Assembly: GCA_031263085.1 (NCBI GenBank)
Contig: JAISGM010000005.1
Location: 1 to 54,529 of the forward strand
Reading direction: 5' to 3'
DNA length: 54,529 nucleotides
From: Coxiellaceae bacterium
Lineage (GTDB): Bacteria; Pseudomonadota; Gammaproteobacteria; UBA9339
The notes under the pieces: generated by a model
The model's input: the letters and a program-made list of their open reading frames with translations, nothing else
Database searches by the model: none
Told to the model about the DNA's origin: nothing
In this document: positions 1 through 54,529 of the stretch, in pieces
Position numbering within the stretch: the stretch's first letter is position 1
How the letters are laid out: each line of letters opens with the position of its first letter
Made by a program: the position numbers and the translations under genes

Positions 1-334
1 TTATAAACTGTACTACAGTTATCTCACACAAAAAATAGCTATGTTTATAGCTATAGTGTTCATCGTTAGTAGTAATAATTCAGTAAGAAATTTTTAATAT
101 GAATTAATTGAAGTTAAAAATTAGAAAAGATATTAACTACATACATTTTGTAATTTAGATCTAATTGTTTTATCATAAACTTTATCATTTTTATTGGAAT
201 GAAGATGATATTGTCAAGTTATCACCAAAATTTTTATACTATACAGATTTATGCTTACGCGGTTACATTAGATATTAATGATGCTAGCTTCACAAGTACT
301 TGTAAAACTTGAGTGTATTTTTGAAAACATAAAA
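1..334. other. Intergenic region left of priA, no gene seen
   Basis: All frames on both strands are broken by frequent stops and I see no coding or tRNA pattern. It holds three small symmetrical elements: a 6-base stem with loop ACT at 6-20, an 8-base stem (ATAGCTAT on each side of GTTT) at 35-54, and the 12-base palindrome ACAAGTACTTGT at 292-303, just beyond the priA stop. None is followed by a convincing U-tract on either strand. Confidence 0.6.
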
Positions 335-2365
335 CTAATCAAATTCAACCGGATCTACATCCAGAAACCATCGTAAATTACGCAAAGATCTTGAAGTATC
401 AAGGATAAGTTGTAAAAAAACATTTAACGCTTGATGTAATTTATCTCGATTATTACTTTGTAATAACAATTGGGCGCGAAAGTATCCAGCCTTGCGTTTC
501 ATAATAGTGGCGACTGGACCAAAAATTCTAATCATATTATCTAATTTAATATTAGCTGTAGTCTTCAATAAATTCAGATATTCGAATACTAATTTTCCAT
601 TTTTACTCTCTACTTGAAACAAAGCTAAATAAGTATATGGTGGCAACTCTGCTGCTTGTCTCTCTACCAAACAACTACTAACAAAACTGGCATATCCACC
701 ACTAATCAAATTCAAAAGTAACTGGTGATTTGGATGATGTGTTTGCAGATAAACTTCTCCAGGTAAGCTAGCTCTACCTGCTCGCCCAGCAACCTGGATA
801 ATTAGTTGTGCTAGATGTTCACTAGCACGGAAATCTGAACTAAATAAACCATGATCGATATCTAAGATAGCTACCATGCTCACTTTAGGAAAGTGATGTC
901 CCTTAGTAATCATCTGGGTACCAATTAAAATTTTATGCTTCTCGGTATAAATGTCATTTAACACTATCTCTAAAGAATTTTTTCTTTTAATAGTATCACT
1001 ATCAATCCTAACTAAGCTAATTTCTGGAAAAATTTTTTGCAATACCGCGGTCACTCGTTCAGTACCATATCCCAATTTAAGTAGTTTTCCTTTACAACAT
1101 TTAGGGCATTTAGCAGGAATGAGTACAATATTACCGCAATGATGACAGCATAAGAGATTATTTATTTGATGAATAGTTAAACGAGCATCGCAATATTTAC
1201 ATTCAGCAACCCAACCACAATGACGGCAAATTAAGATTGGCGCAAAACCGCGCCGATTCAAAAAAACTAAAATCTGCCCTCCGCAATTGAGATGTTTTTT
1301 CATTTGAAAAAGTAAATTTTCAGCAATACCCCCACGTAATTTTTGATTACGCATATCAACTAAATGGAAACTAGGATGGATTGCTCCTCCGGCACGTTCT
1401 GGTAAAGTTAATCCAATATAACGCTTACGATTGACATTTAAAACGCTTTCAAAAGATGGCGTAGCTGATCCTAAAACTACTGGAATATTTTCTAGTTTTC
1501 CACGTACCACTGCTAAATCTCTAGCTGAATACCTCAATCTAGCCTGTTGTTTAAAAGAAAGATCGTGCTCTTCATCGACAATAATAATTCCAGGATTTTT
1601 TAAAATAACAAACATCGCTGAACGAGTACCAATAATTATTGAAGCAATACCATTTTTAGCAAGCTGCCACGAAATTAAACGCTCTTTAAGAGTTAATCTA
1701 GAGTGCAAAACCGCAATTTTTTCCTGAAAACGCTCAGTAAATCTAGTAATTGTTTGTGGAGTTAAATTTATCTCTGGTATTAAAACTAATGCCTGTTTAT
1801 TTAAGGCAATGACCTCCGTAATTAGATGAAAATATATCTCAGTTTTACCGCTACCAGTTATACCATCTAATAAGAAAGTCTTAAATTTATTAAGATGTTT
1901 TCTAATAGCATTAAATGCTTGTTGTTGGTGATTATTAAGCTTGAGAATAGGAGCAACAATAATATTTTTTGAATACTTCTTAATACAAGTATGTAATTTT
2001 GCTACACTTCTTTTATGGTTCATTTGACGCATAAGTTTAGGTAATACATGGCTAACTACATCACCTATAGGATGATGATAATAATCACTAGTCCAACGAA
2101 TCAAATCTAAAATCTTAGAAGGTAATATAGGAATATCATCTAGAATTGCTATGACCCGCTTTAGTCTGGTATTATATTTAGAATTGGTGGTAATTTCTAA
2201 TACTACTCCAACTAATTCTCTATTACCAAATGGCACTACTACTCGAATACCAGGAAGAATGTGTTCCGACACTATTTTTTTCGGTAATAAATAATCAAAC
2301 AAATTATATAGTGGAGACGGTACTGCTACTCTCAAAATAGGGGATTGTTTGACTATATTTGACAT
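335..2365 (-). CDS. priA: Primosomal helicase PriA (replication restart)
   Basis: PriA is a 3'-5' DNA helicase that recognises stalled forks and reloads the replicative helicase. The 676-residue product is a little shorter than E. coli PriA (732). Seen in order: an N-terminal fork-binding region, Walker A GITGSGKT at about 168-175, the DEEH box at 264-267, and eight cysteines at about 380-423 in CxxC pairs that match the two zinc sites set inside the helicase core. The late helicase motifs GYGTER, GTQM-TKGH and VAGRAGR follow. The ATG at 2365 is the start. It stands alone, with about 390 empty bases upstream. Nothing essential looks missing, so the fork-restart pathway is probably intact. Confidence 0.97.
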   Translation of the reverse strand: MSNIVKQSPILRVAVPSPLYNLFDYLLPKKIVSEHILPGIRVVVPFGNRELVGVVLEITTNSKYNTRLKRVIAILDDIPILPSKILDLIRWTSDYYHHPIGDVVSHVLPKLMRQMNHKRSVAKLHTCIKKYSKNIIVAPILKLNNHQQQAFNAIRKHLNKFKTFLLDGITGSGKTEIYFHLITEVIALNKQALVLIPEINLTPQTITRFTERFQEKIAVLHSRLTLKERLISWQLAKNGIASIIIGTRSAMFVILKNPGIIIVDEEHDLSFKQQARLRYSARDLAVVRGKLENIPVVLGSATPSFESVLNVNRKRYIGLTLPERAGGAIHPSFHLVDMRNQKLRGGIAENLLFQMKKHLNCGGQILVFLNRRGFAPILICRHCGWVAECKYCDARLTIHQINNLLCCHHCGNIVLIPAKCPKCCKGKLLKLGYGTERVTAVLQKIFPEISLVRIDSDTIKRKNSLEIVLNDIYTEKHKILIGTQMITKGHHFPKVSMVAILDIDHGLFSSDFRASEHLAQLIIQVAGRAGRASLPGEVYLQTHHPNHQLLLNLISGGYASFVSSCLVERQAAELPPYTYLALFQVESKNGKLVFEYLNLLKTTANIKLDNMIRIFGPVATIMKRKAGYFRAQLLLQSNNRDKLHQALNVFLQLILDTSRSLRNLRWFLDVDPVEFD

Positions 2366-2755
2366 ACAGTTAATTATTATCGTCTAATTAAAGCAATTCA
2401 AATTCCATTGATTTGGGTTCAGAAAACATCAATCGTTTTATTATCTTTTAAAATACTATATCTAGTAATCTATGGAAATACATTACGGCAATAATAAATC
2501 ATTGAGTTAAATTGAACATCATACGAAATGGAAATAAAAAAATTTCAATAACACAGAGGGAGGAATAAAACTAGAACATCCTGTAATTAATTTAGAAAAT
2601 AGTTAACTAACATCATCGATAGATATAGATACTCACAATGATCTTCATTTTTTACAAAACAAATTCTATAACTTCAGATTAATAATAAAAAACAAACAAC
2701 TACCGATCTATCGTAACTGAACTACAACAATCAACAATCATTTTACAATTACCAA
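2366..2755. other. Empty 390-base gap between priA and the glycolytic unit
   Basis: No ORF of useful length, tRNA or strong hairpin was found. In relatives with the same tkt-gap-pgk-pyk order, fba often follows pyk, so this is where a lost fba might have been. I could not recognise any aldolase residue pattern here. A purine-rich run near 2558-2570 resembles a ribosome binding site but has no ORF behind it. Confidence 0.5.
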
Positions 2756-2959
2756 TTATGGATTAACGTTCTTTTTAATATTTAACCAAAAAACCAACCC
2801 TGATACCAGGCCAATTAATAGCAATGCTAAAATTCCTAGAACAAACAAACTACTACTAAGGCTTTTCTTTGAAAAAGCTCCAGGATGTCTTCTTAAATAA
2901 ATAAATAACTGACCAGTAACATAGATCGTTAACAATATACACAACAATTTCAAAAACAT
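2756..2959 (-). CDS. Small two-helix membrane protein, unknown function
   Basis: This 67-residue protein has two hydrophobic helices (about residues 3-20 and 38-60) joined by a short basic stretch with the motif LRRHPGAFSK, then a lysine-containing tail. That fits a small inner-membrane protein with a polar hairpin. I do not recognise the family and give no function. Its ATG overlaps the pyk stop by one base (TAATG), so it is very probably translated by coupling to pyk and belongs to the hemX-to-pyk transcript. The clear membrane pattern and the coupling make it more likely real than chance. Confidence 0.72.
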   Translation of the reverse strand: MFLKLLCILLTIYVTGQLFIYLRRHPGAFSKKSLSSSLFVLGILALLLIGLVSGLVFWLNIKKNVNP

Positions 2960-4455
2960 TAAATCGCCTGTAGAATTGTTAATGAATTAGTTTTACCGGT
3001 AACGCCTATATTATCGCCATTTGTAATCACTATTGAATCACCAGTATTCACTAATTTAGTTCGTTTGATAGTATTAAGCACCGCCTGTTTAAGTTCACTA
3101 TTATTTTTAAAACCAGTAACATCAAATTCAATAGGATAAACATTATTATATAACGCCATTCTACCTAAAGCATTACCATCACGACTTAACCCATAAATCG
3201 GAATATTTGAACGCACTCTAGATATCAATAGAGCAGTTGAACCAGTTTCAGTCAAAGAAACAACAGCCTTTGTACGAAGATGGGTAGCAATATACATTGC
3301 AGCTGCTGCAACAGCTTCATCTGATTTTAAATATTCTTTTGGTTGATAACTAACTTCGGAAGACTGCGATAACTTTTCTGCAGCTAAGCACACGCGGCTC
3401 ACTGTCTGAATTACTAATGATGGATGTTTTCCTACTGCAGTTTCAGCTGACAACATTACAGCATCAGTACCATCTAAAACAGCATTAGCTACATCAGAAA
3501 CTTCTGCTCTAGTAGGCACCACATTATGAATCATAGTTTCCATCATTTGAGTGGCAGTAATTATCGGTTTACGCAAAAGACGAGCATAATGAATCATCAA
3601 CTTCTGAGCTCCTGGTACATTAGCATCACCTATTTCTACAGCCAAATCTCCCCGTGCTACCATAATTCCATCAGAAGCCCTGATAATTTCCTGTAAATTC
3701 TTTGGAACAATAGCCTCACAACGCTCTATCTTGGCAATTACCCCAACTTTCATCCCGGATACCCCTCCTCCGGCTTTAGCGATTAATGCCTTAGCTTCTT
3801 CTATATCTGATTTAGAACGAACAAAAGAAACAGCAATATAATCTACTTTTAAAGTAACTGCAGTTATTATATCTTCGCGATCTTTATCAGTAAGTGCTCC
3901 AGCAGATAATCCTCCTCCTTGACGATTAATTCCCTTATTATTAGACAATTCTCCACCAACTTTAACTCTACAAATAATCCGAGCACCAATAACTTTTTCT
4001 ACAGCAAAAACCAAACGACCATCATCAAGCAATAAAACATCTCCAGCTTTAACATCACGAGGTAATTCTTTGTAATCAACACCGACTGCAGTTTCATCGC
4101 CAATATCTCGTGATAAGGAAGCATCTAATACAAAAATGTCATTCTCTTTTAAAATCACTTTGCCAGTTTTGAATTTAGCTATACGAATCTTAGGACCTTG
4201 CAAATCAGCTAAAACTCCAACTATTTTCCCTTCAGCTTTAGCAGCTAACCTTACAAGATTAACTAGATTTTTACGTTCTTCTATAGTACCGTGAGAAAAG
4301 TTCAATCGTACCACATCAACACCTGCTGCAATCATTCGACGTAAAGCATCTAAACTATTCGAAGATGGACCTAATGTTGCGACAATTTTAGTTCTTCTAA
4401 TATTTTCAATATGATTTATATCGTAATTATCTAATACATTGAAATCAATTTGCAT
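2959..4455 (-). CDS. pyk: Pyruvate kinase
   Basis: Converts phosphoenolpyruvate and ADP to pyruvate and ATP, the last step of glycolysis, in the cytoplasm. The 498-residue product carries KIVATLGPSS near residue 23, RLNFSHG at 50-56, the metal-site run ARGDLAVE and the signature TRAEVSDVANAV, so the active site is complete. About 18 residues precede the usual start of the family. No other start codon lies between the ATG at 4455 and the conserved core, and an AGGAGA ribosome binding site sits 6-7 bases before that ATG. The start lies within pgk, giving an 11-base overlap and probable coupling. Confidence 0.97.
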   Translation of the reverse strand: MQIDFNVLDNYDINHIENIRRTKIVATLGPSSNSLDALRRMIAAGVDVVRLNFSHGTIEERKNLVNLVRLAAKAEGKIVGVLADLQGPKIRIAKFKTGKVILKENDIFVLDASLSRDIGDETAVGVDYKELPRDVKAGDVLLLDDGRLVFAVEKVIGARIICRVKVGGELSNNKGINRQGGGLSAGALTDKDREDIITAVTLKVDYIAVSFVRSKSDIEEAKALIAKAGGGVSGMKVGVIAKIERCEAIVPKNLQEIIRASDGIMVARGDLAVEIGDANVPGAQKLMIHYARLLRKPIITATQMMETMIHNVVPTRAEVSDVANAVLDGTDAVMLSAETAVGKHPSLVIQTVSRVCLAAEKLSQSSEVSYQPKEYLKSDEAVAAAAMYIATHLRTKAVVSLTETGSTALLISRVRSNIPIYGLSRDGNALGRMALYNNVYPIEFDVTGFKNNSELKQAVLNTIKRTKLVNTGDSIVITNGDNIGVTGKTNSLTILQAI

Positions 4456-5647
4456 AATTTTCTCCTAAACTGTACTTTCCTCGAGCCTCTAACATTTCAA
4501 TAGCTGGTAATTTACATCCTTGAAAATATTCTAAAAAAGCCCCTCCAGCTGTAGAAATATAAGATATTTGTTGCTCAACTCCAAATTTTTCAATAGCAGC
4601 AATAGTATCGCCACCGCCAGCAACAGAAAAAGCTTTACTATTAGCAACTGCAAAAGCTAAATCCTTTGTTCCCTCACTGAACTGATCAATCTCAAAAACT
4701 CCTACCGGACCATTCCATACGATTGTTTTTGCTTCTCTAACAATTTTACATACACATTGGCGAGTCTCAGGACCGATATCTACAACCATATCATCTGATG
4801 ATATGGTTGTAACATCTTTAATTGTTGCTTTAGAAGTCTCGGACATTTCTTTAACAACAACAACATCACTTGGAATTAGAATTCCAACACCACGTTTTCT
4901 TGCAGAAACTATAAGTTCTTTAGTCTTATCAAGAAAACTCATCTCACATAGAGATTTACCTACAGATAAATCATTAGCCGCCAAAAAAGTATTAGCAATT
5001 CCTCCGCCTACTAACAAGTAATCAACTTTGTCAATTAAATTTTCAAGCAACTGAAGCTTGGTAGAAACTTTTGAACCACCAACAATTGCAACTAATGGAC
5101 AATCAGGATGATCTAGAGCCTTACTTAATGCTTCTAGTTCTGCCATAAACAATGGACCAGCACATACAACAGGAGCATATAATCCTACACCATGAGTAGA
5201 AGCATGAGCCCGATGAGATGTAGCAAAAGCATCCATCACAAAGATGTCACAAAATGATGAAATTTTTTTAGCCAATTCCTTGTCATCCTTTTTCTCTCCA
5301 TGATTAAAACGAACATTCTCACAAAGAACTATTTCGCCAAACTCAACATTTACACCAGATAACCAATCTCTCTCTAAACGAATATCTTTGCCAAAATATT
5401 TACTAAGCCAACCTGCAATAGGTTTTAAAGAAAACTCTTTATTAAAAACTCCCTCTTCAGGTTGTCCAAGATGAGACAAAACAATAACCTTTGCTCCAGC
5501 ATCAGCTGCTAATTTCAAAGTGGGAGCCGATGCTCTTAACCGTTTATCACTAGTAATAACACCATTCTTTAACGGTACATTAAAATCTACTCTGATTAAT
5601 ACACTTTTACCTTTTAAATCTAAATCAGTCATCCTTAAAATTGCCAT
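4445..5647 (-). CDS. pgk: Phosphoglycerate kinase
   Basis: Transfers phosphate from 1,3-bisphosphoglycerate to ADP in lower glycolysis. The 400-residue product (E. coli 387) starts with the typical MTDLDL-type segment and VDFNVP substrate-binding motif. It has the HLGQP and GGSKVSTK motifs and ends with the GGGDT nucleotide-binding region. The start at 5647 has a purine-rich AGAGAGA just upstream. It lies 28 bases after gap and overlaps pyk. The coding region contains a perfect 31-base inverted repeat at 4781-4811, covering the variable stretch just before the conserved DIGPET, listed separately. Confidence 0.97.
   Translation of the reverse strand: MAILRMTDLDLKGKSVLIRVDFNVPLKNGVITSDKRLRASAPTLKLAADAGAKVIVLSHLGQPEEGVFNKEFSLKPIAGWLSKYFGKDIRLERDWLSGVNVEFGEIVLCENVRFNHGEKKDDKELAKKISSFCDIFVMDAFATSHRAHASTHGVGLYAPVVCAGPLFMAELEALSKALDHPDCPLVAIVGGSKVSTKLQLLENLIDKVDYLLVGGGIANTFLAANDLSVGKSLCEMSFLDKTKELIVSARKRGVGILIPSDVVVVKEMSETSKATIKDVTTISSDDMVVDIGPETRQCVCKIVREAKTIVWNGPVGVFEIDQFSEGTKDLAFAVANSKAFSVAGGGDTIAAIEKFGVEQQISYISTAGGAFLEYFQGCKLPAIEMLEARGKYSLGENYAN
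4781..4811. repeat. Perfect 15-1-15 inverted repeat inside pgk
   Basis: The 15-base arm TACAACCATATCATC, one T, then its exact reverse complement. As mRNA it could form a stem of about 13 pairs with a five-base loop. It lies wholly in pgk coding sequence, over codons for T-T-I-S-S-D-D-M-V-V. It is the longest-armed perfect inverted repeat I saw in the window. Function unknown. Confidence 0.95.
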
Positions 5648-5675
5648 GAATTCTCTCTATTAACTTATTTCCAAA

Positions 5676-6686
5676 TCAATTGATGACTTGCATCCAAAAT
5701 TTGGCCACATCTAACATCCTAGTTGAAAAACCCCACTCATTATCATACCAAGAAAGTACTTTTACTGTCTTACCAATAACTTTGGTTTGAGTGGACTCAA
5801 AAATAGAAGATAAAGAATTATGATTAAAATCATGCGACACTAATGGTAAATCATTATAACCCAGAACATTCTTGAGTTCCCCCAAAGAAGCCTCTTTCAT
5901 TATTAAATTTACCTCTTCTCTAGAAGAGAGACGCATTGATTCAAACACTAAGTCAACCAATGAAACATTGGCAGTTGGTACGCGAACAGCAAGACCATCC
6001 AATTTTCCAGCTAATTGCGGCAATACAGAACCTACCGCTGAAGCTGCACCAGTTTTAGTTGGAATCATTGATTGAGTAGCACTCCTAGCACGACGCAAAT
6101 CCTTATGATATACATCGATTAATACTTGATCATTGGTATAAGAATGAATCGTCGTCATAAGCCCACTAACTATACCAATCTTTTCATGTAAGACTTTGGC
6201 TACAGGAGCTAAACAATTAGTAGTACATGAGCCATTAGAAATAACCTGATGATTAGCCAACAAAGTATTGTGATTTACTCCATATACGACAGTAGCATCA
6301 ACATTTTCTCCTGGAGCTGAAATCATAACTTTCTTGGCTCCGGCATCAATGTGAGCCATTGCTTTTGATTTACTAGTAAATCTACCGGTGCATTCAAAAA
6401 CAACATCTACATCTAGATTTTTCCAAGGCATTTTTGATGGATCTTTTTCAGCCAATACTTTAATCTTGTCACCATTAACTATCATATAATCTCCATCAGT
6501 CTCAATAGTACCGATAAATTTACCATGAACTGTATCATAAGTAGTCAAATATGCATTTACCTTTGCATCGCCCAGATCATTTACCGCAACCACTTCAATA
6601 TCATTGCGATATCCTTCTTCGTATACGGCACGCAATACATTGCGTCCTATCCTACCATAACCATTAATTGCTATTTTTATAGACAT
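5676..6686 (-). CDS. gap: Glyceraldehyde-3-phosphate dehydrogenase, type I
   Basis: Oxidises glyceraldehyde-3-phosphate to 1,3-bisphosphoglycerate with NAD(P)+. The 336-residue protein has the Rossmann motif NGYGRIGR at 8-15, the active-site segment [12 protein letters not shown] with catalytic Cys154, the partner His181 in TIHSYTNDQ, and WYDNEWG near the C terminus. The VNDLGD stretch after the second strand replaces the pattern of E. coli GapA, so cofactor choice (NAD or NADP) is not settled by reading. It sits 33 bases after tkt and 28 before pgk, clearly one transcript. Confidence 0.97.
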
Positions 6687-6719
6687 TTCTTCTCTCTATT
6701 AATTAAAACATTAACAGCA

Positions 6720-8714
6720 TCATTCGCCTAAAACAGTACTAGCAACATTGTGCTCCGAAAAACCGAAAAACTCAAATAATATTTTATCTGAAGCCGATTT
6801 TCCATAGCAATCTAACCCGATTATCTTGCCATCAACTCCGACATATTTGTACCAGGACTGCGAAGAAGCTGCTTCTATTGCAATTCTCTTGGTAATCTGT
6901 TTGGGTAAAATCTTATTTCTATAATCCTCATCTTGCTTATCGAAAACATCCTGTGATGGCATAGAAACAACTCTTATTTGCTTATCAAATTTCTCTTTTA
7001 ATTTTAAAGCTACACTACAAGCTAAAGCTACTTCCGAACCAGTGGCAATTAAAATGCAATCTATATCGTTATCTTCTGCATCAATTAAGATATAACCACC
7101 GCGTTTTGCATCGTTTATACCATTGTAGTTATGTATTTTATCAAAATTTTGACGAGTGAGGACTAAAACAGTAGGGCCTATTTTATTACTTAATGCATAT
7201 TTCCAAGCAACTGCTGTTTCTATCATATCATAAGGTCGCCATACCGATAAATTAGGGGTAGCGCGTAACATTGCCAAATGTTCTACCGGTTGATGGGTAG
7301 GCCCATCTTCTCCCAAGCCAATGGAATCGTGGCTAAAAACATATATAACTTGCTGCTTCATCATGGCTGCCATACGAATAGCGCTATGGCCATAACTTGC
7401 AAATACCAAAAAAGTTCCTCCATAAGGAATGAAACCGCCATATAATGCTATCCCATTCATAATTGCAAACATACCGAACTCTCTAACACCATACTGTAAA
7501 TAATTCCCTGAGGCATCACTTAGATTTATGGTTTTCGAACCATACCACTTAGTTAGATTAGATAGAGTTAAATCCGCAGATCCACCTAGTAGTTCCGGTA
7601 ATAGCGGGCCACAGAAGTTCAAAATTTCTTGTGAGAACTTACGAGTTGCTAAATTAGTAACACTAGTAGCAGTTCTCTCAATATATTTTTGAAATTTCTT
7701 AACAAAATCATTTGGAAATTTACCGCATTTGCGTCTTAAAAATTCTTGAGCGAGTTTCGGAAATTGTTTATAATATCCGTTGTACAAACTTTGCCACTTC
7801 TCTTCCTCTGTATGTCCTTTCTTACGCATATCCCAAGCAGCATACAATTCATCTGGAATTACGAAAGGGGCGCTTTTCCAATCTAAATTGACACGCATCG
7901 CTAAAATTTCTTTGGTGCCAATTGGTGAACCATGACAAACATGAGAATTACACACACCAGGAGCGCCATAACCAATTACAGTTTTACAACAAATTATACT
8001 TGGTTGATTAGCAGCACTTTGAGATTCGTGAATAGCAGCGCGAATCTCAACAGGATCATGTCCATCAACATTTGATATTACATTCCAATTATATGCTTGA
8101 AAACGCTTGATGATATCTTCTGTAAACCAACCATTGGTTCTACCATCAATAGAGATTCCATTATTGTCCCAAAACATAATCAATTTACCCAAACCATGGG
8201 TACCAGCAAAAGAAGCCACCTCATGTGAGATACCTTCCATTAAACATCCATCACCAACAAAGACATAAGTGTAATGATCAACAATATTAAATCCAGTTCT
8301 ATTAAACTGGGTAGCCAAAATTTTTTCTGCTAAAGCTATGCCAACTGCATTAGCTAATCCCTGCCCAAGTGGTCCAGTAGTAGTTTCTACCCCTGCAGTT
8401 AAACCAATCTCCGGATGCCCGGGAGTCTTAGAATTTAATTGCCTAAAATTTTTCAATTCGTCTAATGATAGATCATACCCAGTCAAATGTAACAGTGAAT
8501 ACAATAACATTGAACCGTGTCCATTAGATAGAATAAAACGATCTCGATTAACCCAATTAGGATTATTAGGATTATGACGCAAAAATTCACGCCATAGAAC
8601 TGTCGCAATATCAGCCATACCAAGCGGCATTCCTGGATGTCCAGAGTTAGCTTTTTGAATGGCATCGACACTTAAAAATCTAATAGCATTTGCAAGTTCA
8701 TTATATTTAATCAT
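6720..8714 (-). CDS. tkt: Transketolase
   Basis: Thiamine diphosphate enzyme that moves two-carbon units between sugar phosphates, linking glycolysis to pentose phosphates. The reading frame is open further upstream into hemY, but I place the start at the ATG at 8714, two bases after the hemY stop. That gives 664 residues, against 663 in E. coli, beginning MIKYNELANAIR. Seen: SGHPGMP with His26, the cofactor motif from GDG at 154-156 to NN at 184-185, and the VREFGM segment with the catalytic glutamate. The longer 685-residue version would overlap hemY by 61 bases and adds nothing conserved. Confidence 0.96.
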   Translation of the reverse strand: MIKYNELANAIRFLSVDAIQKANSGHPGMPLGMADIATVLWREFLRHNPNNPNWVNRDRFILSNGHGSMLLYSLLHLTGYDLSLDELKNFRQLNSKTPGHPEIGLTAGVETTTGPLGQGLANAVGIALAEKILATQFNRTGFNIVDHYTYVFVGDGCLMEGISHEVASFAGTHGLGKLIMFWDNNGISIDGRTNGWFTEDIIKRFQAYNWNVISNVDGHDPVEIRAAIHESQSAANQPSIICCKTVIGYGAPGVCNSHVCHGSPIGTKEILAMRVNLDWKSAPFVIPDELYAAWDMRKKGHTEEEKWQSLYNGYYKQFPKLAQEFLRRKCGKFPNDFVKKFQKYIERTATSVTNLATRKFSQEILNFCGPLLPELLGGSADLTLSNLTKWYGSKTINLSDASGNYLQYGVREFGMFAIMNGIALYGGFIPYGGTFLVFASYGHSAIRMAAMMKQQVIYVFSHDSIGLGEDGPTHQPVEHLAMLRATPNLSVWRPYDMIETAVAWKYALSNKIGPTVLVLTRQNFDKIHNYNGINDAKRGGYILIDAEDNDIDCILIATGSEVALACSVALKLKEKFDKQIRVVSMPSQDVFDKQDEDYRNKILPKQITKRIAIEAASSQSWYKYVGVDGKIIGLDCYGKSASDKILFEFFGFSEHNVASTVLGE

Positions 8715-8716
8715 GA

Positions 8717-9895
8717 TTACATACCATTTAAAGATAACTGTGCAGCTTTTTCGTAAAAAGCTATTGCTTTTTTCCAATCATGCTGTAATGTCATAATTCG
8801 TCCTAGTTCGATATATACACCAATAGTTGGCTTAAGTTTGACGCTCCTCTCCAAATAATATAATGCCTTACCCCATAATTTTTGTTCACGACAAATTCTA
8901 CCGAGACAAAGTAAAAGACTAGGATTTTCTTGATGATTTTGTAACCATTTTTCCGCTCGATTCAAATATTTTATTGGCTGCACAGGAGAGAGAGTAGCAT
9001 AAAGATTCAATAACCCATCATCAAAATTCCGATGCAAAACAACTTTAAGTATCAGCTCTGCATCTTCGTTTCTATTGTGATCAATCAAATACTTGGTATA
9101 AATAGCCACTAAAGTTGATTTTTTTTTAAGATAACCGGGGAGATTACTCCACAAATCATCTATATCACCATTAGACGATCCTATTATAAAAAGTTCTCGA
9201 TAAATTCTTTCTTCAAGATTATTAATATAATCTATTTCTCTAATTTGATATCTCTTTAAAAGAGGTAATATTTTTTTTAAACCATCCCAATCTTTTAGTT
9301 CCAAATAAACTTGCTGCAATAACTGTAAAACAAAAATATTTTTTGGTCGTAAACGATATAGATCTTGTAATGTCAGGATGGCTTGCTGCCACAAATAATT
9401 ACTAATTTGCAAGCTAGCCTGTGTTAATCCAACAACTATTTGATTATCTTGAGATATCTGCTGCATTAAGCATGAATAACTATTACGACGCTTAATTGTA
9501 TATCGATGTTTAATCATAAATGTTGCAGCTAAATAATTAACAATTGGCATATCACTGTGATTAGCAGAACGTAGTATTTTTTTTTCAGCTCTACTCCAAT
9601 TCCCTTCAATAAGATCATACAATCCCGCAACTGTCTGTTTATGAGCAAACTTTTTTTGATAATCATTGAATTGTCGTTTAATGTAAGATGATATGGCGCT
9701 GATGCCATCTTTAAAACGTAAAATTATATAAAAAATTATAAATAAAAAAATCAAAATAACTATTGCAAACCACAATGATGTTTCTACACTAATGTTATTA
9801 ATAGTGATTAGAACATATCCGTGATAACTACGCATCATTACCTCAAACCAAACAGTTAACAATAATATCAAGAAGTAAAAAAGCGTCTTTTTCAT
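8717..9895 (-). CDS. hemY: HemY-like inner-membrane TPR protein
   Basis: The 392-residue protein (E. coli HemY 398) has two hydrophobic helices at about 3-20 and 40-62, then a long helical region with TPR-like repeats. The last of these are clear around 330-385 (GKALYYLERSVKL and KKAIAFYEKAAQL). HemY proteins are encoded with hemX in many gammaproteobacteria and are linked to late tetrapyrrole synthesis, though their exact role is unsettled. The start overlaps the hemX stop as ATGA, and tkt begins two bases after its own stop. Placement at the head of a glycolytic unit rather than after hemCD is unusual. Confidence 0.88.
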   Translation of the reverse strand: MKKTLFYFLILLLTVWFEVMMRSYHGYVLITINNISVETSLWFAIVILIFLFIIFYIILRFKDGISAISSYIKRQFNDYQKKFAHKQTVAGLYDLIEGNWSRAEKKILRSANHSDMPIVNYLAATFMIKHRYTIKRRNSYSCLMQQISQDNQIVVGLTQASLQISNYLWQQAILTLQDLYRLRPKNIFVLQLLQQVYLELKDWDGLKKILPLLKRYQIREIDYINNLEERIYRELFIIGSSNGDIDDLWSNLPGYLKKKSTLVAIYTKYLIDHNRNEDAELILKVVLHRNFDDGLLNLYATLSPVQPIKYLNRAEKWLQNHQENPSLLLCLGRICREQKLWGKALYYLERSVKLKPTIGVYIELGRIMTLQHDWKKAIAFYEKAAQLSLNGM

Positions 9896-10821
9896 GTTGA
9901 CTTGCTACCTTTAACTAATGAAGGAATAGTTAGATTATTTATTATAGCGAGAGTCTCTTTAAGGCTAGGAAGCTTTGGTTGTAAATCTACTTGCTGTAAT
10001 TCTTTAAATGTCTCTAGAATAGAAGTTAATGCAACTCTATCTGCAACCAAATATCTAATAATTAAATTAATAGCTCCTTCTAAACATTCGCGATAAAGCT
10101 GATTTTGCCGATTTATAACTGCTAACTCGGCTTGCAATAACTTGGTTTGAATAGTGAGGTGCATTATAACTTCTTGTTCTGGCAGTAACGTTTCAATCGC
10201 TTGATGTCTTATAATTACTATGTCTTTTAGTGCCTTAATGGTACTTATAAAAAAACGCTGCCTTAAAGTCATATTGACAGAAGAATTGCGATCTATATCT
10301 GATTCTGTATCTGGTATGAATTGCTTGATTCTAACAGGCATAGCATTAATCTTTTTACTAAGAATTTCTATTTTAGAAATTAATGAGAAAATATTAGTTA
10401 TCGGTAATGCTTGTAAATTTACTATGTCTTTATCCAAACTATTCTTAATTATTGATAATTCAGAAACATTGGTATACTGTTTGGCCATCAACAAACACGC
10501 TAAAGCAAGTTCTGTATCTTTGGTAGTATTTAAAGATAGATCAGCTATATATACAAGATGTTTAATAATCATTAAATGCCAATCATTGGTTGTGATATTT
10601 TTAATTGGCTGAATAGCATGATATGTTTCTTGGAAACTATTTTGAAGTTGATCGTATCTATTCTGTAATTGTCTTAATTCACTATGAATTTCTTCAATTT
10701 GCTTCTCTTTGGTTTCAATCTTATCTATAACGAAATTTAAACCGAGATAACCACAAACAACTAAAACCAATACCAAAATAAAACCTAGTGAACGGAAAAA
10801 GATTTTCAATTGTATTGACAT
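9892..10821 (-). CDS. hemX: HemX-like membrane-anchored protein
   Basis: This 309-residue protein has one N-terminal membrane helix at about 8-30, a coiled coil at about 31-65 rich in E, K and Q, and a periplasmic helical domain that includes the HemX-type stretch with paired leucines and alanines near 80-115. E. coli HemX is longer (393) mainly through a variable tail. Despite its old name as a uroporphyrinogen methyltransferase it has no methyltransferase motif. Identity rests on topology and its ATGA-coupled neighbour hemY, so it is less sure than most. hemC and hemD are not upstream; 410 non-coding bases are. Confidence 0.8.
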   Translation of the reverse strand: MSIQLKIFFRSLGFILVLVLVVCGYLGLNFVIDKIETKEKQIEEIHSELRQLQNRYDQLQNSFQETYHAIQPIKNITTNDWHLMIIKHLVYIADLSLNTTKDTELALACLLMAKQYTNVSELSIIKNSLDKDIVNLQALPITNIFSLISKIEILSKKINAMPVRIKQFIPDTESDIDRNSSVNMTLRQRFFISTIKALKDIVIIRHQAIETLLPEQEVIMHLTIQTKLLQAELAVINRQNQLYRECLEGAINLIIRYLVADRVALTSILETFKELQQVDLQPKLPSLKETLAIINNLTIPSLVKGSKST

Positions 10822-11231
10822 AATTAATCCCGAATAATATCGTCTAATTTTATCCTAATCGTAAGCTTCATCTAAGAATAACCGTATATTAATATGAAAT
10901 TGATATTAATATATAATACTTTTATAATATTGATAAATGACGTTAATTAACGTAATTAATTATAATCTATAACACCTGAGCCCATCATATCATCATTCAA
11001 TGATATACTTATAGTACGAAGATTATTATGAAATAAATAACTTATTTGAAGCGAAATAATCTCATCAATGTTGCTATTAATTGTCTATGCTCAGCAAAAC
11101 ATTTAAGACTTTGAAGAGCAGCAATTATCTTATCCGTCATAATTCAATAATAAATTGACTTCAAAGAAATGGAGTTAGAGTAACTTAAGATGGATTAGGG
11201 ACACAAATGTGTCCCTAATGAATTAATAATA
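10822..11231. other. Empty 410-base region between skp and hemX
   Basis: No convincing gene. It must carry the promoter for the hemX-pyk unit; a weak candidate on the minus strand is TTAGAT, 17 bases, TAAAAT shortly before hemX. A perfect 14-base palindrome ACGTTAATTAACGT lies at 10940-10953. A 32-codon minus-strand ORF at 11042-11140 has no ribosome binding site and I do not accept it as a gene. The strong hairpin at 11194-11219 is listed separately. Confidence 0.5.
11194..11219 (-). terminator. Strong hairpin 12 bases after the skp stop
   Basis: Perfect 11-base arms (ATTAGGGACAC and its complement) around a four-base loop AAAT, just downstream of skp. It is the most GC-rich intergenic stem I saw, but no T-run follows it on the minus strand. 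It may protect the 3' end of the skp mRNA, act with Rho, or be a remnant of a small repeat element, rather than being a classical terminator. Confidence 0.5.
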
Positions 11232-11822
11232 TTACTCCTTTAATCGCTTGGAAACACTATTAGTAATATCAAATTCTTTTTTATTATAAACTAGACTAGC
11301 TTTGGTAATTACTAAATCAAGTTGTTCTTCAACAGCTACCTTGGCTACCACTTCCTCAACTTTTTTGATAACACTTTTCATAACATCGTTTTGGGCAGCA
11401 GTAACATCCTCCTGAAACTTAGCTTGCTTTTCTTGAAGCTCCTTTTGTTGCGCTATAATCTTTTGTTGCTCCTTCTTTTGATCATCTGACTTCATGGTAG
11501 GACTATTTTTACTAAACATTTCAATGGAAGTACGAAACTTTCTCTGAAGATCATCTAGCTCTTTCTCATATGGTCCAAATCTCTTCTTTAATTTAGTTTT
11601 AGCATCTGCTAATTGCGATGAATCAAGCAAAACTTTGTTTAAATCTATCACTCCAATTCTAGCTACAATTCTGGTTTTAGGAAAAACTCTAGTTTCAGAT
11701 ACTGATACCGTTTGCTCTCTTAGATCATTACCAGCTACGACAGTAGTCGTTAATCCAGCAAAAACTGAAACGCTTAGCAGTAAAAAAAACGTTGGTATTG
11801 TAAATATTTTCTTCATCGACAT
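11232..11822 (-). CDS. skp: Skp/OmpH-type periplasmic chaperone
   Basis: Skp trimers hold unfolded outer-membrane proteins in the periplasm. The 196-residue product starts with a signal peptide (basic MSMKK, hydrophobic core to about residue 23, probable cleavage at VFA or VVA). The mature part has the conserved IGVIDLNKVLLDS strand, a long charged coiled coil (about 75-160) rich in K, E and Q, and the closing strand LDLVITKASLVY. GGAG lies seven bases before the ATG at 11822, which selects that start over the ATG two codons later. It stands alone, whereas in relatives it sits between bamA and lpxD. Confidence 0.9.
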   Translation of the reverse strand: MSMKKIFTIPTFFLLLSVSVFAGLTTTVVAGNDLREQTVSVSETRVFPKTRIVARIGVIDLNKVLLDSSQLADAKTKLKKRFGPYEKELDDLQRKFRTSIEMFSKNSPTMKSDDQKKEQQKIIAQQKELQEKQAKFQEDVTAAQNDVMKSVIKKVEEVVAKVAVEEQLDLVITKASLVYNKKEFDITNSVSKRLKE

Positions 11823-12146
11823 ATCATTTCTCCAAGAAATTTTAACTTCATTTCTTATATCATATTACTAGAATTTTTGCTATGTACTTTCGTAATTAAT
11901 TTATTTTTGATAAATATCATTCTAAGAAACAGATTAATTTTTAGTTAATTAATAAACAGCATTTAGTATTATAAAAAGCGCGAAACCAATTGAAACTATC
12001 AACCACAGTAGATTGCGTTCCTCAAATAGTAAATACCAACTTAAATTTTAATTTAATTATCGATTGATATAGTAGAACAAATTTTAGTAGTAAATAATTT
12101 AAGTTATTTATTTCAAGCGCGTGTTATAACAAAATTATATACTTGT
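11823..12146. other. Empty 324-base region between skp and uvrA
   Basis: AT-rich and without an ORF or RNA gene that I can support. It should hold the skp promoter and the 3' end of the uvrA transcript. A TATGATATAAG stretch about 30 bases before skp could supply a -10 box, but I see no good -35 partner. Confidence 0.45.
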
Positions 12147-14987
12147 TTAAAATTTAATATGTTTTTTTAATTTTTTCATTAAGAATTTTCCAGTATGGGA
12201 ATGGCGATTTTTAGCTATCTGTTCTGGAGTACCAACAGCCACTATTTTACCTCCATTATCTCCTCCATCAGGACCGAGATCAATAATCCAATCAGCAGTT
12301 TTAATTACATCAAGATTATGTTCGATAACAACTACAGTATCGCCATTATCACGCAACTTATGTAATACCAATAACAATTGTTTTATATCATGTAGATGGA
12401 GACCAATTGTAGGTTCATCAAGAATATATAGAGTCTTTCCAGTATCGCGACGTGATAACTCTTTCGCCAATTTTATTCGTTGAGCCTCCCCGCCAGACAA
12501 AGTAGTAGCACTCTGGCCCAAAGGAATATATGCTAAACCAACTTCAATAAGAGTTTGTAATTTACGAGAAATTATTGGAATTGTAGCAAAAAACTCTGAT
12601 GCTACTTCTACTGACATTGCTAAAACTTCTGCAATATTTTTATTCTTATACTCTATCTCTAAGGTTTCTCGATTGTATCTCTTACCTTGACAAACATCGC
12701 ACGTAACATAGATATCTGGCAAAAAATGCATTTCTACTTTAATTAATCCCTCACCCAAACAAGCCTCACACCTACCTCCTGCAACATTAAAACTAAATCT
12801 TCTTGACTTGTAATTGCGTACCCTAGATTCCATCGTATTAGCAAAAAGATTTCGAATTTCGACAAATAATCCAGTATAAGTAGCAGGATTGGATCGAGGA
12901 GTAGAACCAATAGGATTTTGATCAATAGAAATAACTTTATCCAGATATTCAAAACCAGTTATTCGATCATAAGTTTTAGGTAGTGTAAAAATAGCATGAT
13001 TAAAGGTACGAGCAGCCACTGGGTATAAAATATCATTAATCAAACTAGATTTACCTGAACCAGAAATTCCTGTTATACAAGTGAATAAACCAATAGGTAT
13101 ATCAACATTGATATTTTTTAAATTATTTTGTTTAGCTCCGATAATTCGGATAATACGACTTGAATTATATGATATACGCTCCTTAGGAACTGTAATTCCT
13201 AGTTCACCAATTAAATATTTACCAGTCAAGGTAGATCCGCTCCGTAATAAAGCTTGAGTGGTTCCCTGAAAAATAACTTTTCCTCCGTGAATTCCTGCTC
13301 CATTTCCTATATCAACAATATAATCTGCAATTAACATTGCCGCTTCATCATGTTCTACTATAATAACAGTGTTCCCTAAATCACGTAAATTAACTAGAGT
13401 CTTTAAAAGTTGTTCATTATCACGTTGATGTAATCCAATAGTTGGTTCATCCAAAATATATATCACCCCAATTAATCCAGAACCGAGTTGACTGGCTAAT
13501 CTAATTCTTTGAGATTCACCTGAAGATAAAGTTTCGGCACCTCGATTTAAACTTAAATATCCTAGACCGACATTCAATAAAAAATTAAGGCGACTATTAA
13601 TTTCTTCTAAAATTTTAAAACTAATCTCACCTCGTTTACCTGGTAACTTTAATGAAGAAAGAAATGCTAAAGCTTGTGTAATAGGCAAAGAAGTAATTTC
13701 TGCAATATTTTTATTTCCAATAAACACATGATTGGCCTCGTTTTTTAAACGAGTACCTCCACATTCGTCGCAAATAGTAATACTTAAATACTTACTTAAT
13801 ATTTCACGTATTGCTTCCGATTCAGTGTTTTGATAACGTCGTGATAAATTATGAACTACCCCTTCAAATGGATGTATACTATTAATTTTAGACGAATCAC
13901 TTAAATGGTAATTAAAAATTATTTTTTCGTCACCGCTTCCGTAAAAAATAATTTTTTTAATTTTTTCTGGTAAAGATTTAAACGGTAAATTGAGATCAAA
14001 ATGATAATGATTAGCTAACGATGTTAGCAAAGAAAAATAATAAAGATTTTTACGATTCCAGTTGCAAACTGCGCCATTAGCTAAACTTAAATTTTGATCA
14101 ATTAAAATTTTTTCCGAAGAGAACGATCGTTTAGCCCCTAAACCATTGCAACTCAAACAAGCCCCAATTGGACTATTAAAAGAAAACAAGCTTGGCTCAA
14201 GTGCAGTTATGCTATAACCACAAAACGGACAAGAAAATTTAGCCGAAAAAACTTTATCTTCAGTCTTATCGTTGTACTGAACTAAAACGTGAACTATACC
14301 ATTTGTTAAACGCAAAGCCGTTTCAAATGATTCTGCAATTCTTAATTTTATTTCTGGATTAACTTTCATACTATCTATCACTACCTCAACAGTATGAGCA
14401 TGACGCAAATTTAAAATTGAAGCTTTATCAAGCTCAATAATTTTTCCATCAATACGAACACGAACAAATCCTTGTCTTTGTAGATTAGCAAACAATCTAG
14501 CGCACCCATCTTTACGAACATTAGTCATCGGAGCCAACAAAGTAATACTAGTTTGCAAAGGTAACGCTAAAACACTATCTGTCATTTGACTAACAGTTTG
14601 CGCTTCTAAAACAATTTGATGTCTAGGACAACATGGGGAGCCTACTCGAGCATAAAGCAAGCGAAGATAATCATAAATTTCAGTTACTGTGCCCACTGTC
14701 GAACGCGGACTACGAGATATCGATTTCTGTTCTATGGCGATTGCCGGAGATAATCCAGTAATTAGATCAACGTCTGGTTTTTCCAGAACTGCTAGAAATT
14801 GACGAGCATGAACTGATAAAGATTCAACATATCGTCTTTGTCCTTCTGCGTACAAAGTATCAAAAGCTAATGATGATTTTCCAGAACCAGAAATACCAGT
14901 AATTACTATCAGTTTATTTCTTGGTAAATCAACATTAATATTTTTTAAATTGTTAGTACGCGCACCACGAATAGAGATATTCGACAT
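12147..14987 (-). CDS. uvrA: UvrABC excinuclease subunit A
   Basis: DNA damage sensor of nucleotide excision repair, an ABC-type ATPase dimer. The 946-residue product (E. coli 940) shows both ATPase halves: Walker [10 protein letters not shown] near residue 31 and again near 640, and the signatures LSSGESQR and LSGGEAQR, each followed by an ILDEPT Walker B. Zinc-binding CxxC pairs lie near 254 and 737. I choose the ATG at 14987 over the TTG one codon earlier. The gene begins three bases after the ctpA stop, so it is probably read from the gpmI-envC-ctpA transcript. uvrB and uvrC are not in the window. Confidence 0.97.
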
Positions 14988-14990
14988 CAA

Positions 14991-16328
14991 TTATTCATCT
15001 TGCTTGATAACATTTTGGCTTTTTAGGATATTGAGAGCTTCGTACAATTGATAATCTGTATAAGCTAATTCTACGTTAGTTGACAAAACTTGTTGTCTAC
15101 CATCTTTATCATCACTTTCAATATGGCCAACTAAAGCCATTTCATTAAATTTCGGCATATCTCGATTACTACTACGAGTAAATTGCATATCCTCTACTAC
15201 AATATCAGGATTAATTCCTTTAGCTTGGATCGATCTTCCGTTAGGAGTATAATAAAGAGCTGTAGTTAATTTTATTGCTCCTAATGATATCCTATTTTTA
15301 TCGAGCGGAATCAAAGTCTGTACAGAGCCTTTACCAAAACTAGTAGTACCAGCTATTATAGCACGTTTATGATCCTGTAAAGCACCGGCTACCACTTCTG
15401 ATGCCGAAGCTGAACCCCCATTAATTAAAACCACTATCGGAATACCCCTGATTATATCACCAACTGTAGCTTTAGCAGATACTCGTGATTCTTTAGATTG
15501 ACCCTTAGTATAGACAATTAAACCATCATCCTTAAGAGAGGATGCATCAAGAAAATTATTAGCTACCTTGATTGCAGAAACTAATAACCCTCCAGGATTG
15601 TTTCTGAGATCCAAAACCAACCCTTTGATTCCACCAACAGATTTTAATCTTTTCTGCATTTTTTTAATAGCTTCTACTAAATCACTTTCAGTTTGCTCCT
15701 GAAAATATGCTATCCTGATATAGCCATAAGATGATTCTAATATTCGTTCTTTAATGGTAGGTGCCTTGATAATTTCACGTCGCAATTTGAATATTATAGG
15801 TTTGCTGACATTTTTACGAATAATCGTTAGACTGAGATCAGTTCCTTTTTTACCGCGCATCATAGTAATAGCATGACGCACAGTCATATCATGTACAAGC
15901 TGATTATCAATCTGGATAATATAATCGTTTGATCTTACTCCGGCCTTATATGCTGGACTATCCTCGATAGGGGCAATCACTCTAATAGCTCCATGATCTG
16001 GAACAACTTCAACTCCTATGCCACCGAACTTACCTACTGTCTCCATTTCCAACTCTTTTAGATCTTCGGAATTAAGATAAGAAGAATGTGGATCAAGACT
16101 AAAAAGCATACCACTAACAGCTTGATTGAGCAAAAACTCATTATCAAGTGGTTTATAATAATGCTTTTTTACTTCATCTATAACTAAAGAAAGATTTCCC
16201 AGGCTCACTGGCGAATTCCCTTTTCGAATATCATTTTTTACAATACTATTACTCAAAACAGTTTGATGATTAAAGACGAGTAAACACAGAACAAGAGCAA
16301 CAGAAGATAATTTCACATTTTTACACAT
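14991..16328 (-). CDS. ctpA: Carboxyl-terminal processing protease (S41 family)
   Basis: Periplasmic serine protease that trims C termini of envelope proteins and, in several gammaproteobacteria, limits peptidoglycan hydrolases. The 445-residue product has a signal peptide (cleavage probably after VLS, residue 26), a PDZ domain at about 100-172 and the S41 core. The catalytic serine is Ser308 in NGGSASASE and the lysine is Lys333 in FGKGSVQ, 25 residues apart as in characterised members. It lies after gpmI and envC, which is the usual order, and runs directly into uvrA. Confidence 0.95.
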
Positions 16329-16467
16329 AAAAATATTCTATTCCATCCATAAAACAACGATCTAGAGTTTAAGATCCGCCACTTCATAAGGCCATCTTTC
16401 CATAGAATTCACAAAAATCACAAACTCTACAGTTTATAGGATAACATACTATTTTATAACTAGCTAC

Positions 16468-17601
16468 TTATATCTTATTTTGTAAATTCTCAGGATTAAT
16501 TGGTTTACCATGATAACGAATAGCGAAATAAAGACCAGGCTCATCAGAATCACTTTTTCCAACAGTAGAAATTACCTCCCCACTATAAACTTTATCATTT
16601 AGTTTTTTAAAACAACTTTTGTTATAGCCATAAAGACTCATATAACCATTACCGTGATCAATAATTAAAAGTGCTCCGTAACCACTAAGCCAACCAGCGT
16701 AAATAATCCTACCAGAAGAAATTGCGCGCACTTCCTGACCTTCAGGAGCTCTAATAATAATACCATTCCATCTCCAAGAACTCTGTTCAATTGAATTACC
16801 GAAATGAGTAATAATTACTCCTGGTGTTGGCCAAATAAAAGATTTATGAGACCATACATGAGACGAAACTGGCGCAGCTACTTTAGTACGAGGAATTATT
16901 CTGCTGATTAATTCTTCTAGATTTCTCTTAGCAAGCAATAAGTTATTTAATCTCTTATTCTGAGACGCTATATTATTTTGTAATAAATTTAAAATTTTCT
17001 TATGCTCTTCTCTAACCTTACTTAATTCCTGTTTCTGTATCACTTGCTTCTTTTTTATTTTCTCCAAATTCAAAGTTTCTAGTTTAATTTTTATTTTATT
17101 TTGCTCTAGATTCTCAAAAGCCTCTCTAATATCATGCATTTCCGAAAAATGAGCCATAAAAACATACTCATGATAGGTAGAGATCACTCTAGGAGTTATT
17201 GCCTCATTTCCCATTACAATAATTTTTAAATACTGATCTTGTTGTATCAAATACATCAATCTAATTTGATCAGTAAGTTTATTTTGTACTTTCTTCAATT
17301 CATTTTGTTTATATAATTGTTCTCCAGACAATTTTATTAAAATCTTCCTTTGATTTTGGAGATTTTCTATTGTCTTCTTATAAGAGACTTCAAGCAAAGA
17401 TATTTTTTTTCGAAGGATATTTAATTGTTGCTTAACCGAGGATTGCTGCTTTCTCTTCTGAGCAATATCATTTTTGATGTTGTTAATTTGATATAAAACA
17501 CTATCAAGTTCATTGGCATTATTATTTCCAAAAACTAAAGGTGGGAAACAAGTACTCAAGAACATCATTATCCCTATTATTATTGCGATATAATTCTGCA
17601 T
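16468..17601 (-). CDS. envC: EnvC-like amidase activator with degenerate LytM domain
   Basis: The 377-residue product has a signal peptide (to about residue 25), two long coiled-coil segments (about 30-120 and 165-235) and a C-terminal LytM/M23 fold starting at WPTPG. The zinc ligands of active M23 peptidases are replaced: the first HxxxD region reads RWNGIII, the HxH region reads YGYNK, and the last His is Tyr in LYFAIRY. This matches EnvC, which activates cell-division amidases rather than cutting peptidoglycan itself. It starts 14 bases after gpmI. The 138 bases before ctpA hold nothing I recognise. Confidence 0.92.
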   Translation of the reverse strand: MQNYIAIIIGIMMFLSTCFPPLVFGNNNANELDSVLYQINNIKNDIAQKRKQQSSVKQQLNILRKKISLLEVSYKKTIENLQNQRKILIKLSGEQLYKQNELKKVQNKLTDQIRLMYLIQQDQYLKIIVMGNEAITPRVISTYHEYVFMAHFSEMHDIREAFENLEQNKIKIKLETLNLEKIKKKQVIQKQELSKVREEHKKILNLLQNNIASQNKRLNNLLLAKRNLEELISRIIPRTKVAAPVSSHVWSHKSFIWPTPGVIITHFGNSIEQSSWRWNGIIIRAPEGQEVRAISSGRIIYAGWLSGYGALLIIDHGNGYMSLYGYNKSCFKKLNDKVYSGEVISTVGKSDSDEPGLYFAIRYHGKPINPENLQNKI

Positions 17602-17615
17602 TGATTTTTTTGCTT

Positions 17616-19169
17616 TTAATTAATTAACTTGATGATACTTTCTCCTGTCATATCTAATGGCTTAGTTATCCCCATAAGATACAATAACGTTGGCGCCACA
17701 TCTATTAATTTACCAATTGCTTTTGTCGCCACCGCTTGTCTCCCAACATAAATAAATGGAACTAAATTAGTAGTGTGTGCTGTATGAACTTCATAAGTTA
17801 AATTATCAATCATCTGTTCAGCATTACCGTGATCTGCGACAATGATCATTTCTCCTCCGATTTTTTGTATAACCTCAATTATTCTACCAAGACAACTATC
17901 TATAACTTCAATAGCTTTAATAGTAGGCACTAGTTTACCAGTGTGACCAATCATATCAGGGTTAGCATAATTACAAATAATCACATCATATTTTTTATCA
18001 AAAAGTGCGACTACCAATTCATCAGTAACAGTTAATGCGCTCATTTCTGGTTGCAAATCATAAGTAGTTACCTTAGGTGAAGGTACTAAAATTCTATCTT
18101 CTCCACTAAATGGCTGCTCTCTGCCACCATTAATAAAAAAAGTAACATGAGCATATTTTTCAGTTTCAGCTATCCTGAGTTGTGTTAAATTATTTTGCTC
18201 TATAATTTCGCCGAAAACATTCTTCAAATTATCAGTCGGATAAGCAATTTCGGTCTTTAAATCAGAGGCATACTCTGTCATGGTCACATAATTAGTAAGT
18301 TTCGGCATCAACTTTCGCTCAAAACCACTAAATTCTTGATCAATGAAAGCATAACTCAATTCTCTACAACGATCGGAACGAAAATTCATAAAAACAACCG
18401 CATCATTATCTTTAACTGTAAACGGCGGCATAGTTAATTCATGAATAGCTGTAGGCCTAACAAATTCATCGGTTTCATTTCTAGCATATGCAGCCTCAAG
18501 AGCTACCTTAGCATCAGAAAAATGATACTCTGATTTTCCTAAAGTAAATAAATCATAAGCTAATTTAACACGATCCCATCGTTTATCGCGATCCATACCA
18601 TAATAACGCCCACTAATGGATACGATCTTGCCTCCATTCAGTTCCTGCATTTTGTTCAACATTGATTGGATCGGTCCAATCGCAGATTTTGGCGGCGTAT
18701 CGCGACCATCAAGCAAAGCGTGAACATAAACTTTACTAAGCTTTCGTTTTATTGCTAACTCCACCATCGCCTCTATATGAGTATTTCTGCTATGTACGCC
18801 GCCATTAGACAACAACCCAAAAATATGTAACGCGCCATCGGAAGATAAAACATCATCTATCATCTTATTTAAAACTGAATTATCAAAAAATTCCCCGGTT
18901 GCAACCGCAAGATCAATCTTTGTCAAATCCTGCAAAATAGGACGTGCAGCTCCAATATGTAAATGACCAACCTCTGAATTACCCATTTGATCAGGAGGTA
19001 ATCCAACATCCAATCCTGACGCTGAAAGTAAAGCATGCGGATAATTATGCCATAATTTATCGAAATTAGGTTTATGAGCTGATACAATGGCATTACCATT
19101 TAAGTTTTCACTATATCCCCATCCATCTAAAATCAAAAGTAGTATTGGGCGACGCATCAATCTAGTCAT
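17616..19169 (-). CDS. gpmI: Cofactor-independent phosphoglycerate mutase
   Basis: Interconverts 3- and 2-phosphoglycerate, linking Pgk to enolase. The 517-residue protein (E. coli 514) has the metal-site LDGWG with Asp15, the catalytic serine Ser65 in GNSEVGH, DGRDTPP and the late metal motifs NYANPDMIGHTG and VADHGNAE. The ATG at 19169 is preferred over one four codons later because GGAG lies 11 bases before it. It heads the gpmI-envC-ctpA-uvrA run and faces yibN across 97 bases. It supplies the glycolytic step missing from the tkt-gap-pgk-pyk unit. Confidence 0.97.
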   Translation of the reverse strand: MTRLMRRPILLLILDGWGYSENLNGNAIVSAHKPNFDKLWHNYPHALLSASGLDVGLPPDQMGNSEVGHLHIGAARPILQDLTKIDLAVATGEFFDNSVLNKMIDDVLSSDGALHIFGLLSNGGVHSRNTHIEAMVELAIKRKLSKVYVHALLDGRDTPPKSAIGPIQSMLNKMQELNGGKIVSISGRYYGMDRDKRWDRVKLAYDLFTLGKSEYHFSDAKVALEAAYARNETDEFVRPTAIHELTMPPFTVKDNDAVVFMNFRSDRCRELSYAFIDQEFSGFERKLMPKLTNYVTMTEYASDLKTEIAYPTDNLKNVFGEIIEQNNLTQLRIAETEKYAHVTFFINGGREQPFSGEDRILVPSPKVTTYDLQPEMSALTVTDELVVALFDKKYDVIICNYANPDMIGHTGKLVPTIKAIEVIDSCLGRIIEVIQKIGGEMIIVADHGNAEQMIDNLTYEVHTAHTTNLVPFIYVGRQAVATKAIGKLIDVAPTLLYLMGITKPLDMTGESIIKLIN

Positions 19170-19266
19170 ATTTTTTTATTCTCCAAGTTGCAACTATAGA
19201 ATTTACATATATACTTAGTCATTAATTAATTACCATTAATTATTATTACTACGTAATATTTCTACT

Positions 19267-19716
19267 ATGATACAACAGATTTTCCAATTTATATACCGCC
19301 ATTGGATTTTATGCTCTGCAGGGATAGTAGTGTTACTTATGCTAATAATCGAGGAATTAAAAGAAAAATCCAACGGCGCCACTAGAGTATCTATCCAAGA
19401 AGCCGCTTTATTACTAAATAGAAAAAACGCCGTTGTGATAGATTTGCGCACTCAACAATCTTTCTCTAATGGTTATATTTTAGGAGCCATAAATATACCC
19501 ATAAACGAATTAGAACATAATATAAAAAAACTTGAGTCATATAAAAACGATTCTTTAATTTTAGTTGATAATAATGAGTTAAATCCTTCTGCGATAAACA
19601 TTAAATTACGCAAACATGGATTCACTAAAATTAATGTTTTAGCCGGAGGATTGAATGCATGGAAAGACGCGCGAATGCCACTAACGCAAGATATAGCTTT
19701 TAAGAAACAGAGCTAG
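19267..19716 (+). CDS. yibN: YibN-like membrane-anchored rhodanese-fold protein lacking the catalytic cysteine
   Basis: The 149-residue product has an N-terminal membrane helix (about 10-28) and one rhodanese fold: SIQEAALLL, VVIDLRTQQSF, GYILGAINIP and the closing LAGGLNAWKDA. Where active rhodaneses have a cysteine loop such as YC-x-G-x-R, this protein reads LVDNNELNPSA, and the loop has no cysteine. It should not transfer sulfur. In E. coli yibN neighbours gpmI, grxC and secB; here only the divergent gpmI remains. I take it as the YibN orthologue by fold, anchor and position. Confidence 0.88.
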   Translation: MIQQIFQFIYRHWILCSAGIVVLLMLIIEELKEKSNGATRVSIQEAALLLNRKNAVVIDLRTQQSFSNGYILGAINIPINELEHNIKKLESYKNDSLILVDNNELNPSAINIKLRKHGFTKINVLAGGLNAWKDARMPLTQDIAFKKQS

Positions 19717-19765
19717 AAAAATTGTAATGCGAGACCGGAGTCATCATAGATAATTAAAATTCCTT

Positions 19766-20638
19766 TTAATCTCTACGAATCAATGCAAACTTTAATTTTC
19801 TAATAGCATTTTCTTCTATCTGACGTACCCGTTCTGCTGAAATACTATATCTTGCAGCCAAATCATGCAGTGTAGCTTTATGTTCTTGTAACCAACGTTG
19901 CTCCAAAATATCACGACTTCTTTTATCCAAACAAGCCAGGCCACTAGACAAACGAGCACTGGTTATGCTATCAATCTCATTATCAGAAATTTCATCTATA
20001 GGATTTTTGGTATTAGCTGTCAGATATTGAACCGGTGAACAATCAGCTTCGTCGGTATTATCGTCATGAATATCGAATGCTAAATCTATATTATGCATTC
20101 TTGCCTCCATATGGCGAACTTCACTTGGGGTGACATTTAATTCATGAGCAATGTGTAATATTTCATCCTCATTAAACCAATTAAACTTTTTTGGGACACG
20201 TCGAAGATTGAAAAATAATTTACGCTGAGCTTTAGTAGTGGCTATCTTTACCATTCGCCAATTACGTATAACAAATTCATGAATCTCAGCTTTAATCCAA
20301 TGGACTGCAAACGACACTAACCTTACACCCAAAGATGGATTAAAACGCTTAACAGCCTTCATCAAGCCAATATTACCCTCTTGAATCAAATCAGCCTTAG
20401 ACAAACCATAACCAAGATAACTTTTAGCGACATGAACAACAAAACGAAGATGCGCTAACACTAATTGGCGAGCAGCATTTAAATCACCATTATCACGAAA
20501 TCTATTAGCTAGCTCTATTTCTTCAGCAGTTGTTAGTAACGGTATTTGATTGACCCAGCCAATATACGCGTCTATACTACCGATAGCTGGTAACACAACT
20601 AATGTTTTAGAATTACAATGTTTAGAAGATTTCTTCAT
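19766..20638 (-). CDS. rpoH: RNA polymerase sigma factor RpoH (sigma-32)
   Basis: Heat-shock sigma factor. The 290-residue protein (E. coli 284) shows sigma region 2 with [19 protein letters not shown], the RpoH box QRKLFFNLR that separates sigma-32 from RpoD, and the region 4.2 helix-turn-helix SAERVRQIEENA. The start ATG at 20638 has a TATAAT box (20655-20660) only 17 bases ahead, implying a very short leader. The known E. coli thermosensor needs a folded 5' region, so that exact control is unlikely here. A 7-4-7 inverted repeat at 19753-19770 spans the stop. Confidence 0.97.
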   Translation of the reverse strand: MKKSSKHCNSKTLVVLPAIGSIDAYIGWVNQIPLLTTAEEIELANRFRDNGDLNAARQLVLAHLRFVVHVAKSYLGYGLSKADLIQEGNIGLMKAVKRFNPSLGVRLVSFAVHWIKAEIHEFVIRNWRMVKIATTKAQRKLFFNLRRVPKKFNWFNEDEILHIAHELNVTPSEVRHMEARMHNIDLAFDIHDDNTDEADCSPVQYLTANTKNPIDEISDNEIDSITSARLSSGLACLDKRSRDILEQRWLQEHKATLHDLAARYSISAERVRQIEENAIRKLKFALIRRD

Positions 20639-20654
20639 ACTTCGATTCTAGCAC

Positions 20655-20660
20655 ATTATA
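20655..20660 (-). promoter_or_regulatory. Candidate rpoH -10 box
   Basis: TATAAT on the minus strand, 17 bases before the rpoH ATG. The -35 position (TAATTA at 17-base spacing) is poor. The transcript would start about 10 bases before the ATG, so little 5' RNA structure is possible. Confidence 0.4.
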
Positions 20661-20734
20661 TACTGAGATACTAAAGATAATTAAAGATTTAAAAATGATA
20701 TATCAAGTTATTACAGATTTGATACATTAAAATT

Positions 20735-21064
20735 ATGAACGAAAATATTAAAATTATTACTGACGACTCTTTCGATGTTGAGGTACTACAATCTAGTATT
20801 CCTGTTCTAGTAGATTTTTGGGCAGAATGGTGCGGTCCATGCAAGATGATAATCCATATCATAGATAGTGTAGCTAAGGAATTCGTGGGCAAATTAAAAA
20901 TTACGAAGCTGGATGTAGACTACAATAACCAAGTTTCTACAAAATATAATATACGCAGCATCCCAACCCTAATATTATTCAAAAGAGGAAAAATTATAGC
21001 AACTAAAACTGGGGCTCTAACTAAATCTCAACTAATTGATTTTATTAACATTAATTTATCTTAA
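20735..21064 (+). CDS. trxA: Thioredoxin 1
   Basis: Small disulfide reductant. The 109-residue protein, the same length as in E. coli, has the redox motif WCGPC in FWAEWCGPCK, the cis-proline segment RSIPTLILF and the usual C-terminal helix. It lies divergent from rpoH with 96 bases between, and before rho as in E. coli. No clear ribosome binding site precedes the ATG at 20735. rho has its own promoter downstream, so trxA may be its own unit. Confidence 0.96.
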   Translation: MNENIKIITDDSFDVEVLQSSIPVLVDFWAEWCGPCKMIIHIIDSVAKEFVGKLKITKLDVDYNNQVSTKYNIRSIPTLILFKRGKIIATKTGALTKSQLIDFININLS

Positions 21065-21084
21065 ACTCTATTAAAATAAAATAC

Positions 21085-21112
21085 TTGACGAGACTTAAAT
21101 CAGCACTATAAT
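21085..21112 (+). promoter_or_regulatory. Strong sigma-70-type promoter before rho
   Basis: TTGACG at 21085-21090, 16 bases, and a perfect TATAAT at 21107-21112, just after the trxA stop. The predicted start near 21119 leaves a leader of about 107 bases before rho. E. coli rho is autoregulated through its leader, so such a leader could serve the same purpose, but I see no clear C-rich loading site in it. Confidence 0.75.
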
Positions 21113-21225
21113 GAAGTTCGATGATATATTGAGTTTTTGAAGTAATTCAAAATTAACCGTCCATGAGTTTCCAAATTTTCCAGGATTTTTGTAGACTAAT
21201 AAATAATCCATTTTGACTTGAGAAT

Positions 21226-22638
21226 ATGCGAGAAAAGAATGCATCTCCATTAGTAATAAAAGCTGCGAGGGCAGAGCAAAAAAATCTACCGAAAAATTTG
21301 CCAATTGATCCTGAAATTACCAAAATCAAAATTGACAAAATTGAAGAGATCAATAAAAAGTCGTTACTGGAAATTAAGATAACTAGTCTAACTGAACTTA
21401 AAACAAAAACTCCAAATGAATTGATGAATTTGGCCAACAATTTAGGAGTCGAGAATATTGCACGAATGCGGAAACAGGATATGATTTTTGCCATTCTGAA
21501 AGTGCATGCCCAAAACAATAAAGATATTTTTGGTGGGGGCGTATTAGAGATATTACCTGATGGATTTGGTTTCTTACGATCTGGAGATAGTTCTTATTTA
21601 GCTGGTCCAGATGATATTTATGTATCACCTAGTCAAATTAGGCGCTTCAACTTAAGAACTGGTGATACTGTATCTGGAAAAATTCGACCACCTAAAGATA
21701 GTGAGCGTTATTTTGCTTTACTACAGGTAGATAAAATAAATTTCGATGCTCCGGAAAATACCACTCATAAAATTTTATTCGAAAATCTTACTCCTTTATT
21801 TGCAAATAAACGTCTTAAAATGGAACGAGGAAATGGCTGTTCAGAAGATATTACTGCCAGAATGATTGATTTGATAGTACCTATTGGAAAAGGACAGAGG
21901 GGATTAATAGTATCCCCACCAAAAGCTGGCAAAACTATCATGTTACAAAATATTGCGCATGCTATTACCGCTAATCATCCTGAATGTTACTTAATTGTCT
22001 TACTTATTGACGAACGACCGGAGGAAGTGACTGACATGTCACGCTCTGTGAACGGAGAAGTTATAGCTAGTACTTTTGATGAACCAGCAATTAGACATGT
22101 CCAAGTAGCTGAAATGGTTATCGAGAAAGCTAAACGTCTAACAGAACATAAAAAAGATGTGGTTATCTTACTAGATTCTATTACTCGACTAGCTCGTGCT
22201 TATAATACTACAAGCCCTGCTTCTGGCAAAGTACTAACAGGAGGGGTTGATGCTAATGCTCTACAGCGTCCGAAAAGATTCTTTGGCGCTGCTCGCAATA
22301 TTGAAGAAGGTGGTAGTCTAACTATCATAGCTACTGCATTAGTTGATACTGGATCAAAAATGGATGAAGTAATATATGAAGAATTCAAAGGTACAGGTAA
22401 TATGGAAATTCATTTAGATCGACGGATTGCAGAAAAAAGGGTTTTTCCAGCTATCGATATTAATCGTTCTGGCACTCGTCGTGAAGAGCTTACTGTATCG
22501 CCAGACGAACTACAAAAAATGTGGATTTTACGTAAAATTCTCCACCCAATGGATGAAATCGCAGCAGCAGAATTTCTTATCGACCGCCTTAAAACTACAA
22601 GAACTAACGAAGAGTTCTTCGAGGCTATGAAGAAATAG
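21226..22638 (+). CDS. rho: Transcription termination factor Rho with N-terminal extension
   Basis: Hexameric RNA helicase that ends transcription. From about residue 53 (TSLTELK) the 470-residue product matches the whole 419-residue E. coli protein: the RNA-binding fold with DGFGFLRS, Walker A PPKAGKT at 231-237, LLIDERPEE and the Q-loop/R-loop region. The first 52 residues are extra, lysine-rich and low in hydrophobics. The ATG at 21226 is the only good start; the next ATG would cut into the conserved N-terminal helices. A CTG codon at the expected family start cannot be excluded. Co-transcribed with glmS, 32 bases on. Confidence 0.95.
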
Positions 22639-22670
22639 ATAAAACTATATACTTTACGGAGATTATAGAC

Positions 22671-24503
22671 ATGTGTGGTATTGTTGGCGCTGTCTCGGGA
22701 CGCAACATTGCTGATGTTATAATTGAATGCTTAAAGCATTTAGAATATCGGGGGTATGATTCTGCTGGTATTGCTACTATTAATGACCAATGTAGTCTAA
22801 GCTGTATTAAAACAGTTGGCAAAATTGCAGTTTTAATTAATCAATTAAAAATTACACCAGTTATGGGACACATTGGAATAGCCCATACCCGTTGGGCTAC
22901 TCATGGGGCCCCTACAAAATATAATGCTCATCCTCATATTTCTAACAATAGAATTGCCTTAATTCATAATGGCATAATTGAGAATTATGAGGAACTACGA
23001 ATAAAATTACTAAATCAGGGATTCAAATTCACAAGCGATACTGATACTGAGGTTATCGCCCATTTGATCTATAGTTATTTATCGAAATCATCTAATTTAT
23101 TGACGGCAGTCCACGAAGCAATCAAAGAACTTACCGGGGCTTTTGCGTTAGCTATCATTAGTGTATCAGAACCAGATAGAATTATTGCTGTACGTTCTGG
23201 TAGCCCGGTTGTCATCGGCCTAGGGATTAATGAAAACTTTGTCGCATCAGATACCACAGCGTTACTGCAAATAACTAATAACTTTATTTATTTAAATGAA
23301 GGGGATTTAGCAATAATTGAACAGAAAAATGTCAGTATTTTTAATACTGAACTCCAACCGATCAAATATCAAATTAAATCTTCAATGTTATCTGCAGATA
23401 ACATTGAATTAGGACACTATAATCACTTTATGCAAAAAGAAATTTTTGAACAACCTACCGCTCTGGCTAGTACATTAGAAGGTAGATTACTAGACAGTGA
23501 GATTCCAGCGGAAATTTTTGGGAATACCGCAAAAAATATTTTCAATCAAATTACAAGAATTCAAATTATCGCTTGTGGATCAAGTTTGTATTCTGCAATA
23601 GCAGGAAAATACTGGCTAGAAAAATTAGCCAAAATCCCTTGCGAAGTAGAATTTGCTAGCGAATTCCGTTATCGCAGCACCGCTATCGAGTCTAATACCT
23701 TACTCGTTACGATTTCACAATCTGGCGAAACTGCAGATACTTTAGCGGCACTACGTAAAGCCAAAAAACTATCATTTCTTGCTTCTCTTGCGATTTGTAA
23801 TGTTCCAGAAAGTTCTCTAGTACGCGAGTCTGATTTAATATTTCTAACTAGAGCCGGGGTGGAAATTGGAGTAGCTACCACCAAATCTTTTACTGCACAA
23901 TTGACTGCACTTCTAATGTTAGCCATAACTCTAGGAAAACAACGGGGGCTTGAAACAACGTTGATTCAGCATCTAATTAAACAATTAAAAAATCTGCCAT
24001 CTTTAATAGAACAAACTTTAAAACTAAACGATAAGATAAGTGAACTTGCTAAACTATTAGAACACAGCTCAAGTATATTTTATATCGGCAGAGGAACTAG
24101 TTATCCAATTGCTATGGAGGGCGCATTAAAAATAAAGGAGATTTCCTACATTCATGCTGAAAGCTATCCTGCCGGAGAATTAAAACATGGACCATTAGCT
24201 CTAATTGATAACGGAACACCGGTGGTAGTGCTTTCTCCAGCAGATGGTTTATCTGATAAATTAAAATCTAATTTACAGGAGATTCATGCTCGAAAAGGAG
24301 AATTAATTATTTTCGCTGATAAGTCATTACATTATAATAATTACTCTAACTGGCATATTTGTGAAATGCCTATGGTGGATGGAGACCTAGCGCCGATAAT
24401 CTATACTATTCCGTTACAATTACTAGCATACCACGTAGCCTTAATTAAGGGCACAGATATTGATCAACCGAGAAATTTAGCTAAATCAGTGACAGTAGAA
24501 TAA
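22671..24503 (+). CDS. glmS: Glutamine-fructose-6-phosphate aminotransferase
   Basis: Makes glucosamine-6-phosphate for peptidoglycan and lipid A. The 610-residue protein (E. coli 609) starts MCGIVGA with the nucleophile Cys2 (exposed after Met removal), has the glutaminase motifs HTRWATHG and HNGIIENYEE, two SIS sugar-isomerase domains (ACGSSLYSA and GRGTSYPIAMEGALK), and the canonical end LAKSVTVE. GGAG lies nine bases before the ATG. A perfect 28-base palindrome at 23381-23408 falls in the linker just before the conserved HYNHFMQKEI. No glmS ribozyme is expected or seen. Confidence 0.97.
   Translation: MCGIVGAVSGRNIADVIIECLKHLEYRGYDSAGIATINDQCSLSCIKTVGKIAVLINQLKITPVMGHIGIAHTRWATHGAPTKYNAHPHISNNRIALIHNGIIENYEELRIKLLNQGFKFTSDTDTEVIAHLIYSYLSKSSNLLTAVHEAIKELTGAFALAIISVSEPDRIIAVRSGSPVVIGLGINENFVASDTTALLQITNNFIYLNEGDLAIIEQKNVSIFNTELQPIKYQIKSSMLSADNIELGHYNHFMQKEIFEQPTALASTLEGRLLDSEIPAEIFGNTAKNIFNQITRIQIIACGSSLYSAIAGKYWLEKLAKIPCEVEFASEFRYRSTAIESNTLLVTISQSGETADTLAALRKAKKLSFLASLAICNVPESSLVRESDLIFLTRAGVEIGVATTKSFTAQLTALLMLAITLGKQRGLETTLIQHLIKQLKNLPSLIEQTLKLNDKISELAKLLEHSSSIFYIGRGTSYPIAMEGALKIKEISYIHAESYPAGELKHGPLALIDNGTPVVVLSPADGLSDKLKSNLQEIHARKGELIIFADKSLHYNNYSNWHICEMPMVDGDLAPIIYTIPLQLLAYHVALIKGTDIDQPRNLAKSVTVE
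23381..23408. repeat. Perfect 28-base palindrome inside glmS
   Basis: The 14-base arm TTCAATGTTATCTG is followed directly by its exact reverse complement with no spacer. It is wholly coding (S-M-L-S-A-D-N-I-E) and lies in the variable linker between the glutaminase and isomerase domains. Chance occurrence of a 14-base perfect palindrome in a window this size is well below one. Function unknown. Confidence 0.95.
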
Positions 24504-24733
24504 ATCTAATATTTTACCACCATTATTTTGGTTATTGACGCTACCATTTAATCTAGGTCTATCACTAAATGAGTACTCGCCTTAAGATTTCCTTAGAAAT
24601 ATGAGCAAGGAAACATTAAATTACAACAATCAGTATATACAGATATTACTTATGTCTTGATAATTATCGATGGATGCGTGTTCAATTAGACAGATAACAA
24701 GTCAGATTAACATTTGATTATAAAATAAGATCC

Positions 24734-25471
24734 TTAATAAAGCCATCCGTATCCTTTTTGTTCTAACTCACATGCTAATTCTCTATCTCCAGTTCTAACA
24801 ATTTTACCATGATACAAAATATGTATGTAATCTGGGATTACATAATTTAATAATCTCTGGTAATGAGTAATTAAAATAATGGATTTATGAGGTGAACGTA
24901 TAGCATTAATCCCTCTAGCCACAATTTGTAGAGCATCAATATCCAAACCAGAATCAGGCTCATCCAGAATAGCAAGCGTCGGATTCAATACTAGCATTTG
25001 TAAAATCTCATTACGTTTTTTTTCTCCCCCAGAAAAACCGCAATTAACTGATCTCTTTAAAAACTCTTCATCTATGCTTACAATTTTACATTTAGTTTTA
25101 ACAAGATCAATAAAATCTAGGGCATCTAATTCAGATAAACCTTGTTTTTTTCGCAAACTATTTAATGCTGTTTTTAAGAAAAATAAATTATTCACTCCAG
25201 CAATTTCTACTGGATACTGAAAAGCCAAAAATAAACCGAGATTAGCTCTTTCTTCTGGCAACAGATCAAGTAAATTTTTACCAAGATATTTAATTGTACC
25301 TAAGACTTTACTAGAAATCTCTTTACCGACTAAAATATTTGCTAATGTACTTTTACCAGAACCATTTGGACCCATAATAACATGAATTTCGCCAGGATTA
25401 ATTTTAAGATTAATCCCACGCAAAATCTCTTTGTTATCGATTGCTACATGAAGATTTTCAATCTTTAGCAT
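24734..25471 (-). CDS. sufC: Fe-S assembly ATPase SufC
   Basis: ABC-type ATPase that works with SufB (and SufD) in building iron-sulfur clusters. The 245-residue protein (E. coli 248) has Walker A GPNGSGKS at 34-41, the SufC-type signature [10 protein letters not shown], Walker [13 protein letters not shown] and the late histidine in ILITHYQRL. It overlaps the end of sufB by 14 bases, so translation is coupled. Nothing follows on this strand: 230 bases separate it from the convergent glmS, so sufD and sufS are not in this operon. A 9-3-9 inverted repeat lies at 24824-24844. Confidence 0.96.
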
Positions 25472-26921
25472 ATCTATAATTCAGTGTAACTCCCTCTAAA
25501 CTAGCTGCAATTAATTTATGAGCTTCTACTGCAAACTCCATGGGTAATTGTCGAAACACTTCATGGCAAAATCCATTAACAATCATAGCAATAGCGTCAT
25601 CTGCCTGAATATTGCGTTGGCGACAATAAAATAACTGTTCATCACTTACTTTAGTAAGTGATGCTTCGTGAGCAACAGAAGCAGTCTTGTTTTTTACCGT
25701 CACTTTTGGATAAGTATATGCTCCACACTTGTTTCCCAGAAGCAATGAATCGCATTGAGTATAATTGTGAGCATGAGAAGCACCAGATAACACTGCCACT
25801 AATCCGCGATAAGTATTTTGTCCAAAAGCCATTGAAATCCCTTTAGAAATCACTACACTTTTAGTATTCTTTCCAAGATGAATCATCTTAGTTCCAGTAT
25901 CTGCCTGTTGACAATTGTTAGTCAGAGCTACTGAATAAAATTCACTAATCGAATTATCACCACGCAAAATGGTACCTGGATATTTCCAGGTAATAGCTGA
26001 GCCAACCTCAATTTGTGTCCACGAGATCTTAGCATTTACTCCTCGACATTCTCCACGCTTAGTTACAAAATTATAGATCCCTCCATTTCCTTCCCTATCA
26101 CCAGGATACCAGTTCTGTACTGTAGAATATTTTATTTCAGCATTGTCTAGAGCAATCAATTCTACCACTGCAGCATGTAATTGATATTCTTCACGCATAG
26201 GAGCAGTACACCCCTCTAGATAACTCACGTAACTATTATCATCGGCAATTATCAGCGTACGTTCGAACTGGCCAATTTTAGCAGCATTTATCCGAAAGTA
26301 AGTCGAAAGCTCCATAGGACAACGTACTCCTTTTGGGATATAAACAAAAGAACCATCACTAAATACCGCGGCATTTAATGAGGCAAAAAAATTATCATTA
26401 TAAGACACTATCGTACCTAAGTACTGCTGGATAAGTTCCGGATATTTTTGGATTGCCTCAGAAAAAGGACAAAAAATAATCCCGATTTTCTCTAATTTTT
26501 CTTTAAAAGTAGTAGCAACAGCTACACTATCGAAAATGGCGTCCACAGCAACACCTGAAAGTGCTTCATGTTCCTTAAGCGGAACTCCTAGTTTATTATA
26601 TGTAGCAATAAGTTCTGGATCTATTTCAGATAATGATTTTGGCTTAACTGAAAGAGATTTTGGCGCAGCATAGTATATAATGTTCTGATAATCAATTTTA
26701 GTTAATTTGAGTTTTGGCCATGTTGGAGGTGACATTTGGCGCCACCTATTATAGGCATTAAGTCTCCAAGATAACATAAATGGCGGCTCGTTCTTTTTAA
26801 CTGAGATTTTACGGATAGTATCTTCATTCAAACCAACTGATAAATTATCATTTTCTATCTCAGTAGTAAATCCATACTGATATTCTTGATTGTTAGTATG
26901 TTCCGAAATTTTATCTGACAT
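25458..26921 (-). CDS. sufB: Fe-S scaffold subunit SufB
   Basis: Core scaffold of the SufBCD complex. I use the ATG at 26921, giving 487 residues (E. coli 495) and an N terminus like the family; the frame is also open to a TTG at 26960 with no ribosome binding site. Seen: the YYAAPK segment, PYST-like [15 protein letters not shown], the beta-helix core EGCTAP and [21 protein letters not shown] with conserved cysteines, and the C-terminal [11 protein letters not shown]. It is divergent from trpS. The coding region holds an 11-2-11 perfect inverted repeat (25640-25663). Confidence 0.95.
25640..25663. repeat. Perfect 11-2-11 inverted repeat inside sufB
   Basis: CATCACTTACT, two T residues, then the exact reverse complement. 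It is coding on the minus strand, over the conserved [11 protein letters not shown] stretch of SufB. One of a set of long coding palindromes in this window. Confidence 0.93.
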
Positions 26922-27024
26922 ATACTGGTTAAGAATAGATAAAGAAAAATCAAGTTGCAAGTTTTAAGTTTTATGTTGCTTTTCATAGCAGTATATCAGA
27001 GAATGATTAATTAAGTAGAATTAA

Positions 27025-28053
27025 ATGATAATGTCAAACAAACGATCTATTATATTTAGCGGCATTCAACCTTCAGGGAATTTAACTTTAGGTAATTACC
27101 TTGGCGCTCTAAGAAATTGGGTTACTCTACAAAATCAATACAATTGTTGGTTCTCTTTAGTAGATCTTCATACTATTACAGTACGACAAGAACCAAAGGT
27201 TTTGCGGAATCGATGTTATGAAGTTTTAGCTCTTTATTTAGCAGCAGGTATTAACCACAATCAACATACAATTTTTTTGCAATCCCATGTACCAACTCAT
27301 ACTCAACTTGCTTGGATACTAAATTGCTACAGTTATATGGGAGAAATTAGTCGAATGACTCAATTCAAAGATAAAGTTAAAAATAATAAGATAAACAACA
27401 ATGTAGGGTTATTTTCCTATCCAATCTTAATGGCCTCTGATATTCTCCTCTATCATACCAACTTAGTGCCGGTTGGTACTGATCAGAAACAACATATGGA
27501 ATTAGCGCGAGATTTAGCTTTAAGATTTAATAAAATTTACGGAGATGTTTTTACAATTCCAGAAGTTTATTATCCGCCATTTGGATCCCGCATTATGTCA
27601 CTACAAGAACCAACCAAAAAAATGTCAAAATCAGATACAAATCCATACGCAACTATTTTTTTATCAGATTCTCCAGATGTAATCTCTGATAAATGCAAAC
27701 GAGCAATTACTGATTCAGGTAAAGAAATTTATTTTGATATTAATCAAAAACCAGGGATAGCAAATCTGCTAGTTATATTGGCTGCAATTTCTGGAAAACC
27801 AATTGAAACGTTAGTCAATGAATTACACAATTATACTTATGATAAGTTTAAAGGTGTAGTGACAGAAAATCTTATTGAACTCTTAAGACCACTACAACAA
27901 CGCTACCAACAATTAAGCAAAGATCTATGTTATTTAGATTCTATTCTAGAGCACGGCGCACAAGAAGCAATTAAAGTCTCTCAACAAACATTACATCAAG
28001 TTCATAAAGTACTAGGATTCATACCAATTAATATTGGATGTAAGCAAGTTTAA
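27025..28053 (+). CDS. trpS: Tryptophanyl-tRNA synthetase
   Basis: Class I aminoacyl-tRNA synthetase charging tRNA-Trp. The 342-residue product (E. coli 334) has the HIGH-type motif in PSGNLTLGNYLGAL near residue 16, PVGTDQKQHMELARDLA for tryptophan recognition and the KMSKS loop (KKMSKSD). The start may be 27025 or the ATG two codons on at 27031, since no clear ribosome binding site decides. It is a single gene, divergent from sufB and convergent with greA across 71 bases. No trp leader-like attenuator is seen upstream. Confidence 0.96.
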   Translation: MIMSNKRSIIFSGIQPSGNLTLGNYLGALRNWVTLQNQYNCWFSLVDLHTITVRQEPKVLRNRCYEVLALYLAAGINHNQHTIFLQSHVPTHTQLAWILNCYSYMGEISRMTQFKDKVKNNKINNNVGLFSYPILMASDILLYHTNLVPVGTDQKQHMELARDLALRFNKIYGDVFTIPEVYYPPFGSRIMSLQEPTKKMSKSDTNPYATIFLSDSPDVISDKCKRAITDSGKEIYFDINQKPGIANLLVILAAISGKPIETLVNELHNYTYDKFKGVVTENLIELLRPLQQRYQQLSKDLCYLDSILEHGAQEAIKVSQQTLHQVHKVLGFIPINIGCKQV

Positions 28054-28124
28054 ATAAAAAAACTGAAACATCGTAACCGAAATATTGAATTTCAAATAAC
28101 ATCAAAACCAAAAGCAAGAATACA

Positions 28125-28601
28125 TCAACTGTATTCTATTTTTGTGATTTTTAATTTCAGTATTCCGGAAGGAATACTGACACTAACAATATCCTCTATA
28201 TTCTTGCCAATCAAAGCTCTGGCGATCGGAGCATTGATAGAAATTTTATTAAATTTAAGATCTGCTTCATCATCTCCTACCAATTGATAAACACTTTCAA
28301 CTCCAGTATCAAGATCTATTGAATGGACAGTAGCACCAAATACTACAATACCATCTTGAGGAATTTTAGTGACATCAATAACATTAGCATTAACAAGTTT
28401 ACTTTCAATATCTCTAATTCTGGCTTCGATGAAACCTTGAGTTTCTTTAGCAGCATGATATTCGGCATTCTCTCGAAGATCACCATGAGCACGAGCCTCA
28501 CCGATAGCTTCAACTATCCGAGGACGATCTTGATTTTTAAGTTTCTCTAGTTCTTGACGTAAAGCAGCGACGCCACTAACTGTCATAGGGACCTTTTGCA
28601 T
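28125..28601 (-). CDS. greA: Transcription elongation factor GreA
   Basis: Rescues backtracked RNA polymerase by stimulating transcript cleavage. The 158-residue protein has exactly the E. coli length. Its N-terminal coiled coil carries the acidic tip region [20 protein letters not shown] with the two acidic residues needed for cleavage, and the C-terminal FKBP-like domain has [13 protein letters not shown]. The ATG at 28601 gives MQKVPMT, like the family. A 10-4-10 perfect inverted repeat (28157-28180) lies in the last 50 coding bases and could shape the mRNA 3' end. Confidence 0.96.
28157..28180. repeat. Perfect 10-4-10 inverted repeat in the 3' part of greA
   Basis: TCAGTATTCC, loop GGAA, then the exact reverse complement. 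It covers S-I-P-S-G-I-L near the GreA C terminus, about 30 bases inside the stop. No U-tract follows on either strand. Confidence 0.93.
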
Positions 28602-28638
28602 AAATTTATTATACTAGAATGCTCAAGTTATTTAAACA

Positions 28639-28657
28639 GTTATACTCATAGTATAAC
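28639..28657. repeat. 8-3-8 inverted repeat between greA and rpmE
   Basis: GTTATACT, CAT, AGTATAAC. It lies about 38 bases before greA and 36 after the rpmE stop, so it could be an operator at the greA promoter or a weak structure at the rpmE 3' end. AT-rich and without a T-run, it is not a clear terminator. Confidence 0.5.
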
Positions 28658-28692
28658 ATAGAATTATTCATGATTTTTTAATGTTGCGATAT

Positions 28693-28914
28693 TTAATTTA
28701 TTCGAGAAACTTTAGTACTATATTTTCTTTTGAACTTCTCCACTTGCCCCGTAGTATCGATTATTTTTTGTTTTCCAGTATAAAAAGGATGGCAAGAAGA
28801 ACAAATTTCGATATTCAAAATATCTTCATTAACAGTAGATTGAATGGTAAAGTTATTTCCACAACTACAAACAACCCTAATTTCACGATAATTTGGATGG
28901 ATATCTACTTTCAT
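28693..28914 (-). CDS. rpmE: Ribosomal protein L31 (zinc-binding form)
   Basis: Large-subunit protein. I use the ATG at 28914, giving [12 protein letters not shown] and 73 residues; the TTG three codons earlier is unlikely. Four cysteines at 16, 18, 38 and 41 (CSCG and CSSCH) form the zinc site, so this is the zinc-containing paralogue, not the zinc-free YkgM type. The motif [10 protein letters not shown] is typical. It lies between greA and miaB on the same strand with 91 and 44 base gaps. In some relatives rpmE sits by rho; here it does not. Confidence 0.95.
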
Positions 28915-28958
28915 ACGAGTCAAGTATACTATTACTCTATGACAAATCGCAATAGAAT

Positions 28959-30284
28959 TTACAATATCTTATAAATCTCCCCACGAAGCGAATTAGACAA
29001 AGCCCCAATAATATTAGTTGCTACAATCCTTCCTAATACATTTTTAGATGAATTGAAATTTACAACTCGATTGTTATCTGCTCTTCCAGAAAATTGATAA
29101 GGAAATTCTTTAGACATATCAGTAACAAAAACTCTTTGTATTGTACCAATCATGTTTTTGTTATACCGACGCGATTGAATCATTAATTGATTTTGCAAAA
29201 TTGTCAAACGTTCTTTTTTTTTCTCTAAAGTTAAGTGATCTTTCATTTTAGCTGCTGGGGTATTAGGTCTAGGACTATAGATGAAACTAAAAGAGGCATC
29301 GAAATTTATTTTTTGAATAAAATCCATAGTTAGATCGAAATCCTCATCGGTTTCGCTAGGAAAACCTACAATAAAATCTGTTGAGATACTAATATCTGGA
29401 CGTACATTACGTAATTTTACCACTATTTCTTGATATTCCTCTCGAGTATAACAACGCCTCATTAGCTGTAAAATTCGATTTGAACCACTCTGTACCGGTA
29501 AATGAACATGATTAGTTAATTTAGGCTCTTGTTTAAACAATGCAATCAAACTATCATTGAAATGATTAGGATGAGAAGTGGTGAAACGAATTCTTGTGAT
29601 AGATTCTATTTTTGCAATCTCATGAATAAGCTCGATAAATCCAAGATTTCGCTCTTGATCATAATAAGCATTAACGTTCTGTCCTAACAAATGAATCTCT
29701 TTCATTCCTTGTCGTACCAAACTATCGATCTCGAGTAAAATATCACTTAGTTTACGACTAATCTCACGACCACGTGTATGAGGGACAATACAGTAACTAC
29801 AAAATTTATTACATCCTTCCATAATAGAGATATAAGCTACCAATCCTGTTTTTGTGGGCGCTATAGGTATTAAATAATCAAACTTTTCTAGTGAAGAAGA
29901 CAAAGTTTCAATAATTGGTTTTTTTTGACTAAAAGACCTTTGATATAATTCAGGTAAACGATGTAAAGTTTGAGGATTAAAAATAATACCAACATATGGA
30001 GCTAGCCTCAAAAGCCTATCTCGATCTTCTTTTGATATACATCCTCCTACCGCTAAGACCAGACTACGATTTTTCTCTTTGAGAATTTTTAATTTTCCTA
30101 ACTCAGAGAATATCTTCTCTACAGCTTTAACACGTACTGCACAAGCATTTAAAATAATTAAATCGGCAATAAAGGGATCTTTGACCTCTATAAAATCATG
30201 CGATACTAAAACAGCAATCATTTTAGTGGCATCATATTCGTTCATTTGACAGCCAAATGATTTTATAAAAAACTTTTTTTGCAT
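28959..30284 (-). CDS. miaB: tRNA-2-methylthio-N6-isopentenyladenosine synthase MiaB
   Basis: Radical-SAM enzyme that adds a methylthio group to A37 of tRNAs reading U-starting codons. From the ATG at 30284 the protein has 441 residues (E. coli 474) and starts [18 protein letters not shown], as the family does. An ATG at 30305 is also possible; the frame stays open to 30416 but would run into the mreB start. Cluster cysteines are at 12, 48 and 82, and the radical-SAM CxxxCxxC at 158, 162 and 165. The C-terminal TRAM domain is present. Divergent from mreB. Substrate modification by miaA is needed but not seen here. Confidence 0.95.
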
Positions 30285-30342
30285 GAGATTCTGAATTAAA
30301 GACATTATATCTATATTATCGATTGACCTTTTGGAATATATG

Positions 30343-30356
30343 TTTAAAATTTTAAA
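30343..30356. repeat. AT-only 14-base palindrome before mreB
   Basis: TTTAAAATTTTAAA in the miaB-mreB gap, 29 bases before the mreB ATG. It may simply be AT-rich promoter DNA. Confidence 0.4.
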
Positions 30357-30369
30357 ATGTAAATAATAA

Positions 30370-31431
<1,062 letters not shown>

Positions 31432-31490
31432 AGCGTGAAGATTAAGTTATATGGATTTTAATGTTCATAATATACGATGCTAGCTAATGT

Positions 31491-31502
31491 GGGGAATTTA
31501 TT
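31491..31502 (+). promoter_or_regulatory. Ribosome binding site supporting an ATT start for mreC
   Basis: GGGGA at 31491-31495 is followed after four bases by ATT at 31500-31502. The mreC frame is open from 31488, just after a stop at 31485-31487, and contains no ATG or GTG before the membrane helix. Starting at this ATT restores the usual short basic head before the helix. Confidence 0.55.
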
Positions 31503-32351
31503 AAAAAAATTTTTTTAAAACAATCATTTCGCGGCACTACAGCATTGATTTTAACGGTACTGTCATTAGTGTTGTTTATTAGCGATTACCATTTACATTA
31601 TTTTGATAAATTACATAATAAACTATCTTTTATCACATTATCATTATCGTATGCTATCAATTTACCTCTAGACTTGATTAAGAAAGCTAATGTTAATTTA
31701 ATAGACAAAACTATCTTACTTAAAGAAAATGCTCATCTTACTGCAAAATTACTATCAGCTAACACCAGATTGCAAAGATTAGATTTTTTAGAGCACGAGA
31801 ATACAGAATTACGTATTCTTCTAGGCAGCTCTCATAAAATTAAATATCGAACATTAGCCGCAGAAACAATTAAATTAGAAGGAGATTACTTCAATCAAAG
31901 AGTTACCATAAATAAAGGGAAAAATAATGATGTGTATAATAGACAGCCAGTAGTAGATGCTTATGGTCTTTTAGGGCAAGTAGTTGCGGTAGGAAAAAAT
32001 GCTAGTAAAGTTTTATTAATTACTAGCAATAAAAGCGCAGTACCAGTTATGGTGGTAAGAAATGGAATACAAACAATAGCTTTAGGAAGAGGTATCAATG
32101 CTCATTTAGAATTAGCTCATCTTCCAAAAACTGCAGATATCCAAATAGGAGATATGATAGTTACTTCAGGATTAGGAGGGCATTTCCCTGCTGGATATAA
32201 AGTTGGTGTAATTGGAGAAATTAAATATGTAATCGGAGAATGTTTTACAAAAGTTTCAATAATTCCCGCAGCTCACATTAACATGGCAAATCATGTACTC
32301 TTAATTTGGCCAGATTCAATTACTGTAAGAAAGTCATCCACAAATCAATAG
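31500..32351 (+). CDS. mreC: Rod-shape protein MreC, probably starting at ATT
   Basis: Periplasmic scaffold of the elongasome. With the ATT at 31500 the protein has 283 residues, a basic cytoplasmic head (KKIFLKQSFRG), one membrane helix (about 15-33), a coiled coil (about 60-95) and the MreC beta domains with GLLGQVV and VTSGLGGHFPAGY. The only standard alternative is a TTG at 31545, which has no ribosome binding site and starts inside the membrane helix. It lacks the long proline-rich tail of E. coli MreC (367 residues). It lies 68 bases after mreB and 14 before mreD. Confidence 0.9.
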   Translation: MKKIFLKQSFRGTTALILTVLSLVLFISDYHLHYFDKLHNKLSFITLSLSYAINLPLDLIKKANVNLIDKTILLKENAHLTAKLLSANTRLQRLDFLEHENTELRILLGSSHKIKYRTLAAETIKLEGDYFNQRVTINKGKNNDVYNRQPVVDAYGLLGQVVAVGKNASKVLLITSNKSAVPVMVVRNGIQTIALGRGINAHLELAHLPKTADIQIGDMIVTSGLGGHFPAGYKVGVIGEIKYVIGECFTKVSIIPAAHINMANHVLLIWPDSITVRKSSTNQ

Positions 32352-32365
32352 AAATCATAAAAACT

Positions 32366-32857
32366 ATGACAATACTTAGCTTAACTATCAAAAAATATTG
32401 TTTGATATTTTTAAGCTTTGTCATTGGTTTATTATTAATGTTATTGCAATTACCTCTAAGTTTATGTTGGTTAAATAGCTTGTGGCCGGTATTAGTGTTG
32501 ATATATTGGATACTAAAGATACCGCAAATAGTGAATATCAAGATTGCTTGTAGCCTCGGTATTATGATTGACGTAATAACCAATACCACTATTGGCGTCC
32601 ATACTACAGGACTTATTCTAATATCAATATTAATGTTGAAAATTCGAGAGAAAATATTATCTCTATCATCACTGCAAATTACCGCTGTAATATTTTGGTT
32701 ATTAATAATGTATCAAACTGTAATATTATTAATGCAATCCTATGTAGGAAATCATTTTAATATTTGGTCAATCTTAAGTGGAGCCTGGGCTGGCACTATA
32801 GGATGGCTGTTATTGGCCCCGCTGTTATCTAACTTACAACGAAAATTTTTCTTGTGA
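32366..32857 (+). CDS. mreD: Rod-shape protein MreD
   Basis: Inner-membrane partner of MreC and the elongasome. I use the ATG at 32366, 14 bases after mreC, giving 163 residues (E. coli 162). The upstream TTG at 32306 would overlap mreC by 46 bases and adds a non-conserved hydrophilic head. Five or so hydrophobic helices cover almost the whole length. The segment LGIMIDVITNTTIGVHTTGL matches the family's DxxxxxxxGxH region. Its TGA overlaps the GTG of yhdP. Confidence 0.93.
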   Translation: MTILSLTIKKYCLIFLSFVIGLLLMLLQLPLSLCWLNSLWPVLVLIYWILKIPQIVNIKIACSLGIMIDVITNTTIGVHTTGLILISILMLKIREKILSLSSLQITAVIFWLLIMYQTVILLMQSYVGNHFNIWSILSGAWAGTIGWLLLAPLLSNLQRKFFL

Positions 32858-35800
32858 AAGCAATTATTTATCGAATCCTACACTGGATCAATATAAGTAT
32901 TACCGTACTAATAGTAACACTAGCAATAATGCTTACTACTGTATATATCTGCAGTATACGATTTGAAAAATATCAACGCAATTTTGAACAATTTATTGGC
33001 AATGTTATTCAGCAACCTGTGCAAATTGGAGCCATCACTATAGGTAGTCATGGCATAGAACCAATATTAAAGTTACAAAATGTAACAATTTTTAATAAAA
33101 CCAAAACTAAAAAAATCATACAAACAAATGAATTGCAACTAGGAATGGATTTGATCAAAAGCTTGCTACAATGGAAATTTAAATTAAATTTTTTATCAAT
33201 ACACGGCGGGGATCTTGATGTTTATCAAGACGAACATTGCAATTTCAGAATAAGCGGCGTCTCTTCAATAATGTTAAAAGGAAATAATAATGTTAATTCG
33301 ATATTACACGACATTATTTCATGGCTATCAGAACAAGACCTGATCGAGTTATCAGATCTAGTAATAAACTATCGACTGGCTAATGGACAAATAATTAAAA
33401 TTACTAATTTACGTTTACAATTACGTAATGATATTTTACAACATGAATTAAAAATTCACGGAAAAATCAAACAACAAGATTCTCGAACAGCCTCAATTAA
33501 GGCCAAGCTAAGAATACACGGAAGTTTAATACACTATGCAATCTCCCCTATTATAGGGGAAATAAAATTAGACAATTTTATCTTTGATTTAAATAAATTT
33601 TTAAGAAAACCAGGAATTAATTCTCTACTCACCAACAATGGTAATATTAATTTGACAATAACGAATTCCATAATTATTTCAAAACTTTTCCGTCAACCTT
33701 TATTACTTGATAATTGGTCAAGTACTTTTTTTTGGCAACGTGATAATCAAGATTATAAAATTGAGTTTGATAATTTAAAATTCGCTGATAAATACTTAAC
33801 TTTTTATGGAAATAGCAAATTGCTATTTACCCACAAAAGCAAAATGCCTACAGTAGATATCGGATTAAAATTCAAATTAACTAACATAACTAAAGCTAAG
33901 CTATATTACCCAATAACACTACTATCATCACGTCTCGTATCATGGTTAGATCAAGCTTTTATTAGCAGTAAAGTAATTTCCGGTAACATGATCTTGCAAG
34001 GCCCTCTAGACAAATTTCCATTTGATCATAAAGAAGGAAAATTCATAGTTGATTCTATCATCAGGGATGTTCACCTACGCTATGATCATGAATGGCCACA
34101 AATTGACAAAATTACAGGTAAAATGATCTTTGCTAATCGCAGTATGACTATTACTTCATACAACGCCAAAATTATGGGTAATCCAACAACATTTATTAAA
34201 ACCAATATACCAAACCTTGAATTACCTACTTTGTACGTAGAAGGGGTAATTAATACTACTTCAAGTTTTGGTTTAAAATTCCTTAAATCATGCCCTCTAA
34301 ATTATACAGTAGGACGCAAATTACAAAATATTAATTTGACGGGGCCAATGAAACTTAACTTAAAGTTGAGGATACCATTATCCGATAACATTATCGACAA
34401 AAATACCTATTTTAATGGCGAAATCGAATTGCAACATAATCTGCTTAAAGTTCAAAATTTGAATCTAGAAATTAACGAGATTGATGGCTATTTGAATTTT
34501 AAGGACACCAGCCTATCATCTAGGCAATTGCGAGGTAAATTGTTTTCTAAACCAATTAGTATGATGTTAAGTACTATACAATCAAAAAATAATCAGATTA
34601 CCAGAATTAACATTATCGGCAACGCAGAAATTCAGGATTTCGAAAGAATATTTTCCATAAATAATCTACATTCTTATGCTCAAGGTAATTTTAATTACAC
34701 AGGATTACTTGATTTACACGATGGATCATCGGATATTTTGAAAATAGAAACAAATTTATTAGGAGTAGAAATTAAACTACCGACACCATATACCAAAAAA
34801 ATTAATGAAATTGCTAAATTAAATTTAATCTGTTGGTTTAAAAATAAAAAATCTCCCGCAGAAGTATATATTAATTATAATGATTACATTAATGCAGCTT
34901 TGCTGATTAACAAAAATAATTCTCATCTCGAAATAATGGCTGGTGAAATAAAACTAGGCACTACACCAACTAAGATTCCTCATCAATCAGGATTGATAAT
35001 TAGCGGTAGAATAAATAAACTAGATTGGCAAAATTGGAAAAAATACTTAATAAACATTCAAAATAGTACTTTTTCAACAAAGTCTTTACTTCGCAAAATC
35101 AATCTAAATATCAACCAACTTCATTTTCCAAATTATATATTTAATCAAATATCTTTAATGCTTGAAGCACAAGCAGATGGATGGTTAATGACTATTACGG
35201 CGCCAGATATTGACGGTAAACTTTATATTCCTAATAATTTTAAAACAGCAATTAAGGGATACTTTAAAAAAGTTTACTTTAATGGAGAGGAGCAGAAAAA
35301 ACTTACTACTTTTAAATTAAAAAATTTACCACCTCTTGATATTAAAATTGATGATTTCCATTTCAAGAAAAAACATTCTGGAAAAATCTCATTTATTACT
35401 GAACCGCGAGATAACGGCGTAAAAATAAAAAATATAACTATTTGTGATTCTGAATTTACTATAGTCGCCAACGGTGAATGGTTGGTTACTTCTCGACATC
35501 AAAGTACCTTTCTTCATGGAAAAATTAAAAGCAATAATATTGGTAGTTTACTAAAATACAAAGATATAACAGACATTATAATTGATGGTAATGGAGAGGC
35601 TAATTTTAATTTAAAATGGGCAGATTCTCCGTATAATTTCGATTTACAAACAGCTCGAGGTAATTGTTCATTTGATATTAATAATGGTAGGGTTATAAAC
35701 TTAGACAAAAAAACGGAGAGGAAATTTGGTCTTGGAAAAATACTAAGCATTCTCAGCTTACAATCTTTACCACGACGCCTAACTTTAGATTTTAGCGATA

Positions 35801-36159
35801 TTACCAAGAAAGGATTTAGTTTTGACACACTGAATGGTGAAATGGAACTTAAAGATGGTGATATTCTAGTTAAAAATATTAATATTGATGGCAATATCGC
35901 TAATATTAAAGCCTATGGCAAAATAGGATTACAAAATCAAAATTACGATCTAAAACTAAATGTTATTCCACAACTTACTTCCAGTATTCCTATAGCGGCT
36001 ACGATAGCTGGCGGCCCAATAGCTGGTGCAGTAGGATTTATTGCAGAAAAATTAGTATCAACAGCAATCAAAAAAACTGTGTCTTACGACTATCATATTA
36101 TAGGCTCGTGGAATAAACCAGAAATTAATATTATTGATCCGCAATTTAAATCCAGATAG
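32854..36159 (+). CDS. yhdP: YhdP-like AsmA-family envelope lipid transport protein
   Basis: Large membrane-anchored protein of the AsmA/TamB class; in E. coli YhdP, TamB and YdbH carry phospholipids to the outer membrane. The 1101-residue product (E. coli 1266) starts at GTG overlapping the mreD stop (GTGA). It has one N-terminal helix (about 12-33), a long beta-rich middle and the AsmA-like C terminus with NGRVINLDKK, GEMELKDGDI and the end YHIIGSWNKPEINI. In E. coli yhdE and rng separate mreD from yhdP; here they are fused into one unit. The 3' end overlaps the convergent ZIP gene by 14 bases. Two short palindromes lie at 33544-33560 and 33810-33828. Confidence 0.9.
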   Translation: MKAIIYRILHWINISITVLIVTLAIMLTTVYICSIRFEKYQRNFEQFIGNVIQQPVQIGAITIGSHGIEPILKLQNVTIFNKTKTKKIIQTNELQLGMDLIKSLLQWKFKLNFLSIHGGDLDVYQDEHCNFRISGVSSIMLKGNNNVNSILHDIISWLSEQDLIELSDLVINYRLANGQIIKITNLRLQLRNDILQHELKIHGKIKQQDSRTASIKAKLRIHGSLIHYAISPIIGEIKLDNFIFDLNKFLRKPGINSLLTNNGNINLTITNSIIISKLFRQPLLLDNWSSTFFWQRDNQDYKIEFDNLKFADKYLTFYGNSKLLFTHKSKMPTVDIGLKFKLTNITKAKLYYPITLLSSRLVSWLDQAFISSKVISGNMILQGPLDKFPFDHKEGKFIVDSIIRDVHLRYDHEWPQIDKITGKMIFANRSMTITSYNAKIMGNPTTFIKTNIPNLELPTLYVEGVINTTSSFGLKFLKSCPLNYTVGRKLQNINLTGPMKLNLKLRIPLSDNIIDKNTYFNGEIELQHNLLKVQNLNLEINEIDGYLNFKDTSLSSRQLRGKLFSKPISMMLSTIQSKNNQITRINIIGNAEIQDFERIFSINNLHSYAQGNFNYTGLLDLHDGSSDILKIETNLLGVEIKLPTPYTKKINEIAKLNLICWFKNKKSPAEVYINYNDYINAALLINKNNSHLEIMAGEIKLGTTPTKIPHQSGLIISGRINKLDWQNWKKYLINIQNSTFSTKSLLRKINLNINQLHFPNYIFNQISLMLEAQADGWLMTITAPDIDGKLYIPNNFKTAIKGYFKKVYFNGEEQKKLTTFKLKNLPPLDIKIDDFHFKKKHSGKISFITEPRDNGVKIKNITICDSEFTIVANGEWLVTSRHQSTFLHGKIKSNNIGSLLKYKDITDIIIDGNGEANFNLKWADSPYNFDLQTARGNCSFDINNGRVINLDKKTERKFGLGKILSILSLQSLPRRLTLDFSDITKKGFSFDTLNGEMELKDGDILVKNINIDGNIANIKAYGKIGLQNQNYDLKLNVIPQLTSSIPIAATIAGGPIAGAVGFIAEKLVSTAIKKTVSYDYHIIGSWNKPEINIIDPQFKSR
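33544..33560. repeat. 8-1-8 inverted repeat in yhdP
   Basis: TCCCCTAT, T, ATAGGGGA. Notable because the arms contain four G-C pairs in a row in otherwise AT-rich coding sequence. Confidence 0.85.
33810..33828. repeat. 9-1-9 inverted repeat in yhdP
   Basis: AAATAGCAA, A, TTGCTATTT in coding sequence. Part of the set of coding palindromes, though an arm of nine is near what chance gives. Confidence 0.85.
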
Positions 36160-36898
36160 CAACTATAGCCATAACGGCTACTCCTAACGCCAAAGCTATT
36201 GGATCACTGATATTTCTAAAAGTTCTTTTGCCATCAACCAATTGTTCTATACTTAAGTATAAAAATGTCCCAGCAGTAATAGCGTCAAAGATTGCAGTAA
36301 GCATTCCTCCAGAATCAGTAATTGATGCACGAACGATAAAAGATGCGATAAAAATACCAAAAGGAGTCATTAAAGAAAAAATTAAGATAATTTTTTTGAT
36401 AGTTTTTGCAGAAAAAGAAAACCGATGCAAATTCACAGTTAAGGCAAAACTTTCGGATCCTTTATGGGCGATAATAGCAAAAAATATCGCCGCTGTTTCA
36501 AGAACGTTAGTATTAATACCAACCGCAGCCCCTTCTACCAATGAATGGAATGTCAATAGAAAAAGTAAAAAAAATGACATTAAAGTAGTCTTATTAGATA
36601 AATGATTTTCGCTATAGACGGCCACCAAACGATCTACGACTAAAAAAATGGCACAAGTTATAGTACAGATAAAGTATGGTAATGGATAAAATCCATTATA
36701 AAACATACCAAATTTAATAACTGCATCTGGAAGTAAATGAAGTAGCGAAGCGCTTAAAAATATTCCACTAGCAAAAACGTCGCACAGAGTTAAAAAACCA
36801 GTATTGTGTTTGATTATCCTAAAAGGTAAAAATCCTGTAACCAAAGTTAGAAGAAAAATTACCGCAGCAAAAACGATTTTAGTAATTAATAGGTACAT
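36146..36898 (-). CDS. ZIP-family divalent metal transporter
   Basis: The 250-residue protein is almost wholly membrane helices (about eight). It carries the ZIP metal motifs: HSLVEGAAVG with His118 and Glu122 in helix 4, and HKGSESFAL with His145 and Glu149 in helix 5, plus HLLPDA near 54. ZIP proteins bring zinc, iron or manganese into the cytoplasm; which metal cannot be told. The His-rich loop between helices 3 and 4 is short. It overlaps the convergent yhdP end by 14 bases and diverges from accA. No metal-regulator box was recognised. Confidence 0.88.
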   Translation of the reverse strand: MYLLITKIVFAAVIFLLTLVTGFLPFRIIKHNTGFLTLCDVFASGIFLSASLLHLLPDAVIKFGMFYNGFYPLPYFICTITCAIFLVVDRLVAVYSENHLSNKTTLMSFFLLFLLTFHSLVEGAAVGINTNVLETAAIFFAIIAHKGSESFALTVNLHRFSFSAKTIKKIILIFSLMTPFGIFIASFIVRASITDSGGMLTAIFDAITAGTFLYLSIEQLVDGKRTFRNISDPIALALGVAVMAIVAIWI

Positions 36899-36943
36899 GA
36901 CTATATCTCTAGGGAATATATCTCATAATTTAAATAGTTACAA

Positions 36944-36973
36944 TTGTTATTTATAAATCTGATTTGTTATAAT
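36944..36973 (+). promoter_or_regulatory. Sigma-70-type promoter for accA-tilS
   Basis: TTGTTA at 36944-36949, an 18-base spacer and a perfect TATAAT at 36968-36973, 24 bases before the accA ATG. A GGGAT about six bases before the ATG is a weak ribosome binding site. Confidence 0.65.
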
Positions 36974-36997
36974 ATTGAAAATATTTTGGGATAACTA

Positions 36998-37945
36998 ATG
37001 AATCTTGATTTTTTAGATTTCGAACAACCGATAGCTGAGCTCTTGGCTAAGATTGAAGAATTGCGCTATGTCAGCGTTGACAACAAAATCAATATTAACC
37101 AGGAAATAGCAAGACTTGAAGATAAAAGCCGTGAATTAACTAAAGCAATTTTTGCTAAACTTACCGCGATGCAAGTAGTGAAATTAGCTCGTCATCCTCA
37201 ACGTCCGCATACTTTAGATTATATCGAACGAATTTTTACCGATTTCGACGAACTTTTTGGCGACCGTCATTTTGCTAAAGGTAAGGCAATTATTGGTGGA
37301 ATTGCAAGATTGAATAATCAAGCAGTAATGATCATTGGTCATCAAAAGGGGCGAACTACTAAGGAAAATCTTGAATGCAACTTCGGCATGCCTAATCCTG
37401 AAGATTATCGCAAAGCATTACGACTTATGAAGTTAGCAGAAAAATTTCAATTACCGATATTTACTTTTATTGACACTCCAGGAGCATATCCAGGAATTGG
37501 TGCCGAAGAACGCAATCAAAGTGAAGCTATTGCTCGTAATTTATTCGTTTTAGCTAAATTAAGAACCCCGATTATTTGCACCGTGATTGGCGAGGGGGGC
37601 TCCGGTGGAGCCTTAGCTCTTGGTGTTGGCGACAAAGTTATCATGTTACAATATAGCATTTATGCTACTATTTCACCAGAAGGATGCGCGTCAATTTTAT
37701 GGCGTAGCCAGGAAATGATAAACGAAGCCGCTAAAGCCCTGCACTTGACTGCCGATAAACTATTTAAATTGAAACTGATAAATCAGATTGTGACTGAACC
37801 ATTGGGTGGCGCTCATCGTGATTATGATTTAATGGCTAAAAATCTCAAATTAGTGTTAATTAATAGCATGAATCAACTGTGTAAACTGCCTCTAGGTAAA
37901 CTAACGTATAATCGTTATGAAAAAATAATGAATTTTGGCAGATAA
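36998..37945 (+). CDS. accA: Acetyl-CoA carboxylase carboxyltransferase subunit alpha
   Basis: With AccD it moves carboxyl from biotin to acetyl-CoA, the first step of fatty acid synthesis. The 315-residue product (E. coli 319) has [27 protein letters not shown], the crotonase-fold oxyanion segment [25 protein letters not shown] and [15 protein letters not shown]. It has its own promoter. tilS follows after one base, the same pairing as in many gammaproteobacteria. dnaE, a frequent upstream neighbour, is absent. Confidence 0.97.
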
Positions 37946-37946
37946 A

Positions 37947-39224
37947 ATGTTATCTGATAAACAAGTTACTGATCTGCTTGCTACTTATAAAAAAATTTTT
38001 ATTGCTTATAGTGGAGGAATAGATTCACATGTATTGCTACACTTGATAGTCAATTGGCAGTATTGCAAAAAAAACATTAAATTGTTTGCTGTTCATATCA
38101 ATCACAACATTAGTCCCAATTCACATCAATGGCAATTACATTGCAGACGAACTTGTTATAAATTAGGTATTACTTATATTACCAAAACAATTCCTCGAAA
38201 CCTAACTAATAATATTAGCAGCCCAGAAGAAACCTTGCGTAACCTACGATATAAAATATTTGCCAAAATCCTACCATCAAATGCTTGTCTTTTAACCGCA
38301 CATCAAGCAGATGATCAAGCAGAAACTCTACTACTACAACTCTTTCGCGGTACCGGTATAAAAGGATTGGCTGCCATGCCTGAAAAAATAAAATTTGCTG
38401 AAGGTTTTTTAGTTCGTCCTTTACTAAAACAGAAACGCGAGGATATCTTATGTTATGCCAATCGGCATAAACTCGAATGGATTGAAGATGAAAGCAACAC
38501 TGATATTGGATTAACTCGTAATTTTATCCGCTACAAATTATTTCCAATTATCAGAAAAAAATGGTCTAGCATAGTCACAACACTTAATCGAGTATCGCTA
38601 CATTGCGCAGAAGCCAATGAATTACTATCATTATTAGGAAGAACTGACTTAAAAAAAATACTCAGACAACCTAATATCATTAATACTTTTTTACTAAAAA
38701 AACTCTCTATTATAAGACAAAAAAATGTGCTACGACTCTGGTTGCATCAACTTAATTTACCGCTGCCAAGCAGTGCAAAATTATCAGAAATAATACGAAC
38801 CGTTGTAAATTCACGTTACGATAAAACACCAATAGTTAAATGGTCTGGCGCTGAAGTTAGACGATTTCGTCATAATTTATATGCGATGACGCCACTATCT
38901 CAGCATGATAATAAAGTGATCCTATTTTTTTCAAAGAAAACTTTGAAATTACCTAGCAATTTAGGAAATTTGAAAGTTAAATTGACACCAAAAACTAAAT
39001 TGAGGCTTGAAAAAATTAAAGTGGGTTTTCGTCGTGGTGGAGAAAAAATAAAAATTCCTGGACGTATAGGTAGTCATAATTTAAAAAAACTTATGCAAGA
39101 ATGGGAGATTCCGCCTTGGTTACGAGATCGAACTCCACTGATTTATAATAATAAAACCATAATTGCTGTAGTAGGTTATTATAGTATAGAAGGGGTGCAT
39201 TTCACACAATCTATATATCATTAA
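37947..39224 (+). CDS. tilS: tRNA(Ile)-lysidine synthetase TilS
   Basis: Converts C34 of tRNA-Ile(CAT) to lysidine so that it reads AUA, an essential step in an AT-rich genome full of AUA codons. I use the ATG at 37947, one base after the accA stop, giving 425 residues (E. coli 432); the TTG four codons earlier is unlikely. The PP-loop SGGIDS is at 22-27, HQADDQAETLLLQLFRGTGIKGL follows, and the C-terminal substrate domain contains PGRIGSHNLKKLMQEWEIPPWLRDRTPL. A 7-4-7 repeat spans the start. Confidence 0.96.
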   Translation: MLSDKQVTDLLATYKKIFIAYSGGIDSHVLLHLIVNWQYCKKNIKLFAVHINHNISPNSHQWQLHCRRTCYKLGITYITKTIPRNLTNNISSPEETLRNLRYKIFAKILPSNACLLTAHQADDQAETLLLQLFRGTGIKGLAAMPEKIKFAEGFLVRPLLKQKREDILCYANRHKLEWIEDESNTDIGLTRNFIRYKLFPIIRKKWSSIVTTLNRVSLHCAEANELLSLLGRTDLKKILRQPNIINTFLLKKLSIIRQKNVLRLWLHQLNLPLPSSAKLSEIIRTVVNSRYDKTPIVKWSGAEVRRFRHNLYAMTPLSQHDNKVILFFSKKTLKLPSNLGNLKVKLTPKTKLRLEKIKVGFRRGGEKIKIPGRIGSHNLKKLMQEWEIPPWLRDRTPLIYNNKTIIAVVGYYSIEGVHFTQSIYH

Positions 39225-39299
39225 AATTATTAAAAATAATAACCACGACAGCATATAAATTAAAGGGCAAATTAGATATACTAAACACTATTCCTCGTC

Positions 39300-41063
39300 A
39301 TGAATAAACTATCAACAACAGATTATAATCACTACAATGGTAAATCCATTTATTTGAGATTACTTCGTTCTATTATTACTTATTGGTTTTCTTTTGTCTT
39401 AGGAATAGTAGGAACAATCCTAGCTGCTGGTACCGACGCCACTATTACATATGCTATTAAACCATTATTATCTAATTGGGATTTAGGGAAAAAATCATGG
39501 TGGTTTGGTTGGCTACCAGTAATTATTATCACTATTCTTGTTATACGCGGAATCACTTATTTTCTTTCTACATACTATCTAACTCGTGTTGGTCGCAATA
39601 TTGTTAGAGATTTTAGACAACGTATTTTTGAACATCTCATGTATTTACCCGTAAGTTACTACGATCATGAAACTTCTGGAAAGTTACTTTCAATTCTAAT
39701 TTACAATACCGAACAGGTAGCTGGAGCAGCAACCGACGCCTTAATAACAATTCTACAAGAAGGAATGTTGCTAATTGGTTTAATTATTGTCATTTTGTCT
39801 ATCAGTTGGCAATTAACATTAATGTTTCTAATCACCGCCCCCGTTGTTTTTATGATTATAAGATATACTTCAAAGAGGTTACATCGATTAAGTAGTGGCG
39901 TCCAAGATACTATGGGTAATTTGGCCCAAACTGCCTCTGAGGGTATTGAAAACTATAAAGTAGTACGAATTTTTGGTGGTGAAAATCATGAAAAACAAAA
40001 ATTTTTTTCAATTGCCCATCAAAATCGTCAACGCGAGATGAAAGTAATTGCTGCTAGCGTTTTAGGTACTAGCTTAACTCAAATAATTACCTCCATACCT
40101 CTAGCAGTTATTATATTTATTGCTACTAATACTTATTTATATCACAATTTAAATGCTTCTAGTATTTCTGCTTTTGTCTTTGCGATCGTACGCCTACTCA
40201 CTCCATTACGTCGATTAACTAAAATTAATAATGAAATTCAAAAAGGAGTAGCAGGAGCTCAAAGTATTTTCGCTCTACTAGACGAGGCACGAGAAATAGA
40301 TTTAGGTACCAAAACTCTACTACGAGCAAAAGGCAAAACTGAATATAGAAATGTTAGTTTCAATTACCCAGGTACTAAAAAAACAATCTTACATAATATC
40401 AATTTTACTATTGAATCAGGACAAACTGTTGCCATAGTAGGCTCATCTGGAAGTGGTAAATCAACCTTAATAAATTTATTACCTCGTTTTTACGACATTA
40501 ATGAAGGCGAAATTTTGATTGATAATATTAATATTCAAAATTATAAATTAATCGATCTTCGTAAACAATTTGCCATTGTATCTCAACATTTGACGCTATT
40601 TAATGATACTATTGCTAATAATATTGCTTATGGATCTCACCAAGAAACTGCTAAAAATAAAATTATCCAGGTTGCGGAAACTGCATATATTATGGATTTT
40701 ATAAAACACTTACCTTTTGGTCTCGATACATTGATTGGTGAAAATGGTTTATTACTATCTGGAGGGCAACGACAACGAATCGCAATTGCTCGTGCTTTAT
40801 TGAAAAATGCGCCTATTTTAATTTTGGATGAAGCAACTTCAGCTCTCGATACTGAATCAGAGAACCATATTAGATTATCCCTTAAAACTCTGATGAACAA
40901 ATGTACTACATTTGTTATCGCTCATAGATTATCAACTATTGAGCATGCAGATAAAATTATTGTACTTGATCACGGTAAAATTGTTGAAACTGGAACCCAT
41001 GCAGAACTCTTAGGATTACACGGACAATATGCTAAACTACACAATCTGCAATTCAAATTATAG
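39300..41063 (+). CDS. msbA: Lipid A export ABC transporter MsbA
   Basis: Flips lipid A-core across the inner membrane. The 587-residue half-transporter (E. coli 582) has six membrane helices in the first 310 residues and a nucleotide-binding domain with Walker A GSSGSGKS at 381-388, LSGGQRQR from 486 and Walker B ILILDEATSALD from 506. Its TAG stop directly abuts the ATG of lpxK, so the two are translated together. Identity as MsbA rather than another exporter rests mainly on this pairing and on length. Confidence 0.94.
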   Translation: MNKLSTTDYNHYNGKSIYLRLLRSIITYWFSFVLGIVGTILAAGTDATITYAIKPLLSNWDLGKKSWWFGWLPVIIITILVIRGITYFLSTYYLTRVGRNIVRDFRQRIFEHLMYLPVSYYDHETSGKLLSILIYNTEQVAGAATDALITILQEGMLLIGLIIVILSISWQLTLMFLITAPVVFMIIRYTSKRLHRLSSGVQDTMGNLAQTASEGIENYKVVRIFGGENHEKQKFFSIAHQNRQREMKVIAASVLGTSLTQIITSIPLAVIIFIATNTYLYHNLNASSISAFVFAIVRLLTPLRRLTKINNEIQKGVAGAQSIFALLDEAREIDLGTKTLLRAKGKTEYRNVSFNYPGTKKTILHNINFTIESGQTVAIVGSSGSGKSTLINLLPRFYDINEGEILIDNINIQNYKLIDLRKQFAIVSQHLTLFNDTIANNIAYGSHQETAKNKIIQVAETAYIMDFIKHLPFGLDTLIGENGLLLSGGQRQRIAIARALLKNAPILILDEATSALDTESENHIRLSLKTLMNKCTTFVIAHRLSTIEHADKIIVLDHGKIVETGTHAELLGLHGQYAKLHNLQFKL

Positions 41064-42056
41064 ATGATTAATCTGATAATACCAAAATTTTGGCAACAAC
41101 GAAGAATCATTAGCTATTTTTTGTTACCTTTTTCTTACATTTATCTTATAATAATTACTTTACGAAAACGCTATTATCAATATCGCTCAAAAATTATTTT
41201 TTTAGCACCCGTAATAATCGTTGGTAACATTACGATAGGGGGTACAGGTAAAACACCTTTGGTAATTTGCTTAGCTAATTTTCTCCAACAACAAGGATAC
41301 AATCCAGGAATCATTATTCGTGGCTACGGTGGTAAAAATAAAGGAAATCCAAAATTAGTCACCTCTAAAAGTAATGTAGAAGAGGTAGGCGATGAGGCTT
41401 TATTAATAACGCGTCAGGTCACATGTCCAGTAATTATGAATTACGATAGAGTGAAGGCGGTAAAATACCTACTCAAAACTTATAATTGTAATGTTGTCAT
41501 AAGTGATGATGGATTACAACATTATCGTCTACCGCGAGATTTTGAAATTGCTGTTATAGATGATGAATTCAAATTCGGTAACCGCTTCTGTTTGCCAGCA
41601 GGACCTTTGCGAGAACCACTTAATAGGTTGAATCAAATTGATTTTATAATTAGAAACTTTAATACTCAATCACCTACTCGTATTTTAGCTAATGAATATA
41701 GTATGATTTTGGAACCGATAATTTTTCATAATATAAATAATCCTTCTATAACAAAAACAGCTAGAGATTTTAAAGGAGAAATTATTCATGCTGTAGCAGG
41801 TATTGGCAGACCTCAAAAATTTTTTCAAACGTTACGACAATTGAATTTGACAATTATTGAGCATGCCTTCCCTGATCATTATATATTTAGATCTATAGAT
41901 CTTACATTTGATGAAAAAACTGTAATTATGACCGAGAAAGACGCGGTCAAATGTGATAAAATGGTAGATAAAAATCTATGGTATTTAGAAGTTAAAGTTA
42001 GATTAGAAAACAGGTTTACAAGAGCACTTATACACGATCTCAGCTATTATTCCTAA
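41064..42056 (+). CDS. lpxK: Tetraacyldisaccharide 4'-kinase LpxK
   Basis: Phosphorylates the lipid A precursor at the 4' position, on the inner face of the inner membrane. The 330-residue product (E. coli 328) has an N-terminal membrane helix (about 15-33), the P-loop GNITIGGTGKT at 54-64, the catalytic region VISDDGLQHYRLPRD and the end segment MTEKDAVKC. It starts right at the msbA stop. A Gram-negative outer membrane with phosphorylated lipid A is therefore likely. Confidence 0.96.
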   Translation: MINLIIPKFWQQRRIISYFLLPFSYIYLIIITLRKRYYQYRSKIIFLAPVIIVGNITIGGTGKTPLVICLANFLQQQGYNPGIIIRGYGGKNKGNPKLVTSKSNVEEVGDEALLITRQVTCPVIMNYDRVKAVKYLLKTYNCNVVISDDGLQHYRLPRDFEIAVIDDEFKFGNRFCLPAGPLREPLNRLNQIDFIIRNFNTQSPTRILANEYSMILEPIIFHNINNPSITKTARDFKGEIIHAVAGIGRPQKFFQTLRQLNLTIIEHAFPDHYIFRSIDLTFDEKTVIMTEKDAVKCDKMVDKNLWYLEVKVRLENRFTRALIHDLSYYS

Positions 42057-42107
42057 GATTTACACCACTTCTTAAACGACTTTTAAAAAACCAAACAACG
42101 GATATTG

Positions 42108-42181
42108 GGTGAGCGATGGGAATCGAACCCACGACGACCGGAACCACAATCCGGGGCTCTACCAACTGAGCTACGCTCACC
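42108..42181 (-). tRNA. tRNA-His (GTG)
   Basis: Cloverleaf on the minus strand with anticodon GTG in the loop of a clear CGGATTGTGGTTCCG arm. The extra 5' G typical of tRNA-His is encoded at 42181 and pairs with C73 at 42108, giving an eight-pair acceptor stem. The bases after C73 read CAA, so the CCA end is not encoded. It lies 12 bases after tRNA-Arg(TCT) and is probably cut from the same transcript. Confidence 0.95.
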
Positions 42182-42193
42182 ATAAATATTTTT

Positions 42194-42270
42194 TGGCGTG
42201 CTCGACAGGATTTGAACCTGTGACCCTCGGCTTAGAAGGCCGATGCTCTATCCAACTGAGCTACGAGCAC
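42194..42270 (-). tRNA. tRNA-Arg (TCT)
   Basis: 77 bases including an encoded GCCA end. The acceptor stem GTGCTCG/CGAGCAC is perfect, the anticodon loop CTTCTAA carries TCT (reads AGA), and the T-loop is TTCAAAT. AGA is a main arginine codon in AT-rich genes. It precedes tRNA-His on the same strand. Confidence 0.96.
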
Positions 42271-42323
42271 ATCTATCTATAATATAACCCTACATTACTA
42301 TCCTTTAGTATAGGCTATTGGAT

Positions 42324-42352
42324 ATGATATATAAATCATCTATCTAAGTCTA
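42324..42352 (-). promoter_or_regulatory. Candidate promoter of tRNA-Arg(TCT)-tRNA-His
   Basis: On the minus strand TAGACT (42347-42352), 17 bases, TATCAT (42324-42329), about 54 bases before the tRNA-Arg 5' end. The -35 lies in a 13-base stretch CTAGACTTAGATA that recurs exactly before tRNA-Arg(ACG). Confidence 0.5.
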
Positions 42353-42489
42353 GTTTATATCAAAATTGTACTTAGATAACATCTAATTTTACAACGATTG
42401 ACTCTTTGTCTTTCGTGATACCTATCATCGTAATGCTTTAACATTGCTGTTTGCATTACTAAAAATTAATCAGTACAATGAGGGATATT

Positions 42490-42696
42490 ATGCCTAATAT
42501 TAAAATCAGAGAACATGAGTCATTTGATGGCGCTATGCGCCGCTTTAAGAGAGCTTGCGAGAAAGCTGGTATCCCTGGAAAATTACGTCAAATAGAATTT
42601 TATGAAAAGCCAACAGCTAAACGTAAGCGTAAGCGTTTAGCTGCTATCAAATGGCAACAAAAACGTATTTTATTTAAAGAAAATCATCTTAGATGA
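42490..42696 (+). CDS. rpsU: Ribosomal protein S21
   Basis: Small-subunit protein needed for initiation on natural mRNAs. I use the ATG at 42490, where AGGG lies about six bases ahead; the ATG at 42478 would include this ribosome binding site in the coding region. The 68-residue basic protein (E. coli 71) starts MPNIKIRE, then [16 protein letters not shown] and REFYEKP-like IEFYEKP. Its stop overlaps the yqeY start (ATGA). First gene of the macromolecular synthesis operon. A 10-base-arm hairpin lies in its coding sequence at 42614-42643. Confidence 0.95.
42614..42643 (+). repeat. Hairpin with 10-base arms inside rpsU
   Basis: CAGCTAAACG, a 10-base loop TAAGCGTAAG with a repeated CGTAAG, then the exact reverse complement. 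It codes for the basic AKRKRKRLA part of S21. In E. coli the rpsU-dnaG boundary is where the operon mRNA is partly terminated and processed, so this stem could affect downstream dosage. Confidence 0.7.
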
Positions 42697-43148
42697 ATAA
42701 TTTGTTATTACAAATCCAGGAGGACGTAAAAGATGCTATGCGTGCCAAAGAAGTTGGGTTACTTGGTACTTTACGACTCCTTCTTGCTGCTATAAAACAA
42801 CATGAAATCGATAAGCGCGTTACTTTGGATGACTATCAAATTATATCTATTGTAGATAAAATGATCAGACAACGTTACGATGCTATTGAACAATACAAAA
42901 AAGGTAATCGTCAGGATTTGGTTGATAAAGAAGCTGCTGAGATATCAATCCTTGAAAAATATATGCCCCAGATCTTAACTGATACTGAGATAAAGAGTCT
43001 AATATCTGAAGCTATGATCACTACTTGCGCAAATTCCATTAAAGATATGAGCAAAGTCATGGCCTATATTAAAACCAAAGCTAACGGTAGAATCGATATA
43101 AAAGAAATTAGTATTGTAATTAAAAATTTATTAGAAAAAAATACCTAA
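42693..43148 (+). CDS. yqeY: GatB/YqeY domain protein
   Basis: The 151-residue helical protein has the YqeY features: an N-terminal bundle with [25 protein letters not shown], the middle [28 protein letters not shown], and a C-terminal half like the tail domain of GatB. It is thought to bind tRNA or act on amidotransferases, but its function is not firmly known. Placement between rpsU and dnaG is common in gammaproteobacteria such as Pseudomonas. It starts by a four-base overlap with rpsU. Confidence 0.93.
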
Positions 43149-43174
43149 TAATTGTAGCGTCAATTTGATTTGTC

Positions 43175-44932
43175 ATGTCGAAATCTATCCCCCAGTCCTT
43201 TATTGAAGATTTACTTACAAAAATAGATATAATTGATATTATCAGTACGCGAGTTAAATTACGACGTGCCGGTAATAATTTTGTAGGAATGTGTCCATTT
43301 CACGTTGAAAAAACTCCATCTTTTACAGTTAGCCGTAATAAACAATTTTTTCACTGTTTTGGATGTGGAATCCACGGAAACGCTATAGGATTTATTATGC
43401 AATTCGAGAATTTAAATTTTATTGATGCCATCAAAAACTTAGCCTTTATAGCTGGCACAGCTATCCCAGAAACTGGCGTTAATTATAATAATACGAATCA
43501 CTATCTTTATGACATCACAGAAAAAGTCGCTACTTTTTTCGAACAACAATTATACAACTCAAAGCACGCTATTAGTTATCTAAAAAATAGAGGATTGAAC
43601 AAGGAAATCTGCAAAAAATTTAAAATAGGTTATGCTTCAAACGATTGGAACAACTTGAATTCATTTTGTCGTTCATCAACAATAAACGAGAGGCATTTAT
43701 TAATTTCTGGATTATTAATGACCAAAAATAATAAATATTATTCCCGTTTTCGTAACAGAATAATGTTTCCCATTTGGGATACTCGTGGCAATATTGTTGG
43801 ATTCGGTGGACGCTCTCTATCTAAAGATTCAGTTAAATATCTGAATTCTCCAGAAACCCCTATCTTTCATAAAGGGAAAGAATTATATGGCCTCAACGAG
43901 GCAAAAAAATCTATGCCTAATTTAAAATTCCTAATTGTAGTTGAGGGATATTTAGATGTAATTTCTTTGGCTCAATTCGGTATAACTAATGTAGTAGCTA
44001 CTCTCGGTACAACAATTTCAACTAAACAAATTCAATCATTACTCCGCAATACACAAGAAATAGTTTTTTGCTTTGATGGTGATCTGGCAGGACGCGCAGC
44101 TGCTTGGCGTGCTCTAGAAAATTCTCTTCCTATTGTGCATGATGGTATTCAAATAAAATTTCTCTTCTTGCCAGATGGATACGATCCAGACTCTTTAATA
44201 AGAAAAGAAACCAAGGAAAATTTTAATCAACGACTAGATAGTGCTATTACTCTATCTGATTTTTTTATTAACCAATTAATATCTAAGATCAATCCGAATA
44301 CTATAGATGGACAGGCTAAATTAGTTAAAATTAGCAAAGAATGGCTCAAGAAAATGCCACGAGGAATTTTTCGCAAACTCCTACTGAACAAAATAGCAAA
44401 ACTAATAAACATTAATGTTGAAGAATTAGACATTGAAAATACGATAATACCTCCGCTACCAACTCAAATTAATGAATTAATCGAAGAAACTATCATAAAT
44501 ATACCATTGCCAATAGAAAATATAATCAGTATTATACTGCATTATCCGGAATTTATATGTAACATACATAACATTGATGAAATAAAGAACATAAGACTTA
44601 ATGGAATTGAAATATTAATTGAATTGCTTATAGTATTAAAACAGCAACAAAACCTGTCAACAGGCACCATACTTGAGTACTGGAGAAATCGTCGAGAATT
44701 TAAATTATTAAATAGATTAGCCTGTAAAGAGCTTATTGTTCCAAAAAATGTTTTAGAGAACGAACTTATTAGTAATATAAGATTGTTGGTAAAACTAGAA
44801 CGAGATGCTCACATTCAAACATTACTAACTAAGGCTACAACTAAAAATCTAAAAACAGAAGAACGACAGCAGTTACAAAAATTAATTATGCTTTCAAAAA
44901 CAGGAAATACATATGAAGAATCACAAAATTAA
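43175..44932 (+). CDS. dnaG: DNA primase DnaG
   Basis: Makes RNA primers for replication. The 585-residue protein (E. coli 581) has the zinc site C40, H43, C61 and C64, the RNA polymerase core, the TOPRIM fold with [11 protein letters not shown] and [10 protein letters not shown], and a C-terminal helicase-binding domain that is weakly conserved and rich in I and N. The first ATG at 43175 fits the family's start [11 protein letters not shown]. No ribosome binding site is obvious. It overlaps rpoD by 20 bases. Confidence 0.96.
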
Positions 44933-47015
44933 GAAAATTACAAAAATAAAAAAGAAAAGAATTTTGCCCAAAAAGAATAATAAAAGTAAAACAACCAAAA
45001 TTAGAAGTCATACTTTGTCATCGAAAGCATACAAGAATACTAAGAATACTAATAATAATCAAAATCGTTCAATAGCAAAAAAGAATAAATTCACAATTTC
45101 GAATAAACAACACGAAGAATTAAAAAATTTAATCGCTAAAGGTAAAGATCAAGGATATTTAACTTTTACTGAAATCAATAATTATTTACCATCTGAAATA
45201 ACTGATTCCAATCAAATTGAAGATATTATAGGTATGTTAAACGAAGATGTAGGAATACCTGTATATGAGGAAAATCCTGAAATAGAATCAACAATCTTTA
45301 CAGAACAACATACTAACACGTCAGCCACTGAAGAAGAATCTACAACCACAATAACTACTATTGAGGATGAAACTGGACGCACTACTGATCCAATACGCAT
45401 GTACATGAGAGAGATGGGTACTGTAGAATTGCTAACTCGTGATGATGAAATAGCAATTGCAAAAAAAATCGAAGAAGGATCAAAAAATATTTTATCTGCC
45501 ATAACTCATTTTCCTGGTATTATTGAATCAATCTTAATGGAATACTCTAAAACTGAAACTGGAGAAAAACGTCTTCAAGATATTATCTCCGGATTTTACG
45601 ATATCGAGGAATGGCATACTTCGAGTGCTGATCTAAAGAAATTAGTCGCTACTGACGAAAATACAGAGCATGATATCTGCCAAGTTCAATCAATTACTAA
45701 TAGAAAAATAGTCGATAAAAATCATCTAGAAGATACTGATGAAAAAAGCGATGAAGATGAGAACACCCTATATGAAGAAAATGACGAGACTGATTTATTT
45801 GAATCAGGTCCGGATCCAGTTATTGCTAAACAACGTTTTACTAAATTGTATAAATTACACCGTCAACACGTTAAAGCATGGGAAAAGCATGGTAAAACCC
45901 ATAAAATAACCGTTAAATTAGCCAAACAATTAATAGCTACTATTACCCAATTCAAATTGACACCAAAAGAATTCCATAAACATACATCGATGTTACAAAA
46001 AATTTCGAATAATATTCGCGCCATTGAATATTCGATTATGGAGCTTTGCACTAAAAAATGCCAAATTTTACGCAAGACTTTTATTAATTCATTTACTAAT
46101 CATGAAACAGATTTAACTTGGTTAGATAAATTTATTAACGCTAATAAAAATCATGCAAAAAAACTCCTCCAATACGCTGCGGATATTTTGCGATCTCAAA
46201 AAAAATTATTAGCAATAGAAAAAGAATTCTGCTTACGAATAGTTAAAATAAAAGAAATTTATCGTCTAGTGATTATCGGAGAAAACCAGACACTTAAAGC
46301 AAAAAAAGAAATGATTGAGGCTAATTTACGTCTAGTTATCTCCATCGCCAAAAAATATACCAATCGAGGTTTACAATTCTTAGATTTAATTCAAGAAGGA
46401 AATATTGGTTTAATGAAAGCAGTAGATAAATTTGAGTATCGTCGAGGATATAAATTCTCTACTTATGCTACTTGGTGGATTCGTCAAGCCATTACTCGCT
46501 CAATCGCCGATCAAGCGCGTACAATTCGTATCCCTGTACATATGATCGAAACAATTAATAAATTAAATCGAGTTACACGTCAAATTATCCAAATAACTGG
46601 GGTAGAACCAACTCCAGAGGAACTTAGTGCTCATATGCAAATGCATGAAGATAAAGTGCGTAAGGTATTAAAAATTGCCAAGGAACCGATTTCTATGGAA
46701 ACTCCTATTGGAGATGAAGAAGATTCACATTTAGGGGACTTCATTGAAGATACCAATACACTATCTCCAATTGACTCAGCAACTCAAAATGGCTTGAGAG
46801 AAGCCACACACGACGTATTATCATCTCTTACACCTAGAGAAGCTAAGGTATTAAGAATGCGTTTTGGCATAAATATGAATACTGATCATACTTTAGAAGA
46901 AGTTGGAAAACAGTTTGACGTAACGCGTGAACGCATTCGACAAATCGAAGCTAAAGCTCTTAGAAAATTACGCCATCCTAGCAGATCTGAAAAATTACAA
47001 AGTTTTGTAGATTAA
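44913..47015 (+). CDS. rpoD: RNA polymerase primary sigma factor RpoD with basic N-terminal extension
   Basis: Housekeeping sigma factor, 700 residues against 613 in E. coli. Region 1.1 begins near residue 66 ([19 protein letters not shown]). It is preceded by about 60 residues holding roughly 22 lysines and arginines and many asparagines. Then come [18 protein letters not shown] (1.2), a long acidic spacer, region 2 ([37 protein letters not shown], quoted here by position about 490-530), region 3 and the region 4.2 helix [21 protein letters not shown] lies eight bases before the ATG at 44913, inside dnaG, so this start is well supported. Confidence 0.97.
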
Positions 47016-47192
47016 TCGCGAGTCTTTCTTAATCGATTAATCATGGTATTTTGTGAATTATCTTGAATAGTAGATTATATAGTATCAGTACTTTTTATTT
47101 AATTTACTTAAAAATAAATATAAAAAACCATACTGCTTTAGTAAATTATCGAAAAATTATCAGATAATATTTCAATATTAACAAATATATTA

Positions 47193-47269
47193 TGGCGCGC
47201 CCGGAGAGATTCGAACTCCCTACCCTCTGGTTCGTAGCCAGATACTCTATCCGATTGAGCTACGGGCGC
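47193..47269 (-). tRNA. tRNA-Arg (ACG)
   Basis: 77 bases with an encoded GCCA end. The acceptor stem GCGCCCG/CGGGCGC is perfect, the anticodon loop CTACGAA carries ACG, normally edited to ICG to read CGU, CGC and CGA, and the T-loop is TTCGAAT. This is the usual bacterial CGN tRNA and needs TadA, which is not in the window. Confidence 0.96.
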
Positions 47270-47762
47270 ATATTAGTTGATCAGAAACAACTAGGAACCC
47301 ATATTAAAAAAATCTCTCACAGAAGCCTAACGTCATAATAATCTACATACTTATCTAAGTCTAGCTTGTTGAGGTAATTCGGATTAATCCATATTAGAAT
47401 ATTTATCGACTATCTTACATCACAATATCGAAACATGCTTAACAAAGCAAATATGAAGTCACTAGACTATCATTTTTATAAAGTAATACACTTTATTATC
47501 GGCGCGAATGATACAAAAAATCAATTTACGTTTTATGATCTATCTATATATGATTATTACAACTCACATTTTAGTCTCAAAATATATTATATATTATTCA
47601 TTATCATCATCACAAGACAACAAGAAATACACGAAACGTTAAAGTTAACAACAAAATCACAATTTGGAAAATGCTATCAAAAATAGCTCAAGTATAATAT
47701 CTAACCTCTAAACAGATATTCGTTAAATACATTTAGGTAGTTTTAGTATATATATTCTTTGA
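47270..47762. other. 493-base region between two tRNA genes, no gene supported
   Basis: Contains the tRNA-Arg(ACG) promoter candidate and otherwise AT-rich DNA. An 83-codon plus-strand ORF at 47435-47686 is made largely of I, Y, K, N and F with no ribosome binding site or family pattern, which is what random AT-rich sequence gives, so I do not call it a gene. Confidence 0.5.
47335..47363 (-). promoter_or_regulatory. Candidate promoter of tRNA-Arg(ACG)
   Basis: On the minus strand TAGACT (47358-47363), 17 bases, TATTAT (47335-47340), about 66 bases before the tRNA 5' end. The -35 lies in CTAGACTTAGATA, identical over 13 bases to the element before tRNA-Arg(TCT). Confidence 0.5.
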
Positions 47763-47849
47763 CGGAGAGGGTGGGATTCGAACCCACGATGGATTTTAAT
47801 CCATACTCCCTTAGCAGGGGAGCGCCTTCGGCCTCTCGGCCACCTCTCC
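47763..47849 (-). tRNA. tRNA-Ser (GCT)
   Basis: 87 bases with the long variable arm of class II tRNAs (TATGGATTAAAATCCATC, a six-pair stem). Acceptor stem GGAGAGG/CCTCTCC is perfect and the anticodon loop CTGCTAA carries GCT, reading AGU and AGC. The three bases after discriminator G are TCA, so CCA is not encoded and must be added. Confidence 0.96.
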
Positions 47850-47948
47850 TATAATTAATCACCAACTAATAATACCAGATTTCTTGACCTGTTCTAGAAA
47901 TTTTCTCTCGAAATACGAGAAACTTACTTATGGAAATGGTAAAATTTT

Positions 47949-48383
47949 GTGGAGATGCTAACCAAAGTAACATTTTTTATTTTTAATAATAACTCTCTGG
48001 ATGAGTATTTAATATACACTTGTCGTGTCATTGAAAAAATTTACTCTAAAAATCATAAAATACATATTCACACTAAAAATCAAGAAGAAGCACAAAACTT
48101 TGATACCAGACTTTGGACATTTAGCGATATTAGTTTTATACCACACAAAATTCATAATTCAAACTCAACTTTAAATATACCAATAATAATTGGTTATAAG
48201 AATAGTGCGCCACAACATCGTGATACTTTGATAAATCTATCTACAGAGGTTTTTCCATCATATCAAAACTTTGATAAGTTAATCGAAATTATACCACATG
48301 ACGATCAACTTAAAGATCTTGCAAGAAAACGATTTCAAACTTACAAAAAAGAAGGTTTCGCAATAGAAGTTTTTAAGGTATAG
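47949..48383 (+). CDS. holC: DNA polymerase III chi subunit HolC
   Basis: Chi links the clamp loader to single-strand binding protein. The 144-residue product (E. coli 147) has the family pattern: VTFFIFNN at the start, NQEEAQNFDTRLWTFSDISFIPHKI in the middle, and FDKLIEIIPHDDQLKDLARKRFQTYKKEGF at the end (about 108-138). The start is either GTG at 47949 or ATG at 47955; a GGAG touches the ATG and is too close to serve it, so I use GTG. pepA, its usual upstream neighbour, is absent. A hairpin (48375-48394) spans its stop. Confidence 0.9.
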   Translation: MEMLTKVTFFIFNNNSLDEYLIYTCRVIEKIYSKNHKIHIHTKNQEEAQNFDTRLWTFSDISFIPHKIHNSNSTLNIPIIIGYKNSAPQHRDTLINLSTEVFPSYQNFDKLIEIIPHDDQLKDLARKRFQTYKKEGFAIEVFKV

Positions 48384-48394
48384 ACTTATACCTT
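48375..48394 (+). terminator. Hairpin across the holC stop
   Basis: AAGGTATA, loop GACT, TATACCTT. It covers the last codon and stop of holC and touches the -35 box of the tRNA-Met promoter. No U-tract follows, so it is at best a weak or Rho-assisted end signal. Confidence 0.4.
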
Positions 48395-48421
48395 GACAAG
48401 AATTATGCTAATGACCAAAAT
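48393..48421 (+). promoter_or_regulatory. Candidate promoter for tRNA-Met and valS
   Basis: A consensus TTGACA at 48393-48398, a 17-base spacer and CAAAAT at 48416-48421, 24 bases before the tRNA 5' end. The -10 is weak (4 of 6). Confidence 0.45.
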
Positions 48422-48444
48422 CGGCATACTAATTTTAGTATAAA

Positions 48445-48521
48445 GGCTATGTAGCTCAGTTGGTTAGAGCGCGGCACTCATAATGCTGAGGTCAGTGGTT
48501 CGATTCCACTCATAGCCACCA
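48445..48521 (+). tRNA. tRNA-Met (CAT), elongator
   Basis: 77 bases with encoded ACCA. Acceptor stem GGCTATG/CATAGCC is perfect, so position 1-72 is a G-C pair rather than the mismatch of initiators. The anticodon loop CTCATAA carries CAT. The body resembles E. coli elongator tRNA-Met more than tRNA-Ile(CAT). It lies between holC and valS, and its CCA ends 14 bases before the valS start. Confidence 0.94.
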
Positions 48522-48535
48522 AATTAACGGATTTT

Positions 48536-51298
48536 GTGAAGGAAATATACGATTTTAAGACAATTGAGAGCTTCTGGTATCAAACGTGGATGCGAAATAA
48601 TTATTTTGCTCCAAGCTATAAAGGCAATCCATATTGTATTATCCTCCCGCCACCAAATGTAACCGGTACTCTTCATATGGGGCACGGTTTTCAAGATAGT
48701 ATTATGGATGCTCTAATTCGTTATCATCGCATGTGCGGATATAATACTTTGTGGCAGTTAGGAATAGATCATGCCGGTATTGCTACTCAAATAATAGTAG
48801 AGAATATTATTCGCCAAGAAGGAGGAACTCGCCATGAACTTGGGCGTGAGAATTTTATAAAAAGAATTTGGGAATGGAAAAAATATTCAGGAAATACCAT
48901 TGCTAAACAAGAACAACGATTGGGTATCTCTGGAGATTGGAATAATGAGAAATTCACCCTTGATCCAGAACTAGTTACGACAGTGAAGTACGTATTTATT
49001 AAATTATATGAGGATGGCTTAATTTATCGCGGTAAACGTTTAGTTAATTGGGATCCGGCATTGAATACAGCTATTTCAGATTTAGAGGTAATAAATGAAG
49101 AAAAAGAAGGAGAATTATGGTATATCAAATACCCCATTGTAGATAGTAACGAGAATGTGATTGTTGCTACTACTCGTCCAGAAACTATTTTTGGGGATGT
49201 TGCAGTAGCGGTACATCCTGCTGATCAACGATATCAACATTTAATTGGCAAACAAGTCAAATTGCCACTTACTGATCGAGTTATCCCAGTAATAGCTGAT
49301 ACTTACGTCGAAAGAGATTTCGGAAGTGGTTGTGTAAAAATAACACCGGCTCACGATTTTAATGATTATTATATTGGACAAAAACATAATTTGCCGATGA
49401 TTAATATTATGACCCCTGATGCCCATCTCAATGAAAATACTCCCAAAAAATATCGAGGATTAGAACGATTTATTTCGAGAAAACAAATAATTGCTGATCT
49501 TGCTGTCAATAATCTTTTAGTTAAAACAGAAAAGCACCTGCTTAAAATTCCTAAAGGAGATCGCAGTGGTGTTATTATCGAGCCTTATTTAACAAACCAA
49601 TGGTTTGTTAAAACCAAGGAATTAGCTACTCCTGCAATTCAAGCGGTATTAAAAGGTGAGATTAAATTTATTCCCAATAATTGGAGCAAAACTTACCTGC
49701 AATGGTTATCTAATATTGAAGATTGGTGTATCAGTCGCCAACTTTGGTGGGGGCATCGTATTCCTGCATGGTATGACGAAAAAAACCATATTTATGTCGG
49801 CAATGATGAAGGGGAAATCCGCGAAAAATTCCAACTTAAAGATCAATTACTTAAGCAAGACACTGATGTATTGGATACTTGGTTTTCTGCCGCTCTATGG
49901 CCGTTCTCAACTTTAGGTTGGCCAGCAAATACCAAAGAATTTAAAACTTTTTACCCTACATCAGTATTAGTTACTGGTTTCGATATTATTTTTTTCTGGG
50001 TAGCTCGTATGATAATGATGGGATTAAAACTTACAGGAAGAATACCATTTAAAGAAATTTATATTACTGGTCTAATCAGAGATAGGCGTGGACAAAAAAT
50101 GTCAAAATCTAAAGGTAATGTTCTAGATCCTATTGATTTAGTTGACGGTATTACTTTAGAAAAATTAGTTTCTAAACGCACCGAACACCTAATGCAGAAA
50201 CATCTGACAAAAAAAATTGAACAACAAACATGCCAAGATTTTCCTCATGGAATTAAAGCTTTTGGTGTTGATGCTTTACGCTTTACTTTTTGCTCTCTGG
50301 CTACTACCAGTAGAGATATTAATTTTGACATCACAAGACTCGAAGGATACAGAAATTTCTGCACTAAACTTTGGAACGCTGCAAGATTTGTTATAATACA
50401 ACTAGAAAAATTCGATTTTACTAAAAGTAGTAAGATTGAATATAGCATCGCTGATCGTTGGATCCAAACAGAGCTACAAAATTCCCTACAAATTGTTATA
50501 GACGAATTTCGGAATTATCGTTTTGATTTAGTAACTCAAGCAATTTATGAATTCACTTGGCACGAATTTTGTGATTGGTATCTTGAATTAACAAAGTCAA
50601 TTTTAAATTCCAATAGCACTAGCATTGCTCTAAAACAAGGAACACGCGTAACTCTAGTTACCATATTTGAAAAACTATTACGTATAATTCATCCATTTAT
50701 GCCATTCATTACTGAAGAAATTTGGCAAGAAATTGCCCCGAAAATGCAAATTATCGGCCAAACAATTATGTGGCAAAAATATCCGGAAGTTGATATAACC
50801 GCAATTGACAATTCAGCATCTGCTGAAATTAAATGGCTAAAAAAGATTATTTTAGCAATTCGTAATTTCCGTGGCGAAATGAGTATCTCGCCAACAGAAA
50901 AAATCCAATTATTACTGGATAAAGGAAGCGAACTTGACAGTAAGCGAATTAGTAACTACCAAGACTATCTTAAAAGTCTTGGTAAACTTTTATCAATCGA
51001 ATGGATTAAAAATAAAACTAAATTTGAAGCTCCTATTTTAGTAGGTACCTTAGAATTATATTTAATCAAGAGTAATACAGAATGTGATCCAACAATTGGA
51101 ATTGCCATGATTAATAAAGAAATAAGAAAACTTGAATACAATATATTGCAACTTGAAGATAAATTAAAGAACATAAATTACCTTACTAAGGCCCCTAAAA
51201 CCATAGTCTCTAAAGATCAGGAAAAACTTGTAGAATATAGAAATCTTCTAAGAAAACTACAAATTAATTTAGAAAATTATAAATTAAAAAAGATTTAA
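48536..51298 (+). CDS. valS: Valyl-tRNA synthetase
   Basis: Class I synthetase charging tRNA-Val, with editing. The 920-residue product (E. coli 951) starts at GTG and has the HIGH motif (PPPNVTGTLHMGH, 38-50), the CP1 editing domain with TTRPETIFGD, the KMSKS loop near residue 521, an anticodon-binding domain and the C-terminal coiled coil with many leucines. The ribosome binding site is weak (CGGA). The gene starts only 14 bases after the tRNA-Met CCA end, so processing of the tRNA would leave a nearly leaderless valS mRNA. It overlaps the convergent murI end by 15 bases. Confidence 0.96.
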   Translation: MKEIYDFKTIESFWYQTWMRNNYFAPSYKGNPYCIILPPPNVTGTLHMGHGFQDSIMDALIRYHRMCGYNTLWQLGIDHAGIATQIIVENIIRQEGGTRHELGRENFIKRIWEWKKYSGNTIAKQEQRLGISGDWNNEKFTLDPELVTTVKYVFIKLYEDGLIYRGKRLVNWDPALNTAISDLEVINEEKEGELWYIKYPIVDSNENVIVATTRPETIFGDVAVAVHPADQRYQHLIGKQVKLPLTDRVIPVIADTYVERDFGSGCVKITPAHDFNDYYIGQKHNLPMINIMTPDAHLNENTPKKYRGLERFISRKQIIADLAVNNLLVKTEKHLLKIPKGDRSGVIIEPYLTNQWFVKTKELATPAIQAVLKGEIKFIPNNWSKTYLQWLSNIEDWCISRQLWWGHRIPAWYDEKNHIYVGNDEGEIREKFQLKDQLLKQDTDVLDTWFSAALWPFSTLGWPANTKEFKTFYPTSVLVTGFDIIFFWVARMIMMGLKLTGRIPFKEIYITGLIRDRRGQKMSKSKGNVLDPIDLVDGITLEKLVSKRTEHLMQKHLTKKIEQQTCQDFPHGIKAFGVDALRFTFCSLATTSRDINFDITRLEGYRNFCTKLWNAARFVIIQLEKFDFTKSSKIEYSIADRWIQTELQNSLQIVIDEFRNYRFDLVTQAIYEFTWHEFCDWYLELTKSILNSNSTSIALKQGTRVTLVTIFEKLLRIIHPFMPFITEEIWQEIAPKMQIIGQTIMWQKYPEVDITAIDNSASAEIKWLKKIILAIRNFRGEMSISPTEKIQLLLDKGSELDSKRISNYQDYLKSLGKLLSIEWIKNKTKFEAPILVGTLELYLIKSNTECDPTIGIAMINKEIRKLEYNILQLEDKLKNINYLTKAPKTIVSKDQEKLVEYRNLLRKLQINLENYKLKKI
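50957..50984. repeat. 10-8-10 inverted repeat in valS
   Basis: TACCAAGACT, eight bases, then the exact reverse complement, in the coding region of the C-terminal part. Member of the set of coding inverted repeats. Confidence 0.88.
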
Positions 51299-52093
51299 CA
51301 CTTTAACTATAATTTCCTTTCCAAAAAACAATTTCACTTGACGCGCAAAACCAGGAACATCATCAGAAACATAAAACATGTGATGTGACTTAGTATCTAC
51401 CGATAATAATTTTCGTATCATAAGTTCTTGTTTGACAGCAGACGCCACCACTTTAGTAGTATCAATAATTTCAATTGCATTATGATAGAAATCGGCTATT
51501 TTTGTTCTGATAATCTGATAGTGAGTACAGCCTAAAATTAATGCCTCTATTCCCTGTAACTCAGGATCTGATAAGTACATTTTTAATGCAACGTTCATAA
51601 TTTTGTGATCATAAAATCCCTCTTCTATAAGGGGCACCAATAATGGTGTAGCTAGAGCATGTAAACTAATATTAGATTTTTGTAAGGAAAGCTTTTTATG
51701 ATAGATTTTGGAATCTAAAGTAAGCTTAGTTCCTATTAAACCAACTCTTTTATTAACGTAATTCTTGTTTAAAAAGTTGATTGCTGGATCAATAACATTA
51801 ACAAGAGGAACATCAGCTCCAATATAATCTCGTAGCATCGAATAAGCAGCAGAAACAGAATTACAAGCTACTAAAATTAATTTAACATTTTGTTCAAGCA
51901 GAAAATCGATAATTTTTTTAGTATATCCGCGAATGATTTTAGCGGATTTATCTCCATACGGTAAATGAAGAGTATCTCCGAAATAAATTATTGATTCATT
52001 TGGCAACTCATCAATCAGTGATTTAGCAACAGTTAACCCACCAATACCGCTATCAAAAATACCTATTGATTGATTTGCTCTTAAATTCAACAT
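51284..52093 (-). CDS. murI: Glutamate racemase
   Basis: Makes D-glutamate for peptidoglycan. The 269-residue protein (E. coli 285) has Asp14 in FDSGIGG, the two catalytic cysteines Cys77 in VACNSVSA and Cys189 in LGCTHY, and YFGDTLHLPYG. The family usually has ACNTASA, so the Thr-Ala pair is Ser-Val here, a mild change. Its 3' end overlaps valS by 15 bases. It is a single gene. Confidence 0.95.
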   Translation of the reverse strand: MLNLRANQSIGIFDSGIGGLTVAKSLIDELPNESIIYFGDTLHLPYGDKSAKIIRGYTKKIIDFLLEQNVKLILVACNSVSAAYSMLRDYIGADVPLVNVIDPAINFLNKNYVNKRVGLIGTKLTLDSKIYHKKLSLQKSNISLHALATPLLVPLIEEGFYDHKIMNVALKMYLSDPELQGIEALILGCTHYQIIRTKIADFYHNAIEIIDTTKVVASAVKQELMIRKLLSVDTKSHHMFYVSDDVPGFARQVKLFFGKEIIVKVLNLF

Positions 52094-52412
52094 AATATCA
52101 GTCTAACAAAATATTACTATAATGATAATTTATTTCACATGCTCATTTAAGAAAATTTATACTTACAAAATAATTTAAATTCTTACGAATTCGCATCAAA
52201 AAAACTACTCATAGATGATGCTTAACATCAGTTGCTGAATTACGATAGTATCCATAGCTCAGTCAGATAGCGTTGATCTCCGAAATCAAAGGGATCTCTC
52301 CTGGTTTAAACCCAATCATGCGCGCTATTCTCTGCAAATTATTTTTATTCTATTTAACTAAATTAACTGATTTCATATAGAAACTACTACATGAAAAAAT
52401 CAAGTAATACGA
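52094..52412. other. 319-base gap between murI and lepA
   Basis: No protein-coding gene. The only structure is the tRNA-like stretch at 52248-52325 (listed separately) and a small 5-5-5 hairpin near 52216-52230. The murI promoter should be in the left part. Confidence 0.6.
52248..52325 (+). pseudogene. Degenerate tRNA-Arg (CCG)
   Basis: Aligns by eye along its whole length with tRNA-Arg(CCG) such as E. coli argX. TAGCTCAG and a perfect anticodon arm TTGAT-CTCCGAA-ATCAA with CCG at 52280-52282 survive, and the 3' part ends GCGCGC. Other parts have decayed: the 5' arm GTATCCA no longer pairs with the 3' end, the D-stem's second strand has lost two bases, the GG of the D-loop is changed, the T-loop is TTTAAAC instead of TTCGAAT and its stem keeps about three pairs, and there is no CCA. 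It cannot form a normal tRNA. Confidence 0.8.
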
Positions 52413-54212
52413 TTAATAACCAACTTTAAGAATATCAACAAATGTTTCTTGCGGAATATCTACTTTACCCAAACGTTTCATTCGCTTCTTACCCTCTTTC
52501 TGTCTCTCAAGTAATTTTCTTTTACGAGTAACATCGCCGCCATAACATTTAGCTAGAACATTTTTACGCAAGGCTTTAATTACCTGTCTTACAATAATTC
52601 GTGAACCGATAGCTGCTTGAATCACCACTTCAAACATTTGACGGGGAATTAAATCCTTCATAGCTTCTACCAATTTATACCCACGACTATAAGCTTTATC
52701 TCTATGCACAATTAAAGAAAAGGCATCCACCTTATCACCGTTAATTAAAATATCAAGCTTAACTAGATCAGCTGCAGAAAAATGATCAAAACTATAATTT
52801 AAAGAGGCATAACCACAACTAATCGATTTAAGACGATCAAAAAAATCTAAAATTATTTCATTCATAGGTAAAAAATACTTTAAAGATACCTGGTTACCTA
52901 TGAAATCCATACTAATTTGATTACCCCGACGCTCTATACAAAGTTTAATAACATTCCCTAAATATTCTCGAGGCACTAAAATAGTGGCACAAGCTACTGG
53001 TTCGCGAATCTCAATAATTTTACCTAAAATTGACAGCTGAGCTGGATTAGAAATAGTCAGTACTTTATCGTTTGATGCTATCACCATATAAACTACTGTC
53101 GGAGCAGAAACAACTAAATTTAAATTATATTCTCTCTTTAATCGCTCCTGAATAATTTCTAAATGTAACATTCCTAAAAAACCACAACGAAAACCCATAC
53201 CTAGAGCCTCTGAAGTTTCAGGCTCATAACTCAATGATGCATCATTGAGGCGCAATTTAGCAAAAGCTTCACGGAAACTCTCAAAATCATTTGCATTAAT
53301 AGGATAGAGTCCTGCATATACTTGAGATTTAGCCTTTTTAAATCCGGAAAGTTGCTCTATAGCAGGAATAGAGCTATGTGTTAAGGTGTCTCCAACTGGA
53401 GCTCCAAAAATATCTTTGATATTAGCTACTACATAACCAACATCACCAGCAGCCAATTGATCAGTTATTTGACGTTTAGGAGTGAATATTCCAACCATCT
53501 CTACGCTATAATCTCTACCAGTTGACATAACACGAATTTTATCATGTGTTTTTAATACACCATTCATTACTCGCACCAGAGAAACTACACCTAAATAATT
53601 ATCAAACCAAGAATCTATAATCAACGCCTGTAACGGTTTAGATCTATTTCCGCTTGGAGGTGGTACATACTTTACAATATCTACTAACAGTTCCCTAATC
53701 CCAATACCATTTTTAGCACTCACTCTCAAAGCATCAGTAGCAGCTATCCCTACAATTCCCTCAATTTCTTTAATAACTCGATCTTGATCTGCTTGAGATA
53801 GATCTATTTTATTAAGTACAGGAATTATCCTTAATCCTTGATCAATAGCCATACAACAAACAGTCACAGTCTGCGCCTCAACGCCTTGAGCTGCATCCAC
53901 TAATAATAAGGCGCCTTCACAAGCTGCAAGAGATCTTGAAACTTCATAAGAAAAATCTACATGTCCAGGGGTATCAATAAAATTGAGATAATATTCTACT
54001 CCGTCCTGAGAGCAATACTTCAAAGTTACACTTTGAGCTTTAATAGTAATTCCTCTCTCCCTTTCAATATCCATACTATCCAATACTTGATCTTGCATTT
54101 CTCGTGAAGAAAGTCCACCGCATTCCTGAATCAAACGATCAGCCAAAGTAGATTTACCATGATCAACATGAGCAATAATGCAAAAATTACGAATATTATT
54201 TTGATTATTCAT
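52413..54212 (-). CDS. lepA: Elongation factor 4 (LepA), translational GTPase
   Basis: Ribosome-binding GTPase that helps initiation and back-translocation under stress. The 599-residue product has exactly the E. coli length. G1 is AHVDHGKS at 14-21, then [13 protein letters not shown] and NKID. Domains II-V follow, and the C-terminal LepA-specific domain has [13 protein letters not shown]. In many relatives lepA precedes lepB; nothing follows it here on this strand for 319 bases. It holds a 20-base perfect palindrome (53230-53249) and an 11-base-arm inverted repeat (52861-52904). Confidence 0.97.
52861..52904. repeat. 11-22-11 inverted repeat in lepA
   Basis: TTCATAGGTAA and its exact complement TTACCTATGAA, 22 bases apart, in coding sequence. 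Confidence 0.85.
53230..53249. repeat. Perfect 20-base palindrome in lepA
   Basis: CTCAATGATG followed directly by CATCATTGAG. It codes for L-N-D-A-S-L, a conserved stretch of LepA, using codons that make the DNA exactly symmetrical. Confidence 0.93.
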
Positions 54213-54529
54213 ATTAATAACTGACGGTCTTTGGTACCGGGAAATATAAAACTAAGACATTAAACCACAAAAAGTATATTTTAACCAAACAGTTGTTTTT
54301 TAAATACATATTACATATATTTATCTTAGATATATAAAAAAGTAATTGCCACGACATAGGAACACAATTACTACAATACAGACAACATTCCTCGAGAAGA
54401 AATATAGAATTATGATAGAGACGTCTATCTATAGCGCTAGCAGGAGATTTAATTCCTCTTTTAAATAAAAGGATTCTTGATTTTGTATATATTATAAATT
54501 ACTTCTTTTGTAGTTCATGCTAAATTTGT
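54213..54529. other. Intergenic region upstream of lepA, no gene seen
   Basis: No ORF or RNA gene recognised to the end of the window. A minus-strand promoter candidate for lepA lies at 54243-54270. Confidence 0.5.
54243..54270 (-). promoter_or_regulatory. Candidate lepA promoter
   Basis: On the minus strand TTGTGG (54265-54270), 16 bases, TATATT (54243-54248), about 31 bases before the lepA ATG. Reasonable fit to sigma-70 but AT-rich context raises the chance rate. Confidence 0.4.

Follow-up and report, generated by a model that had tools for sequence, protein, structure and literature searches.

A decayed tRNA-Arg(CCG) gene in a Coxiellaceae bacterium whose CGG codons are most likely read by tRNA-Arg(UCG)

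Known cases of tRNA-Arg(CCG) loss

The closest described system is the replacement between two arginine tRNAs documented by Wald & Margalit (2014, PMC4041420). With I34 in place, either tRNA-Arg(UCG) or tRNA-Arg(CCG) is needed, and each is auxiliary to the other. Their counts give 239 genomes with CCG, 24 with UCG, and 26 with both. The UCG tRNA goes with low GC and is gained as a replacement upon loss of CCG; in two cases it arose from tRNA-Arg(ACG) by a change of A to T at position 34 (PMC4041420).

The case described here comes from a Coxiellaceae bacterium (GCA_031263085.1). The window is the whole stretch of DNA that was analysed, 54,529 nucleotides long. As in the survey of Wald & Margalit (PMC4041420), ACG together with UCG or CCG suffices, GC is low, and UCG appears to derive from ACG at position 34. 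Unlike that survey, which recorded presence and absence in 319 genomes, the present case has a dying CCG gene visible at its ancestral site and a measured depletion of CGG.

Another system is found in Mollicutes, where CCG has been lost and CGG depleted, and where some species use UCG (Yokobori et al. 2013, PMC3711424). The likeness lies in the loss of CCG from a reduced, AT-rich genome with CGG depleted, a problem that UCG relieves in some species. The difference lies in TadA, which is lost or altered in many Mollicutes, so that ACG may itself read CGG; the present bacterium encodes TadA, and CGG would plausibly be read by UCG.

A related event is known from yeast. Yona et al. in 2013 reportedly followed laboratory evolution after the deletion of a tRNA gene, and the anticodon of another tRNA switched to cover the codon of the lost isoacceptor. 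Here too one tRNA would take over the codon of a lost isoacceptor for the same amino acid. In contrast with the laboratory yeast, the present case is natural and bacterial, and its order of events is reconstructed.

Finally, CGG has been reassigned in some low-GC clades, and the presence of tRNA-Arg(UCG) complicates splitting CGA from CGG (Shulgina & Eddy 2021, PMC8629427). The bacterium studied here shares the low GC and the rarity of CGG with those bacteria. Unlike them, it has kept CGG as an arginine codon and has tRNA-Arg(UCG).

Table 1. Features discussed in the text. Positions are those of the window unless contig C5 is given.
Feature	Position	Strand	Remarks
Decayed tRNA-Arg(CCG)	52248..52325	+	Rfam tRNA model and CCG covariance model, alignment, gene order shared with intact copies in three congeners
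Anticodon stem-loop of the relic, TTGAT CTCCGAA ATCAA	52274..52290	+	Fully paired; anticodon CCG at 52281-52283
murI (glutamate racemase)	51284..52093	-	Left neighbour of the relic; beside intact CCG in G002 too
lepA (elongation factor 4)	52413..54212	-	Right neighbour of the relic; beside intact CCG in G001 and G003 too
tRNA-Arg(ACG)	47193..47269	-	Likely parent of tRNA-Arg(UCG) on contig C5
tRNA-Arg(TCT)	42194..42270	-	Intact; reads AGA/AGG; context for the Arg repertoire
tRNA-Arg(UCG)	C5:12292-12368		Intact; ARAGORN on the whole assembly
CGG codon, rho residue 400	22423..22425	+	In frame
CGG codon, glmS residue 27	22749..22751	+	In frame

The relic and its damage

The relic is set between murI and lepA. 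ARAGORN calls no tRNA over 52248-52325. With the Rfam tRNA model the region reaches 15.7 bits (genome-wide E 0.4), where the gathering score is 29 and the 39 intact tRNAs of the assembly reach 51-75 bits. A covariance model of our own, based on nine intact gammaproteobacterial tRNA-Arg(CCG) genes, scores it at 21.4 bits when the whole 427 kb is searched (E 0.04) and at 21.8 bits when the local 3.2 kb is searched (E 2e-4).

Four congeneric genomes (G001, G002, G003 and G004) were compared with this one (G000). The relic aligns with the intact tRNA-Arg(CCG) of G003 at 74% identity across 73 bases, and the G003 gene used as query recovers the relic from the whole assembly (E 4e-5). A plasmid blastn search with the relic as query gave no match. 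The low general-model score and its E value would fit a chance resemblance to a tRNA. Such a coincidence is refuted by this alignment and by intact CCG genes that stand in exactly the same synteny and orientation, and its probability is negligible.

The damage was read from the alignment with the G003 gene, and base pairs were counted by hand. Of the seven acceptor positions (GTATCCA/CATGCGC), four are mismatched, leaving one Watson-Crick and two G-T pairs. The D arm has a 2-base deletion, with three of its four stem pairs still possible, and the G18G19 pair of bases has become AG. Five bases have been inserted ahead of the T stem, which keeps three of its five pairs. The T loop has changed from TTCGAAC to TTTAAAC, with loss of C56, and the 3' end reads CTA in place of CCA. 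The earlier note, written from the letters of the window, had described a decaying tRNA-Arg(CCG) here, with its anticodon arm intact and its acceptor, D and T arms broken. Both its coordinates and its description agree with the alignment, the covariance models and the congener synteny, and covariance models do give the region a score, although a low one with the Rfam model.

The anticodon stem-loop raises the question of whether the relic might still work, as a degenerate tRNA or with the help of editing, with this arm under selection. The arm is fully paired. At two places where the congeners have G-C it now has A-T, both partners having changed (from GGC/GCC in G003 to GAT/ATC), and the CCG gene of G002 has a G-T intermediate at one of these two pairs. 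However, all four changes replace G or C by A or T, and the genome has a GC content of 32.5%. If four of the six bases in three G-C pairs are picked at random for mutation, 3 of 15 draws (0.2) leave both changed pairs matched. Since the changes are all in one direction and would pair by chance about one time in five, they are no sign of continued selection, and the pairing is weak evidence of function. Further, the four acceptor mismatches, the 5-base insertion, and the loss of C56, of one G18G19 base and of CCA all count against function, as does a score of 15.7 bits when every other tRNA has 51 or more. Editing would need to mend several mismatches plus indels. A working relic is therefore very improbable.

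Orthologous genes in the genus

In G002 an intact tRNA-Arg(CCG) adjoins murI, and in G001 and G003 one adjoins lepA. In all three genomes it points the same way as the relic with respect to murI and lepA. The surrounding block in G002 (murI, valS, tRNA-Met, a holC-like gene, tRNA-Ser and tRNA-Arg(ACG)) matches the window gene by gene. Because the CCG gene of the congeners is single and stands exactly at the relic's place, the relic is the remnant of the orthologous gene and not of an extra copy. The lepA matches of G001 (L085) and of a further relative, G005 (L086), contain one stop codon inside the match or at its edge. A wider scan with LepA reached 66% at best, in a Legionellaceae MAG, which by itself places the genome in the class Gammaproteobacteria.

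The relic thus combines homology to tRNA-Arg(CCG), loss of functional features, and an intact ortholog at the matching place in G001, G002 and G003. Judged from sequence, 52248-52325 appears to be a pseudogene of tRNA-Arg(CCG) that would formerly have read CGG.

The genus as a whole shows several combinations of the two genes. Both UCG and CCG are present in G001 and G003, and G000 has UCG with the CCG relic. In G002 there is CCG and no UCG was found; in G004 there is UCG and no CCG was found.

The possibility of a second CCG gene

No second CCG gene was found by the Rfam model, ARAGORN or a pattern search in the 427 kb assembly, estimated by the tool to be about 70% complete. G000 also has no 16S match and no argS above the cut-off, and its genes for tRNA-Trp, -Ile, -Ala(UGC) and -Lys(UUU) were not found. 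These absences are probably due to missing contigs rather than to biology. The congeners have 1.0-1.9 Mb, which suggests either a reduced genome or a partial assembly.

A functional tRNA-Arg(CCG) could then persist in the unassembled part of the genome, with the relic as an old duplicate. The incompleteness of the assembly, in which argS and rRNA are likewise not found, speaks for this. Against it, the relic stands where the congeners have their only copy, so that it is the ortholog itself; CGG is specifically depleted, as described below; and with an intact UCG gene, no hidden CCG gene is needed. An unassembled copy is accordingly unlikely.

The arginine tRNA repertoire

A search of the whole assembly finds an intact tRNA-Arg(UCG) on contig C5, with at least 66 bits and a complete structure. 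TadA and MnmG are both encoded in G000. A U at position 34 pairs with codons ending in A and in G by ordinary wobble. Thus U34 of tRNA-Arg(UCG) should read CGA and CGG, and because this intact gene is present, CGG is not orphaned. For tRNA-Arg(ACG), TadA would deaminate position 34 to I34, which would read CGU, CGC and CGA.

Both tRNA-Arg(ACG) and tRNA-Arg(UCG) have A15 with A48 (GGGTA), where an R15-Y48 Levitt pair is usual. At these positions A15-C48 is found in the nearest relative.

CGG codons

CGG is rare in this genome and persists. Of the 324 ORFs of at least 150 amino acids, 119 contain CGG, with 169 such codons in all; these make up 3.0% of arginine codons genome-wide, or 1.4 per 1000 codons. 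In alignments with relatives, the columns at CGG hold arginine in 54 of 65 cells, and CGT and CGC behave alike. One CGG, at LepA residue 429, encodes an arginine that is invariant in the alignment (14 of 14). These columns indicate that CGG keeps its arginine meaning.

The low GC, the rarity of CGG, the dead CCG gene and the precedents in low-GC clades (PMC8629427) would all suit a CGG that is unassigned or has been reassigned to another amino acid. The arginine columns, with the invariant LepA residue among them, and the presence of tRNA-Arg(UCG) make this extremely unlikely. Reassignment would show as CGG columns conserved for some other amino acid, and the same 54 of 65 cells speak against it.

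The use of CGG has also shifted. G002 serves as the reference for codon comparison, being the nearest relative, one that keeps CCG and in which no UCG was found. In 69 shared genes, CGG makes up 14% of CGA plus CGG in G000 and 42% in G002 (odds ratio 0.23, p 1.7e-10). All other NNA/NNG pairs pooled have a shift ratio of 0.84 between the two genomes, and CGC, which is also GC-rich, is nearly equal at 10.5% and 10.9% of arginine codons. Since the other A/G pairs and CGC have barely moved, the depletion is specific to CGG and goes beyond low GC. Such a depletion is as expected if a dedicated CCG tRNA has been lost. Positions with CGG in G002 most often have CGA (22), AGA (18) or CGT (14) in G000. 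Comparisons with G001, G003 and G005 go in the same direction with smaller samples, and the difference from G004, in which no CCG was found, is smaller (p 0.18).

The share of GGG in GGA plus GGG is also lower in G000 than in G002 (21% and 37%), despite an intact tRNA-Gly(CCC).

Origin of tRNA-Arg(UCG)

The UCG gene of G000 and the ACG gene of the window share 76 of 77 bases, with zero differences outside position 34; the sole difference, A34 to T34 (C5:12326), rests on one assembly. A tree joins the two as sisters, with 97/89 support, and places them on the ACG side. G001, G003 and G004 have UCG genes of a distinct type, which T-stem sites separate from ACG. At every one of these sites the UCG gene of G000 has the ACG state, and it differs from the other three UCG genes at 12-14 positions. 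The comparison points to an origin of the present UCG gene from an ACG gene.

Two routes may be proposed. A duplicate of the ACG gene could have mutated from A34 to T34; alternatively, the body of an ACG gene could have overwritten an older UCG gene that retained T34. A duplication that included the flanks is ruled out, as the flanks of the two genes are unrelated. In G000 the UCG gene is found 1.5 kb downstream of radA. A UCG gene and radA share one contig in G001, G003 and G004 too, with different genes between them. Both routes fit this position near radA, and either way position 34 alone carries the change.

Other landmarks were compared as well. The site after glyA that holds the UCG gene in G001 is without a tRNA in G000 and G002. 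In G000 the UCG gene follows ampG; at that place G002 has an apparent transposase fragment and the end of a contig. A proposed synteny with proS was rejected, as no relative has a tRNA upstream of proS. In G002, which is 96% complete, no UCG gene was found, and some other tRNAs are also absent from its assembly.

One scenario for these data is loss followed by re-invention. The common ancestor of G000 and G002 would have lost the old, distinct UCG gene that is still present in G001, G003 and G004, and G000 would have remade UCG from an ACG copy by one mutation; the CCG gene would now be dying, with CGG draining to CGA. This sequence of events has about an even chance of being correct.

On contig C58 of G002 the 3' half of tRNA-Arg(ACG) is repeated over 46 bases (L122:11255-11300), 1.6 kb downstream of the intact gene. 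This copy resembles the trace of an element integrated into a tRNA. In G003 an integrase-like ORF adjoins tRNA-Arg(UCG).

Probable replacement of CCG by UCG

The best explanation, with a probability of roughly 0.87, is that the relic is a pseudogene made dispensable by an ACG-derived tRNA-Arg(UCG) that reads CGA and CGG, and that the CCG gene decayed as CGG grew rare. AT-biased mutation would make CGG rare. The CCG gene, dispensable because the lineage has tRNA-Arg(UCG), would decay, and CGG codons would drift mainly to CGA, AGA and CGT. The job of reading CGG has thus most likely passed to tRNA-Arg(UCG). Expression and charging of this tRNA, its reading of CGG, and the order of events are all inferred from sequence.

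The earlier note was right that CGG codons remain in use, with its examples in rho and glmS present and in frame, and right that I34 of tRNA-Arg(ACG) is not expected to read CGG. Its interpretation fared less well. It had offered three explanations, namely a good copy elsewhere, an unusual reading of CGG, or an odd tRNA made functional by editing. The first found no match in the incomplete 427 kb assembly, the second disagrees with the arginine columns, and the third with the loss of acceptor pairing, T loop and CCA. The fourth, an intact tRNA-Arg(UCG) on another contig, was not visible from the window.

The same pattern can be seen across the class. A survey of Gammaproteobacteria took one genome per family, with few exceptions, and covered about 112 genomes. 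CCG is kept in 6 of 22 genomes that bear UCG (G000 not counted), compared with about 80 of 90 without UCG (Fisher 2e-8); these counts come from exact 21-base patterns from the D arm to the anticodon, whose matches were sorted by eye, and families that are related do not count as independent. UCG and CCG therefore tend to be mutually exclusive across gammaproteobacterial families.

The case is clearly ordinary in kind, a well-resolved new example of the known replacement between UCG and CCG. It removes a false lead, as no unusual decoding or editing of CGG is needed. With a close relative for comparison, what the loss of CCG costs at the level of codons becomes measurable, and the genus forms a compact natural series that covers both states and the transition between them. 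If loss and re-invention did occur, a natural transition would here have been caught midway.
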